DNA from: Acetobacter estunensis
GTDB lineage: Bacteria > Pseudomonadota > Alphaproteobacteria > Acetobacterales > Acetobacteraceae
Direction of reading: 5' to 3'
Assembly: GCF_011516945.1 (NCBI RefSeq)
Contig: NZ_WOTH01000008.1
Span: 1-64,000 of the forward strand
Length of the DNA: 64,000 nt
Part shown: piece by piece, positions 1 to 64,000 of the stretch
Position numbering within the stretch: position 1 is the first letter of the stretch
Layout: every line of letters starts with the position of its first letter
The notes under the pieces: model-generated
The model's input: only the letters and a program-made list of their open reading frames with translations
The model's database searches: none
Told to the model about the DNA's origin: nothing
Position numbers and translations under genes: made by a program

Positions 1-173
1 TTTCCAAGGCGTGCCCGGTCCTGTGCGATCTGCGATTGTGGGAGACCGTCCGCGCGCGCCGCACTGCTCCAGCCCAGAAACAGGGCCGATGTGCATAGGC
101 CTGTGAGGAGGAAAAAGCGTGGTTTCAGGAAAGGGGAGCGGGTTTGAGACAAATAGGTAGGTAGAGTGTGCAT
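1..173 (-). CDS. Exported protein, probable cobalamin-type TonB-dependent receptor (N-terminus only)
   Basis: Reading the minus strand from the ATG at 173 gives an open frame to the window edge (57 complete codons). Residues 1-20 are polar and basic. They are followed by a hydrophobic stretch containing FFLLTGLCTSALFLGW and a classical cleavage motif ending SAARA before DGLP. This is a Sec signal peptide with a long n-region, common in outer-membrane TonB receptors of this group. The only evidence for B12 transport is the cobalamin riboswitch 255 bases upstream on the same strand. The gene could instead be another B12-controlled exported protein. No strong ribosome binding site is visible before the chosen ATG, so the start is moderately uncertain. 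Confidence 0.55.
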   Translation of the reverse strand, partial: MHTLPTYLSQTRSPFLKPRFFLLTGLCTSALFLGWSSAARADGLPQSQIAQDRARLG

Positions 174-427
174 GGAGTGCGAAATCCGAAAAGCATTTGC
201 AATGGAGCACGTCCTGAAACTGTCATGTGGCTGCAATCGACAGAATGTGTCTGTTTTTGGCATTAGCCCATGTGGTCAGGAGCGAAGAGAAAGTTCGCTG
301 CGTCAGTTGGTGCGCCGCGCGAATCTTTGACTTTCCGGCATCGCCTCAAGGCAGCTTTGTATGAAAAAGAAAGGCATATTATCACTCCAGCCGCCGACAC
401 ATCCCGATCGGGGCAGGTTAAAACGAC

Positions 428-640
428 GACAGCAGGTCTCCTGACTTGTGGATCATCATCGCATCCCCGACCTTCCCGGCAGTCAGTGCCAGTGGTGTCA
501 AAAGACGTGGAAGACGCGACCTACCATTTACAGTTGCGGGAACAGTTGCCGACTTGTCTGCGGACAGACGCACGGCATTCCCTTTTCACCCGCTTGCGCG
601 GGACTATCGACAATTGGAGCGGACCATGCCGTTCCAGCGC
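428..640 (-). promoter_or_regulatory. Cobalamin (B12) riboswitch
   Basis: On the minus strand the conserved blocks appear in order. GGTGAAAAGGGAA is at about 578-590, CCCGCAACTGTAAA at about 527-540, the B12 box GCCACTG-type core within GACACCACTGGCACTG at about 484-499, GGGAAGG at about 471-478, and GTCAGGAGACCTGC at about 432-445. This is the class I (AdoCbl-type) architecture. The element faces the exported-protein gene that starts at 173, so high cobalamin would be expected to lower its expression. The 5-prime boundary is approximate. Confidence 0.93.
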
Positions 641-717
641 ATCACTCGCAATATCCACAAGGGAATATCGAACGTGTTTCTCCTCAGCCATGCAGGGTTT
701 GCTGACAGGTGTGACCT

Positions 718-817
718 GGAGGGTTCGAAAAACCCTCTTTTACAGCCAATTTAAAATGATAACTCATTGATATTGTTGTGTCTGGAAGATCCGAAATCGG
801 GGTTTTTAGAACCCTCC
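718..817. repeat. Inverted pair of 18-bp hairpin-forming repeats
   Basis: GGAGGGTTCGAAAAACCC at 718-735 recurs inverted at 800-817, where the minus strand reads GGAGGGTTCTAAAAACCC (17 of 18 identical). Each copy is itself a small palindrome (GAGGGTT/AACCCTC at 719-737; GGGTT/AACCC at 800-814), and together they could pair across about 65 bases. The first copy is followed by TTTT and resembles a plus-strand terminator. The pair sits between two divergent transcription units, where no terminator is needed. A REP-like element or the remains of a lost gene's ends are both possible. Confidence 0.6.
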
Positions 818-906
818 ACCTGTATGTAACACTATAACATTTCCATGACGATGCAGATGGATGAAAGGCGCCTGCCACTGGCCTTCAGTCGTGCTAGACT
901 TATGAA

Positions 907-3900
907 ATGTCCTACGCCGATTTCGTCCATCTCCGCGTCCATTCCGCCTATTCCCTTAGTCAGGGCGCCATCCGAATCCCGGAGTTGGTGGGGCTTGCCC
1001 GCGGGATGGATATGCCCGCCGTCGCGATTACGGATACGGGCAACCTGTTCGGTGGACTGGAGTTTTCGCAGTACTGCTCGGGGAAGGGTGTGCAGCCCAT
1101 CATCGGGTGCCAGATCGGGCTGCCCCCACGTGATGATCGACCCTCTGCCACTTCTGAGCCGATTGTGCTGCTGGCGCGCGATGAGCAGGGATTGGCCAAT
1201 CTCCAGTTTCTGTCTTCGGCGGGATTTCTGGAAGGCGATACGAGCGATCCCTCCATCAATCTCGATCTTCTGTGTGAGCGTAGTCAGGGATTGTTCCTGC
1301 TGACTGGTGGCACGCGGGGGCCACTCTATCAGATGCTGGCGGAAGGCCAGCAGGACATGGCGCAGGCATGGCTGGCGCGATTGCACGAGGCTTTCGGCGA
1401 TAATCTTGTGGTGGAACTCAACCGTTTCGGCGTGCCGATCGAAGAGGCGGTCGAACCGGGCGTGCTTGCACTTGCAGACCGAATGCATCTGCCAATTGTT
1501 GCGACCAATGAATGTTTCTTTCCACGTCCCGAGATGCATGAGGCGCATGATGCGCTGATCTGCATCGCGCAGGGGCGGACCATGGCGGAAAAAGACCGCT
1601 GGCGCGTTTCGTCGGAGTGCTGGTTCAAGCCGGCCGCCGATATGCGTGCCCTGTTTGCGGACCTGCCGGATGCTTGCGACAACACGCTGGCCATTGCGCA
1701 AAGCTGCGCGATCAAGGTGGAAACACGCAAGCCGTTGCTGCCAATGTGCCCAAAGGTGCGTGAGGGGCAGACGGAGGATGAAACCGTTCGAGGTATGGCT
1801 CGAGAGGGGCTGGTCAGGCGTCTGGACGCGATCAACGCGGACGAAGAGACGCGCAAGACGTACTCCGAGCGACTGGAGTTTGAACTCGACATCATCTCCA
1901 GCATGGGGTTTCCGGGCTACTTCCTGATCGTTGCAGACTTTATCCAGTGGGCGAAGGCGCATGACATCCCGGTAGGGCCGGGGCGCGGTTCGGGTGCCGG
2001 TTCGCTCGTGGCCTATGCGCTGACCATTACGGACATTGATCCTATCCCTTTCAATCTGCTGTTCGAGCGCTTCCTGAACCCGGAACGTGTCTCAATGCCG
2101 GATTTCGATATCGATTTCTGTCAGGATCGACGTGACGAAGTGATTGCCTATGTCCGGCGCGAATATGGCGCGGATCGGGTGGCGCAGATCATCACGTTCG
2201 GAAAATTGCAGGCGCGCGCGGCGGTGCGCGATGTGGGGCGTGTTCTGGGGCTACCTTACGGCATGGTCAATCGCGTGGCCGAGTTGATCCCAAACAATCC
2301 AGCCAAACCTGTCACGCTCAAGGACGCCATTGCGGGCGAGCCGAAACTGCAGGAAATGCGCGATAACGATGAGGCGCTGCGGCGTCTCATGGAAATTGGG
2401 CAGCAGCTTGAGGGGCTGTATCGCCACGCGTCTACGCACGCCGCCGGTGTGGTGATTGGAGATCGGCAACTTGTCGATCTTGTCCCGCTTTATCGCGATC
2501 CGAAGAGCGATATGCTGGTGACGCAGTTCAACATGAAATATGTTGAGCAGGCGGGGCTTGTGAAGTTCGACTTTCTCGGCCTGACCACGCTCACCATCCT
2601 TCAGCGTGGTGTCCGGTTCTTGAAAGATCTTGGCATAGAAGTCGATCTTTCAAAAATACCGCTTGATGACAAATTGACCTATGAAATGCTGGGACGTGGT
2701 GACACGGCGGGCGTGTTCCAGTTCGAAGGCGCGGGCATGCGTGACGTGCTCAAGCAGATGCGGCCATCGCGGCTGGAAGATCTGATCGCCGCCGTGGCGC
2801 TGTATCGTCCGGGACCGATGGCGAACATTCCCGATTATTGCCGGCGTAAGCACGGGGAAGCCTGGGAGCCGCCGCACGAAGAGATCCGTGACATTCTTGA
2901 AGAGACCTATGGCATCATGGTCTATCAGGAACAGGTCATGCAGATCGCCCAGAAGATGGCGGGCTACAGCCTTGGTGGCGCCGATCTGTTGCGGCGCGCG
3001 ATGGGTAAGAAAATTCGCGCTGAGATGGACAAGCAGCGCGAAATCTTCACCGAAGGTGCTACAGGGCGCGGGATTCCGAAAGAGAAGGCGGGCGAGGTCT
3101 TTGACCTCATGGCGAAGTTCGCTGACTATGGCTTCAATAAATCCCACGCGGCGGCTTACGCGCTGGTGTCGTATCAAACGGCGTGGATGAAGGCGAACTA
3201 TCCCGTCGCGTTTCTGGCGGGCTGCATGTCGCTGGCACGCGAACGCACGGAAAAGCTGGCGGCCCTGCGGCAGGAAGCGGAACGACTTGGTATTCGCGTG
3301 CTGCCGCCTGACATCAATCGTTCGGATGCGGATTTCACGGTTGAGAAGCAGGACGATGGCTCCTACGGTATTCGTTATGCACTGGCGGCGGTGAAGAAAG
3401 TCGGCTTTGCCGCCATGCAGGTGTTGGCGGCGGCGCGGGGAGGAAAACCCTTCCGCGATCTGGCAGATTTCGCAGCGCGGATCGATCCGAAAAACCTCAA
3501 CAAGATGCAGCTTGAAAATCTGGCGCGTGCCGGAGCGTTCGATTCACTCGATCCCAATCGTGCGCGCGTGTTCGGGGCTATCGAGACGATCCTGCGAAGT
3601 GCGCATACGCGCGCGCAGGAAGCGGCAAGCGGGCAGGCGGGGCTGTTCGGTGGCCCGACGGAGCCTGAGCCGCTGCGACTGCCAAACTGCCCGCCATGGC
3701 CCGAGTTCGAAAAACTGTCTTATGAAGCCGAGGCTATCGGCTTTCACATGACCGCGCATCCGCTGGATTCCTATAAGGCGGCAATGCGAAGGATGGGTGT
3801 CGTGCCGATGTCACGCCTGTTAACGGCGGCGGAAGGGGGCGTGACGCGTGTGAAGATCGCGGGTTGCGTGGTGGATCGCAAGGAGCGTCCGACACGCACG

Positions 3901-4326
3901 GGCAGTAAGATGGCATGGGTCAATCTCTCGGATGCCAGTGGCAGTTGTGAGGTGACACTGTTCTCCGAGGTTCTGGGGCGTGTGCGTGAACTGCTTGTGG
4001 CGGGGCGGGCTGTTCTGGTGACAGCCGATCTCAAGCTGAATGGGGAAGCGCTCCGGATCACGGCCAGCGACCTGGTGGATCTGGAAGAAGAAGCCTCACG
4101 CGCAGGTGGGGAGATGCGGGTCTGGCTGGACAGCGCGGAGGCTATTGCCGGTATCAAGGCGATTCTGGCGCGTCAGGAAGGAGGACGTGGTTCGGTCGTC
4201 CTTCTGCCCGGCATTGCCGAGACGCAGGAGGTGGAAGTGCGGTTGCCGGGGAGATACCGGATCAGTCCTGTCGTGGGACAGGCGCTCAAGACAGTCGCAG
4301 GCGTTACGCGAATAGATTCTATTTGA
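907..4326 (+). CDS. dnaE: DNA polymerase III alpha subunit
   Basis: This is the replicative polymerase catalytic subunit, 1139 aa, close to the usual DnaE1 length. A PHP domain occupies roughly residues 5-210 (VHSAYSL near the start). The palm carries PDFDIDF with Asp401 and Asp403, and the third catalytic Asp is D555 in VKFDFLG, the same numbering as in E. coli. A helix-hairpin-helix region lies around 830-900 and an OB fold around 980-1060 (VTRVKIAGCVVDRKERP). The start ATG at 907 follows another ATG at 902 in a different frame, and no clear ribosome binding site is visible. A long antisense frame at 832-1962 is a codon shadow. Confidence 0.96.
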   Translation: MSYADFVHLRVHSAYSLSQGAIRIPELVGLARGMDMPAVAITDTGNLFGGLEFSQYCSGKGVQPIIGCQIGLPPRDDRPSATSEPIVLLARDEQGLANLQFLSSAGFLEGDTSDPSINLDLLCERSQGLFLLTGGTRGPLYQMLAEGQQDMAQAWLARLHEAFGDNLVVELNRFGVPIEEAVEPGVLALADRMHLPIVATNECFFPRPEMHEAHDALICIAQGRTMAEKDRWRVSSECWFKPAADMRALFADLPDACDNTLAIAQSCAIKVETRKPLLPMCPKVREGQTEDETVRGMAREGLVRRLDAINADEETRKTYSERLEFELDIISSMGFPGYFLIVADFIQWAKAHDIPVGPGRGSGAGSLVAYALTITDIDPIPFNLLFERFLNPERVSMPDFDIDFCQDRRDEVIAYVRREYGADRVAQIITFGKLQARAAVRDVGRVLGLPYGMVNRVAELIPNNPAKPVTLKDAIAGEPKLQEMRDNDEALRRLMEIGQQLEGLYRHASTHAAGVVIGDRQLVDLVPLYRDPKSDMLVTQFNMKYVEQAGLVKFDFLGLTTLTILQRGVRFLKDLGIEVDLSKIPLDDKLTYEMLGRGDTAGVFQFEGAGMRDVLKQMRPSRLEDLIAAVALYRPGPMANIPDYCRRKHGEAWEPPHEEIRDILEETYGIMVYQEQVMQIAQKMAGYSLGGADLLRRAMGKKIRAEMDKQREIFTEGATGRGIPKEKAGEVFDLMAKFADYGFNKSHAAAYALVSYQTAWMKANYPVAFLAGCMSLARERTEKLAALRQEAERLGIRVLPPDINRSDADFTVEKQDDGSYGIRYALAAVKKVGFAAMQVLAAARGGKPFRDLADFAARIDPKNLNKMQLENLARAGAFDSLDPNRARVFGAIETILRSAHTRAQEAASGQAGLFGGPTEPEPLRLPNCPPWPEFEKLSYEAEAIGFHMTAHPLDSYKAAMRRMGVVPMSRLLTAAEGGVTRVKIAGCVVDRKERPTRTGSKMAWVNLSDASGSCEVTLFSEVLGRVRELLVAGRAVLVTADLKLNGEALRITASDLVDLEEEASRAGGEMRVWLDSAEAIAGIKAILARQEGGRGSVVLLPGIAETQEVEVRLPGRYRISPVVGQALKTVAGVTRIDSI

Positions 4327-4400
4327 TGCAACTTATGGTTGCATAAGGTTAAGGTTTATGGCATGCCTGACAGTAGCCTCATAAGGTTGGGAGAGGGCAG

Positions 4401-4679
4401 ATGCAGATCGCGGCTGCTGGTATGGAAACGACACGGACGTCGGAGCGCATGACGGTCCAAGACAGTTCATCATCGAATGGAAGCGCCAACGTGGCTGTTT
4501 CCGCTTCGACGCCAACGGCGGCCAGTAATCTCCCGCCCGTCAATCCGGCGTCGCATATCGATCCCGGTCTGGGCATCGTTGTGGTGGAAACCTACAACAC
4601 GGCGGGAGAGGTGATCAAGCAATACCCGACGGCGCATATGATGCAGCAGTATTCGTTGTTCGGTTTCAAAGCGAGCTGA
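4401..4679 (+). CDS. Small conserved protein with FlaG-like C-terminal motif
   Basis: A 92-residue protein preceded by GGGAGAGG at a good distance from the ATG. The first half is low-complexity, rich in Ser, Thr and Ala. The second half reads as a compact conserved core (DPGLGIVVVETYN, GEVIKQYPT, MMQQYSLFG). That pattern resembles the C-terminal part of FlaG-family proteins, where a strand is followed by a GEVIRQIP-type turn. No flagellar genes are nearby, so a flagellar role is only a guess. It stands alone between dnaE and the Rieske oxygenase, with about 70 bases upstream for a promoter. Confidence 0.6.
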   Translation: MQIAAAGMETTRTSERMTVQDSSSSNGSANVAVSASTPTAASNLPPVNPASHIDPGLGIVVVETYNTAGEVIKQYPTAHMMQQYSLFGFKAS

Positions 4680-4904
4680 CGGAAGCATCGCCTTTTCGTG
4701 TTCTTGAGATGGATCAAGAAAACAGTCGGGGCAGGTCGCGCTGCCATGCAGAGCGCGGGACTTGCAATCGGTAGGCCACCGGTCGATCTTCTTCTGTCAT
4801 AACGATGGACTGATCGGTACCGGGGCTGGACGCGAGGAATGTGATCCGCTGTTCCTGCCCGTGTAAGGTCACGTTGCAATGATCTGGAAACGGGAGATGC
4901 GGAA

Positions 4905-6047
4905 ATGGTGATGCAGATGGACGTGGAGCGGCAGGCCTCTGCTCCGACGGAAAAGCCGGTTCGCCGCGATGAGTCTGCGGTTACGCGCGAACTCCACACC
5001 TCGACGGAGCCGGATCTGCGCCGCGTCGATCTCGATCCGAATTTCTGGTACCCGGTCGCTTGGTCGAACAAGGTCAAAGCAGGCAAACCGTTCGGAACAC
5101 GCTACGGGGCAGATCCGATCGTCATCGTCCGTCCCGATAACGGTGCACCGATCTATGCTCTGGAAGACCGTTGCGCACATCGGCAGGTGCCGCTGAGCAA
5201 GGGCAAGGTCGAAGGCGATGTGGTAAAATGCTGCTACCACGGCTGGTCGTTTGACCGGAAAGGGTGCTGCGTGACGGTGCCTTATCTCAATAAGCCCGGT
5301 GTGGGGCGCGGCGTGAAGACCTATCCCTGCAAGGAAAGCGGCGGGCTGGTCTTCATTTTCCCCGGTGACCCGGCTCTCGCCGAGAAAATACCTGTGCCCG
5401 TTCCGTGTCAGGTGAACAACACCGAGGAGTTCAAGACGCGGCGCTTCGATCCGCACGTGAAATGCCACTACAGCTTCATGCACGAAAACCTGATGGACAT
5501 GAATCATCAGTTCCTGCACCGCAAGCAGATGGGGCAGATCACTGCCCGCTTCCTTGGTCAGGACAAGGGTGAGAACTTTGTGGAGGCCAGCTACAGCTTC
5601 GCCCGCAAGGGTGGCGAGCAGCCTCTGGCGGAACGTCTGCTGTTCGGACGTCACGACAAGACCATCGACGTGAAGGATCAGCCGATTGATGAGGTCGTGA
5701 CGATCCGCACGACCTATCCGTACCAGACGCTCCAGATACGCGACAAGGACGGGGATCTTATGATGGATCTGTGGGTGGCCTATGTGCCGCTCGGGGAGCA
5801 TCAGGAAGAAACGCAGGCTTATGGTCTTCTCTCCGTGCGGCGGCCGAAGATGAAGTTCCTCCTTGATCTGGCGTGGCCCGTGTTGGGCATCTTCACGAAC
5901 CGTATCTTCATGGAAGACAAGGAAATCGTGGAGATGGAGCAGGAGGCGTGGCGCGAGCTTGGAGGAGACCACAATGTGGAGGTCTTCCCTGTGGTCCGTA
6001 ATCTTCGGGAGCTTTTGCGCCGTTCGGGTGTGCCTGAACAGGCGTAA
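4905..6047 (+). CDS. Rieske [2Fe-2S] ring-hydroxylating-type oxygenase, alpha subunit-like
   Basis: A 380-aa single-chain oxygenase. The Rieske domain (about residues 45-150) carries CAHRQVPL and CCYHGW, supplying the Cys-His and Cys-His pairs of the [2Fe-2S] cluster. The catalytic domain contains ENLMDMNHQFLH, matching the mononuclear iron motif with its bridging Asp and two His. This layout fits the vanillate demethylase/steroid-ketone monooxygenase side of the family. It would need a separate reductase, and none is encoded next to it. The substrate cannot be told. The start ATG has GGGAGATG upstream, and a hairpin follows the stop at 6057-6080. Confidence 0.85.
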   Translation: MVMQMDVERQASAPTEKPVRRDESAVTRELHTSTEPDLRRVDLDPNFWYPVAWSNKVKAGKPFGTRYGADPIVIVRPDNGAPIYALEDRCAHRQVPLSKGKVEGDVVKCCYHGWSFDRKGCCVTVPYLNKPGVGRGVKTYPCKESGGLVFIFPGDPALAEKIPVPVPCQVNNTEEFKTRRFDPHVKCHYSFMHENLMDMNHQFLHRKQMGQITARFLGQDKGENFVEASYSFARKGGEQPLAERLLFGRHDKTIDVKDQPIDEVVTIRTTYPYQTLQIRDKDGDLMMDLWVAYVPLGEHQEETQAYGLLSVRRPKMKFLLDLAWPVLGIFTNRIFMEDKEIVEMEQEAWRELGGDHNVEVFPVVRNLRELLRRSGVPEQA

Positions 6048-6056
6048 ACGCTCTAT

Positions 6057-6080
6057 TCCGGGCAGCAACCGCCGCCCGGA
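6057..6080 (+). terminator. Hairpin after the Rieske oxygenase gene
   Basis: TCCGGGC at 6057-6063 pairs with GCCCGGA at 6074-6080 around a 10-base loop, ten bases after the stop codon. There is no T-run, so it may act as a weak or factor-assisted terminator or only protect the mRNA end. Confidence 0.4.
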
Positions 6081-6111
6081 GCCTGTCATCATATCTGCGC
6101 GGGCGTATTTC

Positions 6112-6140
6112 TTGCCTTTCGAGGGCAAAGGCGGCATATA
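6112..6140 (+). promoter_or_regulatory. Candidate promoter for rpsB-tsf
   Basis: TTGCCT at 6112-6117, a 17-base spacer, then CATATA at 6135-6140. It is about 115 bases before the rpsB start, a typical leader length for a ribosomal protein operon. The -35 lies in a small inverted repeat (TTGCC, 7 bases, GGCAA). Confidence 0.45.
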
Positions 6141-6255
6141 CGCCCCGTTCGCGTCAGGTGGCGCGGAACTTCACACGCAGCGTCCGTCCTGGTGTCCGGC
6201 ATGACCGGATCTGGTGCGCTGCGGAGGAACAACCGGAACACAAGGATTCTGCATC

Positions 6256-7053
6256 ATGGCGATGCCTGATTTCACCCTGCGCCAGCTTCTCGAAGCCGGT
6301 GTCCACTTCGGCCATCACACCCGTCGCTGGAACCCGCGCATGGCGCCGTATCTGTTCGGCGTGCGCAACCAAGTTCACATCATTGACTTGCAACAGACGG
6401 TCGTTCTGCTTGATCGCGCCTTGAAGGTCATCCGTGACACGGTGGCAAGCGGCGGTCGCGTCCTGTTCGTGGGCACGAAGCGCGCGGCGTCCGATCTGGT
6501 GGCTGAATCCGCGCAGCGTTGCGGTCAGTATTACGTCAATCATCGTTGGCTCGGCGGCATGCTGACGAACTGGAAGACCATTACCGGTTCGATCAAGCGT
6601 CTGCGTCGCATCGAGGACATCCTTGCTGGTGAGACGCAGGGTCTGACGAAGAAGGAAATCCTCGACATCACCCGCGACAAGGACAAGCTTGAGCGTTCGC
6701 TGGGTGGTATCAAGGAGATGGGCGGTCTGCCCGACATCCTGTTCGTCATCGACACGACGAAAGAGAAGCTTGCAATCGAGGAAGCCAACAAGCTCGGTAT
6801 TCCGGTTGTGGCCGTACTCGACAGCAACTCGAACCCTGAGGGCGTGACCTACCCGATCCCGGGCAACGATGACGCTATCCGTGCAATCGAGCTGTATTGC
6901 AACCTTGTCTCCGGTGCCGTGCTTGACGGTATCTCGGCTGAGCTGGGTGCTTCCGGTCAGGACATCGGTGCGGCGGAAGAGCTTCCCGTCACCGAACTGA
7001 TGGAAGAAAAGGCGGTTGCCGAGCAGGCCGTCGCTCCGGCTGAGGCTGGCTGA
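6256..7053 (+). CDS. rpsB: 30S ribosomal protein S2
   Basis: A 265-aa S2 protein. Family signatures are clear: [17 protein letters not shown] at the N-terminus, [19 protein letters not shown], and [26 protein letters not shown] near residues 185-210. The frame is open to 6214, but the upstream 14 codons do not look like S2. The ATG at 6256 is preceded by AAGGA at 6242-6246. An Ala/Glu-rich tail extends past the conserved core. It is followed by tsf on the same strand, the widespread rpsB-tsf pair. Confidence 0.97.
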
Positions 7054-7121
7054 AGACATACGGGACGTTTCTCCTCTCCTGTCCTCTCATGGGCGGGATG
7101 AGGCGACCCCGCAGAATTGAT

Positions 7122-7155
7122 GCAGGCACGTTGCCCGTCGTGGTGACGTGCTTGC
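7122..7155 (+). promoter_or_regulatory. Stem-loop in the rpsB-tsf spacer
   Basis: GCAGGCACGT at 7122-7131 pairs with ACGTGCTTGC at 7146-7155 (one G-U pair, 14-base loop), 22 bases before the tsf start. There is no T-run. It could reduce read-through or slow RNase, which would set the S2 to EF-Ts ratio. Confidence 0.4.
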
Positions 7156-7176
7156 TGCTATTGTGGAGATAAGATC

Positions 7177-8082
7177 ATGGCGGAAATCACTGCTGCACTC
7201 GTCAAGGAACTGCGTGAGCAGACCGGCGCGGGCATGATGGACTGCAAGAAGGCCCTCAACGAGGCCGCTGGTGACATTGAGGCGGCCGTTGACTGGCTGC
7301 GCAAGAAGGGCCTTTCGGCTGCGGCCAAGAAGTCCGGTCGCGTGACGGCGGAAGGTTTGATTGGCGTTGTCTCCGAAGGCAAGCGTGCGGCGATGGTCGA
7401 GGTGAATGCCGAGACTGACTTCGTGGCCCGCAACGAAGCATTCCAGAACTTTGTGGAAGAAGTGGCGAAAGCTGCTCTGAAAGCTGGTGACGATCTGGAA
7501 AAGCTGAAGGCCGCTGTCGTAGCGTCTGGCCGTACGGTGGCTGACGAACTGACGCACCTGATTGCCACCATCGGCGAGAACATGTCGATCCGTCGGGCGC
7601 GCGTTTTGGAAGTGCCGTCAGGTGTGGTTGCAACGTACATCCACGGCGCGCTGAAGCCCGGTCTGGGTAAGATCGGCGTTCTGGCCGCTATCGAAGCCCC
7701 TTCCGAGAGCGATGCGATCGAGGCTCTTGGCCGTCAGGTTGGCATGCATGTCGCCGCGACCCGTCCGAGTGCTCTGGACATCAGCAGCGTCGATCCGGAG
7801 TCGATTGAGCGCGAGCGTTCGGTGCTGCGTGAGCAGGCTCTGGCTTCGGGCAAGCCGGAAGCCATTGTCGAGAAGATGATCGAGGGGCGTATTCGCAAGT
7901 TCTATGAGGAAGTCGTTCTTCTGGAGCAGGTGTGGGTCCATGACGGCGAGAGCCGCGTGAAAGCCGTTCTCGACAAGGCTGGCGTGAAGCTTGTTGCGTT
8001 CGATCGCTTCCAGCTCGGTGAAGGCATCGAGAAGGAAGAGAACGATTTCGCCGCTGAAGTTGCCAAGGTTGCTGGCAGCTAA
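7177..8082 (+). CDS. tsf: Translation elongation factor Ts
   Basis: A 301-aa EF-Ts, the guanine nucleotide exchange factor for EF-Tu. The N-terminal UBA-like module has the family motif [12 protein letters not shown] at about residues 13-24, followed by DWLRKKG. The core dimerisation and EF-Tu contact region includes [10 protein letters not shown] at residues 75-84. TGG AGATAAGATC precedes the ATG, with GGAG as the ribosome binding site. It is cotranscribed with rpsB, with a stem-loop in the spacer, and recO begins 12-18 bases after its stop. Confidence 0.97.
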
Positions 8083-8100
8083 GGTCAGGCGTCGTTGACG

Positions 8101-8889
8101 ATGCGCGAGGGCGGGGCATCCCTGAACTGGGAGGCACCCGCCCTTGTTCTTTCCAGCACTCCTTTTTCCGAAACGGATGCCCTCGTGCATCTGTTCGCAC
8201 CGGCGCAGGGCGTTGTGCATGGATTGGTAAAGGGCGGTGGCGGCCGTCGCAGCGCAGGCATCTGGCAGATGGGTAATCTTGTGCAGGTGACGTGCTGGAT
8301 GCGTTCGGAAGGCCAGCTTGGGCTGGTCTCTGGCGAACTCGCAGCAGCGAATGCCGCTCGTGCAATGAATTTTCGGGCAAGCCTCGCCTGTCTTGCATCC
8401 GTTTGTGCGGTTACGGATGCGGCTCTTCCCGAAGCCGAACCCTATCCGGGTCTTTGTCAGGATACGGCAGGTTTTCTGTCCATGCTGGGAACGGAAGGTG
8501 AGGCAGGGCAGGGTGCCGAGATTGCCACCCTTGTGGGCTGGGAGATCATTTTTCTGCGCGATCTGGGGTTTGCGCTCGATCTTTCCTGTTGTGCCGTGAC
8601 GGGCGACACGGAGGATCTGGTGTATGTATCCCCCCGTACTGGTCGCGCGGTCTCACGTGCCGGCGCGGGGAAATGGGCATCCCGTCTTCTGCCGTTGCCT
8701 CATTTCCTGTTGGACCCGTCGGTCAATGGAACGCCGCAGGACTGGGACGACGGTCTGCGCCTTACGGGCCATTTCCTGATGCGGGACGTTTTCGGCCCCG
8801 TTCACCGCCCCTTGCCAGCCGCACGTGTTCGACTTGCCGACATGGTGCGAGCTTTGATCCCGACGGTTTCCTTAGGCGAGGAAGGCTGA
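8101..8889 (+). CDS. recO: DNA repair protein RecO
   Basis: A 262-aa RecO, which loads RecA on SSB-coated DNA in the RecFOR pathway. It has an N-terminal OB fold (PALVLSSTPFSETDALVHLFAP, then GLVKGGGGRR) and a helical C-terminal half. The C-terminal zinc motif is partly kept: LDLSCCAVTG fits CxxC, but the second Cys pair is not apparent. I chose ATG 8101. An in-frame TTG at 8095 sits closer to the CAGG element and cannot be excluded. It is probably cotranscribed with tsf, and its end overlaps the convergent hydratase gene by 18 bases. Confidence 0.9.
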   Translation: MREGGASLNWEAPALVLSSTPFSETDALVHLFAPAQGVVHGLVKGGGGRRSAGIWQMGNLVQVTCWMRSEGQLGLVSGELAAANAARAMNFRASLACLASVCAVTDAALPEAEPYPGLCQDTAGFLSMLGTEGEAGQGAEIATLVGWEIIFLRDLGFALDLSCCAVTGDTEDLVYVSPRTGRAVSRAGAGKWASRLLPLPHFLLDPSVNGTPQDWDDGLRLTGHFLMRDVFGPVHRPLPAARVRLADMVRALIPTVSLGEEG

Positions 8890-9621
8890 AACGCTTCCCA
8901 ACGTGTCGAAGCACGCGGAAACATGCGTTCGGTGCGGCACAAAAGTTGCGCCGGAAAGAGAGCCGGTCGTCACAATCGTGCCGGCTGTGATCGGCAACCC
9001 GCGCTCGGCGGCATGTCGCGCCAGCCAGACAAGAAGTCGTAGGGGGTCGCCTGCAGCGTTGCCACCGATACGCTCGGCCGTCTGACGATGATCAATGCGC
9101 AGCACAAAGTGCTCCGAGGCGGGATCGAATGTTTTCCAGTGAGAAAAAGCTGCTCCAACGACCAGCGCGCCATGGCTTTGCTGATCGGCCATATGCGCGA
9201 GAGAAGGTTGAGAGGCCGGGCGCTCATACCGTGTGTCCACAATCTCAATGACGGGATGCACGCTGCCGATAGCATTGAGCACTGTCTCGCGCGTGATGGT
9301 GTCTCCCACATCATGGGCAAAGCGCCATGCTATTTCCGTTTCCACACCGCGATGGCGCAGGAAGTCGGCGGGAATGATGGCGCCATCGGGAAAGAGAGTG
9401 TCCTCGTGAAGTGGGGCGGCGGAAGGTTCGGCCTCCGGGCTGCTGGCCCCCACTTTCCATCCGCGCACGGGACCGAGTGCGGCTGCCACGCTGTTTTGGA
9501 CCGCATAAGCCTCTGTCACCATTGTTGGCACGAGATCTGTGGGAACCTGTGTCAGAGGAGCCGACACACCCTTGCGGACGGAAAGCAGATGGGCGGCAAG
9601 AGAGGCAGTCGCGGATGTCAT
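8872..9621 (-). CDS. 2-keto-4-pentenoate hydratase / fumarylacetoacetate hydrolase-family protein
   Basis: A 249-aa protein of the MhpD-type hydratase family. Recognisable segments are RGWKVGASS near residue 54, GVETEIAWRFAHD around 90-102 with the metal-binding acidic residues, HPVIEIVDTRY near 121, and GTIVTTGSLSGA near the C-terminus. Relatives hydrate 2-hydroxypenta-2,4-dienoate or decarboxylate oxo-acids in meta-cleavage pathways. No other catabolic gene is adjacent, so the real substrate is open. It converges on recO with an 18-base coding overlap. Confidence 0.8.
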   Translation of the reverse strand: MTSATASLAAHLLSVRKGVSAPLTQVPTDLVPTMVTEAYAVQNSVAAALGPVRGWKVGASSPEAEPSAAPLHEDTLFPDGAIIPADFLRHRGVETEIAWRFAHDVGDTITRETVLNAIGSVHPVIEIVDTRYERPASQPSLAHMADQQSHGALVVGAAFSHWKTFDPASEHFVLRIDHRQTAERIGGNAAGDPLRLLVWLARHAAERGLPITAGTIVTTGSLSGATFVPHRTHVSACFDTLGSVSAFLA

Positions 9622-9819
9622 GGAAAGAATCCTTTGTTCTTCGATGAGAAGAATGTGTCCGCATCATGAACGACCGCCGGAGTGTTTGTCTTTTCGAACC
9701 TGACGCGAAAAAGAGTATCAAGCATGGGGACAGAACTGCAAAGAGACGGCTTTTGATTTGATGACGGTCTCCATTGAGCGGGCGAATGTTCTTTCCGGCC
9801 GATTTTGCAACTCATGCCG

Positions 9820-10899
9820 TCAGGTCAGCCCGATAAGGTGCAGCAACATCAGACTTATGGCCGCGAGTGTGAGCAGTGAGAGAATTACGGCTCCTGTAAC
9901 GGGCCCACCCGCTTTCATGACGGTGCGTATATCCACGCCCAGACCCAGTGCCGCCATCGACACTACCGTCAGGAATGTCGCCAGATTGCTTGCTGCCCCT
10001 GCCATCGTTTCGGGAATGAACCCAAGGGAGCGGCAGGCTGCCAGCCCAAGAAATCCGACGATAAACCACGGCACGAGATGGGATAGTCGGGTTTGTCGGC
10101 CCTTAGGCGTAGTGATCGCGTCCTCAACCGTAGTGAGATGCGGGGTTGCAAGAGAGAGCGCGACGCAGACCGGGCCAAGCATCAGCACCCGCACCAGTTT
10201 CACCAGCATGCCCGTCTGGACAGCCGTTGCGCCGAAAGGGGCTGCGGCCGCGAAGACCTGAGGAACGGCATAGACGGTGAGACCGGAGAATGTACCGAAC
10301 GCGGCATCGTCCATATGGAGCATCAGGCCGACTACAGGCAGGCCCAGCACGACCGCAACACCCAGAATGGCCGTAAAGGCGATGGAAGCCGCGACATCCT
10401 CACTGTCCGCGTTGATGATGGGAGCCACGGCCGCGATGGCGGAGTTTCCGCAAATGGAATTGCCGCACGCCACCAGCATGGCCATGCGCCATGGCAGACC
10501 GATCAGGCGACCGATGCCGAAGCTCAGGGGGATGACAAGCGCTACGACGCTAACAATGCCTGCAAGAAGAACGGGATTGATCGCTTGAAGCGTTCTGGCG
10601 CTGACCGAGGCGCCCAGCAGGACAACCGAGATTTCCAAAAGGCCTTTCGCGCCGAAAGCGATGCCCGCATGCCATTTCAGGCTTGGGTTCCACAGTGTTC
10701 GCAGAACGGCCCCCAGCAGAATGGCCAAAACGAGGGCTTCCAGCCATGCCTTGCCGAAAACCACCTGTTCTCCGGCTTGCAAAGCATAGGCCATGGCTGT
10801 GACAGCCAGACATAGAGCCAGGCCGGGGCCGAGGGCGCGTAACCGACAAATTCCTGCGTGGTGGTGCGCGAGCGATGCGTGCTGGACCTGTGAGACCAT
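9820..10899 (-). CDS. yeiH: YeiH-family putative sulfate/sulfonate-type exporter
   Basis: A 359-aa inner-membrane protein with about ten hydrophobic segments. It carries the family hallmarks LAILLGAVLRTL, AKGLLEISVVLLGASVS and ACGNSICGNSAIAAVAP (about residues 145-165), and AVPQVFAAA. The family was called UPF0324 and is named as a putative sulfate exporter; transport activity is poorly established. It is divergent from a LysR regulator, as in the E. coli yeiE-yeiH arrangement, with a perfect inverted repeat between them. The distal end stops 198 bases before the hydratase start. Confidence 0.85.
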   Translation of the reverse strand: MVSQVQHASLAHHHAGICRLRALGPGLALCLAVTAMAYALQAGEQVVFGKAWLEALVLAILLGAVLRTLWNPSLKWHAGIAFGAKGLLEISVVLLGASVSARTLQAINPVLLAGIVSVVALVIPLSFGIGRLIGLPWRMAMLVACGNSICGNSAIAAVAPIINADSEDVAASIAFTAILGVAVVLGLPVVGLMLHMDDAAFGTFSGLTVYAVPQVFAAAAPFGATAVQTGMLVKLVRVLMLGPVCVALSLATPHLTTVEDAITTPKGRQTRLSHLVPWFIVGFLGLAACRSLGFIPETMAGAASNLATFLTVVSMAALGLGVDIRTVMKAGGPVTGAVILSLLTLAAISLMLLHLIGLT

Positions 10900-10934
10900 G
10901 ACGGTGTCCTCCCGTCCATTGATCTAGGTGCTTG

Positions 10935-10992
10935 CAATCAATCACTCCAACGCATTGTAATAGTCATTCTGATCGTATTTTGTGATTGATTG
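10935..10992. promoter_or_regulatory. Perfect 11-bp inverted repeat in the yeiH/LysR divergent promoter
   Basis: CAATCAATCAC at 10935-10945 is exactly inverted as GTGATTGATTG at 10982-10992, centre to centre 47 bases. The right arm abuts the ribosome binding site of the LysR gene and the left arm lies upstream of yeiH. This layout suits a LysR tetramer contacting two half-sites and repressing its own gene. Assignment to this regulator is an inference from position. Confidence 0.6.
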
Positions 10993-10997
10993 GAAGC

Positions 10998-11882
10998 ATG
11001 ACCCTTGAACAGCTTCGCATTTTCGTGGCGGTGGCCGGGCGCGAGCATATGACGGCTGCGGCCCGTGCACTGAACATCACGCAATCCGCAGTTTCGGCGG
11101 CCATTTCAGCACTTGAGGAACGGCATGGCATCCGGCTGTTCCATCGTGTTGGACGCGGTATCAGCCTGAGCGAGGCGGGCCGACTGTTTCTGGACGAAGC
11201 GCGGGCTGTGCTGGCGCGGGCTTCAGCCGCCGAAAACGTGCTGGACGAGTTGGGTGGCCTGCGGCGTGGAACTTTGCGGGTCGTGGCCAGCCAGACCATT
11301 GCAGCCTACTGGCTTCCGCCCATTTTCGCGCTCTTTCGTAGGCGCTATCCTTTGCTGGGAATGGAACTGTCCATCGGCAACACGCAGCAGGCGGCTGCGA
11401 AAGTGCATGCTGGCGAAGCCGATCTGGGATTTGTGGAAGGAAAGGTGGATGACCCAACATTGGCTCACTGGCCGGTTGGGGAGGATCGCCTGCTGCTGGT
11501 CGGTTCGGAACCGTTCGGGAAGAGAGAGATTGACGCGGCGTGGTTACAGAAGGCGCATTGGGTCACGCGTGAACCGGGGTCTGGCACCCGGTCCACACTT
11601 GATGAAAGCTTGCGTAAAATCGGTGTCGATCCGGATGATCTGCACGATGTCCTTGTGCTGCCATCGAACGAGGCGGTGCGCACAGCCGTCGAATCGGGCG
11701 CAGGCATTGCCGCCCTGTCTGCGCTGGTGGTCCAGCCAGCCTTGGCGGCAGGACGGCTGCACGCTGCGCCACTCGAATTTGGACCGCGCGTTTTCTTCGG
11801 TCTGCGGCACAAGGAGCGTTATTGCAGCAAGGCGACCGATGCATTTCTCGAGCTGATGAAAGAATATCAGGCGGGACGATAG
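10998..11882 (+). CDS. LysR-family regulator, YeiE/CysL-like
   Basis: A 294-aa LysR protein. The winged HTH is at residues 1-60 (MTLEQLRIFVAVAGREHMTAAA, with ALNITQSAVSAAISALEE as the recognition region), and the effector domain runs from about 90. The frame opens earlier at TTG 10986, but ATG 10998 has GGAAG at the right distance and begins with the typical LysR N-terminus. It is divergent from yeiH. E. coli YeiE, in the same position, controls sulfite-related genes. A similar role here is an inference from synteny only. Confidence 0.88.
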   Translation: MTLEQLRIFVAVAGREHMTAAARALNITQSAVSAAISALEERHGIRLFHRVGRGISLSEAGRLFLDEARAVLARASAAENVLDELGGLRRGTLRVVASQTIAAYWLPPIFALFRRRYPLLGMELSIGNTQQAAAKVHAGEADLGFVEGKVDDPTLAHWPVGEDRLLLVGSEPFGKREIDAAWLQKAHWVTREPGSGTRSTLDESLRKIGVDPDDLHDVLVLPSNEAVRTAVESGAGIAALSALVVQPALAAGRLHAAPLEFGPRVFFGLRHKERYCSKATDAFLELMKEYQAGR

Positions 11883-11912
11883 GCTGCAGGAGAGGCGCTC
11901 CTGTGGCGTTTC

Positions 11913-12365
11913 TTACCATTCGGCTCCGATGACATGCTTGGGCTGGTTCGGGCCCGGATCGGCATTGGCGGACCACACGCTCCAGTCCCAACCGGGATGC
12001 TGGTTGATTTCAGCCGTCATGGCGGGCTGGGAGGGAACGGGTTCGAGCGTGTGGCGGGTGTAGTCTATAAACGCGGACTGACTGCCCATGTAGACACAGC
12101 CGCAGCCGATACGGTCAGCATAGAGGTAGACCGGGCCGGATGTGGTCGGGCGATAGGTCATTACGCCCGCAGGCAGCAGGTTCATCATTTCGTAACGGGC
12201 CGTGGTGTTGGCATAGTGCGCGGTGAAGCCGCTCATGGCCAACTGATCGCCCGCTTTGAGAAAGCGGTCGGCCGGGGAGCAGGCCGACAGCGTGCCAATG
12301 AGGATGGCAAGCGGGGCGAGGCGGAGTGGCAATCCGCATCGAACGCGGGTCGGGACGTTGGCCAA
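11913..12365 (-). CDS. Small lipoprotein
   Basis: A short envelope protein of 150 aa when started at TTG 12365, which has GGAGAG eight bases upstream. The first ATG in frame, at 12413, would add 16 basic residues and share the CATG with the parC start. A hydrophobic stretch [15 protein letters not shown] gives a clean lipobox (LSAC), so the protein should be lipidated at that Cys. The mature part contains [15 protein letters not shown] and a Trp-rich tail ([10 protein letters not shown]). I do not recognise a characterised family. It is divergent from parC. Confidence 0.7.
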
Positions 12366-12411
12366 AGCGTGTCTCTCCGTTATTGGGTGCACACGACGGA
12401 GGACACGGGAC

Positions 12412-14631
12412 ATGAGTGACACGTTCGAAGGCCATATCGAGGACACGCGGCTCACGGATGCATTGAGCGAGCGGTATCTGGCATACGCACTGTCCACCAT
12501 CATGTCCCGCTCGTTGCCGGATGTGCGGGACGGTCTGAAACCGGTGCACAGACGTCTTGTTTATGCCATGCACCAGCTCCGCCTTGATCCGACGTCCGGG
12601 TTTAAAAAGTGTGCACGTGTCGTCGGTGACGTGATCGGTAAATACCATCCTCACGGCGATGCTTCGGTTTATGAAGCACTCGTGCGTCTGGCTCAGGACT
12701 TCGCCGTCCGCTTTCCTCTCGTAGAGGGACAGGGCAATTTCGGTTCCGTGGACGGCGATAACGCGGCTGCGATGCGTTACACCGAATCCCGCTTGACGAA
12801 GGTGGCGCAGGCGCTGCTGGAAGGCATCAATGACGATGCCGTCGATTTCCGCCCGACCTATGATGGTGAAGACGCCGAGCCTGTCGTGTTGCCTGCCGCC
12901 TTCCCGAATCTTCTGGCCAACGGTGCCGCAGGCATCGCCGTGGGCATGGCGACGTCCATTCCGCCGCACAATGCGGGTGAAATCTGTGCGGCGGCCGCTC
13001 TTCTGATCCGTGATCGGAACACGTCCATCCCGGACCTGCTGCGCCATATGCCGGGTCCGGATTTTCCAACCGGCGGCATTATTGTTGAAGATGCCGATGC
13101 CATTCTCAGGGCTTACGAGACCGGGCGCGGAGGTTTTCGCATCCGGGCGCGGTGGACGACGGAACCCGGTCGTTTCGGCACATGGCAGGTGGTGGTCACC
13201 GAAATTCCGTATCAGGTGCAGAAGGCGCGGCTGATCGAGCAGATTGCGGACCTTCTGGTGCAGAAGAAGCTGCCGTTGCTGGCGGACATTCGCGATGAAA
13301 GCTCCACTGACATCCGTTTGATCCTTGAGCCCCGATCCCGCGCCGTTGAGCCGGAAGTGCTCATGGAGACGCTGTTCAAGGCGACGCAGCTTGAGAGCCG
13401 TTTCTCTCTGAACATGAACGTCATCGGTCCCGACAGGACGCCGGGCGTGCTCAATTTGCGCGACGTACTGCTGGCGTGGCTCGATCACCGCAAGATCGTG
13501 CTGGAGCGCCGGAGTGTTCACAGACTGACGGCAGTGGAGCGACGGCTGGAAATCCTCGAAGGGTTCCTTGCGGTCTATCTCAACCTTGATGAAGTGATCC
13601 GCATCATCCGTGAAGAGGATGATGCCAAGGCAAGCCTCATGCAGACCTTCGCCCTGTCCGATGTGCAGGCCGAGGCCGTTCTGAACATGCGGCTGCGCAG
13701 TCTGCGTAAACTTGAGGAACTCGAAATCCGCAAGGAACACACGGTGCTCTCAGTGGAACGTGATGAATTGCGGGCGCTTCTGAGTGATGAGGCTCTGCGT
13801 TGGAAGCGAATTGCGAGCGAAGTGAAGGAAATTGGCAAGGCGTTTGGTGGCGGTCCATTGGGCACGCGCCGCAGCACGCTGGGTGCGCCGCCTCCGCAGA
13901 TCGATTTGTCCGCCGCCACGTTGGTCGAGCGTGAGCCCCTGACGATGGTGCTTTCCGAGAAAGGGTGGGTTCGCGCGATGAAGGGGCACGGCATCGACAC
14001 CGCCGGCCTGAAGTTCAAGGAGAGCGATTCCCTGCGTATGGCGCTGCCTTGCCAGAGCACGGACCGGCTGTGCTTCTTCGCCACCGATGGACGCGCCTTC
14101 ACGATCAATGCGGCCGATCTTCCGCGCGGTCGTGGAGATGGGCAGCCCGTGCGCCTGCTCATGGATCTGGCCAATGAGGAAGACATTCTGTCGGTTTTCG
14201 TCATTGAGCCGGAGGGAAAGCGGCTCGTCGCGTCCGATGTGGGACGCGGCATGATCGTGGCGGATTCCGATTTCGCGGCGGAGAAGCGCAGCGGCAAGCA
14301 GGTTCTCAACCTCAAGGGAGACGAGAGCGCGAAGCTATGTATTCCGGCGGAAGGGGATTATGTGGCGGTGCTGGGAGGAGACAGGCGGCTTCTGATCTTC
14401 CCGCTTGAGCAGCTTCCCGTCATGGCGCGCGGATTGGGTGTGGCGCTCCAGAAATACCCCGATGGTGGAAAGAAACTTGGGTTGAAGCAGGCCGTCGTCT
14501 TTACGCAGGCGCAGGGTCTGATCTGGCCGGGTGCTGTGCGCCCCCGGTCCATGGCCGATCTGGAAGCTTGGGTTGGCAAGCGCGCCGCCTCTGGCAAGGC
14601 GGCTCCACCATGGGCGCTGCGCAAAGCCTGA
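12412..14631 (+). CDS. parC: DNA topoisomerase IV subunit A
   Basis: A 739-aa type IIA topoisomerase A subunit that decatenates daughter chromosomes together with ParE, which is not in this window. The quinolone-determining region reads [16 protein letters not shown], and the catalytic tyrosine is Tyr123 in AMRYTESRL. The short C-terminal domain lacks an obvious GyrA box (QxRGGKG), which together with the length of about 740 residues favours ParC over GyrA. The ATG at 12412 follows GGACACGGGAC. The frame remains open upstream to 12256, but that part overlaps the divergent lipoprotein and is not conserved-looking. Confidence 0.93.
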
Positions 14632-14800
14632 GCATGCGGGTCGTGCGCCATAACGAGCTGACTGCCAGCCGGGACGTTGTGTCATCCTGATATTCGCCCT
14701 TCTTCTGCCGATCCTTGTCGCGTGCGGCCTGCCTCTGCTGCCCGGACGCTGGACGCACCTGCCGCCTGATCGGCAGACACAGATTGCTCAGGGCGCATGG

Positions 14801-16450
14801 TTGCTGGGTGCCCTGCTGGCGCTGGGACTTTTGCCGTGGAGCGGCAGTCCGGCGCGTTCGCAGTTGCCGGGGCTGGCGTTCAATACAGTTCAGGCGATTT
14901 TCTTCTTTGCTTTCGCCATGACCGGTCTGTGCGCGGAAAATCCAGCGGTGCCGGGACGACGGATTTCGCTGTCCTGCGGTGCGGCCTGTCTCGCAGCTTT
15001 GGCCGATCAGCCTTTCGTTCTGATGGGCAGCGGTTGCTGCGCGTTGCTGCTGACGCTTTCCGATCGGAGGGGCGGTGCGCGGGGGATGGTGCGGGCGTTC
15101 TTCTTTGCGGCGGCCTGTGGCGCGAGTGTGAGTGGAAAAGGCGATGGGTTGATGCTCATCGCCACATTGGCCTGCCTGCTTTCCGAAGCCCGCGCGGCGC
15201 CGGAGTTTACTCTCGCGCCATTGATGGATGCGGGCTGCGGCCTGTTGCTGCTGATCCGCACGCAGGTGGTGACCGCGCCACTTGGTCAGTCTGGCGCCGC
15301 GTTCGTTCTGCTTGCGCTGGGCATTGGGCTGGCGGCCCTTCGGCTCTGGCGCGCCCTTGCAACGCCGGAGTTTGGGCAGGCTGTCACCGGATTGGCCATG
15401 CTTCCAGCGTTGATAGGGGCCATGACATTGGCGCTGTTCGGGCTGGCCCATGACAGCGGTTCGACCCTGACAGCGCATGCGGCCCAAACCGCTCTGATCC
15501 TTGACTTCGTGGTGTTGTGGCCCGCAGCCGCCGCCTTTCTCGCGGCCTCGGCGCTGGTGCGTGAGGGCGCCGGGTCCGACCGTCTGAACGCCATGGGGGG
15601 AATGATCGGTCTTGCGCCACGGCTGGCGGCCATGTTCGCCGTCACGCTCGCGGGTCTGCTGCTTCTGCCGCCCACGGGTGGTTTTGTCGTGCTGTGGATG
15701 CTGGTCGAAAGTGCCCTCGGTCTTCTGCCCGATGGATTCACGGCGGCCCTTCCGTCGCTGGCTTTCCTGCTGGCGCTAGGTCTTGTGGTGGCGCTGGTGG
15801 CTCTCGTGGTGCTGCGACTGGGCATGCTGGTTCTGATGGGGGGAGCGAGACGTTCGCGTATGGCCGTCTGTCCCGATGCATCATGGTTTGCGTTGATGCC
15901 TGTGGCTCTGGCCGCAGGCTGCTCTTTCTTTCTCTCTCTTGTGCCCGGCCTCGTTCGTTGGCTTGCGGCCGCATCGGTAGAAGGTAAGGAAAAGCCCTCC
16001 ATCTTCGCACTGGGAGCGCCGGACGGATTGTCCTTCCTGCTTCCATCAGGCTTCATGACGCTGCTTTTTGTCCTGATCGGGGCTGTGAGGTTGGTGCAGG
16101 TACGTCATGAGACGCGGCTTGCCCACACGACAGCCGTTCGTCCGTCACCGTTTGGCAGCCATGAGAAGGAAGCGGCATCGCCTTGGCTGGGGGGGCTGGT
16201 TGTGTGCTCTCCTGTCTCACCTTTTGGAGAGCCGCTTCTCTGGCCGGGGGCAGACCTCGTTGTCTCCATTTTGCGGACAGTGTTTCGGCTTGAGCGCTTG
16301 CCAAAATGGCGGAAAGAGGGGCGATGGATGCCCGGTTCCCGTCATTTGTGGCGAAGGATACGACGCATATGGGGAGACGGCACACAGGCATCCGGCATCG
16401 TTCTGGCGCTGGTGGCCGTCGTGCTCTGTCTGGCGGCATGGTGGTCATGA
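14801..16450 (+). CDS. Hydrogenase-4 subunit B-like (HyfB/NuoL-M-type) membrane protein
   Basis: First gene of a six-gene coupled operon. It has about 549 residues from TTG 14801 and a dozen or more hydrophobic segments typical of the antiporter-like subunits of complex I and group 4 hydrogenases (GGMIGLAPRLAAMFAVTLAGLLLLPPTGGF). Translation probably begins upstream. In-frame codons from about 14687 encode LIFALLLPILVACGLPLLPG, a natural first membrane helix, but no ATG, GTG or TTG precedes it in frame before the stop at 14651. Sequence is poorly conserved compared with classical HyfB. The stop overlaps the next start as ATGA at 16447-16450. Confidence 0.72.
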   Translation: MLGALLALGLLPWSGSPARSQLPGLAFNTVQAIFFFAFAMTGLCAENPAVPGRRISLSCGAACLAALADQPFVLMGSGCCALLLTLSDRRGGARGMVRAFFFAAACGASVSGKGDGLMLIATLACLLSEARAAPEFTLAPLMDAGCGLLLLIRTQVVTAPLGQSGAAFVLLALGIGLAALRLWRALATPEFGQAVTGLAMLPALIGAMTLALFGLAHDSGSTLTAHAAQTALILDFVVLWPAAAAFLAASALVREGAGSDRLNAMGGMIGLAPRLAAMFAVTLAGLLLLPPTGGFVVLWMLVESALGLLPDGFTAALPSLAFLLALGLVVALVALVVLRLGMLVLMGGARRSRMAVCPDASWFALMPVALAAGCSFFLSLVPGLVRWLAAASVEGKEKPSIFALGAPDGLSFLLPSGFMTLLFVLIGAVRLVQVRHETRLAHTTAVRPSPFGSHEKEAASPWLGGLVVCSPVSPFGEPLLWPGADLVVSILRTVFRLERLPKWRKEGRWMPGSRHLWRRIRRIWGDGTQASGIVLALVAVVLCLAAWWS

Positions 16451-17433
16451 CCCTCTTCTGGAGCGTTCTTCTGACCCTGCTTCAACTGCTGCTCGTGGTC
16501 TGCCTCGCGCCGCTCTGTGCGGGATTGCGTGCGTCGTTCGGAGCGCGCTTGAGCGGTCAGCCTGCGCCGCCCATTCTGCGCCATGTTTTCATGCTGGGAC
16601 GGTTCTGGTCGCAGCCGGTTTCCCTGCCTCAGGGTGATCTGCCGCCGCTGTCACGGGAAATGGTGGCCCGGATCGCAGCACCGGTCGCGCTGGGGGCGGC
16701 TCTCACGGCATCGCTGCTGCTTCCAGCCTTTACCGTCAATCTTGTAACCGCTCCGTGGTCGGACGCGGTGCTGGTCGGTCTTCTTCTGGCATTTGCACGA
16801 CTTGCCACACGACTTTCCGCACTTGATCGTCCAGCGGCGGACACATTATGGGCTTTTGGTCGCGTGGTGGGAGAGGTGATGCTTCTGCCTGCGCTCCTGC
16901 TGCTGGTTGCGCTCCTGTTCAGTTCTGGTGCCACGACCGCCCTCGCTTCTGTTCTGGCAGAAGCCGCTGGAGGCAATCCGTTTGGAAAGGATGCGCCGCT
17001 CGTGCTTGCGGGGGGCGTGATCCTTATGTTCGCAGTCCGAGACCGCGAAGAGCGAGGGCTGGAAGGTTTGGGAGCGGATGCGGCGCTGCTGATGCTGGCA
17101 GAGGACGTGATGACTCTGGCGTGGATCACTTTGGCGACGGATCTGATGTGGCCGGCAGGGCTTCTGGCTTTTCATGAGGGAGCGCTGTCGTTTGGTGGCC
17201 TTGCTCTGGCGTTGCTGTGTTGGGTGGGGAGAGTTTCTGCCTTCTCGCTGCTGCTGGCTGCTGGCCGCGCGATTGTGATCACCCCTGTCACCGCGATGCG
17301 GCTGCGGGCGGCGGCTGCCCTTTTGCTCGCGCTTGTCGGTTTCCAGCTCATGACGGCTACACGTCTGGGAGTGGCCTCTGCTGTTCAGCCGGAGGCTCGC
17401 GTCCCGATGAATGGGCGAGGAAGCCCGCCATGA
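16447..17433 (+). CDS. Hydrogenase-4 subunit C-like (HyfC/NuoH-type) membrane protein
   Basis: A 328-aa integral membrane protein of the NuoH/HyfC family, which forms the membrane base of the electron-transfer module. Features include APLCAGLRASFGARLSGQ near residue 20, matching the quinone-site loop PLxxGxxRxxxARLQGR of the family. FAVRDREERGLEG lies mid-protein, where HyfC/NuoH carry conserved acidic residues, and PVTAMRLRAAAALLL is near the end. The start at 16447 is fixed by the ATGA overlap with the previous gene, although the frame is open from 16306. The stop overlaps the next start by four bases. Confidence 0.75.
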   Translation: MTLFWSVLLTLLQLLLVVCLAPLCAGLRASFGARLSGQPAPPILRHVFMLGRFWSQPVSLPQGDLPPLSREMVARIAAPVALGAALTASLLLPAFTVNLVTAPWSDAVLVGLLLAFARLATRLSALDRPAADTLWAFGRVVGEVMLLPALLLLVALLFSSGATTALASVLAEAAGGNPFGKDAPLVLAGGVILMFAVRDREERGLEGLGADAALLMLAEDVMTLAWITLATDLMWPAGLLAFHEGALSFGGLALALLCWVGRVSAFSLLLAAGRAIVITPVTAMRLRAAAALLLALVGFQLMTATRLGVASAVQPEARVPMNGRGSPP

Positions 17434-18047
17434 CCCTCGCCCTCGCGCTATTGCCATTCGCGGCACTTCTTGCACTGATCGCAGGACTTTCCGCAGTGCC
17501 GTTCGTGGGTCTACTGACGGCGCTCTCGATTGTTTTCGTGCGTCAGGGAGGACTGTTCTCTCTGGCTTGGCCCGTGGTCTTTGCCGCCGTCGTGGCGCTT
17601 ATTATCGCCACAGTCCCTGTCGGCTTGCTGGCAGGTTATGAGGAAGATGCAACGCCTTCCCGAAAGGCGGGCGCCTTGATTCTGGCGCTTCTTCTGCTCG
17701 TTGCCGCCAATCTTACAGTGCCCGTCGGGGATGTTTCGTTTTTTGCCGGTTCGCTGCCTGAATTCGTGAGGCCCGTCAGCGTTCCCGCTGTGACGGTGGC
17801 GCTTGGCGTGACGTTTGCCGGGCTTGCCACAATGGCGCTTCGTTCCGGCATTCGCCGCCAGCTTGCCGGGGTGCTGACGGCCTGCGATGGCGTACTATTG
17901 AGTGCTGTGAATACTCCCGATCCCTCTATGGCGTGGCTGGTCGGTGCATGTGTCCTTCTGGTGGCGGGCGCTGGAACCTGGCTTGCGCGGCGGTTGTCGC
18001 TTCTGCGGGAAAGACAACAGGTGCCGCATTCGGGAAAGATGACCTGA
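17430..18047 (+). CDS. Hydrogenase-4 subunit E-like (HyfE/NuoK-type) membrane protein
   Basis: A 205-aa protein, close to the length of E. coli HyfE (about 216). It has several membrane helices (LALLPFAALLALIAGL, ALILALLLLVAANL, VALGVTFAGLATMAL) and a basic C-terminal tail. Assignment rests mainly on position between HyfC-like and HyfF-like genes and on size, because sequence conservation is weak. The start is set by the ATGA overlap at 17430-17433; the earlier open frame from 17217 is out of context. Its stop shares one base with the next start (TGATG). Confidence 0.6.
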   Translation: MTLALALLPFAALLALIAGLSAVPFVGLLTALSIVFVRQGGLFSLAWPVVFAAVVALIIATVPVGLLAGYEEDATPSRKAGALILALLLLVAANLTVPVGDVSFFAGSLPEFVRPVSVPAVTVALGVTFAGLATMALRSGIRRQLAGVLTACDGVLLSAVNTPDPSMAWLVGACVLLVAGAGTWLARRLSLLRERQQVPHSGKMT

Positions 18048-19192
18048 TGCTCATGGCCGCCAATATTCTTCTGTTTTGCAGTCTTGCATGGCCGTTTCTT
18101 GCGGGCACGGTCGTGGCGGCGCTGGTGGGACGGGCCGGGGAAGGCGGTGAGAGCGCGCAGCGTCAGTCCCAGCTTGCCCCCAATCTGTCGCTGGTGGGTC
18201 TTGTCCTGATGGTGTTCGATATTCCCTGTGCGTGGTGGCTGGAGATACATGGCTTCGCGACGCAACAGGGATGGATGACGGAATCCTCGCTTGCGGTGAC
18301 GGGAGCGGTGGTGCTGCACGCCTCTCTGGTGTCGCGCTGCTTTGCGCCGCCCCGACGGGAGGATGCGCGGGCGCTCCTGTCACGCGATGCCGTGCCGTTC
18401 TGGACGACCGGCCTGCTTGTGCTGGCGTTGATGCTGTCTGCGCCCGTGGCCCGCGCGGCGATGCTGCTTTCAGCACCTGTTCTGGCTGTCATCCTGCTGG
18501 ACACCGGGGCGGGCTGCGCGCTCGTGGGATGGAATATGCTGCGTCGGAATGTGACGGGCACAGTGTTGGCGTTGACCGGGTTGCTGCATCCCAATCCCAC
18601 AGTTTCGGGACTGCTGACGGGATTTGGCATGATGCTGGTAAGCGGCCTCTGGCCTGCCTGCCTGCCTTCGCGTTCCAGTCCAATGCTTGAAAGTGTAAAC
18701 AGCGGAGAAGCTTTGCGTCTTGCCGCGGCCGCACTGATCACGGGTTCATTATTGACCGCAGCCCCTCAGTCGATGGAGGCGGCCCAAGCGTTTTCCTTTT
18801 TAATGATTGTGGCGGGTTTTCTGACGGTCGCGACAGCGTCCCTTCGCCTGCGCGTGGTCTCTGGGGAGAAGGCGGCGAGCCTTACTCTCGTCAGCATAGG
18901 TCTGGCAGCCATCGCGGTGGGGATCGGTGAGGCTCTTTTGGTCGATCTGGTTCTGTTCGGGCCGCTGCTGGCCGGACCGTGGCGCGACATGAAGGGGCGG
19001 GGACAGTGGAAGGTGGCGTGCCTTCTAGGTCTGCCTGTGCTTGGCACTACCTTGCTGATCGTGATGGTTCTCTCGGCCATATGGCCAACAGTCGGACTGG
19101 TGCTGGTGCTTGCCCTGACGCCAGCCTGGAAGCCGGTCTTGCGGTTCCTGCCATCCTTTCACGCCCGTATGGGTTCGGAGACATCGGGATGA
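18047..19192 (+). CDS. Hydrogenase-4 subunit F-like (NuoN/HyfF-type) membrane protein
   Basis: A 381-aa polytopic membrane protein with about ten helices. It occupies the place of HyfF but is shorter than E. coli HyfF (about 526 residues). Segments such as LTGLLHPNPTVSGLLTGFGMMLVSGLWP and AAALITGSLLTAAPQSMEAAQAFSFLM are reminiscent of the broken-helix region of antiporter-like subunits, though the usual charged Lys/Glu residues are hard to place. The start ATG at 18047 overlaps the previous stop by one base. The stop overlaps the next start as ATGA at 19189-19192. Confidence 0.6.
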   Translation: MLMAANILLFCSLAWPFLAGTVVAALVGRAGEGGESAQRQSQLAPNLSLVGLVLMVFDIPCAWWLEIHGFATQQGWMTESSLAVTGAVVLHASLVSRCFAPPRREDARALLSRDAVPFWTTGLLVLALMLSAPVARAAMLLSAPVLAVILLDTGAGCALVGWNMLRRNVTGTVLALTGLLHPNPTVSGLLTGFGMMLVSGLWPACLPSRSSPMLESVNSGEALRLAAAALITGSLLTAAPQSMEAAQAFSFLMIVAGFLTVATASLRLRVVSGEKAASLTLVSIGLAAIAVGIGEALLVDLVLFGPLLAGPWRDMKGRGQWKVACLLGLPVLGTTLLIVMVLSAIWPTVGLVLVLALTPAWKPVLRFLPSFHARMGSETSG

Positions 19193-20814
19193 GTCTGCCT
19201 CCCATTCTGTTTGGCGGGATTCTGCCCGTGAGGGAGGACGGGCGACCGTCAGTGCGACGCCTCATCCGTAGCGGAGAGAAAACATCCACGCCGTGGCGAT
19301 TCGAACTGGATGAGGATGGCTGGTACGAACTGGTAGAACGGCTGCGTGACGATCCCATCACCTTCATGGGGCTGTGGTGTGATGGCGTCCGCATCCATGC
19401 GCTGTTCAGTGAAAACATTCCGGGTGGGGACAGCCGATTGCGTCCCTTGATGGCCAGTCTCGTGCCCGATGGCCCGCGTTATCGTGGGTTGTCCTCCGTG
19501 CGGAGTGCAGCGTCGCCCTTCGAGCGCATGATCCATGACCTATGGGGAGTGGAAGCCATGGAAGCCGTCGATGTCCGGCCTCTGGTCGATCATGGCGCAT
19601 GGAGTGCCAACGCTCCTCTGTCCGCCCGGGCGGTTCCTTCATCGGAAGGGGCTGCTTCGTTCGTGTTCGAGGCGCCCGACCCAACTGTGACTGACAGGGG
19701 AATGATTCTGCCATATGGCCCGGCTACGGGTGGGATGGAGGGACCGGTTCATCACAGGTTGGGCGTCGTGGGCGGTCGTATTCGTACGGTGGAGACAGCA
19801 GGAGGATTTGCGCATCGCGGAGTGACGGCCCGAATGGTGGGCATGACGCCTGCTGCGGCTGTTGAACTGGCAGGACGCATCAGCGCGACGGCCACGGTTG
19901 CGCATCAGTGGACGCTTTGTATGGCGGTGGAGCATGCGCTGGGTGTGATGGTCCCGCCGACTGCCCAGTGTATGCGGGCCGTGCTGGCGGAGATCGAGCG
20001 CATCCACACGCATCTGACGTGGCTGGCGCGGACAGCACAGGCTGCGCGTGCCGATCTGGTGATGGGGCGTCTTTATCGAGCGCGTGAGACATTGGCGCGC
20101 TTATGCGCCAGCGTTCTGGGCAAACGGCTGTTGGTGGACACCATCATCCCCGGCGGGGTGCTGCTGTCGGGCCGGCCTGCGGAGGGGGCGGAGCTTGGAC
20201 TGCCGGCAGCGATGGCGCGTCTGGCAGACGAGATCGCGGCGTTTGATGAGCGTGAGTTTCCCGAAATACGCGCCCTGTGGCTGGCATCAGCCGGTTTGAT
20301 GGAGGTGTTGAGCGGCGCGGGGCACGTATCGCGAGAAGAGGCGGAAACCCTCACTCTGGGAGGGCCGGTGGGACGTGCGTGTGGACGCGGTCTGGATCTG
20401 CGCGAGTCTTACGATGCCTATGGCGCGGTGTCGCTGCGCACGCCGGTTCGGACGCAAGGAGACGCTCTGGCGCGATCCCTGATCCGGTTTGACGACATTG
20501 CCGAAAGTCTACGTTTGCTTGCGGCGTTCGCGCGTGAACTGGAAGGCCGCAAGGATGAGGGGCCCGGTGAAGTGTGCGCCCCGGTTCCAGCCGTCCTTGA
20601 AAGGGCGGCTGGATATGGCGCGGTAGAGGGACCATCCGGTCCGGTCTGTCACTGTGTGACGATGCAGGAGGGACGGATCGCGCAGGTTTTCGTGGCCGAT
20701 CCGGCCGCAATTCTGAGCATGACGCTTGAAAAAGCGTTGTCAGGGGCGCGTTGGGAAGAATTTGATGTGGTCAAATGCTCTTTCGGCGTTTCGGCTGCGG
20801 CGGCTGATCTGTAA
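19189..20814 (+). CDS. Hydrogenase-4 large-subunit-like protein (HyfG/NuoCD fusion) without Ni ligands
   Basis: A 541-aa fusion of a NuoC-like N-terminal part (about residues 1-135) and a NuoD/hydrogenase large-subunit part. GPVHHRLGVVGGRI, AVEHALGVMVP and EIERIHTHLTWLA align with the HycE/HyfG pattern. In [NiFe] enzymes the first Ni motif is ERVCGIC followed by His. Here the same place reads GRISATATVAH, with Ser232 and Ala235 instead of the two cysteines and His239 kept. The C-terminal DPCxxC motif is reduced to a single Cys in VVKCSFG. It therefore cannot hold a NiFe site and resembles the energy-converting-hydrogenase-related (Ehr) class or a NuoD. Confidence 0.8.
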   Translation: MSLPPILFGGILPVREDGRPSVRRLIRSGEKTSTPWRFELDEDGWYELVERLRDDPITFMGLWCDGVRIHALFSENIPGGDSRLRPLMASLVPDGPRYRGLSSVRSAASPFERMIHDLWGVEAMEAVDVRPLVDHGAWSANAPLSARAVPSSEGAASFVFEAPDPTVTDRGMILPYGPATGGMEGPVHHRLGVVGGRIRTVETAGGFAHRGVTARMVGMTPAAAVELAGRISATATVAHQWTLCMAVEHALGVMVPPTAQCMRAVLAEIERIHTHLTWLARTAQAARADLVMGRLYRARETLARLCASVLGKRLLVDTIIPGGVLLSGRPAEGAELGLPAAMARLADEIAAFDEREFPEIRALWLASAGLMEVLSGAGHVSREEAETLTLGGPVGRACGRGLDLRESYDAYGAVSLRTPVRTQGDALARSLIRFDDIAESLRLLAAFARELEGRKDEGPGEVCAPVPAVLERAAGYGAVEGPSGPVCHCVTMQEGRIAQVFVADPAAILSMTLEKALSGARWEEFDVVKCSFGVSAAAADL

Positions 20815-20865
20815 TATCACCGCGAAGAGCCAAGTGCGCTCTCCGCACCGTCGAGGAGGTTGCCC

Positions 20866-21366
20866 GTGTCCACCGTCCTGATCCGTGCTCTGTTCACATC
20901 GCTCGTGGCGCCTGCCGGACCCGCATTGCCGCCTGTCATCTCACGTTCGCCGCTGGTGCTGTTCCATGTGGACAGTGGTGGCTGCGAAGCCTGTGGACTG
21001 GAAGTGGAAGCTCTCATTCACGGCAATTACGGTCTTGCCGAAGCTGGAGTGAGCTTTGCCGATACGCCTCGGACGGCCGATATGCTGCTGGTTACGGGCG
21101 CTTATTCCCGTATGATGATGCCGGTCGTTCAGGCCGCATGGGAGGCGATGCCGCAGCCCAAGGGGTTGCTGGCGGTCGGGGCATGCGCTCTCGATGGTGG
21201 CCCGTTTGGAAAAAACTACGCCATGCTGGGCGGGTTGGAATCGCACGCATCGGTCGATTGCGCCATTCCCGGCTGCCCGCCCACGCCGCACGCCGTTCTG
21301 GAGGGCATCGTCAGCCTGCTTTCGCCTGCATCCGTCGTCCGACCGGTTGCTGCCACCGAAGAATGA
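20866..21366 (+). CDS. Hydrogenase-4 small-subunit-like protein (HyfI/NuoB-type [4Fe-4S] protein)
   Basis: A 166-aa NuoB/HyfI homologue and last gene of the operon. The proximal (N2-type) cluster ligands appear intact: GGCEACGLE gives Cys40 and Cys43, VGACALDGG gives Cys107 and PGCPPTP gives Cys137. GTG 20866 is chosen because GAGGAGG lies seven bases upstream; the in-frame TTG at 20860 is too close to it. A 51-base gap separates it from the large-subunit gene, the only gap in the operon. Intact cluster ligands beside a large subunit that cannot bind Ni suggest electron transfer to something other than protons, perhaps quinone. Confidence 0.82.
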   Translation: MSTVLIRALFTSLVAPAGPALPPVISRSPLVLFHVDSGGCEACGLEVEALIHGNYGLAEAGVSFADTPRTADMLLVTGAYSRMMMPVVQAAWEAMPQPKGLLAVGACALDGGPFGKNYAMLGGLESHASVDCAIPGCPPTPHAVLEGIVSLLSPASVVRPVAATEE

Positions 21367-21375
21367 AGTCTCGCC

Positions 21376-22251
21376 TCAGTGCTGCGGCAGGGAGGAGGGA
21401 GCGATGTCTTCCTCTTCTTCTTCCTCGCGCAGGGATTCGGCCGCGTGACGCAGACGGTGAAAGCTCATGCGGCTGAGAGGAAGTAGGGCGACATACACTA
21501 CGCCCATGGCCGCAAGAACGCCCCACGGATCGGCCACCAGCGCCACGACATAAATGCCCGAGCCGAGCATCATCGGCAGGACATAGCGGGCCGGGATCTT
21601 GAAATTCTTGAACGACCAGACAGGCAGGGTGGAGACCAGAAGAAACGCCGTGCTTGTGAGGGTGAGGGCCGGAAGCCAAGGCAGGCGCGTCAGTTCATAA
21701 AGCTGCGTGAAACCCAGCTTGTTGAACTCCAGTCCCAGAAACAGTGGAAACAGGGCCAGACCGGCGCCAGCCGGAGCGGGAACACCGGTGAAGAAGTTGC
21801 TGGCGTATTTCGGACGATCTTCCGCGCCATCGAGATTGGCGTTGAAGCGGGCGAGCCGTAACGCCATGCACACCGTAAAAAGGAGGCAGGGAAGAAAGGC
21901 GTAACGCCCCGCATCCTTGAGTGCCCAGAGATAGAGCACGAAAGAAGGTGCCACACCGAAGCAGACAAAATCCGACAGACTGTCGAACTCTGCGCCAAAT
22001 CGCGTGGAGCCGCGCAGGAGGCGCGCGATACGCCCATCCAGCCCGTCGATCACCGCCGAGACGAGAAGCGCTATCGCAGCGCTCTGGAAACGCCCATCCA
22101 GCGCGAAGCGCATGCCTGTGAGGCCGCTGCACAGCCCAAGCATGGTCAGTAGATTGGGAATCAGGCGATTGAACGACGGGCCACGAACCCGCGTATGAGG
22201 CGCACGGCGCCGCAGGCGACCGCGTTTGCGGCGGGAGGTGGTCTCACTCAT
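21376..22251 (-). CDS. pssA: CDP-diacylglycerol-serine O-phosphatidyltransferase
   Basis: A 291-aa membrane enzyme that makes phosphatidylserine. The CDP-alcohol phosphotransferase motif DG(x2)AR(x8)G(x3)D(x3)D is present as DGLDGRIARLLRG followed by FGAEFDSLSD at about residues 66-92. A basic N-terminal tail precedes the first helix. It is transcribed with psd, which lies upstream on the same strand 32 bases away, so the two steps to phosphatidylethanolamine are adjacent. Its end converges on the hydrogenase-like operon with a 9-base gap. Confidence 0.94.
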   Translation of the reverse strand: MSETTSRRKRGRLRRRAPHTRVRGPSFNRLIPNLLTMLGLCSGLTGMRFALDGRFQSAAIALLVSAVIDGLDGRIARLLRGSTRFGAEFDSLSDFVCFGVAPSFVLYLWALKDAGRYAFLPCLLFTVCMALRLARFNANLDGAEDRPKYASNFFTGVPAPAGAGLALFPLFLGLEFNKLGFTQLYELTRLPWLPALTLTSTAFLLVSTLPVWSFKNFKIPARYVLPMMLGSGIYVVALVADPWGVLAAMGVVYVALLPLSRMSFHRLRHAAESLREEEEEEDIAPSSLPQH

Positions 22252-22283
22252 CGCGGGTGACTTCCGATCGTCCGCCGAAGGGA

Positions 22284-22979
22284 TCAGGCGTCAAGCTGTG
22301 CCACGACGGTCTCGCCGCCCACCATGGTCTGCCCGACCGCGACCAGCGGCTCAACGCCCGGCGGCAGATACACATCCGTGCGTGAGCCAAAGCGAATGAT
22401 GCCGAAACGCTCGCCGGCTTCCAGACGGTCGCCTTCCTTCACGGAACACACGATGCGGCGCGCCACCAGTCCAGCGATCTGCACGACGGCGACCATGCGC
22501 CCATCCGGCAGGGTGATGCTCAGCGCGTTGCGCTCGTTATCCGTAGAAGCCTTGTCGAGACTGGCGTTGAGGAACTTGCCCTCGTGATAGGCAATGCGCG
22601 TTACGGTGCCAGCCACCGGCATGCGGTTGACATGGACATCCAGCACCGAGAGGAACGTCGCCACGCGCCAGACAGGTGTGTCGCCCATGCCAAGTTCGGC
22701 AGGAGGGGCAACCTTCTGGATGGAGACGATATGCCCGTCTGCGGGGGCGACGACCAGTCCCTCACGCGGCGGAGGCACGCGCTTGGGATCGCGAAAGAAA
22801 TAGAGGCAGAAGCCAAAAAACGCGCCGCTGAGTGTGCCTGCGCGTTTGAGAACCGGACAGTTCAGCCGCCAGCCGAGATAGCGCGCAGCGACCGTGGCCG
22901 CTCCCGATGCGAGCAGGAAAGGGCGTGCCTCACGGTGAGGGCGGGACAGGACGAGCCTGAGAGATCCGATCAGTGACAT
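22284..22979 (-). CDS. psd: Phosphatidylserine decarboxylase, short proenzyme type
   Basis: A 231-aa enzyme that makes phosphatidylethanolamine and is the partner of pss[17 protein letters not shown] and LDVHVNRMP are typical of the short bacterial/archaeal class. Self-cleavage to create the pyruvoyl group is expected at Gly198-Ser199 in [12 protein letters not shown] 22979 has AGGAAC seven bases upstream; the frame extends to TTG 23015, but the extra residues are not membrane-like. It is divergent from plsC, so three phospholipid genes sit together. Confidence 0.93.
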
Positions 22980-23128
22980 GGAACCGTTCCTGAACGCTTG
23001 GCCCTCGGGAATCAAGTCTCATCATGGAGACAGGTGGACCGCGACTTGCACGAGCGAGGCTTTTCTGGTCTCCATCCGCAGCTTTTATGCCCGGAAACCG
23101 CCACCCTGTTTCAACGGAAGGTCACGCC

Positions 23129-23833
23129 ATGAGAGTGCTGCGCTCTGCCCTGTTCCGCGTCTGGATCGTCGCCATTTCGGTCCTGATGGGGTGGGCCGCG
23201 ATTCCTCTGCGTCTCTTCGCGCCGCGTTTCGCAATGCCCTACGCCAAGCTCTGGGCGCGGCTGTATCTGGCGGGAGGACGGTATTTCTGTGGCATCCGGA
23301 CACGGGTGACGGGACTGGATAAATTGCCCAAGGATCGTCCTTTCATCCTTGCGTCCCAGCATCAGTCGGCCTTCGACACGTTGGTCTGGATGAACCTCGT
23401 GTCCAAGCCGACCTACGTGATGAAAGAAGAGTTGCAGCGTGTGCCGCTGGTGGGGCCGATGCTCAAATTGACGGGTATGATTCCGGTGGCGCGCACAGGG
23501 GGCAGCAAGGCGTTGCGCAGTCTGCTGGATGCTACGGAGCGGGCAGCTTCCGAAGGACGGCAACTTATCATCTTCCCGGAAGGGACGCGGCTTGCGCCGG
23601 GTGAACGGGTGCCCCTCAAACCGGGAATTGTCGCGATGGCCCGTCATGCGAAGCTGCCTGTTTATCCGGTGGCTACGAATTCCGGGTTGTGCTGGCCGAA
23701 CCGTGGTTTTCTCAAGAGGTCCGGCACGATCACGGTGCATGTGTGCGACCCTATCGAGGCCGGGGCGCGAGGGACCATGTTGCGGGCGATAGAGGATGCA
23801 TGGCGGGCGGCTGAGCCACAACTCGCGCAATAA
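23129..23833 (+). CDS. plsC: 1-acyl-sn-glycerol-3-phosphate acyltransferase
   Basis: A 234-aa acyltransferase that makes phosphatidic acid at the inner membrane. An N-terminal helix is followed by block I HQSAFD (HX4D, about residues 71-76), block II around VARTGGSKALRS and block III FPEGTR near 150. ATG 23129 is supported by GGAAGG upstream; the open frame to 23024 has no family similarity. Phosphatidic acid made here feeds CDP-diacylglycerol and then PssA and Psd encoded next to it on the opposite strand. Confidence 0.92.
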   Translation: MRVLRSALFRVWIVAISVLMGWAAIPLRLFAPRFAMPYAKLWARLYLAGGRYFCGIRTRVTGLDKLPKDRPFILASQHQSAFDTLVWMNLVSKPTYVMKEELQRVPLVGPMLKLTGMIPVARTGGSKALRSLLDATERAASEGRQLIIFPEGTRLAPGERVPLKPGIVAMARHAKLPVYPVATNSGLCWPNRGFLKRSGTITVHVCDPIEAGARGTMLRAIEDAWRAAEPQLAQ

Positions 23834-24252
23834 AAACCTTTTATGACCCTCGAACGAGGGAGGCGTTAACGTTTGGCACAGGGTTGTGGATAACTCTGTG
23901 GGGCAAGAATCCGTCGTGGAACGATATGAAGGAAAAGAGGAAATATCCTCGGCGTTTCTTGCGTTTATAGAAGTCAAGATAAATTATTACGGGATGGACA
24001 GGTTTTCTTGGGAATTGGCGGAAGACTGCGGTTTTTCTCAGTCGTTTGTATAAGAATCCGACTTTCTGACCTATCTGCTCCGATTGTCTGAAGACTGTAT
24101 AAAAAGAGTGGACTCCTCTGGGGACAGGCTGTGGACAGATTGAGAAGTGTTGCGATGGAGAGCGGTGAATTACCCATCAGATTCCATCATCGGTCCAGAG
24201 GGTTGGGCGCTTTAGGTGATGCGGCGCATGAATTCGAAAGCTTCGGAACGTC
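23834..24252. other. Gene-free, relatively AT-rich stretch with DnaA-box-like sites
   Basis: No convincing gene in 419 bases. It holds one perfect DnaA-box match (TGTGGATAA, minus strand TTATCCACA, at about 23884-23892) and weaker ones on the same strand (TGTATAAGA, TGTATAAAA, TGTGGACAG). It also has an AT-rich run around 23969-23989 and a short CCCTCG/CGAGGG hairpin at 23847-23860 after plsC. It must also contain the promoter of the downstream gene. Confidence 0.5.
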
Positions 24253-25308
24253 GTGACGGGTCGCTCCTCTCGAATCGGTCTGATCGTGGCGCTGGTTATT
24301 CTTGTGGGAGGTGGTGGCGTCCTTGCGCGCCAGGCAGGCAACCGAGCGATCCTGGGGGGACTTGAAGCCTCTCGTCACGATCTGGCGCAGCATGGATGGT
24401 CAGTGTCGTGGCGTGTTGTCCGGCCTCGCTGGGCCTTGTTTGTGGCGACGGTCGAGTTTGTGGATTTCCGGGTGTCCGCAACAGTGGGCGATTTCCGGGT
24501 GTTCTACGGCGCGGACGCTCTTGCTGTGCGTCGTCCGCATTTTTTTTCCCATGATGTCATGATGTTCCCGGGAAAGCGGCAGGCTCTCGTGGTAAACCGC
24601 AGGGAAGAGACTGTGCTGGCACTTCGTTTGGTGAGTGAGCGAACACGTCTTGTCGCTCAGCTATCCTCTGAAGGAGTGGTGCGAAGCCTTGCGTTGACGA
24701 TGCCGCAGGTGACGACGGATCTCGCGGCGCTTCCGGCGTTGGTCCCCACGCGCAGCCTGCCGGCTATGTTGGTTGCGGAGGGTGTGAGAGTCAGGCTCCA
24801 CAATAGGCCTCAGGACAGAGGCGGACTGGCGGTCGATATCGGGCTGGAGGCGCTCCGGCTGCCCGTCTCATGGCCGGGGCTGGGCGATACGTTGCGCGGA
24901 GTAGAGGCGGCTTTCTCATTGCCGGTAACGACGGGAAGAGAGACTTTTCTTCTGCATCTCGCGCAGGGAAAACTGGGAGTGGCATCGGCTGCTCTGTCGG
25001 GACGGATGACCGGGTGGCCTGTTCCGACCGGTGATTTCGATCTCGTGCTGCGTGGCGTGGATGTGGCGACACAGAACATGGCGGCCAGCGGAGCAGTGTC
25101 TCCAGAAGTGGGCGAAGCAGCCGCTGTACTGGGACGCATCGCGCGGCACGATGCTTCTCCGGTTCCGAACGGTGGAGACACGAAAGCAAAGTCAGGAAAA
25201 GAACCTCTTGTCGACCTGCCCCTGCGTTTGAGGGAAGGACGATGGTGGGTGGGAACACTGCCTCTCTCCGCCGTGTCGGGATTGATTGCCCGCTCACGAC
25301 AGCCATAG
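24253..25308 (+). CDS. Membrane-anchored hypothetical protein, DUF2125-like
   Basis: A 351-aa protein starting at GTG with GGAA upstream. An N-terminal helix (IGLIVALVILVGGGGVLA) anchors a long beta-rich domain. The region HGWSVSWRVVRPRWALFVATVEFVDFRV resembles the DUF2125 pattern found in alphaproteobacterial periplasmic proteins of unknown function. The domain assignment is by eye and tentative. It is followed by gloB on the opposite strand with a gap of two bases. A second, longer protein of similar style lies at 35601-37124. Confidence 0.6.
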   Translation: MTGRSSRIGLIVALVILVGGGGVLARQAGNRAILGGLEASRHDLAQHGWSVSWRVVRPRWALFVATVEFVDFRVSATVGDFRVFYGADALAVRRPHFFSHDVMMFPGKRQALVVNRREETVLALRLVSERTRLVAQLSSEGVVRSLALTMPQVTTDLAALPALVPTRSLPAMLVAEGVRVRLHNRPQDRGGLAVDIGLEALRLPVSWPGLGDTLRGVEAAFSLPVTTGRETFLLHLAQGKLGVASAALSGRMTGWPVPTGDFDLVLRGVDVATQNMAASGAVSPEVGEAAAVLGRIARHDASPVPNGGDTKAKSGKEPLVDLPLRLREGRWWVGTLPLSAVSGLIARSRQP

Positions 25309-25310
25309 GC

Positions 25311-26039
25311 TCAACGGGCGTGATCCTTGGCTTTTCGAAGTCGTGCGAGGGTGGCCACATCCGGCGCACGCAGAAAGGGATTGCAGTCACGTTCGCTGCC
25401 AAGAGTAGAGGGCACGGTCGGCACTCCCTCGGCGCGAAGCCGTTCCACTTCCCGGGCGCGTTCGCCAAGGGCGATATTCTCGGGATCGACGGAAAGGGCG
25501 AACCGGGCGTTGGAGGCGGTATATTCATGGCCGCAATAGACGCGGGTTCGATCGGGTAGGTGGTCGAATGCCCGGAAACTCGCGAACATCTGTGCCGCCG
25601 TTCCTTCAAACAGACGACCGCACCCAAGGCTGAACAGCGTGTCTCCACAGAACAGGGATGGCGGATCGTCGAAATAATAGGCGATGTGCCCCAATGTATG
25701 GCCCGGTGTGTCGATCACGGTGGCGCAGCTTTCACCCAACATGATGCGGTCGCCGGGATTTACGGCATGATCGAGAGGAGGCAGCCGCGCCGCGTCGGCG
25801 GCATTGCCGATCACCTGCGCACCGTAGCGTTTCCGCAGGGAGATGGTGCCGCCTGTATGGTCGGCGTGATGATGGGTGAGCAGGATCAGATCGAGACGTC
25901 CGCCATGCTCATCAATGGCGGACTGAACCGGCGTGGCTTCCCCCGGATCGACCACGGCAGTCGTTCCCGTGGCCTCATCTTGGATGAGCCAGACGTAGTT
26001 GTCTGAAAGAGCCGCAATGGCATGAACGGTAATGGGCAT
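25311..26039 (-). CDS. gloB: Hydroxyacylglutathione hydrolase (glyoxalase II)
   Basis: A 242-aa metallo-beta-lactamase-fold thioesterase that releases D-lactate from S-lactoylglutathione. The binuclear metal motif THHHADH is at residues 55-61, with further ligands in DTPGHTLGHI and CGDTLFSLGCGR, and the C-terminal VYCGHEYT motif. The frame is open far upstream (to 27062), but ATG 26039 has AGGAAGGAG eight bases before it and begins with the conserved PITVHAI. It is divergent from the methyltransferase gene with 45 bases between starts, a common arrangement in alphaproteobacteria. Confidence 0.95.
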   Translation of the reverse strand: MPITVHAIAALSDNYVWLIQDEATGTTAVVDPGEATPVQSAIDEHGGRLDLILLTHHHADHTGGTISLRKRYGAQVIGNAADAARLPPLDHAVNPGDRIMLGESCATVIDTPGHTLGHIAYYFDDPPSLFCGDTLFSLGCGRLFEGTAAQMFASFRAFDHLPDRTRVYCGHEYTASNARFALSVDPENIALGERAREVERLRAEGVPTVPSTLGSERDCNPFLRAPDVATLARLRKAKDHAR

Positions 26040-26084
26040 GAAACGTGGCTCCTTCCTCAAGGGCTTCATGGTAGTGTACGTTTC

Positions 26085-26804
26085 ATGAGAGACGAAGTTC
26101 GGACGGTCGAAGCTTTTTACAATGCGCCGGTGGGGACGGACACGGGACGTCTGCTCGGTCGTCATCTTCTTGCGGCGTGGCCAGAACTCGCGGGCCAGCG
26201 TCTGCTTGGCATCGGCCATGCCGCCCCCTTTCTTCCGCTCTGGGACGCTCGCACGTCGCTTGCCGTGTCGGCACGGCTGGGCCTGTCCGGTGCCGCCCTC
26301 GGGTTGCACCAACGCTACGGGCGCGAATGTGTGGTGTCGGAAACCGCTTTGCCTTTTCCCGATCTGTCTTTCGATCGTGTTCTGATGATTCACGCGCTGG
26401 AGACTTCGCATGCCGGTGGAGAACTTTTGCGGGCCGTCTGGAGAGTTTTGCGCGATGACGGCAAACTGTTGCTGGTCGTGCCCAACCGACGCGGCGTCTG
26501 GGCCCTGAGCGACACGACTCCCTTTGGGCAGGGGCGTCCGTTCTCGCAGCGTCAGCTCTGGCGGCAACTCGCGCAGTGCATGTTCCATGTCGAACGGAGC
26601 GGCACCGCACTTTATCCGCCGCCGTTTCCATCGCTTCATCGTCGGAAGGTCGGTGATCTGCTTGAGCGGGCAGGGAGCGCGGTGTTGCCGGCCTGCGGGG
26701 GCGTGGTGATCGTGGAGGCCGTGAAGGATCTGTGGGGTGGCCTGCCGCTGACACGCGAGAGTGTTCGCGCACAACCGGCACGACAGGTTGTCGGGGCCGG
26801 TTGA
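26085..26804 (+). CDS. Class I SAM-dependent methyltransferase
   Basis: A 239-aa protein divergent from gloB. It begins MRDEVRTVEAFYNAPVG, followed by a SAM-binding motif I variant LLGIGHAAPFLPLW at about residue 40, an acidic LPFPDLSFDRVLMIHALE (motifs II/III), and LLRAVWRVLRDDGKLLLVVPNRRG. The glycine-rich loop is IGHAAPF, a variant of the usual GxGxG. Target unknown. The same divergent pair with glyoxalase II is widespread in alphaproteobacteria. ATG 26085 was preferred to the upstream TTG because the conserved domain starts there. Confidence 0.82.
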   Translation: MRDEVRTVEAFYNAPVGTDTGRLLGRHLLAAWPELAGQRLLGIGHAAPFLPLWDARTSLAVSARLGLSGAALGLHQRYGRECVVSETALPFPDLSFDRVLMIHALETSHAGGELLRAVWRVLRDDGKLLLVVPNRRGVWALSDTTPFGQGRPFSQRQLWRQLAQCMFHVERSGTALYPPPFPSLHRRKVGDLLERAGSAVLPACGGVVIVEAVKDLWGGLPLTRESVRAQPARQVVGAG

Positions 26805-26810
26805 TACACC

Positions 26811-27341
26811 ATGACGGAACTGTTGCGACAACGGGTCGAGGAACTCGCCGCCGCGCTGCGTGTAACCACCAGTGTCACGTGGACGTTGGAAAAATGGTGT
26901 GAGCAGCAGGGATTGGTCACACCGCCGGCCCATATTCAGGCCTGTGTCGAGCCAGTTCCCCAACTGCCTGTGCCTGAAGCCTTTCTGGGCGCTTTTCCAG
27001 CGGGCGAACGCCTGCGGCATCGTCGGGTGGATCTGACCTGTCAGGGACTGTCTTTGTGCCATGCCGATAATTGGTATGCTCCCTCACGTCTGTCTCCGCA
27101 GATGAACGCGCGTCTGGAAAAGACCCGTGAACCGTTTGGGCGTGTCGTAAGGCAGATGGGCATTCATCGCCGCACGCTGGACTGCCGTGTTCTCTGGACT
27201 GAGGAGGCACCGCCGCCCTCTTCCGCCCGTGCCCCCGTCATCAGTGTGCTGGCGTTCGTGTGTCGCGAAGACGGTATGGCGCTCAGCCTTGTGCGGGAGA
27301 TCTGCACCGCAGCCTTGCTGGGCGTTGGCGATTCCTGCTGA
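26811..27341 (+). CDS. UbiC-like (chorismate lyase-like) hypothetical protein
   Basis: A 176-aa protein starting six bases after the methyltransferase stop, so likely cotranscribed. The central block VDLTCQGLSLCHADNWYAPSRL, then LEKTREPFGRVVRQMGIHRRTL, resembles the chorismate lyase/UbiC fold family: a strand, a W-x-P-x-R motif, then a short helix and PFG turn. Chorismate lyase supplies 4-hydroxybenzoate for ubiquinone, but many members of the superfamily have no assigned function. Fold-level call only. No clear Shine-Dalgarno is visible, which fits translational coupling. Confidence 0.5.
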   Translation: MTELLRQRVEELAAALRVTTSVTWTLEKWCEQQGLVTPPAHIQACVEPVPQLPVPEAFLGAFPAGERLRHRRVDLTCQGLSLCHADNWYAPSRLSPQMNARLEKTREPFGRVVRQMGIHRRTLDCRVLWTEEAPPPSSARAPVISVLAFVCREDGMALSLVREICTAALLGVGDSC

Positions 27342-27419
27342 CCGCCATTTCTCAAGCGGAACTCTCTCACGCCTTTAGACGTTGCGCGTCGGTTGTCGCT
27401 GATCGAAAAGGTGCAGCTT

Positions 27420-28202
27420 ATGGCGGACATTTCTGGGAAAGTAGCCCTCGTCACGGGATCTGGGCAGGGGATCGGGCGGGGCATCGCCCTGAGACTGGCG
27501 CGTGATGGCGCGGACATTGCTCTGGTGGACATCCGCGAAGACCGCCTGGCGGATGTCGCGGCGGAAATCGAGGCGCTGGGCCGCAAAGCCACCACCTTTG
27601 TGGCCGATATCGGGGACCGCGAGCAGGTCGCAGCAGCGATAGATCATGCCGAGAGCGCTTTGGGCGGTTTCAATGTGATGGTGAACAACGCCGGTATCGC
27701 GCAGATCAAGCCATTGGCGGATGTAATGCCGGAGGAAGTGGAGCGCATCTACCGCATCAATGTTCAGGGCACGCTGTGGGGCATCCAGCTTGCGGCGGCC
27801 CGGTTCCAGAAGCGCGGGCACAAGGGCAAGATCATCAATGCCTGCTCCATTGCCGGGCATGAAGGATACGCCATGTTGGGGGTCTATTCCTCGACCAAGT
27901 TCGCCGTGCGCGGGCTGACACAGGCGGCGGCCAAGGAATATGCCAGCCACGGAATCACCGTGAACGCTTATTGCCCCGGTGTGGTCGGCACCGACATGTG
28001 GGTGGAGATCGACGCCGAATTTGCCCGGTTGACGGGCGTGGCGAAGGGAGAGACCTATGACCGTTTCGTCAAGGGGATCGCGCTTGGACGCGCCGAGACA
28101 CCGGATGACGTTGCCGGTCTCGTTTCATGGCTGGCAGGGCCGGACTCGGACTATGTGACAGGACAGTCCATTCTGATCGATGGCGGCCTCGTCTATCGCT
28201 GA
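27420..28202 (+). CDS. budC: Acetoin reductase / 2,3-butanediol dehydrogenase-like SDR
   Basis: A 260-aa classical short-chain dehydrogenase. The cofactor motif is TGSGQGIG (residues 13-20), NNAGIAQ marks the NAG motif, the catalytic Ser lies in CSIAGHEG and the YxxxK motif is YSSTK. Features such as [30 protein letters not shown] and [11 protein letters not shown] closely follow BudC-type acetoin reductases, which interconvert diacetyl, acetoin and 2,3-butanediol with NAD(H). An Asp in VDIRE after the second strand favours NAD(H). ATG 27420 has AAGG seven bases upstream. Confidence 0.75.
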
Positions 28203-28207
28203 CGTGT

Positions 28208-28801
28208 TCAGCCAGCGTCCACGGTGTGACGAAATGCCCAACTCGGTCCGATGAGGGCGAGCAGGAACTTGCCGTATTCCAGCACAAGCAAGCGCAACGT
28301 CGCGCGGGTATAGGGGCGCTGCATCGCGGGCGGCTGGACGGGGAGCGCTTCCAGTCGGATCTCGGGTGCAGCACGGTGGATCATCAGCATGGCGCGGCGC
28401 ATGTGGTAGCCCGCCGTGACCACGATCAGGCTGTGCAATCCGTTATGGCGTGCCCATGCGGCGGTTTCCGCGCCGTTGCCCGCAGTGGAGGTGGCCTGTT
28501 GGCCCAGTGTCACGCGATCGAGCAACGCCGATGGGATACCGGGCGCGATATCGCGCAACGTCGTGTGCGGATCGACGCCGGAAATCAGCAGCAGGTGTCC
28601 GTGACCGTCCTTGAGGAGACGTAGCGCCGTCTCCACCCGACCGTTGCCGCCTGTCAGGGCCACAATGCCATCTGCTTTCATAATGGGGCTGATGGCTTTC
28701 TGCGCATCCATCACGAACCAGACAAAGCCGCAGACCACAGCCGTCGAGAGTCCAACCATCAGCAGGCAGGCAGCTTTTCCCAGAGAGGCACCGCGTCTCA
28801 C
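28208..28801 (-). CDS. DUF218 (YdcF/SanA-like) membrane protein
   Basis: A 197-aa protein starting at GTG 28801, whose GTGA overlaps the ftsX stop; the open frame upstream of this lies inside ftsX. An N-terminal helix (LMVGLSTAVVCGFVWFV) is followed by the DUF218 core: DGIVALTGGNGRVETALRLL, LLLISGVDP, ETAAWARHNGLHSLIVVTAGYHMRRAM. This family includes SanA and ElyC, linked to envelope biogenesis. In alphaproteobacteria a DUF218 gene commonly follows ftsEX, which supports an envelope or cell-division role. Confidence 0.85.
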   Translation of the reverse strand: MRRGASLGKAACLLMVGLSTAVVCGFVWFVMDAQKAISPIMKADGIVALTGGNGRVETALRLLKDGHGHLLLISGVDPHTTLRDIAPGIPSALLDRVTLGQQATSTAGNGAETAAWARHNGLHSLIVVTAGYHMRRAMLMIHRAAPEIRLEALPVQPPAMQRPYTRATLRLLVLEYGKFLLALIGPSWAFRHTVDAG

Positions 28802-29748
28802 GGGAGACGCCGCAGCCAGATGCGAACAATGGTCTGGGCCGTGCCCCATCCCAGAATGGTCATGATCAGGGGGATGCAGCCTAGTCCGATCAGAAGGTCT
28901 GTGGAGGTTCCGCCGATTGTCAGGCTGTGGAGGGAATCCCTCAGAAGAGACGGCCATGTTTCATGGCTCACCGCTGCGCCGGAAAGGGGCGCCATCAGCC
29001 TGGAGACGACGGCGATGGGGAGAACAGCCAGAATCGTCCCTAAGGCGCCGCCACCGAAAGCCAGTAGGGCGACCCGGCGGGCAAACCTCCCGGCCACGTA
29101 ACCATCCGGGGCGCCAAGTCCGTGCAGGATGATAAGACTATCGCGTCGCGCGCCCAGCCCGAGCCGGGTGGCCATGCCGATAACGGCGGCGGCAATGCCT
29201 CCGACCAGCGTGATGGCGAGTGCCGCGCAGACAAGCAGGCTGCGGGCAATGGCATGGAGCTGTTCGCGCCAGTCGTCGTTGCGTTCGATCAGCGTGCCGG
29301 GCGCCTCGCTCTGCACGGTCGTCACGAATGTGTCCGGCAATGTTGCGCCGGACGTGAGATCGACTTCGACCACGGCGGGAAGCGGCAGGGCGGACGTGCC
29401 GGTATTGCCGAGCCAGGGTGCCAGAAGTCGGTCGAGTTCCTGTGTGTCCAGCCTGTGCGCCCGTCGCAGGGATGGCAGTGTCTGCAACAGTGAGAGAACG
29501 GCGTCGGCGCGCGATGCGGCCGCGCTGTCTGATGGGACAATCGCCGGTTTTTCGGGATCGGGCACCTGTACGGTCATGAGATTGGCCGCGCCGCGCGCCC
29601 AGCGGGCGGACAACTCGCGCGCGCCGAATGCACCGGCAAAGGTGAGGGCGGCCAGAAGGCTCATGGCGGCCACCATGGCAATCAGACTGCGGTCGGGCAG
29701 GGCATGCGCGAGAGCCAGACCGTCGCGCGCCTGTTTGCGGCTACTCAT
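28798..29748 (-). CDS. ftsX: Cell division protein FtsX
   Basis: A 316-aa membrane partner of FtsE. An N-terminal helix (LIAMVAAMSLLAALTFAGAFG) is followed by a periplasmic domain of about 120 residues that should contact an amidase activator, then three C-terminal helices (LLVCAALAITLVGGIAAAVIGM; LLAFGGGALGTILAVLPIAVV; LIGLGCIPLIMTILGWGTA), the FtsX topology. ATG 29748 overlaps the end of ftsE by eight bases, so translation is coupled; the frame upstream lies inside ftsE. The DUF218 gene starts on its stop codon. Confidence 0.9.
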   Translation of the reverse strand: MSSRKQARDGLALAHALPDRSLIAMVAAMSLLAALTFAGAFGARELSARWARGAANLMTVQVPDPEKPAIVPSDSAAASRADAVLSLLQTLPSLRRAHRLDTQELDRLLAPWLGNTGTSALPLPAVVEVDLTSGATLPDTFVTTVQSEAPGTLIERNDDWREQLHAIARSLLVCAALAITLVGGIAAAVIGMATRLGLGARRDSLIILHGLGAPDGYVAGRFARRVALLAFGGGALGTILAVLPIAVVSRLMAPLSGAAVSHETWPSLLRDSLHSLTIGGTSTDLLIGLGCIPLIMTILGWGTAQTIVRIWLRRLP

Positions 29749-30415
29749 CGCCGATGAGCTTTCCGTGTTCGAGATGCAGCGCGGGTGCCGGATAACGGCG
29801 CACCAGAGCATCGTTATGCGTGGCCACGATCACGGTCGTTCCCATGGCGGTCAGTTCTCGCAGCATGGTGAGTACGCGCACGGCCTGCGCCTCGTCCAGC
29901 GCATTTGTGGGTTCGTCGGCCAGAATGATGGCCGGTCGGGAAACCACGGCGCGGGCGATGGCCGTGCGTTGCTGCTCGCCGCCCGAGAGTTCGGCGGGAC
30001 AGGAAGACTGGCGTGCGCCCAGTCCCATCCATGTCAGCAGGGTGCTGACTTCCTGTGCGACTTCATCTTCATCGCGTTTCTGAAGGCGCAGCGGGAGCCC
30101 CACATTGTCAGCGATGGAGAGGGTGGGCATGAGGCGATAGTCCTGATGCACCATGCTGATCCGTTGGCGCAGGCGCGCGAGAGCGGAGCGTTTCACATGC
30201 GGTGTAATGGATGTGCCGAGCAGTTCGCATGTGCCCGATCGTGGAAGCGCTTCAAGATGCAGAAGGCGGAGCAGAGAGGATTTGCCGGCGCCCGATGGAC
30301 CGAGGAGCCACCGGAAACCGCCCTGCGGCACGGCAAAGCTGATATTGGCGAGGGTTTCGCGTTCCCGTCCCGCCGATGGTCCATGCTGCCATGTCACTTT
30401 TTCCAGCCGTATCAT
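29741..30415 (-). CDS. ftsE: Cell division ATP-binding protein FtsE
   Basis: A 224-aa ABC ATPase that works with FtsX to activate peptidoglycan hydrolysis at the septum. Walker A is GPSGAGKSS at about residue 39, the signature is LSGGEQQRTAIARA, Walker B is IILADEPTNALD and the H-loop is ATHND. First gene of the ftsE-ftsX-DUF218 operon; divergent from the zinc-ribbon gene with about 230 bases between them. This conserved neighbourhood confirms FtsE over a generic LolD-like ATPase. Confidence 0.92.
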   Translation of the reverse strand: MIRLEKVTWQHGPSAGRERETLANISFAVPQGGFRWLLGPSGAGKSSLLRLLHLEALPRSGTCELLGTSITPHVKRSALARLRQRISMVHQDYRLMPTLSIADNVGLPLRLQKRDEDEVAQEVSTLLTWMGLGARQSSCPAELSGGEQQRTAIARAVVSRPAIILADEPTNALDEAQAVRVLTMLRELTAMGTTVIVATHNDALVRRYPAPALHLEHGKLIGDE

Positions 30416-30643
30416 GCGGGCGGCCGAAAAGCTGTGCGCGGAAGGAAGGAGCGGGATGCTGTCACGGCTGCCCTCATAACGTGAGCGGATGAGTGATGTC
30501 GATCATCATGTAACGGTTCCGCCCCTTTCGCGTCCTTGTGATCGCGTTTAGAAAATGGGAAGAAATTTCGGTACATATCCACCGGGCAAGGGACCGGACA
30601 TGCGCCGGGTGGAGAGCTCGCAAGAGCACCAGAGAGGAAACCG

Positions 30644-31981
30644 ATGCTGATTGTCTGCCCGTCCTGCGGCATTAAATACAATGTTCCTGCCTCGTATCTG
30701 ACAAAAGACAGAACATTGAAATGCGCCAGTTGCGGGACGAGCTGGCTCGTGCCCGCCCTGCGCGATGAGGCAAAGGCCAGCTCCGAATCGGCTTCTGTGG
30801 AGTCGGTGCCTGCGGGACCCTCAGCAGTTCCTGTGTCTTCGGAAAACCGAGCGGCACCCGCCCCGGAAAAAGAGGCTGCGTCCCCTGCGGGAGAGGCGGC
30901 GGAAAGCCCCGTTTCCTCTTCCATTGCTGAGCCGGCTGTTTCTTCTCCTGATGACGGCAAGGCGTCTGACAGCAAAGACGAGGAGGCTGAGCCGGTTTTC
31001 GGTGTTTCTTCGCATCAGGACGGGCCTCAGGAAGAAAAGACGGAGCCATCGCTGCCGCCAATTCTACGAACTGTGGCGCCCAAGCCAGCGCCTGCTCCAG
31101 AACCGGAAGAAGAAGAGGACGACCGTCCGTTCAGTTTTCTGGATCAGGCCATTGCCCGTCATGCAGCGCAGAGTGACGCCGTGGAAGAGGAACATAGCGT
31201 TTCCTCCCACTATGCACCCGCGCAGACGGTCGCAAGCGGGCATTCCCCGATGTGGGAAGAAGCAGCGCTCGATACGCATGCCCTGCACTCCGATGAGAAG
31301 AACGGAACGCAGGGTGCCTTTCAGGACACTCTGGCGGCCGAGACGGAGCGGTTGGAGCATCTTGAAGAGGTGGAGCACCATTCGGCCCTTGGAGCGGAAG
31401 ATGAGACTTCGTCCCATGTAGAGGCGGCGGCTCCTTTCGAGCGGGACAGTCATCAGCCGGACGAGATTGACGATGTTGTCGCGCGTCTGCGTTCTGCACG
31501 CGGACAGGGAGCAGGTGCGGCGGAAGCGGAAAAACCGACTTCCGTTCAGGCAGAGCCAACTCCGGCCCCGGCTGAAAGCGCATCATGGGTTCCGGCATGG
31601 GATCGTGTGGAACGGGCGGAAGCTGACGAGGAAATGGCGTCAGTCACAAAGCCAGAGGACGAACATGCGCCCATCTGGGATGTGGGAGAGGACCACGGCG
31701 AACAGGTCGCTGCGCAATCTGCTTCCGAAGATGAGCAGGTTGAACCGGCTCGGCATGTCGAGCCGGCAGTGGATATGGCGGAGCGTCTGCGTAAGGATGT
31801 CTTGCAGCGCACGGCGACAACAGAGGCTACAAAGTCGGAACGGGGTTCGTTTCTGGAAAGTCAGGCTTTCTGGAAGAAGGCATGGATTGCGAGTGGCGCG
31901 ACTGCCGTTCTCGTGGTTGCCGCTGCCGTTCATTGGTTCGATGCGCTGAGCCATGTTTGGCCCGCGTTGCGTCTGCTCTGA
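30644..31981 (+). CDS. Zinc-ribbon protein with long acidic linker and C-terminal membrane helix
   Basis: A 445-aa protein. Residues 1-35 form a MJ0042-type zinc finger with Cys5, Cys8, Cys27 and Cys30 (CPSCG, CASCG). Residues 40-400 are a low-complexity, Glu/Ala/Pro/Ser-rich linker with many acidic runs, probably disordered. A single helix near residues 413-432 (IASGATAVLVVAAAVHWF) precedes a short tail. Proteins of this layout sit divergent from ftsEX in many alphaproteobacteria. The role is unknown, but the conserved placement suggests a cell-envelope or division link. GAGAGGAAACC supplies the ribosome binding site, and a hairpin terminator follows directly. Confidence 0.8.
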   Translation: MLIVCPSCGIKYNVPASYLTKDRTLKCASCGTSWLVPALRDEAKASSESASVESVPAGPSAVPVSSENRAAPAPEKEAASPAGEAAESPVSSSIAEPAVSSPDDGKASDSKDEEAEPVFGVSSHQDGPQEEKTEPSLPPILRTVAPKPAPAPEPEEEEDDRPFSFLDQAIARHAAQSDAVEEEHSVSSHYAPAQTVASGHSPMWEEAALDTHALHSDEKNGTQGAFQDTLAAETERLEHLEEVEHHSALGAEDETSSHVEAAAPFERDSHQPDEIDDVVARLRSARGQGAGAAEAEKPTSVQAEPTPAPAESASWVPAWDRVERAEADEEMASVTKPEDEHAPIWDVGEDHGEQVAAQSASEDEQVEPARHVEPAVDMAERLRKDVLQRTATTEATKSERGSFLESQAFWKKAWIASGATAVLVVAAAVHWFDALSHVWPALRLL

Positions 31982-32003
31982 CGGGCTGAAAGAAAGCCCG
32001 TTT
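31981..32003 (+). terminator. Rho-independent terminator of the zinc-ribbon gene
   Basis: ACGGGCT at 31981-31987 pairs perfectly with AGCCCGT at 31995-32001 around a 7-base loop. TT follows and the stem begins at the last base of the stop codon. The T-run is short, so efficiency is uncertain. Confidence 0.65.
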
Positions 32004-32188
32004 CAAGCATTCTTTGAGCAACTGTTTTAAAAGCCTGTCAGGTTGACCTGAGGGGGCATTCTGCCTCTGAATACGTTGGCTTTTTGTCCCGATATTCCCA
32101 TATCGGATCCTTCAAAGCCACCTTATCAAAGGAAACCCCTTGTCTACCCTGTGATTGCAGATTGCTGAAACAGCTTCTCAAGCAGTGA

Positions 32189-32599
32189 TTACATGGAACG
32201 GGCGGCGATGGCGGAGAGGGTTGCGCCAAGAGCGGCCAGAGCCATCAGCAGAATACCATCGGTAATGAGGCCATCAGGTGTTAGCTGATGCGTGCCGAAC
32301 ATGATCTGATCGGGAATGGCATCCGAGACATGCGACATGACGTCATGCGCCTGCGCATCCACTTTTCCGGCGCTTGAAGACACTGCATTCATGACATGGG
32401 GAAGCGCCTTCCACCCGATGCCGGCAATGAGCAGGAGTGGCGCCAGAAGTTCAGCGATCTGCTGAGCAAGGTAGAACAGGAAATACAGAACGGACCAGAT
32501 GCCAATCCGAGCGAGAGACGATGCTGCGCTGCCTGTGCCTCGTCTGCTCCGTGCAAGGGGCGCTCGGGCTGGACGGCTGCTATCGTCGCTGAAGTTCAT
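32189..32599 (-). CDS. Small membrane protein of unknown function
   Basis: A 136-aa protein with a basic, Ser/Arg-rich N-terminus and two hydrophobic segments (SVLYFLFYLAQQIAELLAPLLLIAGIG around residues 35-61, and ILLMALAALGATLSAIAA at the C-terminus). No family recognised. The start at 32599 was chosen because GAGAGACG lies upstream; the frame extends to 32629 without a better site. It lies between the zinc-ribbon gene and a small lipoprotein gene and faces away from both neighbours' promoters. Confidence 0.6.
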   Translation of the reverse strand: MNFSDDSSRPARAPLARSRRGTGSAASSLARIGIWSVLYFLFYLAQQIAELLAPLLLIAGIGWKALPHVMNAVSSSAGKVDAQAHDVMSHVSDAIPDQIMFGTHQLTPDGLITDGILLMALAALGATLSAIAARSM

Positions 32600-32739
32600 G
32601 CGGGTCGTCTCTCTTTCTTCATGCCGCATCCGGTCTATTCGATGACAGGATCATCGGAGCCGTATCGCGTGTCCCATGCCGGAGGTAGCGCCGAAGGAGT
32701 CGAAAGGCAAATCCGGCATGGGAAGCCGCAGGAGAGACT

Positions 32740-33006
32740 TTACTTGACGTAAACCTGTCCATAGGACGCAGCCCCAAGGCCGGGGCAACTGCATGGCGCA
32801 CCAACGGGTGAGGCTAGCGGTAACTGGCAGGTGTAGAGACCGGCTTTACAGGTGCCTCCCAGTGGCGTGCCCGGCGGATAGGAGCCCGGAGCAATTGGCG
32901 TTCCGGCCTGTCCCGTACAAGCCGCCATGCCAAGAGTGGCGAGCACGGCAAAAATCTTGGCCGTGCGACGCCTTGCGGTCGGAGCCGCCTTGAAAGTGGT
33001 GGTCAT
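32740..33006 (-). CDS. Small Cys-rich lipoprotein
   Basis: An 88-aa protein. A basic N-terminus and hydrophobic stretch (IFAVLATLGMAAC) end in a lipobox GMAAC, so lipidation at Cys30 is expected. The mature part is Gly/Pro-rich with five further cysteines (CKAGLYTC, PCSCPG), which suggests disulfide bonding in the envelope. No characterised family recognised. It lies between two minus-strand genes with short spacers. Confidence 0.65.
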   Translation of the reverse strand: MTTTFKAAPTARRRTAKIFAVLATLGMAACTGQAGTPIAPGSYPPGTPLGGTCKAGLYTCQLPLASPVGAPCSCPGLGAASYGQVYVK

Positions 33007-33066
33007 CTGGCGATCAACCTCGTGGCTATAATCGGTTGTTTTGCGGTGCCATAACGCCCCGAGCGG

Positions 33067-34269
33067 CTATGAGATGCAAGTCCGTTCCGCAATGGCGACA
33101 CCTGCCGCATGTCCGCTTGCCCATGCCCAATGGAAATTGTAACCGCCAAGCCAGCCCGTGACGTCGACAGCCTCACCCACCGCATACAGGCCGGGAACGG
33201 TGCTGGCCTCCATCGTGCGGGAAGAAAGCGCGCGCGTGTCGATCCCACCAATTGTGACTTCCGCTTTGGCGTAACCCTCGGTGCGTGCGGGTTTGAATGA
33301 CCAGTTCTGGAGAGCCTGTGCTGCGGGACGCAGTATTCTATCGGGCCATTCCGCCGCCGGTTTCGGCCCGAGAAGACGTGGTCCCATGGTTTCGGCCAGT
33401 CTGCGTGGCAACCATTCTCCCAGAATACTCGTGGCGTGTGCGCGGGGACGAGCGGAGCGCGCGTCTTTCAGGAGGGTGAGGACATCCCTGCCGGGGAGGA
33501 GGTCTATGCCGAGAGGCAGCCCTTCCTTCCAGAAAGACGAAATCTGGAGAATCGCTGGTCCTGACAGGCCGCGATGCGTGAACAGTATCGCTTCATCGAA
33601 GCCGATCTTGCCGCATCGGGCACGAACGGGGAGGGAGACCCCAGCGAGTGATTGCATCCATTCCAGATCGTCCGCACCTGCTTGTAATGGGACAAGGCCG
33701 GGTTCCGGACGCACGACGGGAATGGCGAATTGGCGTGCGAGGTCATGTGCCAGCCCTGTTGCGCCAAGTTTGGGGATGGACAGCCCCCCGCAAGCCAGCA
33801 CGAGCGTTTCGGACGCAAAGGTCGCTGTGTCAGTGCGCACTTCGTAACCATCGGCGTGTCGCACGTCACGAATGGTTTCGGACAGGCGGATCGTGACGTG
33901 ACCGGCACGACACTCCTCCAGCAGCATGGCCAGAATCTCGCGGGCAGAACCGTCGCAGAACAGTTGCCCCAGCGTTTTTTCATGCCACGCAATACGGTGG
34001 CGCTTCACGAGAGCGAGGAAATCACGCGCTGTGCAACGGGCGAGGGCAGAGCGGGCGAAATGTCGGTTGGTGGACAGGAAACGGTCAGCCGCGACGTGTC
34101 GATTGGTGAAGTTGCATCGTCCTCCGCCTGAAATGAGGATTTTCCGTCCCGGTTCGTTGTTGTGGTCCAGAACGAGAACCCGTGCGCCCTGCTGGCCGGC
34201 AGTAAATGCCGTCATCAGACCGGCAGCACCGGCGCCTATGACGATGGCATCGAATTTTTCCTGTTTCAT
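33067..34269 (-). CDS. HI0933/YhiN-family FAD-dependent oxidoreductase
   Basis: A 400-aa flavoprotein. The dinucleotide motif IVIGAGAAGLM begins at residue 9, and the family-specific RKILISGGGRCNFTN follows near 42. The C-terminal block GLYAVGEAVDVTGWLGGYNFHWAWASG is typical of the HI0933-like family (sometimes named aminoacetone oxidase). Reaction unproven. ATG 34269 follows the rpsI terminator at 34289-34322, so earlier in-frame starts at 34287 and 34335 fall in or before the hairpin and are unlikely. Confidence 0.85.
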   Translation of the reverse strand: MKQEKFDAIVIGAGAAGLMTAFTAGQQGARVLVLDHNNEPGRKILISGGGRCNFTNRHVAADRFLSTNRHFARSALARCTARDFLALVKRHRIAWHEKTLGQLFCDGSAREILAMLLEECRAGHVTIRLSETIRDVRHADGYEVRTDTATFASETLVLACGGLSIPKLGATGLAHDLARQFAIPVVRPEPGLVPLQAGADDLEWMQSLAGVSLPVRARCGKIGFDEAILFTHRGLSGPAILQISSFWKEGLPLGIDLLPGRDVLTLLKDARSARPRAHATSILGEWLPRRLAETMGPRLLGPKPAAEWPDRILRPAAQALQNWSFKPARTEGYAKAEVTIGGIDTRALSSRTMEASTVPGLYAVGEAVDVTGWLGGYNFHWAWASGHAAGVAIAERTCIS

Positions 34270-34288
34270 GGCAATCCGTTCTCCCATG

Positions 34289-34322
34289 AAAAAAGCCGCC
34301 AGCCCGAAGGCTGACGGCTTTT
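34289..34322 (-). terminator. Terminator of rplM-rpsI
   Basis: On either strand GCCG-x2-AGCC pairs with GGCT-x2-CGGC around CGAA. On the minus strand it is followed by a run of T (AAAAAA at 34289-34294 on plus). It lies about 35 bases after the rpsI stop and just before the FAD oxidoreductase start, separating the two units. Confidence 0.8.
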
Positions 34323-34356
34323 GCACCCGTTCCACAAAGGGAAGGGTTGTCCCGGC

Positions 34357-34848
34357 TCAGCGCTTGCTGAACTGGAACGAACGACGGGCCTTGGCCTTAC
34401 CGTATTTCTTACGCTCAACCTGACGGGAGTCGCGCGTGAGGAAACCGGCAGCCTTGAGAATGCTGCGCAGTCCCGGCTCGTAGTGCGTCAGCGCACGGCT
34501 GATGCCGTGACGGACCGCACCGGCCTGACCGGACAGACCACCGCCCGTCACCGTGCAGATGACGTCGAACTGGTTGTAGCGGTCGCTCACGAGGAAGGGC
34601 TGCGTGAGCAGCATGCGCAGGACCGGACGGGCGAAGTAGGTGCCCACCGGGCGACCGTTCACCGTGATGTCACCCTTGCCGGGCTTGATCCACACGCGGG
34701 CCACGGCGTCCTTACGACGACCGGTCGCATAGGAGCGGCCCTGTGCGTCGCGCTTTACTTCATAGACGGGGGCCTCAGACGCGACGACCTGTGGCGCGAC
34801 GTCCTTGAGGTCGGCGAGGGTGCCGGTACGTTCGATCGTTTCAGACAT
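34357..34848 (-). CDS. rpsI: 30S ribosomal protein S9
   Basis: A 163-aa S9 with an N-terminal extension of about 35 residues common in alphaproteobacteria. The conserved core has [47 protein letters not shown] and the basic C-terminal tail ending in SFQFSKR, which reaches the P-site tRNA. It follows rplM with a 5-base gap, the universal L13-S9 operon. Confidence 0.98.
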
Positions 34849-34853
34849 GGAAA

Positions 34854-35333
34854 TCAGACCTCACCCTTGGCAGCAGCGGTATTCTTGCGGTTCAGAGCCG
34901 CGATATCGAGCGTCACCGGCTTCTGGCCGTCGTGCGGATGCTCGCTGCCGGCATAGACGTGCAGATTGCGCATCTGCTGACGCTGGAGCGGGCCGCGCGT
35001 GATCATGCGCTCGACTGCCTTCTCCACGACCTGACCGGGATTCTTGCCCGTCAGACGCTGCGTGATGGTGCGCGTCTTGATGCCGCCGGGATAACCGGTG
35101 TGATAGTGGAAGAGCTTCTGTCCGACCTTGTTGCCGGTCAGCTTGATCTTCTCGGCGTTGATGATGACGACATGGTCGCCGCAATCAACGTGCGGGGTGA
35201 ACTGTGGCTTGTGCTTGCCGCGCAGGCGGTTCGCAACGATGGTGGCGAGACGTCCCAGAACGAGGCCTTCGGCGTCGATCAGGATCCAGTTCTTCGTCAC
35301 CTCCGCAGGTTTGAGCGAGAGGGTGGTCTTCAT
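34854..35333 (-). CDS. rplM: 50S ribosomal protein L13
   Basis: A 159-aa L13. Signature segments are [25 protein letters not shown] near residue 17, [17 protein letters not shown], and [13 protein letters not shown] followed by the conserved AVERMI helix. First gene of the rplM-rpsI operon; a good sigma-70-type promoter lies 45-73 bases upstream. Confidence 0.98.
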
Positions 35334-35377
35334 GTGTCGTGTGTCCGTTCGAAAATCTTGAGCGGTTCGCGTGGCGC

Positions 35378-35406
35378 CTTATGCGCAGGCGGAAGGGACG
35401 CGTCAA
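35378..35406 (-). promoter_or_regulatory. Candidate sigma-70 promoter for rplM-rpsI
   Basis: Minus strand TTGACG (35406-35401), a 17-base spacer, then CATAAG (35383-35378). Transcription would begin about 37 bases before the rplM ATG. The -35 match is five of six and the spacing is ideal. Confidence 0.6.
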
Positions 35407-35600
35407 GCACAATCATGCGTCATGAAAGGACGGGAATGTGATTTTTCCCATGTTTTCCGTGACTTTTGGGTGTGGGTAACATGATACCGTGCTGTTGTAG
35501 CACTCTACCGAAAGACGCGGAGCTTTTCCTGATGTCCTGCTCCCCGCATCCTGTTAGGTGTGGCACCACATGGCAGACCTGAGAGAGCCGAACGCACCCC

Positions 35601-37124
35601 ATGACTCGTCCATCACCGCGCACGATCGCCACCGCTACAGCTCTTGCCATGGCGACAGCCTTGGGCACGGGAGGGTGGATCTGGTTCCACCGTCAGGCCA
35701 ATCATGAATTGGTGGAAGCGCTCGAGGATGCACGCGCCCACCTGCCGTCCGATGTCACGCTGACATGGGGCAAGGCCACGGCCCAGCCCGCAAGCCACGG
35801 CGCGCGTCTGACGGACGTTGTTCTTCAGGAAGGCGATCTGACTATTTCAGCGGCCGCGCTGGAAATTGTGGGCGCGACACTGGGACCGGACAGAGGAACC
35901 GGTGTTTCGCCTTCGGCGGCCAACAGTCCTCTGCATTGCGATCATGTGGTGGCTTATACCTTGCGCGTAGGCAGTCCACACGGGCAGTTCGAAGCCCACC
36001 GGATGTCTCTCGACGGCCTGACGCTTCCCGCGCCTTCGGACGATCAGCTTGCGGGGTTGGTGCTCGATCATGGGGAATTGCACGATGCGAGTCTTGGGTT
36101 GCCCGTGCGGCAGGTGGCCATGGCTGCGAAGAAGCTGGATCTTGACCAGTATGGTGGCGGTCGTTTTGCCCGTGTGAGCGGACATGGGCTTACGGCCCGA
36201 AGCGAAGCTCCTCTGACACGCGAACTGGCCGTCTCCGAAGCTTTTCTCGACGGTGTCGATCTGGCGTCGGTTTTCGCGGATGAACTGGCGGGGCATGTGT
36301 CGACTCCCCGCGATGGCACGCGATCCTTTAGAATGGAAGGCGTGCTGCTCAAGGGGCAGACGGTGGCCACGGACCCTGCGCTACAGCCGCTGATGGCTGT
36401 GGGGAAAGGACATGCCTATCAATCCATCGCGAACCAGAAGGCGCGGATGACGATCAGTCTCGATCATGTGCGTTTGTGGCCGGTTCTCTCTTTTCTCCAG
36501 CTTTTCACGCATGACCGGGTGGATGGCGCGGTCGTTGCGAACGCCATCATCGACTACGAACAGGCCGTCACGCATGTCACCCAGCTTGATGTTCATGTGC
36601 ACGACTGGGGACGGCTGGATCTTGCGGGCGATTTCACTTCAGGCGCACGGAACCTCAGTTGGTTGCCGCCACTTGAGCAGTTCACTCATCTGGATATGTC
36701 GTGGCGTGATGCCGGTCTCGTGCCACGTCTGTTAAGCAACGCGGCGGTCAAGCAGGGCATGGACCCCGATGCGTATGTCGCTTTGCTGAGCCGCTCTCTG
36801 GCACCCGCTGGTGCGGCAGCGAATGGTGCAGGCGTGCAGCTTGCCCATTATCTGAACGACCCTTCCGCTGGTCCGCTGACCGCCACACTGGCGCCTTCTA
36901 CGGCCTTGCCTGTGAGTTCGCTGCTTGAACTGAAAGCCCTTCCATTTCATCCGGAAATCGCCGGAAAATTTGGCCTGTCGCTTCGGGCGCCCGTCGGGGC
37001 GAACAGCCGTCCACTCCCGGATACGGAACCCGACGACCCGAACATGACGACGGATGAGCCGGTCGATCCGGAAGTGCTTGCCCCTGCTGATCCACCAGCC
37101 CCACCCGCTGGAGCGGAGCACTGA
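35601..37124 (+). CDS. Large membrane-anchored hypothetical protein (periplasmic, beta-rich)
   Basis: A 507-aa protein with an N-terminal helix (ATATALAMATALGTGGWIWF) and a long periplasmic-looking region. Repeating short phrases such as ARLTDVVLQEGDLTISAAALEIVGATL and HRMSLDGLTL resemble the layered beta structure of DUF2125/AsmA-like proteins, but I cannot name a family with confidence. The last 35 residues are Pro/Asp-rich and probably disordered. The ribosome binding site is poor. It is followed after five bases by an NAD-binding protein gene. Confidence 0.6.
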   Translation: MTRPSPRTIATATALAMATALGTGGWIWFHRQANHELVEALEDARAHLPSDVTLTWGKATAQPASHGARLTDVVLQEGDLTISAAALEIVGATLGPDRGTGVSPSAANSPLHCDHVVAYTLRVGSPHGQFEAHRMSLDGLTLPAPSDDQLAGLVLDHGELHDASLGLPVRQVAMAAKKLDLDQYGGGRFARVSGHGLTARSEAPLTRELAVSEAFLDGVDLASVFADELAGHVSTPRDGTRSFRMEGVLLKGQTVATDPALQPLMAVGKGHAYQSIANQKARMTISLDHVRLWPVLSFLQLFTHDRVDGAVVANAIIDYEQAVTHVTQLDVHVHDWGRLDLAGDFTSGARNLSWLPPLEQFTHLDMSWRDAGLVPRLLSNAAVKQGMDPDAYVALLSRSLAPAGAAANGAGVQLAHYLNDPSAGPLTATLAPSTALPVSSLLELKALPFHPEIAGKFGLSLRAPVGANSRPLPDTEPDDPNMTTDEPVDPEVLAPADPPAPPAGAEH

Positions 37125-37129
37125 ATCAG

Positions 37130-38011
37130 GTGCCGGACGTTGTTCACGTCATTGGAGCCAGTGGACGTTCGGGGGCGGCGCTTTGCCGCGCCCTGACGAC
37201 ACGTGGCACGCATGTTGTGCCGGTCATTCGCAATGGTGCGCGATATGCCGCGGCTTTTCCCGATGCATCGGTTGGATCCGAGTTTGAGGAGGCTCCTCGG
37301 ATTGCCGATTTGACCGATCCTGTCTCGGCTCTTGCGTCGGTATTGGCGGATGCCACTGTCATTGTCTGTACGGCCCATGCCCGCAATATCCCGGCCTTGG
37401 TGGCAGCGGCTCCCAAGGCTGCGCGTCTCATCTGTCTTGGGAGCACGCGCAAATTCACACACTGGCCGGACGCTCACGGAAACGGTGTGCTGAAAGGAGA
37501 GCGCGCTCTTTTCGCATCGGGGCGCGACGGCGTCATTCTTCATCCCACCATGATTTATGGAGCGCAGGGCGAGGATAACGTGCAGCGACTGGCGGCTCTC
37601 CTGAGTCGCCTGCCTGTCGTTCCGCTGCCTGCAGGTGGACGGGCGCTCGTTCAGCCCATCCATCAGGACGATGTGACGGCCAGTCTTCTGGCAGCTATCG
37701 ACCGGCAATGGGTAGGACCGCACGCAGTGGTCATCGCGGGGCCGGTGGCCGTGGCGTACCGCGATTTTGTAGCGCTGGTGGCGCGTGCCGCAGGTATGCC
37801 GTCCCGGTTCGTGCTGGCTCTTCCCGGTAGTGTGCTCATGGCAGCGGCGGTCGCAACAGCGTGGTTACCGAAATGCCCCTCCGTTGGACCGGGTGAGATA
37901 CGACGCTTGCTGGAGGACAAAAATTTCGACATCTGGCCGATGATCAATCAACTGAATGTGGTGCCCCGATCATTGGAAACAGGGCTGGGCCAGTTGTTCC
38001 TCAGGAGATGA
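37130..38011 (+). CDS. NAD(P)-binding epimerase/NmrA-like protein
   Basis: A 293-aa protein starting at GTG with a Rossmann motif HVIGASGRSGAALCRAL at residues 6-22. Later motifs include CLGSTRKF, HPTMIYGAQGEDNV and LVQPIHQDDV, a pattern seen in atypical extended SDRs such as the NDUFA9-like (complex I accessory) group. No catalytic YxxxK is evident, so it may bind nucleotide without dehydrogenase activity. It is almost contiguous with the upstream anchored protein and may be cotranscribed. Confidence 0.7.
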   Translation: MPDVVHVIGASGRSGAALCRALTTRGTHVVPVIRNGARYAAAFPDASVGSEFEEAPRIADLTDPVSALASVLADATVIVCTAHARNIPALVAAAPKAARLICLGSTRKFTHWPDAHGNGVLKGERALFASGRDGVILHPTMIYGAQGEDNVQRLAALLSRLPVVPLPAGGRALVQPIHQDDVTASLLAAIDRQWVGPHAVVIAGPVAVAYRDFVALVARAAGMPSRFVLALPGSVLMAAAVATAWLPKCPSVGPGEIRRLLEDKNFDIWPMINQLNVVPRSLETGLGQLFLRR

Positions 38012-38028
38012 ATCCCGCCTCCGCCGGG

Positions 38029-38352
38029 TTACTCATCCTTCCATTCGCTGAAGACCAGATAGCCTTTGTGGCCTGTATCCATCTTGTCGAAATTGGAGCG
38101 CAGAATGCTTTGTTGCTGACCGGGAAACATGGTGCGAAATCCGGCGGCCCGCCAACTGTTTTCCTTTTCGAGAATGGCCGTGACGCCCACACGAAACTCA
38201 TCCCATGAGATATGTCCGTCGTGGTTCGCGTCCACTTTCTCGAAGGTGCTCTGGCGTTCCGCTAGTTCTTCAGAGCTGCCGGGTTTCGGCGCTGCGGAGC
38301 AGCCGCTCAACAGACTGCCGACCACCGCAGATGCGAGAAACGACCGGGACAT
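38029..38352 (-). CDS. EF-hand lipoprotein
   Basis: A 107-aa protein started at ATG 38352. Residues 1-18 form a lipoprotein signal (AVVGSLLSGC), giving a lipid-modified Cys18. A canonical EF-hand loop is at residues 41-52 (DANHDGHISWDE), and a second, less perfect loop is near the C-terminus (DTGHKGYLVFSEW). It probably binds calcium at the envelope. Unlinked in function to panBC, whose genes start downstream of it on the same strand. Confidence 0.78.
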   Translation of the reverse strand: MSRSFLASAVVGSLLSGCSAAPKPGSSEELAERQSTFEKVDANHDGHISWDEFRVGVTAILEKENSWRAAGFRTMFPGQQQSILRSNFDKMDTGHKGYLVFSEWKDE

Positions 38353-38485
38353 GATCCGGAGTCCGCATGGAAACAAGGCTTTTTCCCTTCTTCGATGACT
38401 GTCGTAAACGCATGGTCGCATTTCCGGCTTCCATCCCCCAAGGCATGGCAGGTTTCATTTTCCTGCAAGGGTGTTGGGGACAGAC

Positions 38486-39322
38486 TCAGAACTGGACGAC
38501 ATAGTTGTCCAGCAGCCTTGTGGCGCCCACCCGTACGGCAAGGGAGATGACAGCTCCATCAATGAGGTGATCGAGTTCCTGCATCGTCAAAGGGTCGGCA
38601 ATACTGACATAGTCAACGACAAGAGCCGGCTCGCGGGCAAGTGTGTCGCGGATTATGGCCCGCAGGCGAACTGGGTCACGCTCGCCTGCGGCGATCTCAG
38701 TGGAGGCGGCGCTGAGGGCGGCCGATAGCATGACGGCGCGCGACCGTTCCGTCTCATTCAGATAAGCATTGCGGCTGGAAAGGGCGAGGCCGTTCGCACT
38801 GCGGACGATATCGCCGATCACGATCTCCACCGGGATATCCAGATCGCGCACCATGCGCCGAATAACGGCGCATTGCTGGGCGTCTTTTTGTCCGAAATAT
38901 GCATGGGTCGGCTGCACGATGTTGAAGAGTTTGCTCACGACCGTCGCCACGCCGGCAAAATGACCGGGCCGTAACGCGCCCTCCAGTGGTTGCGCCACCG
39001 GCCCCACATCGATGCTCGTGGCAAAACCGGGCGGATACATTTCTTGTGGCGTTGGGGTGAAGACGAACGCCACGCCTTCTTTCTGAAGCAGATCCAGATC
39101 GCGTTCCAACGCACGAGGATAACGGTCCAGATCTTCATCAACTGCAAATTGCGTGGGATTGACGAAAATGCTTACAGCAACCGTGTGGCATTCCGTGCGC
39201 GCTCGGCGAACGAGACTCAGGTGACCTTCGTGCAGAAAGCCCATGGTGGGCACGAAGCCAAGTTTTTCCGTGAAGGAACGACGCCCAGCGCGCAATTCGG
39301 CAATGGAGGAATATACCTGCAT
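38486..39322 (-). CDS. panC: Pantoate-beta-alanine ligase
   Basis: A 278-aa pantothenate synthetase that joins pantoate and beta-alanine using ATP. The nucleotidyltransferase motif PTMGFLHEGHLSLVRRA is at residues 25-41, with FVNPTQFA, YFGQKDAQQ and a KMSKS-like ALSSRNAYL. Second gene of a panB-panC pair, separated by four bases. No panD nearby. Confidence 0.96.
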   Translation of the reverse strand: MQVYSSIAELRAGRRSFTEKLGFVPTMGFLHEGHLSLVRRARTECHTVAVSIFVNPTQFAVDEDLDRYPRALERDLDLLQKEGVAFVFTPTPQEMYPPGFATSIDVGPVAQPLEGALRPGHFAGVATVVSKLFNIVQPTHAYFGQKDAQQCAVIRRMVRDLDIPVEIVIGDIVRSANGLALSSRNAYLNETERSRAVMLSAALSAASTEIAAGERDPVRLRAIIRDTLAREPALVVDYVSIADPLTMQELDHLIDGAVISLAVRVGATRLLDNYVVQF

Positions 39323-39326
39323 GATG

Positions 39327-40178
39327 TCAGCCCTTCTTGGGAGGAAGGGCGGTCAGGGCTGCGGTCAGTTCGTCCTCGTCCATTTTCGCGCTTTGTTTGT
39401 CCGTGGGAAAGGTGCCGCTTCGGACTTCATTCACATAAGTGCGGATGGCGTCTTCCATCGCAGCACCGATTTCCGCAAACCGCTTGGCGTGACGGGGAGA
39501 GCGGCCTTCAAACAGTCCAAGGACATCGTGCCAGACCTGCACCTGCCCATCGCATTCAACACCCGCGCCAATGCCGATCACGGGAATGTCGAGCCGTTCG
39601 GACACCGCTTTTGCCAGTGGTGCCGGGACGACTTCCAGCACAAGTGCGAATGCGCCAGCTTCCTGTAGGGCAAGCGCATCTTCCAGAAGTTTGCGAGCCT
39701 CTGCTGCCCGACGCCCCTGCACACGCAGACCGATCTGATGTTGGGACTGTGGCGTCAGACCGAGATGCCCCATGACGGGAACACCGAATTCGACAAGACG
39801 ACGTATCTGTGGGACGGCGCAGGCGCCACCTTCCAGCTTGACGGCTTGCACACCACTTTCCTGCATGAGACGCTGGGCGGATTGCACGGCATCCTCAATT
39901 GTTGCGTAGCTCAGAAATGGTAGATCCGCGATGACCAGAGCCTGTCGGCTTGCCCGCATGACGGCGCTGGCGTGATGGATCATATCATCAAGCGTGACAG
40001 GCAGCGTCGTGTCGTGGCCGAGCATGACCATGCCGAGAGAGTCACCGACCAGAAGCAGTGGAACGCCTGCACGCTCTGCAATCAAGGCAGATGAATAATC
40101 ATAGACTGTCACCATGGCGATGCGTTCGCCATCGTTTTTCATCTTCCCGACATCCGCAACCGTGATCCGCACACGCAT
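39327..40178 (-). CDS. panB: 3-methyl-2-oxobutanoate hydroxymethyltransferase
   Basis: A 283-aa enzyme that makes ketopantoate with methylene-tetrahydrofolate, the first committed step of pantothenate synthesis. Signatures: TVYDYSSALIAERAG, LVGDSLGMVMLGHDTTLPVTL (metal-binding Asp), VKLEGG, HLGLTPQS and IPVIGIGAG. An in-frame GTG at 40184 is an alternative start and has GGA seven bases upstream. PanB feeds PanC directly; the two genes are four bases apart. Confidence 0.95.
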   Translation of the reverse strand: MRVRITVADVGKMKNDGERIAMVTVYDYSSALIAERAGVPLLLVGDSLGMVMLGHDTTLPVTLDDMIHHASAVMRASRQALVIADLPFLSYATIEDAVQSAQRLMQESGVQAVKLEGGACAVPQIRRLVEFGVPVMGHLGLTPQSQHQIGLRVQGRRAAEARKLLEDALALQEAGAFALVLEVVPAPLAKAVSERLDIPVIGIGAGVECDGQVQVWHDVLGLFEGRSPRHAKRFAEIGAAMEDAIRTYVNEVRSGTFPTDKQSAKMDEDELTAALTALPPKKG

Positions 40179-40262
40179 CTCCACAAGCTTGTCCTATTTG
40201 GACAGTGTTCAGGGAGGATGTTGTGACTCACTCGTGGCGGAACGCCAAATGCGGACGAAGTC

Positions 40263-41645
40263 TCAGGTTCGTGTTCGCTCGGCATTCATGACGCAGCGAT
40301 TGCGTCCTTCCTGCTTGGCCTGCGCCAGCGCGGCATCCGCTTCATGAATCAGATGTTCATAATCGGGGTGACCATCGAAAGTTGCGAGGCCGATGGAAAC
40401 CGTGACTTTCGTTGCCCCCATCAAGGGTTTGTGGAAAACTTCGCTGCGGATGTGTTCTGCCACGCTGCTCGCTTCGCGCTCGTCCGTTTCCACGAGCACG
40501 ACAAGAAATTCCTCTCCCCCATGTCGGAAAACGAAGTCTCCGGGACGACATAGTCCGCTGATGATTTCCGACACGCTACGCAGGATCGAATCACCCTGAG
40601 CATGACCGAAGCGGTCATTGATGAGGCGAAAGTGATCAATATCCACCAGCAGCACGGTCAGGGGAAGATTGTTTCTCAGCGCGAGCGTGACTTCGCGCGA
40701 AAGAATGCTGGGAAGAAAGCGACGACTGAGGGTGGAAGTGAGGGGGTCGCGTCCGCCGGCTATCAGTTCATTTTCCGTGAACATATTGTTCAGGAGAAAA
40801 CCGATTTCCTGTTGGATTTCCTGCAGATTCTGGATTTCTGCTGGAGGGACGGGAAAAAGCTTTTCGATCCGGGGCAGAAGGTGATGATCGAGTTGGTCGA
40901 TCAATTCGTGAACCTTAGAAAACCCCGGCATTTTTCCAAAAAGAGGCGTGCCCTTGTGGGCCAGCCAAAGCCCGAAACCTGATTTTCCAAGAGTGGGCAG
41001 TGGTGGGGGATGAGCGCAGCAGATCGACAGAAGGATCTTGTGTCCCCAATCGAGCAACGCGGCTCTCTGGGCTTCTTTCTCCACTGCCAGATCCTGGCCG
41101 AGTGTGACGAGCCGACAGGCTTCGTCCGTGGCGATTTCCTTGCGGAAATCCTCCACAAATTCTCCCCCCATGATCTCCATCGCCATGTCGATCATGTTGT
41201 CCACATGCCGCACGACAGCGAGCAGGTCGGTCTGCAAGGTGAACTTCTCGAACAGCAGGGGACGCAACATGTCCTTCAGGATGCGTGCGCCATGCAGGAC
41301 CAGACGCATGGGCACACGGATGCGGGCATGCACCGCCCCCACCCGTTTCTGAAGCGCGATCAGAGCGGCCGGATCAGGAGGATGAAGCGAAAAAAGCGCC
41401 GTCAGCCACATCTTCAGGGCGTGGCCGAGCTGGTCTCGGACAATCTGAGTGGAGAGAAAGGCGGAGGCCGCCTCGTCATCGAGAAGAGCGGTGTAGAACG
41501 CTTCCGCACAATGCTCTGCGTATTCCCTGATAAGATGGGAGATTTCCAGACGGAGAGAAGGCTCAATCTGCCGGAGAATGGTGCTCCATTCGGTGATCGC
41601 ACAGGAAGGCGCGTCACATATTGGCTGATGGGCAGCCCCGTCCAC
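40263..41645 (-). CDS. Globin-coupled diguanylate cyclase (DosC/YddV-like)
   Basis: A 460-aa c-di-GMP synthase. The N-terminal globin-like sensor (about 20-160) has the candidate proximal haem ligand His106 in VGAVHARIRVP, a pattern shared with globin-coupled oxygen sensors. A middle helical linker (about 170-290) precedes the GGDEF domain. The active site is GGEEF at 376-380, and an intact inhibitory site RPGD (367-370) lies five residues before it, so product feedback is expected. GTG 41645 has AGGAG upstream. Oxygen-responsive c-di-GMP synthesis would suit an obligate aerobe. Confidence 0.88.
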   Translation of the reverse strand: MDGAAHQPICDAPSCAITEWSTILRQIEPSLRLEISHLIREYAEHCAEAFYTALLDDEAASAFLSTQIVRDQLGHALKMWLTALFSLHPPDPAALIALQKRVGAVHARIRVPMRLVLHGARILKDMLRPLLFEKFTLQTDLLAVVRHVDNMIDMAMEIMGGEFVEDFRKEIATDEACRLVTLGQDLAVEKEAQRAALLDWGHKILLSICCAHPPPLPTLGKSGFGLWLAHKGTPLFGKMPGFSKVHELIDQLDHHLLPRIEKLFPVPPAEIQNLQEIQQEIGFLLNNMFTENELIAGGRDPLTSTLSRRFLPSILSREVTLALRNNLPLTVLLVDIDHFRLINDRFGHAQGDSILRSVSEIISGLCRPGDFVFRHGGEEFLVVLVETDEREASSVAEHIRSEVFHKPLMGATKVTVSIGLATFDGHPDYEHLIHEADAALAQAKQEGRNRCVMNAERTRT

Positions 41646-41760
41646 TCTGTTCTCCTGTTTCCGCTACAAAATGAGGTGCCGCATTCGAGGCAAATGTACG
41701 CATCTCGTCATTAGGAGTATTGGAGAGGCATGTTAAAAAAAGTTTTATGCAGAGAGGTTG

Positions 41761-43908
41761 TCAGGTGACGGCGTCTTCAATCGCCTTGCGATAGTCGATC
41801 AGCGTGTTGGAGTGCCCCAGTTCGGTCGCGACGATCATCAGGCAGCCGATAATCATGGTGATCTTCGCACGTGCGGCATCGGGTTCTTCTCTTTCCAGCG
41901 TCATCAGGCGACTCAGAGCGTGGGTTACGGTTGCCCGCATGTCATCCATCGCGGCCGGATGACGCGCCAGGGTTGCGAACATCGTCTCCATTGTGGCCCG
42001 CGCATCGGCCGGAAGATCAGGATCGGCCGTCATACGGCGCGCCTGCATGAGATTGCGGCCCAGTGTCATCAGGGAAAAAGCACCGCGCAGCAGGTCGTTC
42101 ATCAGTTGCCCGGCAATGCGGCCTCCATTTGCAATGAGAATTTCCATATTTTCCACCAGCAGGCCGACCCACACCGGTTCTTCGACGCGCATGTCGGAAC
42201 GACTGATGCGATTCAGCATCCGTTTGCTGGAATGAACGAATGCCGAGAGAAAGGACGATAGGCTGAAGGGCAGGACATGCCGGAAAATCAGAACGCCAAA
42301 ACCCAGGCCGCACAGCAGGGGAAGGCTGGTGTTGAGCCACTGGATCTCGTCGATGCGTCCGTGGTTTTCGGGGCCGATCATATAAGGAAAGAAATTGACG
42401 AAGGAGGCAGCCATGGCGGCCGTCGCCGGGTTGCGGTTGGCAAGACCGCCGATCACCATCGGGATGCTGATAGCAAGGCAGAGCACCGGATAGTCGGAAG
42501 TGATGGGCATGACGAGAAAGACAGGGACAATGGAGAGAGCCACTGCCCACACCGCGCCATAGAGAAATGTCCGGCTGGCCAGTACCGTGTTGCTGAAGGA
42601 CGCAAACCGGGCGCACACCACGGCGACAAACATGTCGAACATCGCGCCCTGTGGCCAAGCCGTGATCTCCCAGATCATGGCCCCGACGAGCACGGCAAGC
42701 CCGGATCGCACGCCGTTGGCCCATGTTGCGCGCCAGTTGGGCGGGCGCACCAGCCGGGATTGGGCGGAGACGATCGCTTCAACCGGGTCGCCCACATAAC
42801 AGGCAAGAAGATGAGCCAGTTCGTCCAGAAGCAGCCCCGTTCCTTGCAGGATAACCCGGTCACGGAGCACCGGTGACAGGTTCTCCTGTGGTACGATCAG
42901 TGCGCTTTCGATTGTCAGAGTGCGTTCCACGTCGGCATGGCAGCGCAGTTTCAAGGCGCTCACGTCCTGCCGTAGCCGTATAAGGGAAGCGGGATCGGAA
43001 AGGCAGGCGGGCAGGCGGCCCAGCATGTCGGTTACGGCATTCAGCAGGGAGGCGGACAAACCCTGAGGCACATGGCCAGTGGCCACGAGACGACTGCGCA
43101 TGCCGACGCCACGCGACGTGAAGCGGGCGATCTGTCCAAGGGTACCGCGGGCATTGCGGACCGCCGGTTCACCTCGCCCAGTCTCGATGGCGCTGAATTC
43201 CATGCGGTCATTCAGAGCAATCGCCATGGAAAGGATTTGATGGATGTCACTTTCCGGAGGAGAGCGTCCCATCAGGATATCGCGCACGGCTTCCACCGAC
43301 TGGGCAATGATACGGTCGAGTTGTTCGTGGATGGCCTTACGCGCCCTCTCAGGCACATTCGGCACGAAAATCATCGCCACCACCATTTCGCACATGACGC
43401 CAAGCAGGATGTAAGTGCCGCGTGCGACGGCGATGTCGAACACCTGATCCTGCGCATCCACTGCCGAAATGGCGACGATGGCGCAGGTGTAGGCTGTCAG
43501 GACGAAAGCGTAGCTGCGGAAATTATGAACCAGTGTGCCACAGGCCGTGCATAGCCCGACCCACGTGGCCAGAAGCGGAAAGAACAGCCAAGGTTGCTGC
43601 GGCGTCATGGCCACGAGTGCCACGGCGGATGTGATTCCAGCCAGCGTGCCGATCACGCGCCAGTAGCCCTTGGAAATGCTTTCGCCACGTGTGCCCTGAG
43701 CCACGATCCATGCGGTCATTGCGGCCCATTGCGGCTGCCCCAGTTCCATCCAGAAGGCGATGGCCAGTGCCAGAAGAGACGCCAGGGTCGTGCGCAGGGA
43801 GAAGCCCAGCGCCGCGAGACGGGGAGCGAACAGCCAGCGCATGGAGGCGGGATCGATGCTCAGGCATCTGAAACAGCGATGGAAAAGATGCGTTGGCAGC
43901 AAAGGCAT
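41761..43908 (-). CDS. FUSC-family efflux/membrane protein
   Basis: A 715-aa protein with the doubled FUSC layout. An N-terminal block of about six helices starts at residue 30 (FSLRTTLASLLALAIAFWMELGQPQWAAMTAWIV). A cytoplasmic helical segment follows, then a second block near residues 380-530 (WANGVRSGLAVLVGAMIWEITAWPQGAMFD), and a long soluble C-terminus. Relatives include AaeB, which exports hydroxylated aromatic acids, and YccS. No membrane-fusion partner is adjacent. The start ATG lies only two or three bases from AGGAG, so ATG 43842 remains an alternative. Confidence 0.83.
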   Translation of the reverse strand: MPLLPTHLFHRCFRCLSIDPASMRWLFAPRLAALGFSLRTTLASLLALAIAFWMELGQPQWAAMTAWIVAQGTRGESISKGYWRVIGTLAGITSAVALVAMTPQQPWLFFPLLATWVGLCTACGTLVHNFRSYAFVLTAYTCAIVAISAVDAQDQVFDIAVARGTYILLGVMCEMVVAMIFVPNVPERARKAIHEQLDRIIAQSVEAVRDILMGRSPPESDIHQILSMAIALNDRMEFSAIETGRGEPAVRNARGTLGQIARFTSRGVGMRSRLVATGHVPQGLSASLLNAVTDMLGRLPACLSDPASLIRLRQDVSALKLRCHADVERTLTIESALIVPQENLSPVLRDRVILQGTGLLLDELAHLLACYVGDPVEAIVSAQSRLVRPPNWRATWANGVRSGLAVLVGAMIWEITAWPQGAMFDMFVAVVCARFASFSNTVLASRTFLYGAVWAVALSIVPVFLVMPITSDYPVLCLAISIPMVIGGLANRNPATAAMAASFVNFFPYMIGPENHGRIDEIQWLNTSLPLLCGLGFGVLIFRHVLPFSLSSFLSAFVHSSKRMLNRISRSDMRVEEPVWVGLLVENMEILIANGGRIAGQLMNDLLRGAFSLMTLGRNLMQARRMTADPDLPADARATMETMFATLARHPAAMDDMRATVTHALSRLMTLEREEPDAARAKITMIIGCLMIVATELGHSNTLIDYRKAIEDAVT

Positions 43909-44038
43909 GGCTCCTCATGCCACGGCTTTTGACGCATCTCTACATGTTCTGTCACACAAATGTGAAATGTCTTTCGGGTAGGCTTGGGGTGCTCACCTCG
44001 TTCCGTTAGAGTGCCCCATTATTTTCAGGGAGAATTCC

Positions 44039-44707
44039 ATGCCCGATGGTCGGCTGGTGCTTGGAAACCGGCGTTATTCCTCGTGGTCCCTGCGGGGCTG
44101 GCTTTCCGTGCGTCTGGCAGGTCTTGATGTGACGGAAGAAGTTGTTCCATTGCGCAAGGCCGACAGCGCAACCCGCATTTCCGCGCTCTCACCCAGTGGC
44201 AAGGTGCCGTATCTGGAGCATTGGAACGTCCGCGTGTGGGACAGCATGGCCATTGCGGAATACTGCGCGGAGATCGAACCCGCGCTCTGGCCGACCGACC
44301 CGGTTGAACGCGCTCATGCACGGTCTATCTCAGCGGAGATGCATGCGGGTTTTCAGGGTGTCCGTTCTTCCATGCCGATGAATCTCGGACGCGAAAACCG
44401 GCCACTGGCAGGTGGGATTTCCGATGCCGCGGCAAAAGACATCGCGCGGATCGATGCATTATGGGTGGAAACGCGGGATCTGTTCGGAGGAGAGGGCGAT
44501 TACTTCTTCGGGTGGGATCTGACCAACGCGGATGTCGCGTTCGCTCCTGTGGTGGCACGGTTCCTGAGTTATGGCGTCGCGCTTTCGCCCAAGGCGCAGG
44601 CCTATGCACAGGCGATCAGGCGGCATCCTCTTGTGCGGGAATGGTATGACGCGGCAGCGGAAGAACCGACCGCATGGCTTGTGGAGGATTTTGAAAATAT
44701 TTCATAA
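44039..44707 (+). CDS. Glutathione S-transferase family protein
   Basis: A 222-aa protein with an N-terminal thioredoxin-like domain (NRRYSSWSLRGWLSVRLAGL; SSWS supplies a possible catalytic Ser near residue 14, and SGKVPYLEH the cis-Pro) and an all-helical C-terminal domain (DLTNADVAFAPVVARFLSYG with the conserved N-capping Asp). This YSSWSLR variant marks a subgroup of bacterial GSTs of unknown substrate. AGGGAGAATTCC provides the ribosome binding site. Confidence 0.85.
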   Translation: MPDGRLVLGNRRYSSWSLRGWLSVRLAGLDVTEEVVPLRKADSATRISALSPSGKVPYLEHWNVRVWDSMAIAEYCAEIEPALWPTDPVERAHARSISAEMHAGFQGVRSSMPMNLGRENRPLAGGISDAAAKDIARIDALWVETRDLFGGEGDYFFGWDLTNADVAFAPVVARFLSYGVALSPKAQAYAQAIRRHPLVREWYDAAAEEPTAWLVEDFENIS

Positions 44708-44778
44708 GCTTGGCCCATCTTTTCTTAACGAAATACTATCAGTTAAGCCTGTTCTGCATCTAAGGGATAGACGTTGCC

Positions 44779-46584
44779 ATGCGTGAGCAAACGGTTCGTA
44801 TTCCTGACGGCGATACGGAAGCACAGGACATAGATTTTCTCTGGTCAGCCATTGATGAAGTGCTCATCGTGGCTATCACGGATGCCAAGGGCGTCATCAC
44901 GCACGTGAACGACCGGTTTTGCCATATCAGCGGGTATAATCGGCACGAGTTGATCGGCAATACCCACCGCATCCTCAACTCCGGTTACCATAGCCCGGCC
45001 TTTTTCCGGAGCCTCTACAACACGATCAGCCACGGTCAGATCTGGCGCGGCAAGATCTGCAATCGCGCAAAAAGTGGCGCGCTTTACTGGGTGGCGACCA
45101 CCATCATTCCACGCATGGATGAGGCGGGCCGTATCCAGTCCTATATCGCCTATCGTTTCGATGTGACGCCTTTGGTGGATGCGCGCAACAAAATGAAGCA
45201 ACTCGCTCGACGTGATCCACTTGTGGACGCGCTGAATCGTATCGGGTTTGCCGAAAGCTTGATGGAGGAAACGCGCCAGATCACCGTCTCGGGGAGCGAG
45301 CGGACGATGGTGATGATCGACCTCGACGGTTTCAAGGAGGTCAATGACATTTACGGCCATGATGCCGGAGATACGGTTCTGGTCGAGATCGTGGAACGGC
45401 TGAGGCAGTTTGCGGGTCAGGATGCGATTATTGGACGGCTGGGCGGGGATGAGTTCGCAGTCATTCTTGAGGACTCCTGTCCGCCGGGGAAAATCGAAGC
45501 CTGCCTCAAGCGAATGCTCGCCCTGATTGAGCGTCCGGTGCTGATTGGGGAAACCGGTGTCTCCGTTTCGGCTGGTATCGGTTACACCCACATCAACCGC
45601 ACGGTTGCGGCCGTGCAGCAGTCTCTCAAGGACGCCGATCTTGCGCTTCTTCAAGCCAAGCAGGAGGGTGGCGAACGGATCGTGGCGTTTACTCCTAGCC
45701 TGAGAAGCCGTGCCCGCCAGCATCAGATGCTGATGGGGCAGGCGCGGCTGGCGATCGAGCGCGGTGAGTTCGAGTTGTATTACCAACCCGTCATCGATCT
45801 TACGAAAGGATGCGTCACGTTCTGTGAGGCACTATTGCGCTGGCATCATCCGCAATTGGGGTTGCTGACGCCCGTGGCTTTTTCCGATGTGTTCAGCGAT
45901 TTTCAGATGGGCGTGGAACTGGGGCGTCTGGTGCGGGAAACGGTGGTGCGGGATCTGGCCGAATGGTCAGAAAATGGTCTCTACGACGGCGGTGTGGCGC
46001 TTAATCTCTGTGTGGCGGATTTCGGCGCGGACGGACTGGCTGACGAGTTATGCCGACTGACCCGCGAATATGCGGTGGCGCGTGAGAAAGTGAAGATTGA
46101 AATCACGGAGACCATCTTTCTGGGCGCAGGTCGCTCGGACCGTGTTCGTCGGGAGATAGACCGAATCGCGCGGGCTGGCTTTCCCGTCGCTTTCGATGAT
46201 TTTGGAACCGGCTACGCTTCCATCAGCCACCTGCGCGAACTGCCGCTGAGCCATATCAAGATCGATCGTAGTTTTATTGCCAATATCAAGGACGATGCGC
46301 GCGATCTGGCCATTACCTCTGGCCTTATCGGTCTTGCGCAGGGGATTCATCTTTCTGTTGTGGCGGAAGGGGTGGAAACGGTCGATCAGTTGAGAGTGCT
46401 GGACGATCTGGGTTGCACGGAATGTCAGGGCTTTTTGTTTGCGCGTCCTGTGCCGGCGGCGCGGGTGCCTGAGGCCGTGAGGCAGGCTTGCCTCGTATTG
46501 CAGGATTTTAGGCAGTCGCGCGCGACGAAGCGGGGGCTCCTTCCTAAACGAAGGGAGGTGGGTGCCGAATATGGTGGGCAATAA
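44779..46584 (+). CDS. PAS-GGDEF-EAL protein (c-di-GMP turnover)
   Basis: A 601-aa protein. The PAS domain (about 20-130) has HRILNSGYH and WRGKICNRAKSG, typical of the PAS plus PAC layout. The GGDEF domain has an intact LGGDEF at 221-226 but no RxxD inhibitory site, since the expected positions 213-216 read GQDA. The EAL domain keeps EALLRW from residue 350, KIEITE, DDFGTGYAS, IKIDRSFI and AEGVET, so phosphodiesterase activity is likely. The same layout occurs in the DGC/PDEA proteins that tune cellulose synthesis in Komagataeibacter. Its 3-prime end overlaps a convergent LysR gene by 41 bases. Confidence 0.9.
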   Translation: MREQTVRIPDGDTEAQDIDFLWSAIDEVLIVAITDAKGVITHVNDRFCHISGYNRHELIGNTHRILNSGYHSPAFFRSLYNTISHGQIWRGKICNRAKSGALYWVATTIIPRMDEAGRIQSYIAYRFDVTPLVDARNKMKQLARRDPLVDALNRIGFAESLMEETRQITVSGSERTMVMIDLDGFKEVNDIYGHDAGDTVLVEIVERLRQFAGQDAIIGRLGGDEFAVILEDSCPPGKIEACLKRMLALIERPVLIGETGVSVSAGIGYTHINRTVAAVQQSLKDADLALLQAKQEGGERIVAFTPSLRSRARQHQMLMGQARLAIERGEFELYYQPVIDLTKGCVTFCEALLRWHHPQLGLLTPVAFSDVFSDFQMGVELGRLVRETVVRDLAEWSENGLYDGGVALNLCVADFGADGLADELCRLTREYAVAREKVKIEITETIFLGAGRSDRVRREIDRIARAGFPVAFDDFGTGYASISHLRELPLSHIKIDRSFIANIKDDARDLAITSGLIGLAQGIHLSVVAEGVETVDQLRVLDDLGCTECQGFLFARPVPAARVPEAVRQACLVLQDFRQSRATKRGLLPKRREVGAEYGGQ

Positions 46585-47461
46585 GTGGCACCAGCCAGTC
46601 CGTGAAAACCCGCAGTCGTACGGAGGCATGGCGTCGTTCAGGATAGAGCAGGGTGAGCGGAAGTGACTCGGCCCGCCAATCGGGAAGTATTTCCACAAGT
46701 TCACCACGTTCAAGCTGTGGTCTTACATCGTAGGCGGGAATCTGGATCAGGCCCAATCCCGCCACGCAGCAGGCAATCTGGGCTTCCGCACTGTTGACCC
46801 TTACGCGACTGCGTAAGGTTTGTGTGCGCACCGCGCCATCTTCTTCCCATTCCCAGTCTTCGATGCGCCCGGTGGTGGGGGAAGCATAAGGCACGGCGAA
46901 ATGCTCGCTCAGATCCTGTGGAGACATTGGCGTTCCGTGCCGTGCAAGATAGGACGGACTGGCGACGTTGATGATCTCAAGTCGTCCGATCAGGCGTCCG
47001 ATCAGCCGTGAATCGGCAAGAGCGCCGACGCGCAGGGCGCAGTCTACCCCTTTTTCAACCAGATCCATCGCCCGGTCGGTCACGCCGAGCATGACATCGA
47101 TCCCCGGATGGCGGTCGAGAAAGCCGGGGAGGGCCGGGGCCACGATCAGGCGTCCGATGCGTCCGGGCATGTCCACCCGTATCAAACCCCGTGCGTCTTC
47201 AGGGGTGTGCCGAAACAGCCCTTCGGCTTCCTCCATATCGCTCACGACACGGAGCGCATGACCGTGAAACAGTCGCCCATCCGTTGTGAGGGCAACCTTG
47301 CGCGTTGTACGGGCAAAAAGCCGCGCGCCCACCCGTGCTTCCAGTTCCTGTATGGCGGTGGAAACGGAGGAACGGGGCAGGTTCAGGGATATGGCCGCCT
47401 GTGAAAAGCTGGAGGTTTCCGCCACACGCAGGAACACGCGAAAAAGATCAATCCGGTCCAT
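46544..47461 (-). CDS. LysR-family regulator of the divergent SDR
   Basis: A 305-aa LysR protein of the common DsdC/PtxR-like short type. The HTH lies at residues 3-60 (FLRVAETSSFSQAAISLNLPRSSVSTAIQELEARVG) and the effector-binding domain from about 90. It is divergent from an SDR gene with a 114-base spacer that carries a symmetrical candidate operator. The last 41 bases overlap the convergent PAS-GGDEF-EAL gene, so the two C-termini are encoded on both strands. Confidence 0.86.
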   Translation of the reverse strand: MDRIDLFRVFLRVAETSSFSQAAISLNLPRSSVSTAIQELEARVGARLFARTTRKVALTTDGRLFHGHALRVVSDMEEAEGLFRHTPEDARGLIRVDMPGRIGRLIVAPALPGFLDRHPGIDVMLGVTDRAMDLVEKGVDCALRVGALADSRLIGRLIGRLEIINVASPSYLARHGTPMSPQDLSEHFAVPYASPTTGRIEDWEWEEDGAVRTQTLRSRVRVNSAEAQIACCVAGLGLIQIPAYDVRPQLERGELVEILPDWRAESLPLTLLYPERRHASVRLRVFTDWLVPLIAHHIRHPPPFV

Positions 47462-47473
47462 GGCAATGCTCCA

Positions 47474-47496
47474 ATTGTTCGTAATTCACGACCAAT
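47474..47496. promoter_or_regulatory. Candidate LysR operator between LysR gene and SDR
   Basis: ATTG-N2-CGT-N5-ACG-N2-CAAT at 47474-47496 is an interrupted palindrome just upstream of the LysR start (12 bases away) and about 80 bases before the SDR start. Position and symmetry suit autorepression plus control of the SDR. Confidence 0.45.
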
Positions 47497-47575
47497 GTTG
47501 TCAAGAAATGGATGATTTTTCGAGAGTTGTCGAACGCTAGGGTGCGGTTATCCAGATCAATCAGGGAGACGGCAC

Positions 47576-48349
47576 ATGGTGGATCATAGTCTGAAAGGAA
47601 AAACGGCTCTTATCGCAGGTGGTGCTAAGAACCTTGGGGGAGTGATCGCACGTGATCTTGCGGCGCATGGCGTGGCGGGGATTGCTATTCATTACAACAG
47701 CGATGCGACGGCTCCTGACGCGAAGGCTCTTGTTGCAGAACTTACAAAACAGGGTGTGAAGGCCGCAGCCTTTCAGGGAGACCTGACAACGGCCGCAGCA
47801 AACGCGAAACTGTTCGAAGAGTGCATTGCGTCTGTTGGTAAACCCGATATCGCCATCAACACCGTGGGCAAGGTGCTGAAAAAGCCGATCCTCGAAACTG
47901 AGGAAGCTGAGTTCGACAGCATGATGGATGTGAACGCAAAAGCTGCGTTTTTCTTCATCAAGGAAGCGGGCCGTCATCTCAACGACAATGGCAAGCTGCT
48001 GACGCTGGTCACGTCGCTGCTCGGTGCCTATACGCCGTTTTACTCGACTTATGCTGGATCAAAGGCGGCCGTCGAACATTTTACTCGCGCTGCATCCAAG
48101 GAGTTCGGTGCGCGTGGCATTTCTGTGAACGCCATTGGTCCGGGACCGATGGACACGCCGTTCTTTTACGGTCAGGAAGCGCCGGAGGCCGTGGCCTATC
48201 ACAAGACGGCTGCCGCACTTTCGGCATTCAGCAAGACGGGGCTGACGGATATTGAGGATGTGGTGCCGTTTGTGCGTCTGCTCGTGTCCGAAGGTTGGTG
48301 GATGACGGGGCAGACGATTCTGGTGAATGGCGGCTATACAACGAAATAA
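47576..48349 (+). CDS. SDR-family oxidoreductase
   Basis: A 257-aa short-chain dehydrogenase. The cofactor loop is GGAKNLGG (residues 15-22), a variant of TGxxxGxG. The NAG region is altered to NTVGKV. The catalytic Ser is in VTSLLGAYTPF and YxxxK is YAGSK near residue 162. The last block WWMTGQTILVNGGY is canonical. It is divergent from a LysR regulator that probably controls it, an arrangement often used for detoxifying aldehyde or quinone reductases. Substrate unknown. Confidence 0.85.
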   Translation: MVDHSLKGKTALIAGGAKNLGGVIARDLAAHGVAGIAIHYNSDATAPDAKALVAELTKQGVKAAAFQGDLTTAAANAKLFEECIASVGKPDIAINTVGKVLKKPILETEEAEFDSMMDVNAKAAFFFIKEAGRHLNDNGKLLTLVTSLLGAYTPFYSTYAGSKAAVEHFTRAASKEFGARGISVNAIGPGPMDTPFFYGQEAPEAVAYHKTAAALSAFSKTGLTDIEDVVPFVRLLVSEGWWMTGQTILVNGGYTTK

Positions 48350-48358
48350 AGTCATTTC

Positions 48359-48393
48359 GATCTGGTCCGATCCGTCCGGGCCAGATCCGTTTT
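48359..48393 (+). terminator. Terminator of the SDR gene
   Basis: GATCTGGTCCG at 48359-48369 pairs with CGGGCCAGATC at 48377-48387 (one G-U pair) and is followed by CGTTTT, ten bases after the stop codon. Confidence 0.75.
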
Positions 48394-48542
48394 CATCAGG
48401 ACCTATGAATGACCCGAGAGCCGACCGTCACGCATCTTTCTTTCCATGAGTGTGATGGATTTCGTGTCGATGTGACCGGTTTTGCCGTTGTGTTACCTGT
48501 GAAGCAGATCACGCGTTCCAACCGGTTGGACGCAACGCGCAG

Positions 48543-49463
48543 ATGAGCAGCAAGTGCCTCGCTCCAGAAGCCCCAAGCCTGTGCAATGCGGAGCTTGTGG
48601 CGGTGGTATTCGATCTGGAAGCAATAGGAGAAGGCGAACTCACCCCCGGCGTTCTGACTGTGCGCGCGGGAGAGGCGCTTCCGTCTGGATCGTTGCGAAC
48701 GGATCATGCTTCCCTTCAGCGCGGTATGCGACATTGGGTGGAGAGCCTGACCGGTTATCGGCTGGGTCATACGGAGCAACTCTACACATTTGCCGATACA
48801 CTTTCCGTCGGGGACATCACGCGGCTTGTGCGGATTTCCTATCTGGCGTTGCTGCATCCCTCTGTCGATCCGCGAAACTGGCTGTCCATATATGAATATT
48901 TTCCATGGGAAGATCGACGGAAGGAGGGGGAGGCACATCAGGTGGGCAGCATCGCGCGTCGCATGATGGCGTGGGCATTGAACGATGCCACGCAGAGGAC
49001 GCGATGCGCTGTGGCGTTCGGTCTGGAAGGGCATGAATGGAACGACGAACTCGTACTCCAGCGCTATGAACTGATGTGGCAGGCGGGGCTTGTGCCGGAA
49101 TCACCTGACGGAGTGGGGGAGAATGCGATCGGTAGAGCTATGGAGCACGATCAGCGGCGTATCCTCGCCACGGCGCTTTCGCGTATTCGGGCAAAAATAC
49201 GCTACACGCCTGCCGTGTTCGATCTTCTTCCCGAACGGTTCACGCTTTTTGCCGTGCAGCAGGCCGTGGAGGCACTGGCGGGACGTCCGATGCACAAACA
49301 GAACTTCCGGCGGTTGCTGCTGGGGCAGCAACTGGTGGAGGAAACGGACTCGCTGGATTCCAATGGTCACGGTCGGCCCGCGCGATTGTATCGTTTCCGG
49401 CGCGATCATGTACAGGAGTGCTACCTGACGGGAGCGCGTCTGCCTTTGCCCTCATTGATCTGA
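48543..49463 (+). CDS. nadQ: NadQ-type regulator of NAD biosynthesis (Nudix-related, COG4111-like)
   Basis: A 306-aa protein with a Nudix-derived N-terminal domain (about 15-165; LVAVVFDLEAIGEGELTPGVLTVRAGEALPSGSLR, HTEQLYTFAD) lacking a recognisable Nudix hydrolase box, as in sensor-only regulators. The C-terminal winged-helix domain (about 200-300) has AKIRYTPAVFDLLPERFTLFAVQQAVEALAG and NFRRLLLGQQLV. NadQ and NrtR proteins have this build and repress NAD genes when pyridine nucleotides are plentiful. It lies 92 bases upstream of nadA, and a perfect palindrome in that gap is a likely binding site. Confidence 0.82.
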   Translation: MSSKCLAPEAPSLCNAELVAVVFDLEAIGEGELTPGVLTVRAGEALPSGSLRTDHASLQRGMRHWVESLTGYRLGHTEQLYTFADTLSVGDITRLVRISYLALLHPSVDPRNWLSIYEYFPWEDRRKEGEAHQVGSIARRMMAWALNDATQRTRCAVAFGLEGHEWNDELVLQRYELMWQAGLVPESPDGVGENAIGRAMEHDQRRILATALSRIRAKIRYTPAVFDLLPERFTLFAVQQAVEALAGRPMHKQNFRRLLLGQQLVEETDSLDSNGHGRPARLYRFRRDHVQECYLTGARLPLPSLI

Positions 49464-49497
49464 AGGGAGCCTCACGCGGACGTGGGGTGAGAGTGGC

Positions 49498-49525
49498 TTG
49501 TATTCGGTTGCGTGTCCTCTATATG
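49498..49525 (+). promoter_or_regulatory. Candidate nadA promoter overlapped by the NadQ operator
   Basis: TTGTAT at 49498-49503, a 16-base spacer, TATATG at 49520-49525. The -10 lies inside the left arm of the palindrome at 49516-49546, so a bound repressor would block RNA polymerase. Confidence 0.5.
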
Positions 49526-49546
49526 CTCAAAATGAGCATATAGAGG
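49516..49546. promoter_or_regulatory. NadQ operator palindrome
   Basis: CCTCTATATGCTCA at 49516-49529 and TGAGCATATAGAGG at 49533-49546 are exact inverted arms of 14 bases around AAA. The core TATGCTCA-N3-TGAGCATA agrees with my memory of the NadQ motif of alphaproteobacteria. It ends ten bases before the nadA ATG. Confidence 0.85.
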
Positions 49547-49555
49547 ACTTCACTT

Positions 49556-50536
49556 ATGGCCACGCTCGAACTGCCATCGCGGGACACACTCTTTGCACCG
49601 GTTGCCGGCCTGATGGCCCGTGCGGACTGGGAGCGGATGTTTGCCGAGGAGGTCGAGGCGATCCTGCGTCTCAAGCGTGAGCGTAATGCCGTGATCCTCG
49701 CGCATAATTACCAGACGCCGGAAATATTCCATGGTGTGGCGGATATTCGTGGTGACAGTCTCGCTCTGGCGCGGGAGGCGAGGGGGCTGGATGCCGAGGT
49801 CATTGTCATGGCGGGTGTCCACTTCATGGCCGAGACAGTGAAGCTGCTCAACCCGGACAGGACTGTCCTCATTCCCGATGCGCGGGCGGGGTGTTCGCTG
49901 GCCGAAGGCATCACAGCGGAGAATGTGCGGGCATTGAAAGCGGCGTGGCCCGGCGTGCCCGTCGTGACGTATGTCAACAGTACGGCGGCGGTGAAAGCCG
50001 AAAGTGACATCTGCTGCACGTCTGGAAATGCGCGCAGAGTTGTGGAAAGTCTCGGTGTCCCGCGTGTGATTATGATTCCCGATGAATTTCTGGCCCGTAA
50101 TATCGAGGCCGAGACAGGGATCGAGATGATTACTTGGCCCGCGCGTTGTGAAGTGCATGAGCGCTTCACACCGGATGAAATCCGGCAATATCGTCGCCTT
50201 CATCGCGGGGTGAGAGTCATCGCGCACCCCGAATGCCCTCCTGAGGTGGTGGCGGAAGCGGATTTCTCAGGATCGACCGCGCAGATGATTGCATATGTGG
50301 CGGAGAAGCGTCCGGAAAAAGTCCTATTGGTAACAGAATGTTCCATGAGCGACAATCTGAGCGCGCTCTATCCGGAAACGCGCTTTGTGCGTCCGTGCAA
50401 TCTGTGTCCGCACATGAAACGCATCACGCTTTCCCGTATCCGCGCGGCGCTGGAGACACTTCAGACCGAGGTCCTGATCCCGGCTGAATTGCAAGCACCA
50501 GCCCGTCGATCTGTCGAGCGAATGCTGGCTGTCTGA
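49556..50536 (+). CDS. nadA: Quinolinate synthase
   Basis: A 326-aa [4Fe-4S] enzyme that condenses iminoaspartate with dihydroxyacetone phosphate. NYQTPEIFHGVADIRGDSLALA lies near residue 50. The three cluster cysteines lie in AGCSLAEG, CCTSGN and PCNLCPHMK. Its partner aspartate oxidase (nadB) is not in this cluster; nadC follows directly. No Shine-Dalgarno is obvious before the ATG because the operator fills the leader. Confidence 0.96.
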   Translation: MATLELPSRDTLFAPVAGLMARADWERMFAEEVEAILRLKRERNAVILAHNYQTPEIFHGVADIRGDSLALAREARGLDAEVIVMAGVHFMAETVKLLNPDRTVLIPDARAGCSLAEGITAENVRALKAAWPGVPVVTYVNSTAAVKAESDICCTSGNARRVVESLGVPRVIMIPDEFLARNIEAETGIEMITWPARCEVHERFTPDEIRQYRRLHRGVRVIAHPECPPEVVAEADFSGSTAQMIAYVAEKRPEKVLLVTECSMSDNLSALYPETRFVRPCNLCPHMKRITLSRIRAALETLQTEVLIPAELQAPARRSVERMLAV

Positions 50537-50557
50537 ATGCAGGGAAGGAGAACGGAG

Positions 50558-51418
50558 ATGAGAGTGCCTTATCTTCCCGATGTCATGTGGGAGCCGATCG
50601 TTCGTCGTGCGTTGCTGGAGGATTTTGGCATCGGCGGGGACGTCACGACAGAGGCGTTGGGATGCGCTGACAGGGCCGTGGAAGCGCGGTTTGTCGCCCG
50701 GCAGGCGGGAATGGTTGCTGGGCTGTCTGCCGCTCGTCTGGCATTTGTGTTGCTCAATCCCTTCGTGCGTTTTGAGATCGGGATCAAAGATGGTGACAGG
50801 ATCGAGGCGGGGGATGTGCTGGCGATCGTGCAGGGACCGGCTCGCGCGGTTCTGGGCGGTGAGCGCACGGCGCTTAACCTTTTATGCCATCTCAGTGGAA
50901 TTGCATCGACCACGCGCAGCATTGTCGATCTGGTGGAAGGGACAGGTGTGCAGGTGTGCTGCACGCGAAAGACTTTGCCCGGACTGCGCGCGGCACAGAA
51001 ATATGCTGTGTTGGCAGGAGGCGGCTCCAATCACCGCTATCGGCTGGATGATGCCATTCTCATCAAGGACAACCACATCGCCTTGTGTGGCGGCAGCGTC
51101 GTCGCGGCAGTGAATGCTGCTCGTCTGCGCGCGGGACATCTGATGAAGGTGGAATTGGAGGTGGACACGCTGGAGCAGCTTGAAGTGGCTTTGGCGCATG
51201 GTGGCGTGGATGCGTTTCTGCTCGACAACATGACGGTCGAACACCTTCGCGAAGCCGTGCAACTGATCGGTGGGCGGGCCATCACGGAAGCGTCCGGCGG
51301 GATCACGCCTCACACAGTCCGCGCAGTGACGGAAACAGGTGTGGATGTGATCTCGCTGGGTTGGCTCACGCAGAACGTGACGGCGCTGGATATTGGTCTG
51401 GATATCGTGGAAAGTTGA
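50558..51418 (+). CDS. nadC: Nicotinate-nucleotide diphosphorylase (quinolinate phosphoribosyltransferase)
   Basis: A 286-aa enzyme that converts quinolinate and PRPP to nicotinate mononucleotide. Signatures: LLEDFGIGGDVTTEAL near residue 14, ERTALNLLCHLSGIAT-type helix, TRKTLPGLRAAQKYAVLAGGGSNHR, LIKDNHIA, VELEVDTLEQ and ASGGI. ATG 50558 follows AAGGAG; the frame is open from 50537 but the added residues are not family-like. It ends at a bidirectional terminator shared with oprB. Confidence 0.96.
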   Translation: MRVPYLPDVMWEPIVRRALLEDFGIGGDVTTEALGCADRAVEARFVARQAGMVAGLSAARLAFVLLNPFVRFEIGIKDGDRIEAGDVLAIVQGPARAVLGGERTALNLLCHLSGIASTTRSIVDLVEGTGVQVCCTRKTLPGLRAAQKYAVLAGGGSNHRYRLDDAILIKDNHIALCGGSVVAAVNAARLRAGHLMKVELEVDTLEQLEVALAHGGVDAFLLDNMTVEHLREAVQLIGGRAITEASGGITPHTVRAVTETGVDVISLGWLTQNVTALDIGLDIVES

Positions 51419-51420
51419 AA

Positions 51421-51460
51421 TTTCCCTATTTCCATAAAGAATAAAGTGGAAATAGGGAAA
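51421..51460. terminator. Bidirectional terminator between nadC and oprB
   Basis: TTTCCCTATTTCCA at 51421-51434 is exactly inverted as TGGAAATAGGGAAA at 51447-51460, forming a 14-bp stem with a 12-base loop. It starts two bases after the nadC stop and ends a few bases from the oprB stop, so it can serve both convergent genes. Confidence 0.8.
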
Positions 51461-51463
51461 AGA

Positions 51464-53116
51464 TCAGAGGGTGGCGCTGAAAGCCATGCTGAAGACGGCA
51501 GCGTCCTTGAACACCTTCGTTCCACCAAGCCTGTTTATGTATTGGAAGTCCGGCTGGATCGAGAGACCCGGCACGATCTGGGCTGTGTAGAAGAACTCGT
51601 AGATGTTCTCGTGTGACTGCACACCGTAAGGCACGCCAAAATTGGCTCCCTGAAATGGCAGGTCGTAAGCGAGAGAAGCTCTCTGCTGACGGATGGCCGA
51701 CTTACTGAAATCCGCCCACTGGAAGGTGAAGCCAAACATGTCATGAGGCCGGTTCCAGTAATAACCGGTGTCGAGAACAGACACGGCAAAGCGTTGCTTC
51801 ATAGCGGACGTTTGGCCTGAGGCGTAACTGTACTGCAAGCCGAGCATCAGGCCGTTCATCGGGCCTTCGCCGTGACGGATGAACATCTGATCGACCATCG
51901 CCCACATGGAGGTCTGGCCGCTCTGCTTACGGGCGGGCAGGCCGGTGACGACCCATGGGTGTCCATGAATATCGGAATACAGGTCATTGTATTTCGAGTT
52001 GTCGTACAGCGCGCCAACCTTGTAGTGGCCAATCAGGTGATTGGGACCAAACTCGGGAATCCATCCAAATTCAAGATGACCGGACAACTTGCCCAGCCCA
52101 TCCTGCGCCAGTGCCCAGCCGGAAATGCCACCGTTGTAGGAATGTGGCGACACGGCAAAAAGACCGCCCATGATGTAGAAATCGCGACGGGGCATCACGC
52201 GCAGCACGGTGCCGATATTGCCTGATGGCCAGTCACGGCCACCGGCAACATATTTCGTCGGAGTGGTGTTGCCGCACATCCACACATTCATGAAGGCGCA
52301 ACCCCAGGGTGAGTTGTTGAAGAACGTCCCGGGGGGCATGACGCCCACGGACCAGTCGATCCGGTTGTCCAGCCACGACTTTTCAAAATACATCCAGACC
52401 AGATGCGCCACCACATTGCCACGTGCACCATAGATCTGCTGCACCTGATTGGCATTGTCGCCCATGAGTGCACTGAGATTCCGTCCGTGCCCATTTACGG
52501 CCAGCATGTGCAGCCACAGGTTTTTCGACCATTCACCGCCGTCAAGGAGCTTGTGCCAGTCAACATCGAGCGTCACGCCGGTCTGACCAGCATCCGTTAC
52601 GGCATGCGTCTTGCCGCCAATCGGGTTACCGGAGAGACTTTCGTAGTCATTGATCGCCAGATACAGCCCGCGTTTCTGCAGCCATGGCTGAATGCCACCC
52701 CAGTCACCCAGAAGGTGATGTGTGCCATAGGGCGAGCCGAAGGAAGGCGGTCCATAAGGCGACTCAAGAAATCCGGGAATGGCGTGATAGAGCGGCTCAA
52801 TCGGCTGCTCTTCATCCAGCATGGCCGGTTCCGACACATATTCATCGTCCGAATCGCTGGAGCGCCGGGGAGATGTCTTGTTGATGTGTGTGCCCTTGGC
52901 GGCCTGTGGTGCTCCGGGTGCGGGAGCGAGATGCACGACGCCATCATCGGTCTCTGATGCGGCGGCCTGTGCCTGTTCGCTGCCACCAATACAGGCCAGC
53001 GCGAAAAGCGTAGCGCAGGTAGTGGTCCGCAAGCCGGGTGGCAGGACAGAAGCCGCTCGGGAGCGTCGTATGCCGTCAAGGCTTGGAGACGCGTCACGAA
53101 AAGAAAAGCTCTTCAT
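51464..53116 (-). CDS. oprB: OprB-type carbohydrate-selective porin
   Basis: A 550-aa outer-membrane porin. A basic N-terminus and signal peptide (TTTCATLFALACIGG, cleavage near AQA at residue 51) precede an unusual charged linker of about 60 residues (KTSPRRSSDSDDEY). The OprB barrel starts at about 130 (HHLLGDWGGIQPWLQKRGLYL) and includes GVMPPGTFFNNSPWGCAFMN and the C-terminal VFKDAAVFSMAFSATL, ending in an aromatic-rich last strand. Such porins admit glucose and other sugars. It follows a long AT-rich upstream region. Confidence 0.92.
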   Translation of the reverse strand: MKSFSFRDASPSLDGIRRSRAASVLPPGLRTTTCATLFALACIGGSEQAQAAASETDDGVVHLAPAPGAPQAAKGTHINKTSPRRSSDSDDEYVSEPAMLDEEQPIEPLYHAIPGFLESPYGPPSFGSPYGTHHLLGDWGGIQPWLQKRGLYLAINDYESLSGNPIGGKTHAVTDAGQTGVTLDVDWHKLLDGGEWSKNLWLHMLAVNGHGRNLSALMGDNANQVQQIYGARGNVVAHLVWMYFEKSWLDNRIDWSVGVMPPGTFFNNSPWGCAFMNVWMCGNTTPTKYVAGGRDWPSGNIGTVLRVMPRRDFYIMGGLFAVSPHSYNGGISGWALAQDGLGKLSGHLEFGWIPEFGPNHLIGHYKVGALYDNSKYNDLYSDIHGHPWVVTGLPARKQSGQTSMWAMVDQMFIRHGEGPMNGLMLGLQYSYASGQTSAMKQRFAVSVLDTGYYWNRPHDMFGFTFQWADFSKSAIRQQRASLAYDLPFQGANFGVPYGVQSHENIYEFFYTAQIVPGLSIQPDFQYINRLGGTKVFKDAAVFSMAFSATL

Positions 53117-53797
53117 CAGTGCCGTGTCCTTGCCGTGGAAAAATCGTACATCGGAAGAGTATTGTTATTGTTTTTATTCATCTTCTTTGGTTCGTCCGGA
53201 CTCTGGTGGTCTGGTCTGTTCCTTCCTGCAGGCAGAACAGAAAATTGTCTATCGTCGTTGCGGTCCGGAAGATAGATGGTGCGATGTATCGTTACGCACA
53301 GAGCGTGTGCTGACCTGAGGCTTTTTTCGGTCTCTTGAAATGAAGGCATTTGATTGTGTAATCCTTGAGCACATATCGCGTCAAGAAATTTGATGAAATT
53401 TGCATTTCAGTATAAAGTTTCATGTATTAATTTCATAAAAAATTACGTATATTGAAAAAATAATGGTGTTTGTTTTGGAAATTTTATACGTAAATTCATT
53501 TACGTTTAGTTTTCAATGCAATTGCGTTTATGAAAATTAAAATTTGCATTTTAAATATGATGTATATTTGAAATGCAAATATGTAATAAGGCTGTCTGCA
53601 TGATTGGGGAGAGTTTGTATTTTTTGTTTCAATTGTATTTTCATGAAAGAGTATAGGGTGCTGTTGTTTTTCCAGATCCAGAATATTTTGTCGGCGCTTT
53701 GGTGTGCGCTCATACCTTGTTAAGCTTCCCCATGGGAGGACGACGCCAAGTTTGGTAGAGAGTCCATCGGTCGCAACACAGTGAGAGAGCCGAACGC
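53117..53797. other. Gene-free, strongly AT-rich region upstream of oprB
   Basis: No credible gene in 681 bases. From about 53340 to 53660 the composition is strikingly AT-rich, about a quarter G+C by eye, against the GC-rich surroundings. It contains GAAATTTGCATTTC at 53395-53408, ATTTGCATTTT at about 53542, its inverse AAATGCAAAT at 53571-53580, and ACGTAAAT-TC-ATTTACGT at 53488-53505. The oprB promoter and the promoter of the RidA gene must lie in it. Confidence 0.8.
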
Positions 53798-54148
53798 ATG
53801 AGCAAGATCATCCGCACCGAACCCAATCCGGTGCTTTCGAAGGCCGTGGAATATCATGGTTTCGTATTTACGCAGGGCATGGTGGCCCGCGATCTGTCCT
53901 TGGATGTAACCGGGCAGACAAAGGACATTCTCGCCCAGTTCGATGAACTTCTTGAGGAACACGGCACGGAGAAGACCCGCATTCTTCAGGCCCAGATCTG
54001 GCTGAAGAACATCGACGACCGTGGGGCGCTGAATGAAGTCTGGAGCGCGTGGCTTCCGGAAAACGGCGCACCGGCTCGTGCCTGTGTGGAGGCAAAAATG
54101 GCCGATCCGCGCATGCTCGTCGAGATCATGCTGATCACCACGAAGTGA
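53798..54148 (+). CDS. RidA-family (YjgF/UK114) protein
   Basis: A 116-aa single-domain protein. GFVFTQGMVARDLSLDVTGQTKDILAQFDELLEEHG near residue 20 and the C-terminal PARACVEAKMADPRMLVEIMLITTK are typical; the Arg in PARACVEAKM is the imine-binding residue of RidA enzymes. These proteins hydrolyse reactive enamines/imines from PLP enzymes. A perfect-arm hairpin follows 5 bases after the stop. Confidence 0.9.
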   Translation: MSKIIRTEPNPVLSKAVEYHGFVFTQGMVARDLSLDVTGQTKDILAQFDELLEEHGTEKTRILQAQIWLKNIDDRGALNEVWSAWLPENGAPARACVEAKMADPRMLVEIMLITTK

Positions 54149-54153
54149 TCCGT

Positions 54154-54190
54154 GGCTGTCTCTGCCTCCTGCATGGAGGCGGAGACAGCC
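54154..54190 (+). terminator. Strong hairpin after the RidA gene
   Basis: GGCTGTCTCTGCCTCC at 54154-54169 pairs with GGAGGCGGAGACAGCC at 54175-54190 (16 bp, one G-U pair, five-base loop). No T-run follows, so it may rely on a factor or simply stabilise the mRNA end. Confidence 0.6.
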
Positions 54191-54374
54191 TGATCGGAGA
54201 ACTATTTTCCGTGCGTCGTCGTTTCAGAAAGATTTAACGGCGGGGCACGGCGTTGCCATGCCGGGTGGGTGACGGAAAACGACAAGAATCTTTTGTCATT
54301 TCCTGTCAGTGGTCATGGGATGTGTGGCGTTGTCCCCTCAGGAGAACGCACTTTTCATGTGAGGGAAAGACGAG

Positions 54375-55487
54375 ATGGAGACGATTGCGGCGGTAGCGTT
54401 CGAGGCCGGCAAACCTCTGGAAATCGAGCGCGTCCAGCTTGAAGGCCCCCGCGAGGGAGAGGTTCTCGTCGAGATCAAGGCGACCGGCCTGTGTCACACT
54501 GACAAATTCACACTTTCCGGCGCGGACCCTGAGGGGCTGTTCCCTGCCATTCTTGGTCATGAAGGTGCGGGCATCGTGCGTGAAGTCGGCGCGGGCGTGA
54601 AGCATCTCAAGCCCGGCGATCACGTCATCCCGCTCTACACGCCCGAATGCCGGGAGTGTAAGTCCTGCCTGTCGCGGAAAACCAATCTTTGCACCTCCAT
54701 CCGCGCCACGCAGGGTAAGGGGCTGATGCCCGATGGCACATCGCGCTTCTCCTTCAAGGGGCAGCCGATCCATCACTATATGGGCTGCTCTACATTCTCG
54801 AACTTCACGGTCCTGCCCGAGATCGCGCTCGCGAAAATCCGTGAGGACGCGCCGTTCGACAAGGTTTGCTACATCGGTTGCGGCGTCACCACAGGTATTG
54901 GCGCGGTGATCTTCACGGCCAAGGTTGAGCCGAACTCCACGGTCGCGGTGTTCGGTTTGGGTGGCATCGGTCTGAATGTCATTCAGGGTGCGAAGCTCGT
55001 GGGCGCGGAGAAAATCATTGGCGTCGATATCAACCCGGCGCGTGAGGAAATGGCGCGCAAGTTCGGCATGACGCATTTCGTCAACCCCAAGGATTTGCCG
55101 GATGGTGACGTGGTGGGACGTATCATCGAACTGACGGACGGTGGCGCAGACTACACATTTGAGTGTGTTGGCAACACGACTCTGATGCGTCAGGCGCTTG
55201 AATGTGCCCATCGTGGTTGGGGCGTCTCCACTGTCATCGGGGTTGCCGGAGCGGGGCAGGAAATCAGCACGCGGCCGTTCCAGCTTGTGACGGGACGTCG
55301 ATGGATCGGCTCGGCTTTCGGTGGCGCGCGCGGACGCACGGATGTGCCCAAGATCGTTGACTGGTACATGGAAAACCGGATCAATATCGATGATCTGATC
55401 ACGCACAAGCTGCCGCTCGAGCGAATCAACGAGGGCTTCGATATGATGTCCCGAGGCGAGAGCATCCGCACCGTCGTGGAATACTGA
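54375..55487 (+). CDS. frmA: S-(hydroxymethyl)glutathione dehydrogenase / class III alcohol dehydrogenase
   Basis: A 370-aa zinc alcohol dehydrogenase, the first step of glutathione-dependent formaldehyde oxidation. Catalytic zinc residues lie in GLCHTDKF and GHEGAGIV, with CGVTTGIG later. The structural zinc loop has four cysteines, PECRECKSC then LSRKTNLC. The nucleotide motif is [12 protein letters not shown] and the NAD-selecting Asp is in IGVDINPAR. It is followed after 29 bases by S-formylglutathione hydrolase. No FrmR repressor gene is adjacent. Confidence 0.95.
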
Positions 55488-55516
55488 GCGGCAGGATGCA
55501 GCAAGAGGAGGAACGC

Positions 55517-56365
55517 ATGAGCCTCACCATAGCATCGCGGCATATATGCTGCGGCGGCGAACTCGGGTTCTACACGGTACAGTCGGAGGCTCTTGGGCTT
55601 CCGACGACCTTCGGGGCGTTCATTCCTCATGGGGCATCGAAGGAAAAGCCGGTGCCCGTACTCTATCTGCTGGCGGGTCTGACCTGCACGCAGGAAACAT
55701 TCCTCATCAAGGCCAACGCCGTGCGGTTCGCCGCGCAACATGGAATCGCGTTGGTGGCATGTGACACGTCACCTCGTGGCGCCAATGTGCCGGGCGAGAC
55801 GGATGGCTGGGATCTGGGTGTCGGAGCGGGTTTCTATCTCGATGCAACGCAAGCGCCATGGCGGGCGCATTACCGCATGGGGACGTTCGTTGGCTCGGAA
55901 CTGCCCAAGTTGGTGGGACGTCATTTCGCGGTAGATGAGGCGCGCCAGGGGATCATGGGACATTCCATGGGGGGGCACGGCGCGCTTGTTCATGCCTTGC
56001 GTGAGCCTGAGAAATGGAAGTCCGTTTCAGCGTTCGCGCCCATCGTTCATCCGAGTGCCGTGCCGTGGGGAGAAAAGGCGTTTACAGCTTATCTCGGATC
56101 GGATCGCGCAAGTTGGGCGGCCTATGATGCTACAGAACTTTTGCGGGCGGGTCACGTTCATCCGACCACCATTCTTGTCGATCAGGGTGAGGCCGATCAG
56201 TTTCTCGAACGGGAACTTCAGCCGCATCATCTGGAAGAAGCGGCCAAGGCGGCGGGACAGAAGCTCACTCTGCGGCGGCAGGCGGGGTACGATCATTCGT
56301 ACTGGTTCATTCAGTCTTTTATTGAAGACCATATGAACCATCATGCTGAGTTGTTGAAAAAGTAG
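55517..56365 (+). CDS. fghA: S-formylglutathione hydrolase
   Basis: A 282-aa esterase D-type serine hydrolase that releases formate and glutathione. The nucleophile is Ser150 in GHSMGGHG, with the acid in LVDQGEADQFL and the catalytic His in GYDHSYWFI. Early motifs include LAGLTCTQETF and DTSPRG. ATG 55517 has GAGGAGG six bases upstream; the frame from 55496 lacks such a site. Cotranscribed with frmA, the two enzymes complete formaldehyde to formate. Confidence 0.95.
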   Translation: MSLTIASRHICCGGELGFYTVQSEALGLPTTFGAFIPHGASKEKPVPVLYLLAGLTCTQETFLIKANAVRFAAQHGIALVACDTSPRGANVPGETDGWDLGVGAGFYLDATQAPWRAHYRMGTFVGSELPKLVGRHFAVDEARQGIMGHSMGGHGALVHALREPEKWKSVSAFAPIVHPSAVPWGEKAFTAYLGSDRASWAAYDATELLRAGHVHPTTILVDQGEADQFLERELQPHHLEEAAKAAGQKLTLRRQAGYDHSYWFIQSFIEDHMNHHAELLKK

Positions 56366-56380
56366 GCTGCCGCAAAGTCT

Positions 56381-56726
56381 TCAGTAGTTTGCAAAAGAGT
56401 TCTGGAAATAGGCGGCAAGACTGTTCTGGCCTTTGCAGGGATGGGCAGGTTGTTCATAGCGTCCGTCTATAAAAAGACCAGTCATGCGGGCATAGGAACG
56501 GGCAACTTCTTCTGAAAAGCCCGTCTGCCTATAGTGTCCGAGCCACGACTTTCTGGGCATGTCCTGCACGGCAACGGGATGTCTGAATAGGTGTGTAAAG
56601 ACCTTCGCGCCATGCCGCAGCTTTGGTCGGGTCGCGCGTTATGACGCCAACCTTGCGATCCGCTTGCAGAAGGGCAGTAGCGACCATGCTGCCAACATGA
56701 CCAGTGGCGCCAAGTATAACGTGCAT
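56381..56726 (-). pseudogene. Remnant of an NmrA-like NAD(P)-binding protein gene
   Basis: Two pieces of one protein, in different frames, lie side by side. From ATG 56726 the first 42 residues read as an intact Rossmann start (MHVILGATGHVGSMVATALL, GVITRDPTKAAAWREG). The frame then loses similarity. In another frame, from about 56590, the C-terminal portion (RHPVAVQDMPRKSWLGHYR, TGFSEEVARSYARMTGLF) continues to a stop at 56381. A normal family member has about 290 residues; here only about 115 codons remain. An internal deletion of some 500 bases with a frame change is inferred. Confidence 0.75.
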
Positions 56727-56947
56727 AGCCTGTTTATCTCCTCTGTGTAGGATACGCTCGTAGGCTCTTACGACATGAAGTGACAGGGCTGCGGACTTGA
56801 GTGTGGAATGTCGGTGGGCTTCCCGGTTTCGATCCGCTATAGGGGCGGGACCACGATTGCTCCGGGTGGGCGTGAAACGGAATGGTTGTCGCCGGATGCA
56901 CCATTCTCCACGTGCATCAGGATTGATCCGTCCCGAGGAGAACCTGC

Positions 56948-58456
56948 ATGCAGGCTGACGTTCCGGCCCGTTCTGCCGTTGTCGATCTGGGTTCCAATTC
57001 CGTCCGAATGGTTGTGTTCGATGGGATATCCCGCAATCCGGTACCCATTTTCAATGAAAAGGCCGTCCTGCGGCTGGGACGTGGGCTGACGGCCACCGGT
57101 CGTCTGAACGAGGACGGAATGGCGATGGCTGCCGATGTCATGCGTCGCTTCCATGCCATCGCCCGGGGAATGAATGCCGATCCGTTCGAGGTGCTGGCCA
57201 CCGCTGCGGTGCGGGACGCAACGAACGGCCCCGAATTTGTGGAGATGCTGCGTCAGGTCATGCCCGGTGTGCCCATCCGCATCCTTTCCGGCATTGAGGA
57301 GGCGGATCATGCGGCTGTCGGGGTTCTGTGCGGTATTCCCGAAGCCGATGGGCTGGTGGCGGATATCGGAGGCGGGTCTCTGGAAGTTATCCGGCTGGAC
57401 AAAGAGGGACGCCACGACGCGAGTACTCTGCCGCTTGGGGTCATTCGTCTGAGTGACCGGGCCGAAGGCGATCTGTCGCGCGCCAAGGCGATTGCCGATG
57501 CCGATCTGGCGGGCGTGGAATGGCTGGAGGGCATGAAGGGGCGCACGCTCTATCTTGTGGGAGGCGCGTTTCGGGCGCTGGCCCGTCTGAATATGGCCCG
57601 CACCGATTACCCGCTGAACATCCTGCACTATTACACGCTCAATACGTCAGCGGCTCGGGAAATGACCGCGTGGCTCATTGGCTGTAACCGTAAAACGCTC
57701 GAAAAGTTGCCGAACGCGCCGCGCAAGCGTCTGGATGACGTACCGTTTTCGGCAACCGTTCTGCGACGACTTATTCGCAGGCTGGAGCCGGAGCGTATCG
57801 TCTTCTGTGTCGATGGCCTGCGGGAAGGCTGGTATGCTTTGAACGTTGCGCCAAATCTGCAAGCAGAGGATCCGCTGGACGCTGTGGCGCGGGAAATGAG
57901 CGCCCGTCTGGGACGCAGCCGCACGCTTCCCGAAGCGCTGGTGGCGTGGACTGCGCCACTTTTCCCTGACGAAACGCCGCAGCAAGCGCGACTGCGCCGT
58001 GCGGTCTGCCAGATGTCCGATATCGGGTGCCACGACCATCCGGAATACCGGGCCGAGCAGACGTTTCTTCGCGTTTTGTGGATGCAGGGTGGCGGTTTCG
58101 ATCATGAAGCACGGGCGGCGCTCGCGACGGCGCTTGCCCTGCGTTATGAGGGGGAGATCGATGCGCCGTGGCTGGCGCCAGCACGTGCGCTTCTGACAGA
58201 GGAGTCCCGTGACTGGGCCATGACGCTCGGGCTGGCTCTGCGCCTTGCCTACGCTCTCTGCGGCGGCACAGAGGTTCTTCTCGACGGCACGCATCTGGCA
58301 CGCGAACCGGACGCACTGCGTTTGTATCTCACCTCGGCGCGTGTGGCCGTTCGGGGTGATGCCGTGCGCAGGCGGCTTTCGCGTCTGGGACAGGTGATGG
58401 GACTGGAGAGCCGTCTGGAAGAGGATGGCATGACGGATGCAGTGGCTTTCGCCTGA
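56948..58456 (+). CDS. ppx: Exopolyphosphatase / pppGpp phosphatase (Ppx/GppA)
   Basis: A 502-aa ASKHA phosphatase. VVDLGSNSVRMVV (residues 11-23) is the phosphate-1 motif, EVLATAAVRDATNG and GIEEADHAAVGVL follow, and ADIGGGSLEVIRL is the phosphate-2 motif. The C-terminal half (about 310-502) is the helical HD-like domain. It could hydrolyse polyphosphate or pppGpp; the sequence does not decide. GAGGAG precedes the ATG. The leader 56727-56947 holds nothing else I could recognise. Ppk is not in the window. Confidence 0.9.
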   Translation: MQADVPARSAVVDLGSNSVRMVVFDGISRNPVPIFNEKAVLRLGRGLTATGRLNEDGMAMAADVMRRFHAIARGMNADPFEVLATAAVRDATNGPEFVEMLRQVMPGVPIRILSGIEEADHAAVGVLCGIPEADGLVADIGGGSLEVIRLDKEGRHDASTLPLGVIRLSDRAEGDLSRAKAIADADLAGVEWLEGMKGRTLYLVGGAFRALARLNMARTDYPLNILHYYTLNTSAAREMTAWLIGCNRKTLEKLPNAPRKRLDDVPFSATVLRRLIRRLEPERIVFCVDGLREGWYALNVAPNLQAEDPLDAVAREMSARLGRSRTLPEALVAWTAPLFPDETPQQARLRRAVCQMSDIGCHDHPEYRAEQTFLRVLWMQGGGFDHEARAALATALALRYEGEIDAPWLAPARALLTEESRDWAMTLGLALRLAYALCGGTEVLLDGTHLAREPDALRLYLTSARVAVRGDAVRRRLSRLGQVMGLESRLEEDGMTDAVAFA

Positions 58457-58606
58457 GGCATACCACCGCGCTTTCGTACACGAAATTGCGAGGAGCGCTT
58501 CTTCTCAAGGCAGCGTATGATCTCCGTTCGACCGTCGTGGAAAGAGGACCGTCTTCCATGAACGGAGTAATTCCGGTGGGTGTCCGGAAGACTGTAATGG
58601 AGAGAG

Positions 58607-59719
58607 ATGGTGAGTGCCCCAGACGGCATTTTCGCAATGCCGGTGCCTGCGTGTCCTGTGACGGCAGAGAAAGGACCGCCTGTCCGGGTGCTCGTAGTGG
58701 ATGCCGATCCCATTGTGCGGGAGGCCATTGGACAAAAGCTGGAACAGGCTGCTGAAACGGACGTCTGTGCAGCGGTCGCAACGGCCGAGGACGCATTTGA
58801 CGCCTTGGCCACATTGTCCCCCGACATCGTTATTCTGCATGACGAACTTCCGGGGATGAGCGGGTTGCAGGTGACGCGCGCCATCATGGTGCGCAGGCCC
58901 ACGCCCATTCTGATTGCCACGGACATGAGGGCGCAGGATTCGGATTTGGCGTTTGAGTGCCTGCGTTCCGGCGCGCTGGGACTGTTGTCGCGTGTTCCAA
59001 GCGATCTTTCCTCACCCGCGCTGGTTGAGCGTATTGTCGCAATTACTCAAGCGGCCCGGCCCTCTCGTGCTCAGCCATCCACTCTTCCTCCTAAGGTCGC
59101 ACCGCCATTTCGCCCCGCTGATCTGCTGTGTTTTCTGGTGGCAGAAGGTGGACTGGGCGCTGTGCTACGTCTTCTGGACGGGATGCCGGCCAAACCGGCA
59201 CAATCTGTCCTGCTCGCGGTTTCCATCCCGGCAATTCTGCTTGCCCCTTTTGTGGCATGGCTGAACGATGCGATGGGACAGAGCGTGGTGGTGGCGGATA
59301 TTTCGGGACGGACGACGCTGGCAACAGGCGTGGTGCATGTCCTCTCCGCAAGCGATCTGGCGCAGTTGGCGCCGGGACCGCGTGTGGTGAGCATGGTGCG
59401 CAAGCAGGAGGAGGCAGCCGATCCCGCCGCACGTAGCTTCGACGTGCTTCTGGCCTCACTCGCCGGGCCGGTAGCCCGACAGAGTTGTGTCGTTCTGATG
59501 GGGCACGCTGGCACGGCGGGGGCGGCTGGGCTGCTGCTTGTGCATCAGGCGGGCGGTCAGACCTTGGCGGAATATCCCTCGCTTTGTCCCTTTGCGGGAG
59601 CGCCGGGAGCGGCTGTGCGCATGGATGCGGTGGACGCCATTGGAACGGCGGACGAACTGGCCGAGGCTCTTTCACGGCTTCCTGCGGTGGAAAGCAGCCC
59701 CGACACCGTCTGCATATGA
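58607..59719 (+). CDS. Degenerate CheB-like protein (receiver plus inactive methylesterase domain)
   Basis: A 370-aa protein aligned with the CheB two-domain plan. The receiver (27-140) keeps VDADP, but the phosphoacceptor position is His78 in VILHDELPGMSG, where CheB has Asp, and the usual KP motif reads SRV. The C-terminal domain (about 165-360) follows CheB to its last motif (LLLVHQAGGQTLAEY, PFAGAPGAAVRMDAVD), but the active-site loop GSTGG reads VAEGGLGA, and the catalytic Asp region GMGxDG reads MGHAGTAG. Methylesterase activity is therefore unlikely. It overlaps the next kinase gene by ATGA. No chemotaxis genes are nearby. Confidence 0.75.
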   Translation: MVSAPDGIFAMPVPACPVTAEKGPPVRVLVVDADPIVREAIGQKLEQAAETDVCAAVATAEDAFDALATLSPDIVILHDELPGMSGLQVTRAIMVRRPTPILIATDMRAQDSDLAFECLRSGALGLLSRVPSDLSSPALVERIVAITQAARPSRAQPSTLPPKVAPPFRPADLLCFLVAEGGLGAVLRLLDGMPAKPAQSVLLAVSIPAILLAPFVAWLNDAMGQSVVVADISGRTTLATGVVHVLSASDLAQLAPGPRVVSMVRKQEEAADPAARSFDVLLASLAGPVARQSCVVLMGHAGTAGAAGLLLVHQAGGQTLAEYPSLCPFAGAPGAAVRMDAVDAIGTADELAEALSRLPAVESSPDTVCI

Positions 59720-61533
59720 CCCATTCGTCTGCTGTGCTGCTTCTGGTGGAGAACGCCGCCACGCGCCGGGCAGGGCTCGCCGCCGTTCTTGTTGAAAACG
59801 GTCTTTCCGTCGAGACCGTCACAAGTGCGGAAGATGCGCTGGACAGTCTGGATCATTCCCTGCCGGCCCTTCTCCTGACGGACCAGATTTTGCCGGGCAT
59901 GAACGGTTGTCAGATGACGCGGTATCTGCGTCTCAACCGGGCGACACGCCCTTTGCCGGTCATTCTCCTGACGAACGGGAACGATCCCGATCTGGTGCGC
60001 GAGGCCCTGCTCGCGGGCGTGGATTCGTGTGTGCCACGTGAGGCGGATGTCGCGTATCTCCTTGCGCGGATTAGCGTGTGTCTGCGGGGCTATCGCGTGC
60101 CCCACGCTCTGTTGCGGGAGCGCTTCCGTCGGCCAACAGTGGCGATCGTGACGGGACAGGATGGATTGCTGAAGCATCTGCCGCACAAGAAGGGAGACAA
60201 AGGTCGATCCGGCACGTTTCCAGTGGTGGAACTGCTGAAAACCGATGGGCTGGAAGCGCTCCTGCCACCTTCCACAACGCTGGCCACACCCGATCTGTGG
60301 CTCGGTGGCGTGGATTGCGTGATCGTCGATCTCACAACATCGTCCTTCGATGCTCTCGCTCTCTGTCAGATGCTGGACCGGGCGCGCCGGACCCAGCTTT
60401 CCGGCGCGGAAACGCCAGCCTGTCTGCTTGGGTTCGGAAGTGAGGAGACGGGTGATCTCGCCTATGCGATCAAGGCGTTCAAGGCCGGGGTGGATGATCT
60501 TGTTCCCTCCAATGTCACCCCTGAAAATCTCATTCTGCATGTCCGGGTTCTGTTGCGGCGCAAGGCCATCCTTGATGAGAACCTGCGCAGCGCGGCCGAA
60601 CGGGCCGCCCGGGACGAAGCGATGGAGGGCGCGCGGGCCAAGACCGTGCTCGCCGATGCGCTGGAGCAGGCCAACGATGAACTGGCGAGCGCCAACCGCA
60701 AGCTGATCGACGCTCAGACGAAGCTCGTGCAGTCGGCCAAGATGGCGTCACTGGGCGAACTCGTGGCGGGGATCGCGCATGAATTCAACAATCCACTGGC
60801 TTTCGTGATTGCCCATGAGGATACGGTTGCGCGTGCGCTTGAGCGTGCTGTTGCGGAACTGGAAGCCGGAAACGTGGAGATCGCCCGGGCCGTACTGGCG
60901 AAGGGGCGGGATCGGCTGGCCGCCACCTCGCTCGGGCTGGGCCGGATGCGCGACCTCGTGTCCAGTCTGCGCCGGTTCTCGCGACTGGATCAGGGCACGT
61001 TCGAGGACATCGACATGCCGGACGCGATCAACACCGTGCTGGCCCTTCTGGGGCCGAAGCTGACGGATCGCATCCGGGTTGAGCTGGATTTTCAGGGGCC
61101 TGCGGTTCTGAACTGTCAGGCGGCTCTTGTGCATCAGGTGGTCATGAACGTGATCAGCAACGCGGCCGATGCGCTGCATGCGCTCCCGCCTGACGATCCG
61201 CGTGTGCCGTGTATCCGGATCGGGACACAGTGCGTGGAAGGACGAGGGGGCCAGCCGGACATGTGGGTGGCCACCATTTGCGACAATGGCCCCGGTATTC
61301 CGCCCCTGATGCGTGAGCGCGTGTTCGAGCCGTTCTTCACCACCAAACCGGTGGGGGAGGGGACGGGGCTCGGGCTGGCGACGGCTTACGGTATTGTGAA
61401 GGCCCATCACGGCAGCATCGAAGTTTCTGACTCCTCTGCGGGTGGCACCTGCTTCACCATAGCGATTCCCATAACCCAGCCCGGCACGTCCGTCGGAATG
61501 ATCCCGTTCGTACCTGAAGGAGAAATTCGATGA
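59716..61533 (+). CDS. Hybrid receiver-histidine kinase
   Basis: A 605-aa kinase. Receiver 1 (about 5-120) has Asp in [13 protein letters not shown] and LLTNG but an altered acidic pair (VEN) and no normal C-terminal Lys. A second pseudo-receiver spans about 140-290 ([11 protein letters not shown]). A coiled coil (about 295-340) leads to HisKA with phosphoacceptor His355 in [10 protein letters not shown]. The ATPase domain has [26 protein letters not shown] and [16 protein letters not shown] 59716 overlaps the CheB-like stop by four bases, and the stop overlaps the next kinase start likewise. Confidence 0.88.
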
Positions 61534-63476
61534 GTGCCGGACTGCCTTCCCACCACTCTGCATCCGGCCCTCGGGGAACAATTCTGCTTGTGGATGACGA
61601 GGCGGAAATACTGGTCGCGCTGACGGATCTTCTTGAGGACGAGTTTTCCATCCTCACCGCCACCTCGGCGGCGGAGGCCTTTGCGCTTTTGCAGGAGCAC
61701 CCCGATACGGCCGTCATCGTTTCCGACCAGCGGATGCGTGATATGACGGGCGATGTGTTTCTGGCGCAGGCCCGGCAGATGTCGGACGCTGGCACCATCC
61801 TGCTGACAGGCTACGCCGATCTGGACACGGTTGCGGGTGCGCTCAACCGTGGCGCCATCACCTTCTGCGCCACGAAGCCGTGGGATCCGGGAAGCCTGCG
61901 GGCGATGGTGCGCGAGGCGGCCAATGCGTGCCGCATGCGTCGGACGCTGGCCACCGAACAGGCCTTGATGCGCAGTCTGTTCGACAATTTGCCCATGGGG
62001 CTGGCCATCACGGACGCACAGGGACGCATCACGCGGCTCAACGGTCTTGCCGCCGCTTCCTATGGCCGCCCTATGGAGAACTGTCTCGGCCATACCGAGG
62101 CCGAACTCCTGCCGGGGGAGACGCAGCGCGCCAGTGCGCTGTCAGGAGTGAGCGAGCCGATGCTGGTGGCGCGTCCGGATGCCGATGGGCAGGAACGCTG
62201 GCACAGGATTTCCCGTGTGGCGCTTTCGGGTGACGGAGCCGAGGCGCGGCCGCCCGAGACCCTGTCGGTGCTGATCGATCAGGATGTGACCGATCTGATG
62301 GACATGGAGCGACGGGCCCGGCAGGCGGACAAGATGCAGGCGATCGGCACATTGGCCGGTGGCATTGCGCATGATTTCAACAATCTGCTTACGGCCATTC
62401 TCGGCTCGCTCGAACTCGTCACCGATTTGCAACCGCCGACCGATCCCAATGTCGCGCGACTGTTCACGAATGCGATGGACGCGGCGCGTCGTGGCGCGGT
62501 GCTGACGCAGAAACTTCTGGATTTCAGTCGTCCGCGCGATTTGAGCCGCAGGCCGGTGGATGTGCCGGAGTTGCTGGTGCAGATGCAGGGACTGCTGGCC
62601 CAGAGCATCGGCGGCGGAGGTAGCCGCGCCACTCCGGTGCATCTGAAATTGCCCGAGACACCATTGCCACGGGCCTCGACCGATCCCTCATTGCTGGAAG
62701 TGGCGTTGGTCAATCTGTGTCTCAATGCGCGTGACGCCCAGCCGCAGGGCGGTGACATCACCATTTCAGCGCACGCGGCCGTTCTGTCGGATAAAAAGAC
62801 CGAAAAGCGCGTGGTTGGCCGTTCCGGGCGACCGCTTCCCGCTGGCACTTATGTAGTGGTCTCCGTGACCGATCACGGCGTGGGGATGTCGGAGGAGGTG
62901 CAGTCCCGTATTTTTGAGCCGTTCTTCACCACAAAGACCGTTGGCTCGGGCATCGGTCTGGGACTGCCGATGGTTTATGGGTTCGTGCAGCGCAATGGGG
63001 GCGATGTGTGTGTGTCCAGCACGCCCGGGAAAGGCACGTCCATCGAACTGTGGCTGCCCGCGGTCGTCTCTTCAAACGCTCCGGTGAAGGAGCCAGTCGT
63101 CGCCCGCAAGCCCGATGAGTATCTGCGGAGCATCCTTGTCGTGGATGACGAACCGGCGGTTGCGGCTGTCACCGTGGGGTTTCTCTCGCGGGCCGGTTTC
63201 CGTGTTCTGGAATGCCATGGCGGCGCACAAGCGGTCGAACTCGTGCGCACACGTCCCGATATCGGCTTGGTGGTGATGGACCTGCTCATGCCCGGGATGA
63301 ATGGCGATGAATGCGCCCGTCGCATCGGCACGTTGCGCCCGGATCTGCCGGTCATCTTCGTGACCGGCTTTGCCGATAGGGCGATCCTGCCCCCCGATGC
63401 CCGGGTGCTGGCCAAGCCGTTTACGCGAGAAGCATTGCTTTCGGATGTGACGGATCTGATCCCGAGCCGAAAATAA
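61530..63476 (+). CDS. Hybrid histidine kinase (receiver-PAS-HisKA-HATPase-receiver)
   Basis: A 648-aa hybrid kinase, last of three coupled genes. Receiver 1 (about 15-135) is complete: VDDEAE, Asp66 in VSDQRM, LLTGYAD, and ATKPWD. A PAS domain (about 150-265) starts at FDNLPMGLAITDAQGRI. HisKA has His281 in GGIAHDFNNLLTAI, followed by the ATPase domain ([43 protein letters not shown]). Receiver 2 (about 533-645) is complete with Asp584 in VVMDLLMPGMNG and LAKPF. No membrane helix is seen, so it senses a cytoplasmic signal or a partner protein. Confidence 0.92.
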   Translation: MSAGLPSHHSASGPRGTILLVDDEAEILVALTDLLEDEFSILTATSAAEAFALLQEHPDTAVIVSDQRMRDMTGDVFLAQARQMSDAGTILLTGYADLDTVAGALNRGAITFCATKPWDPGSLRAMVREAANACRMRRTLATEQALMRSLFDNLPMGLAITDAQGRITRLNGLAAASYGRPMENCLGHTEAELLPGETQRASALSGVSEPMLVARPDADGQERWHRISRVALSGDGAEARPPETLSVLIDQDVTDLMDMERRARQADKMQAIGTLAGGIAHDFNNLLTAILGSLELVTDLQPPTDPNVARLFTNAMDAARRGAVLTQKLLDFSRPRDLSRRPVDVPELLVQMQGLLAQSIGGGGSRATPVHLKLPETPLPRASTDPSLLEVALVNLCLNARDAQPQGGDITISAHAAVLSDKKTEKRVVGRSGRPLPAGTYVVVSVTDHGVGMSEEVQSRIFEPFFTTKTVGSGIGLGLPMVYGFVQRNGGDVCVSSTPGKGTSIELWLPAVVSSNAPVKEPVVARKPDEYLRSILVVDDEPAVAAVTVGFLSRAGFRVLECHGGAQAVELVRTRPDIGLVVMDLLMPGMNGDECARRIGTLRPDLPVIFVTGFADRAILPPDARVLAKPFTREALLSDVTDLIPSRK

Positions 63477-63485
63477 GCCTGCCCC

Positions 63486-64000
63486 TCACACCCGGTGAAG
63501 GCACCATGCGACGCGTCCGATGATGGTCAGTGAGTGACCATCCACTGGTGTGCCGAACACCGTATCTTCGGCGCGAAACGTCTCGGGTGGATAGATGGGG
63601 TTGTCCGACTGCACGAGAAATCCTGCCTCGGTGCGTGACACCCGTTTCACGAACAACGCACCACGCATGACGATGGCATAAACTCCTTCGATACGCGCCG
63701 TTTCGCGGGTGTCGATCACCAATCGGTCGCCGCTGCGGATGGTGGGCAGCATGGAATCCCCCTCTGCCGTGACGATCAGCACGGCAGAGGCCTGAAGGCC
63801 GAGATCTTCCGACACGAAGCCACGCGGAAAACGCATCCGTGTGGGAGATTCCTGATCGCAAACGCTCCCAAAACCGGCAGAGGCGCGAGCGTTGTAGTAC
63901 GGAATAGTGACGAGATCGCTCTCGCTGTCCTCTTTTGTCTCAACGGTATCCCCGAAAAACAGCCATTGCGCACTGACTCCCAAGACAGGTGCTAATCGCT
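63486..64000 (-). CDS. XRE/S24-type (CI/LexA-like) repressor, N-terminus outside the window
   Basis: The minus strand reads into the window edge with RLAPVLGVSAQWLFFG, which is the end of an XRE helix-turn-helix domain, so the start lies beyond 64000. The S24 peptidase domain follows: the cleavage region NARASAGFG contains the Ala-Gly pair, the nucleophile Ser is in EGDSMLPTIRSGDRLVID, and the general-base Lys in LFVKRV. Self-cleavage during DNA damage or another signal is possible. Phage CI-like repressors have this build, but no phage genes are visible here. Confidence 0.85.
   Translation of the reverse strand, partial: RLAPVLGVSAQWLFFGDTVETKEDSESDLVTIPYYNARASAGFGSVCDQESPTRMRFPRGFVSEDLGLQASAVLIVTAEGDSMLPTIRSGDRLVIDTRETARIEGVYAIVMRGALFVKRVSRTEAGFLVQSDNPIYPPETFRAEDTVFGTPVDGHSLTIIGRVAWCLHRV

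Follow-up and report, generated by a model that had tools for sequence, protein, structure and literature searches.

The window analysed here is a 64,000-nucleotide stretch of Acetobacter estunensis DNA. It carries six adjacent genes in the order HyfB-C-E-F-G-I, an arrangement proposed in a preliminary description and confirmed by both the reading frames and the profile matches. The features are as follows:

about 14684..16450, + strand: HyfB/EhrA-like antiporter-type subunit, channel residues lost, start uncertain
15692..15694, + strand: Leu codon at the HyfB TM12 Glu/Lys position (PPTGGFVVLW; GFxxEW in complete relatives)
16447..17433, + strand: HyfC/EhrB (NuoH-like) subunit without E-channel residues
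17430..18047, + strand: HyfE/EhrC-like membrane subunit
18047..19192, + strand: HyfF/EhrD-like antiporter-type subunit, short, channel residues lost
19189..20814, + strand: HyfG/EhrL large subunit (30 kDa + 49 kDa-like) without Ni ligands
19882..19893, + strand: Ser232...Ala235 replacing the first Ni-ligand CxxC of HyfG
20785..20802, + strand: HyfG G533, S535 and A538 replacing the canopy Asp and the C-terminal CxxC
20860..21366, + strand: HyfI/EhrS (NuoB-like) small subunit, four [4Fe-4S] cysteines C42, C45, C109 and C139

Four of the five gene junctions overlap (by 4, 4, 1 and 4 bases), which bears out most of the overlaps first reported; HyfG and HyfI are separated by 45 bases. The operon start had been placed at 14660, where there is no ATG, GTG or TTG: in frame, such a codon first appears at 14801 (TTG), and HyfB may instead begin with an Ile codon at 14684. 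As described previously, the ferredoxin subunits (HyfA, HyfH) and HyfD are missing from the operon, and no NADH-oxidising module was found among the frames read between parC and pssA. The same B-C-E-F-G-I order was found again in relatives by an iterated profile search.

Energy-converting hydrogenase-related (Ehr) complexes comprise six subunits. The six window products are homologous to HyfB, C, E, F, G and I, and to the Ehr membrane, large and small subunits. HyfG matches the Pfam family Complex1_49kDa (9.9e-19) and HyfI matches Oxidored_q6 (2.5e-22); at E 0.1, none of the four membrane subunits has a Pfam family match, and HyfB weakly matches the NCBIfam hydrogenase-4 subunit B (3.3e-5). 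HyfC does not match PF00146, whereas the complete-type HyfC of genome G044 does ("complete-type" meaning the Ehr of the same bacterial family that keep the pump residues). At the structural level, the AF2 model of HyfB (mean pLDDT 58) has E. coli HycC (7z0t_C) as its best fold match, while the HyfF model is weak (pLDDT 56.5, pTM 0.49; best Foldseek E 0.037), its top 18 matches being complex I-type subunits; the alignments fed to AlphaFold for both proteins contain complete-type rows, which aid the fold.

Concerning the large subunit, Ser232 and Ala235 do replace the first CxxC, and its C-terminal counterpart is indeed lost. HyfG thus carries neither of the two Ni-binding CxxC motifs of [NiFe] group 4 hydrogenases and is, as an Ehr large subunit, without Ni/Fe-coordinating cysteines; the intact hydrogenase of locus L070 and E. 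coli HycE and HyfG served as positive controls. Three active-site proton residues (the HycE H188, R478 and D529 equivalents) are also gone, and Ala233 occupies what we take to be the position of the quinone-site Tyr of complex I. In a HyfG tree of 85 rows (pieces <420 aa dropped; Geobacter and Mycobacterium Ehr not included), the acetous sequences form a clade (100/100) among the Ehr of the family, apart from NuoD and HyfG, so that the large subunit groups with Ehr rather than with complex I NuoD. Hydrogenase maturation genes or a second intact large subunit tied to the operon would have spoken for hydrogen chemistry. HypD was searched for in 14 genomes and was found in two (G156 and G157), the window genome not being one of them, although this test is not watertight: G113 (88% complete), the source of the intact L070 hydrogenase, also lacks HypD. 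The two other 49 kDa-type subunits of the window genome are complex I NuoD/NuoCD, and two separate NuoD/NuoB/NuoH sets lie elsewhere in it. The membership in Ehr-like complexes, with no hydrogen chemistry expected, is supported.

The small subunit keeps its four cysteines, numbered here from TTG 20860 (42, 45, 109 and 139) and previously from GTG 20866 (40, 43, 107 and 137). They are present in 42 of the 42 acetous loci, and no other subunit is as well conserved as HyfI (67% within the genus); three of the four are lost at locus L051 (genome G100). The cluster motif is CxxC, and not the adjacent CC of the complex I N2 subunit, which the NuoB of the window genome itself possess. HyfI is retained after having left the operon in five genomes, and in four genomes it adjoins the NAD regulator NrtR and nadB; this relocation seems to have happened once, within a single subclade. 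A general role in NAD synthesis was considered and rejected, the presence of NrtR and NadB not tracking that of the complex: NrtR was not found in G030, G037 and G070, and four Acetobacter genomes have no NadB above about 350 bits, though the complex persists in all of them. The boundary drawn between NadB and SdhA, at about 350 to 400 bits, is our own, with only one hit above the curated cut-off.

As for the membrane subunits, the antiporter Glu/Lys residues and the HyfC E-channel are missing from HyfB, HyfC and HyfF of the window. The same pump residues are nearly absent throughout its lineage, whereas the complete-type Ehr keep them. An alignment-free antiporter-Lys motif was found in 24 of 27 complete-type loci vs. 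0 of 56 others. By alignment, based on 17 of 24 Acetobacter loci and 11 of 27 complete-type loci, the equivalent of HycD E138 is present in 11/11 complete rows, 0/17 Acetobacter and 0/6 other acetous rows, and those of HycC E391, K239, K336 and E135 in 11/11 complete rows vs. 0/17 and 0/5. Three pairs of identical loci (L093=L118, L045=L096 and L043=L105) are included in these numbers; five short loci lack part of the operon (L098, L111, L112, L114 and L136), and L094 starts inside HyfC. Of note, L110, a metagenome-assembled genome titled Asaia bogorensis, is complete-type despite its acetous genus, and its label is suspected to be wrong.

The GF and W of the TM12 anchor GFxxEW are kept in 20 of 23 Acetobacter HyfB, and in all 20 the Glu is replaced by Leu, Phe, Ile or Val (three have no anchor). 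Since a first TM12 pattern misfired on PPEGW-like stretches of complete-type rows, a stricter one was used, which gave Glu in 21 of 27 of these rows (2 Ala, 1 Ser, 3 without motif). The HyfC patterns were less useful: that for R46 was unspecific (24/26 complete, 4/5 early-branching, 4/7 intermediate, 6/17 other acetous and 7/23 Acetobacter) and missed hydrogenase L070, and that for E157 caught unrelated stretches; both residues were judged by alignment. At HycD E199/201/203, the complete relatives have Glu at one position only (E203), with His at 201 and Ala or Ser at 199. HyfB profile matches are lacking in 13 of 19 other acetous loci, whose HyfB are unaligned. HyfE is a weak witness, because its Glu marker is also missing from the HyfE of E. 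coli and L070.

Some charges persist in the window lineage, namely the HyfF TM5 Glu (4/17 Acetobacter rows), the HycD R108 and E206 equivalents (8 and 6 of 17 rows), HyfB R191 and R377, and two invariant HyfC Asp. Given these residues, a new ion path through the complex may exist. Conserved charged columns are few in the membrane subunits. A crude tally of charged residues in hydrophobic surroundings failed to distinguish the groups, and the conserved-charge and motif counts took its place. In E. coli, according to PMC9474812, HycD mutants in E138 or E199/201/203 lost 98% and 99% of H2 production, respectively, while HycC mutants in E135, K239 and K336 produced H2 normally. In HycC, moreover, the TM7 Lys position is occupied by Leu. 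Taken together, the HycC residues are therefore not required for every function of such complexes.

Two loci are even free of lysine in the parts recovered: 2,021 profile-matched residues of all six subunits contain none in Gluconacetobacter entanii (L116), nor do 2,008 such residues at L037, while the pssA and psd control has 12 lysines at each of these loci (Fisher p 2e-9).

Despite these losses, dN/dS is low for all six genes, ranging from 0.01 to 0.44 in 17 pairs of the lineage without pump residues and from 0.16 to 0.49 in three complete-type pairs (20 chosen pairs; HyfB missing in four, HyfI in two, and one HyfI dS saturated). Full-length HyfG is present in 44 of 49 Acetobacter genomes, including those of 1.5 and 1.7 Mb, and lies in two frames in two assemblies (G139 and G145). 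Six near-complete small genomes hold HyfG and HyfI without NuoB, NuoD or NuoH matches. The membrane subunits are 20-31% identical to more distant homologues. The low conservation from which a long divergence had been deduced is better put down to fast evolution: within the genus, the mean identity of HyfB is 34% (16 loci) vs. 87% for parC (11 of these 16 loci).

Judged from these sequences, the complex is of Ehr type and has lost the [NiFe] site, the proton residues, the HyfC E-channel and the HyfB/HyfF Glu/Lys, while keeping its six genes, the HyfI cysteines and purifying selection; it probably has a different membrane job in acetic acid bacteria. Our leading reading, held at somewhat under an even chance, is that of a disarmed Ehr, i.e. 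a non-pumping, membrane-anchored Fe-S redox module with one cluster. The membrane subunits would provide a hydrophobic anchor, and the redox module would be the HyfG-HyfI head, whose single [4Fe-4S] cluster would pass electrons between a putative soluble partner and the membrane quinone pool, with neither H2 chemistry nor ion translocation. Quinone binding is putative, the complex I Tyr also being replaced (Ala233).

A possible but rather unlikely alternative is that the complex serves only in structure or assembly, as a membrane scaffold or platform for other respiratory proteins, its cluster being structural too. The scarcity of conserved charges in the membrane subunits, the cysteine loss at L051 and the structural role proposed in PMC10715153 for the degenerate bc1 complex of the same family agree with it, but the invariance of the cysteines in the acetous loci and the conservation of HyfI do not. 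A scaffold for complex I only was rejected: the complex cannot serve complex I alone, because the six small genomes keep it without complex I matches. That HyfI signals redox state or oxygen via HyfG to a regulator or enzyme is improbable; one redox centre does remain, beside NrtR and nadB in four genomes, but this move looks like a single event and the complex persists in genomes where NrtR, or a NadB above about 350 bits, was not found.

The redox-driven proton or sodium pump of Ehr type put forward initially appears decidedly improbable. Homology, the antiporter-type fold of the HyfB model and the persisting charges, HyfF TM5 Glu included, speak for it, against which stand the missing channel and E-channel residues, kept by relatives, and a lysine-free version in a named species. 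It is very doubtful that the operon is decaying, since the fast divergence and the split HyfG frames are outweighed by low dN/dS and retention in small genomes. An alignment artefact, with the residues located elsewhere in the subunits, is conceivable at such low identities and equally doubtful: the alignment-free counts agree, the TM12 anchor is kept around the replaced Glu, and zero lysines cannot come from misalignment.

It is plausible, though on balance doubtful, that in one family a whole complex I-type machine has become a membrane device without energy transduction, retaining only its Fe-S site and architecture and important enough to outlast genome reduction and complex I loss, a natural "null" of the superfamily. 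Ion pumping is the usual interpretation of complex I relatives that possess antiporter-like subunits. In the present family, which includes culturable food bacteria, some lineages of the six-gene complex retain the pump residues and others lack them, under comparable selection; Ehr roles beyond pumping, and the role of the head group without pumping and H2 chemistry, are therefore testable. Hydrogenase-4 annotations in acetic acid bacteria should not be taken at face value.

Among known systems, the Ehr of Geobacter and of M. tuberculosis (Rv0082-Rv0087) share with the window antiporter-like, HyfE-like, large and small subunits and the lack of Ni ligands, a make-up given in PMC7894505. Their reaction is unsettled according to PMC7894505, PMC6728331 and PMC6349859; published descriptions have them probably linking redox reactions to charge transport via antiporter-like subunits able to translocate ions. 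Set against these descriptions, HyfB, HyfC and HyfF of the window have no channel residues. E. coli formate hydrogenlyase (Hyc) and hydrogenase-4 (Hyf) have homologous large, small and membrane subunits, HycC being the closest HyfB fold, but they possess [NiFe] ligands, ferredoxin subunits and the E-channel, and no HypD was found in the window genome. The complex I Q-module and membrane arm are related through NuoB/C/D/H/L/M/N, whereas the window has CxxC instead of CC, no NADH module in the operon and neither quinone Tyr nor channel residues. The buried Glu/Lys pairs of Mrp antiporter subunits are likewise absent. Pyrococcus MBS/Mbx (6u8y) is, by structure match, a relative of complex I that lacks Ni and whose membrane arm is antiporter-like; its ion modules are intact and, per the structure title, it reduces sulfane sulphur. 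Finally, the complete-type Ehr (Roseomonas L109, Dankookia L102 and Limobrevibacterium L105) share the gene order, the Ni-ligand loss and the HyfI cluster, but keep the antiporter Glu/Lys/Lys/Glu, HyfC E130, E138, E189, E203 and E206, and the H188 and R478 equivalents.

The six genes lie on the forward strand between parC and pssA:

about 14684-16450, + strand, HyfB-like gene, between parC and pssA
16447-17433, + strand, HyfC-like gene
17430-18047, + strand, HyfE-like gene
18047-19192, + strand, HyfF-like gene
19189-20814, + strand, HyfG-like gene
20860-21366, + strand, HyfI-like gene, last of the six before pssA

Four junctions share 4, 4, 1 and 4 bases, respectively, as the preliminary description had indicated, but HyfG and HyfI are separated by 45 bases. 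Ferredoxin subunits (HyfA, HyfH) and HyfD are indeed absent from the operon, and the order B-C-E-F-G-I was found again in relatives. Only HyfG and HyfI have Pfam matches, while HyfB matches the NCBIfam hydrogenase-4 subunit B weakly; the closest named genome found, A. estunensis AV380, has a 94% identical HyfG. Profile searches of the PDB with HyfG and HyfI hit chains of Mbh, formate hydrogenlyase and complex I. For HyfB, the predicted structure (mean pLDDT 58, pTM 0.61) is closest in fold to E. coli HycC (TM 0.65, E 2e-8), with other antiporter-like subunits also matched; the HyfF model was too weak for use. Around the apparent beginning of hyfB (14671-14690, and in Acetobacter relatives), no ATG, GTG or TTG is nearby. 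An Ile codon, perhaps a rare non-AUG start, often lies about 9 bases 3' of a GGGAC/GGACA-like stretch (16 of 29 rows by pattern, with 9 ATC, 2 ATA and 5 ATT; the window by eye). A tRNA-Arg(CCT) called by ARAGORN at 16862-16938, within the hyfC frame, is probably a false match.

Among Ehr (energy-converting hydrogenase-related) loci of the family Acetobacteraceae, 27 (e.g. in Dankookia, Roseomonas and Limobrevibacterium), hereafter complete-type, lack Ni ligands and retain the ion machinery of the superfamily. The other 56 comprise 6 early-branching, 7 intermediate (Rhodopila/Acidisphaera and relatives), 24 Acetobacter and 19 other loci of the acetous clade, i.e. the acetic acid bacteria including Acetobacter. 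Aligned with E. coli HycE and HyfG and with L070, an intact group 4 hydrogenase from this family, the window's HyfG has Ser232, Ala235, Ser535 and Ala538 at the four Ni-ligand positions. None of the complete-type (26), early-branching (6), intermediate (7) and other acetous (19) rows has cysteine at any of these columns; among the 22 Acetobacter rows, 6 have it at one column and none at two. As for the other active-site residues, Acetobacter has lost the equivalents of H188 (22/22), R478 (22/22; kept in 13/19 other acetous rows) and D529 (21/22), and has kept H284 and R395 (22/22), with Glu (13) or Asp (9) at E437. HypD was not found in the window's genome, whose two remaining 49 kDa-type subunits belong to complex I (NuoD and NuoCD). 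The window's genome therefore presents neither Ni ligands elsewhere in the large subunit nor a second intact one with HypD, in keeping with the proposed lack of hydrogen chemistry. The missing HypD is not decisive by itself, since the 88% complete genome (G113) from which L070 comes gives no HypD match either. HypD is present in two reduced Acetobacter genomes (G156 and G157, 1.5 and 1.7 Mb), which may carry a real hydrogenase besides the disarmed complex, and absent in 12 others examined.

The ion machinery separates the loci sharply. The antiporter Lys motif occurs in 24/27 complete-type loci (twice in 20) vs. 0/56 others. For the HyfC loop E..RIP.DNP the figures are 25/26 vs. 0/52, and for the HyfE SLEN motif 25/26 vs. 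1/44, the others being counted where the subunit itself was matched. Five short loci and three pairs of duplicates are among those counted. By alignment, the HyfB equivalents of NuoM E144, K234, K265 and E407 are all present in 11/11 complete rows and lost in 17/17 Acetobacter and 5/5 other acetous rows, except for one Lys outside the motif (L128). In HyfF, complete rows likewise all (11/11) have Glu in the TM5 column and Lys in the TM7 column; the Lys is found in 0/17 Acetobacter and 0/6 other acetous rows, the Glu still in 4/17 Acetobacter rows, the window not among them. Disarmed HyfC has lost the HycD E138 equivalent and the entire E199/201/203 loop, whose mutation in E. coli lowers H2 production by 98% and 99%, respectively, while HycC E135, K239 and K336 mutants produce normal H2 (PMC9474812). 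Complete-type HyfC has E130, E138, E189, E203 and E206 in 11/11 rows, with Ala/Ser at 199 and His at 201. Conserved charged columns number 40 in HyfB, 22 in HyfF, 32 in HyfC and 17 in HyfE across 11 complete rows, but 2, 0, 6 and 1, respectively, across 22-23 acetous rows, a drop that stems in part from the acetous set being more divergent.

In the large-subunit tree (85 rows), support is weak for several deeper branches, and long branches come together. The acetous clade there (41 rows, support 100/100, stem 0.68) adjoins the intermediate group (95/72), with complete-type rows outside. In the intermediates, the HyfB residues and the HyfC loop are gone, but HyfC R46 (7/7) and the E157 equivalent (5/7) remain. 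This placement and partial retention suggest that disarming went stepwise along one vertical line. Nei-Gojobori dN/dS was 0.01-0.38 in 10 Acetobacter pairs, 0.09-0.44 in 7 more disarmed pairs and 0.16-0.49 in 3 complete-type pairs; HyfI was lowest or joint lowest in every disarmed pair where measurable. Identity within Acetobacter is 34% (HyfB) to 67% (HyfI), vs. 87, 79 and 78% for the neighbours parC, pssA and psd. These ratios indicate an operon under purifying selection, not in decay, and the low identity thus reflects fast drift inside a constraint.

As read from match lists, a single full-length open HyfG occurs in 44/49 Acetobacter genomes, and about 97/120 family genomes, possibly including a few true hydrogenases, have a large-subunit match of 75 bits or more, which lies above the NuoD matches. 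HyfG is fragmented in four Acetobacter genomes (G139, G145, G148, G160), and G153 (68% complete) yields NuoD only. In 8/10 divergent loci, a hydrophobic frame beyond profile reach occupies the expected HyfB place. G099 (L045, L068) and G062 (L067, L066) each carry a disarmed complex alongside a complete one. Counted over profile-matched parts of all six subunits, lysine is absent from G. entanii L116 (2,021 residues) and L037 (2,008) and occurs once in L036 (1,968), L040 (1,946) and N. hansenii L099 (2,043); pssA and psd beside L116 have 6 each (Fisher p 2e-9 vs. the complex), the window's subunits 18, and complete-type HyfB 4-7, four of them conserved in 11/11. This near or total absence extends to soluble HyfG, which loss of pump residues does not account for.

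HyfI has all four of its cysteines in 78/79 loci of all kinds, including 42/42 acetous ones; L051 (G100) has lost three and is thereby disarmed one step further. In five genomes (G022, G037, G046, G085, G008) HyfI is detached from the operon yet present, some matches spanning a stop codon. HyfG and HyfI are kept in six near-complete genomes (1.9-2.6 Mb) from five genera (G070, G118, G061, G032, G054, G101) that give no NuoB, NuoH or NuoD match; the three of these that are in the tree fall within the acetous clade. G066 has neither complex I subunits nor HyfG/HyfI. Complex I genes (NuoD, NuoB and NuoH matches) form two distinct sets in the window's genome, one on C12 (at about 44-51 kb) and the other on C1 (at about 6-14 kb).

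HyfI directly precedes NrtR, near NadB, in four genomes (L142 6321-11244, L143, L140, L144); in L142, Pfam gives the run HyfI - NrtR - NadA - FAD protein (NadB) - NadC, the check for NadA and NadC covering that locus alone. HyfI - NrtR adjoins HyfG in L062 and L064. In the window, 48543-51418 holds NrtR (family match) followed by genes that look NadA- and NadC-like by eye, with no nadB between them, and no NadB above about 350 bits was found in four Acetobacter genomes. A general role in NAD synthesis, tested as a lead, was rejected.

At the sequence level, the window's complex has neither a Ni site nor a known ion path, and holds one cluster site in a conserved six-gene set under purifying selection. 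It is probably a non-pumping Fe-S module anchored in the membrane. We tentatively favour an electron relay, in which HyfG-HyfI would connect the quinone pool with a soluble partner; a scaffold role appears rather unlikely, and a sensor role quite improbable.

Among the open-licence literature matches listed, no title or abstract beginning concerned this complex in acetic acid bacteria or Ehr without channel residues. Degenerate respiratory enzymes of the same family are described in PMC10715153, in the available parts of which no mention of 'hyf' was found. Ehr function is reported as undetermined in M. tuberculosis (PMC6728331) and uninvestigated in Geobacter (PMC7894505). Ehr complexes are expected to couple redox to charge transport via antiporter-like subunits (PMC6349859). 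The window's complex belongs with them by composition and missing Ni site but differs at the residue level in lacking that charge-transport feature, and the proton- or sodium-linked working first proposed is not borne out, there being no known ion path.
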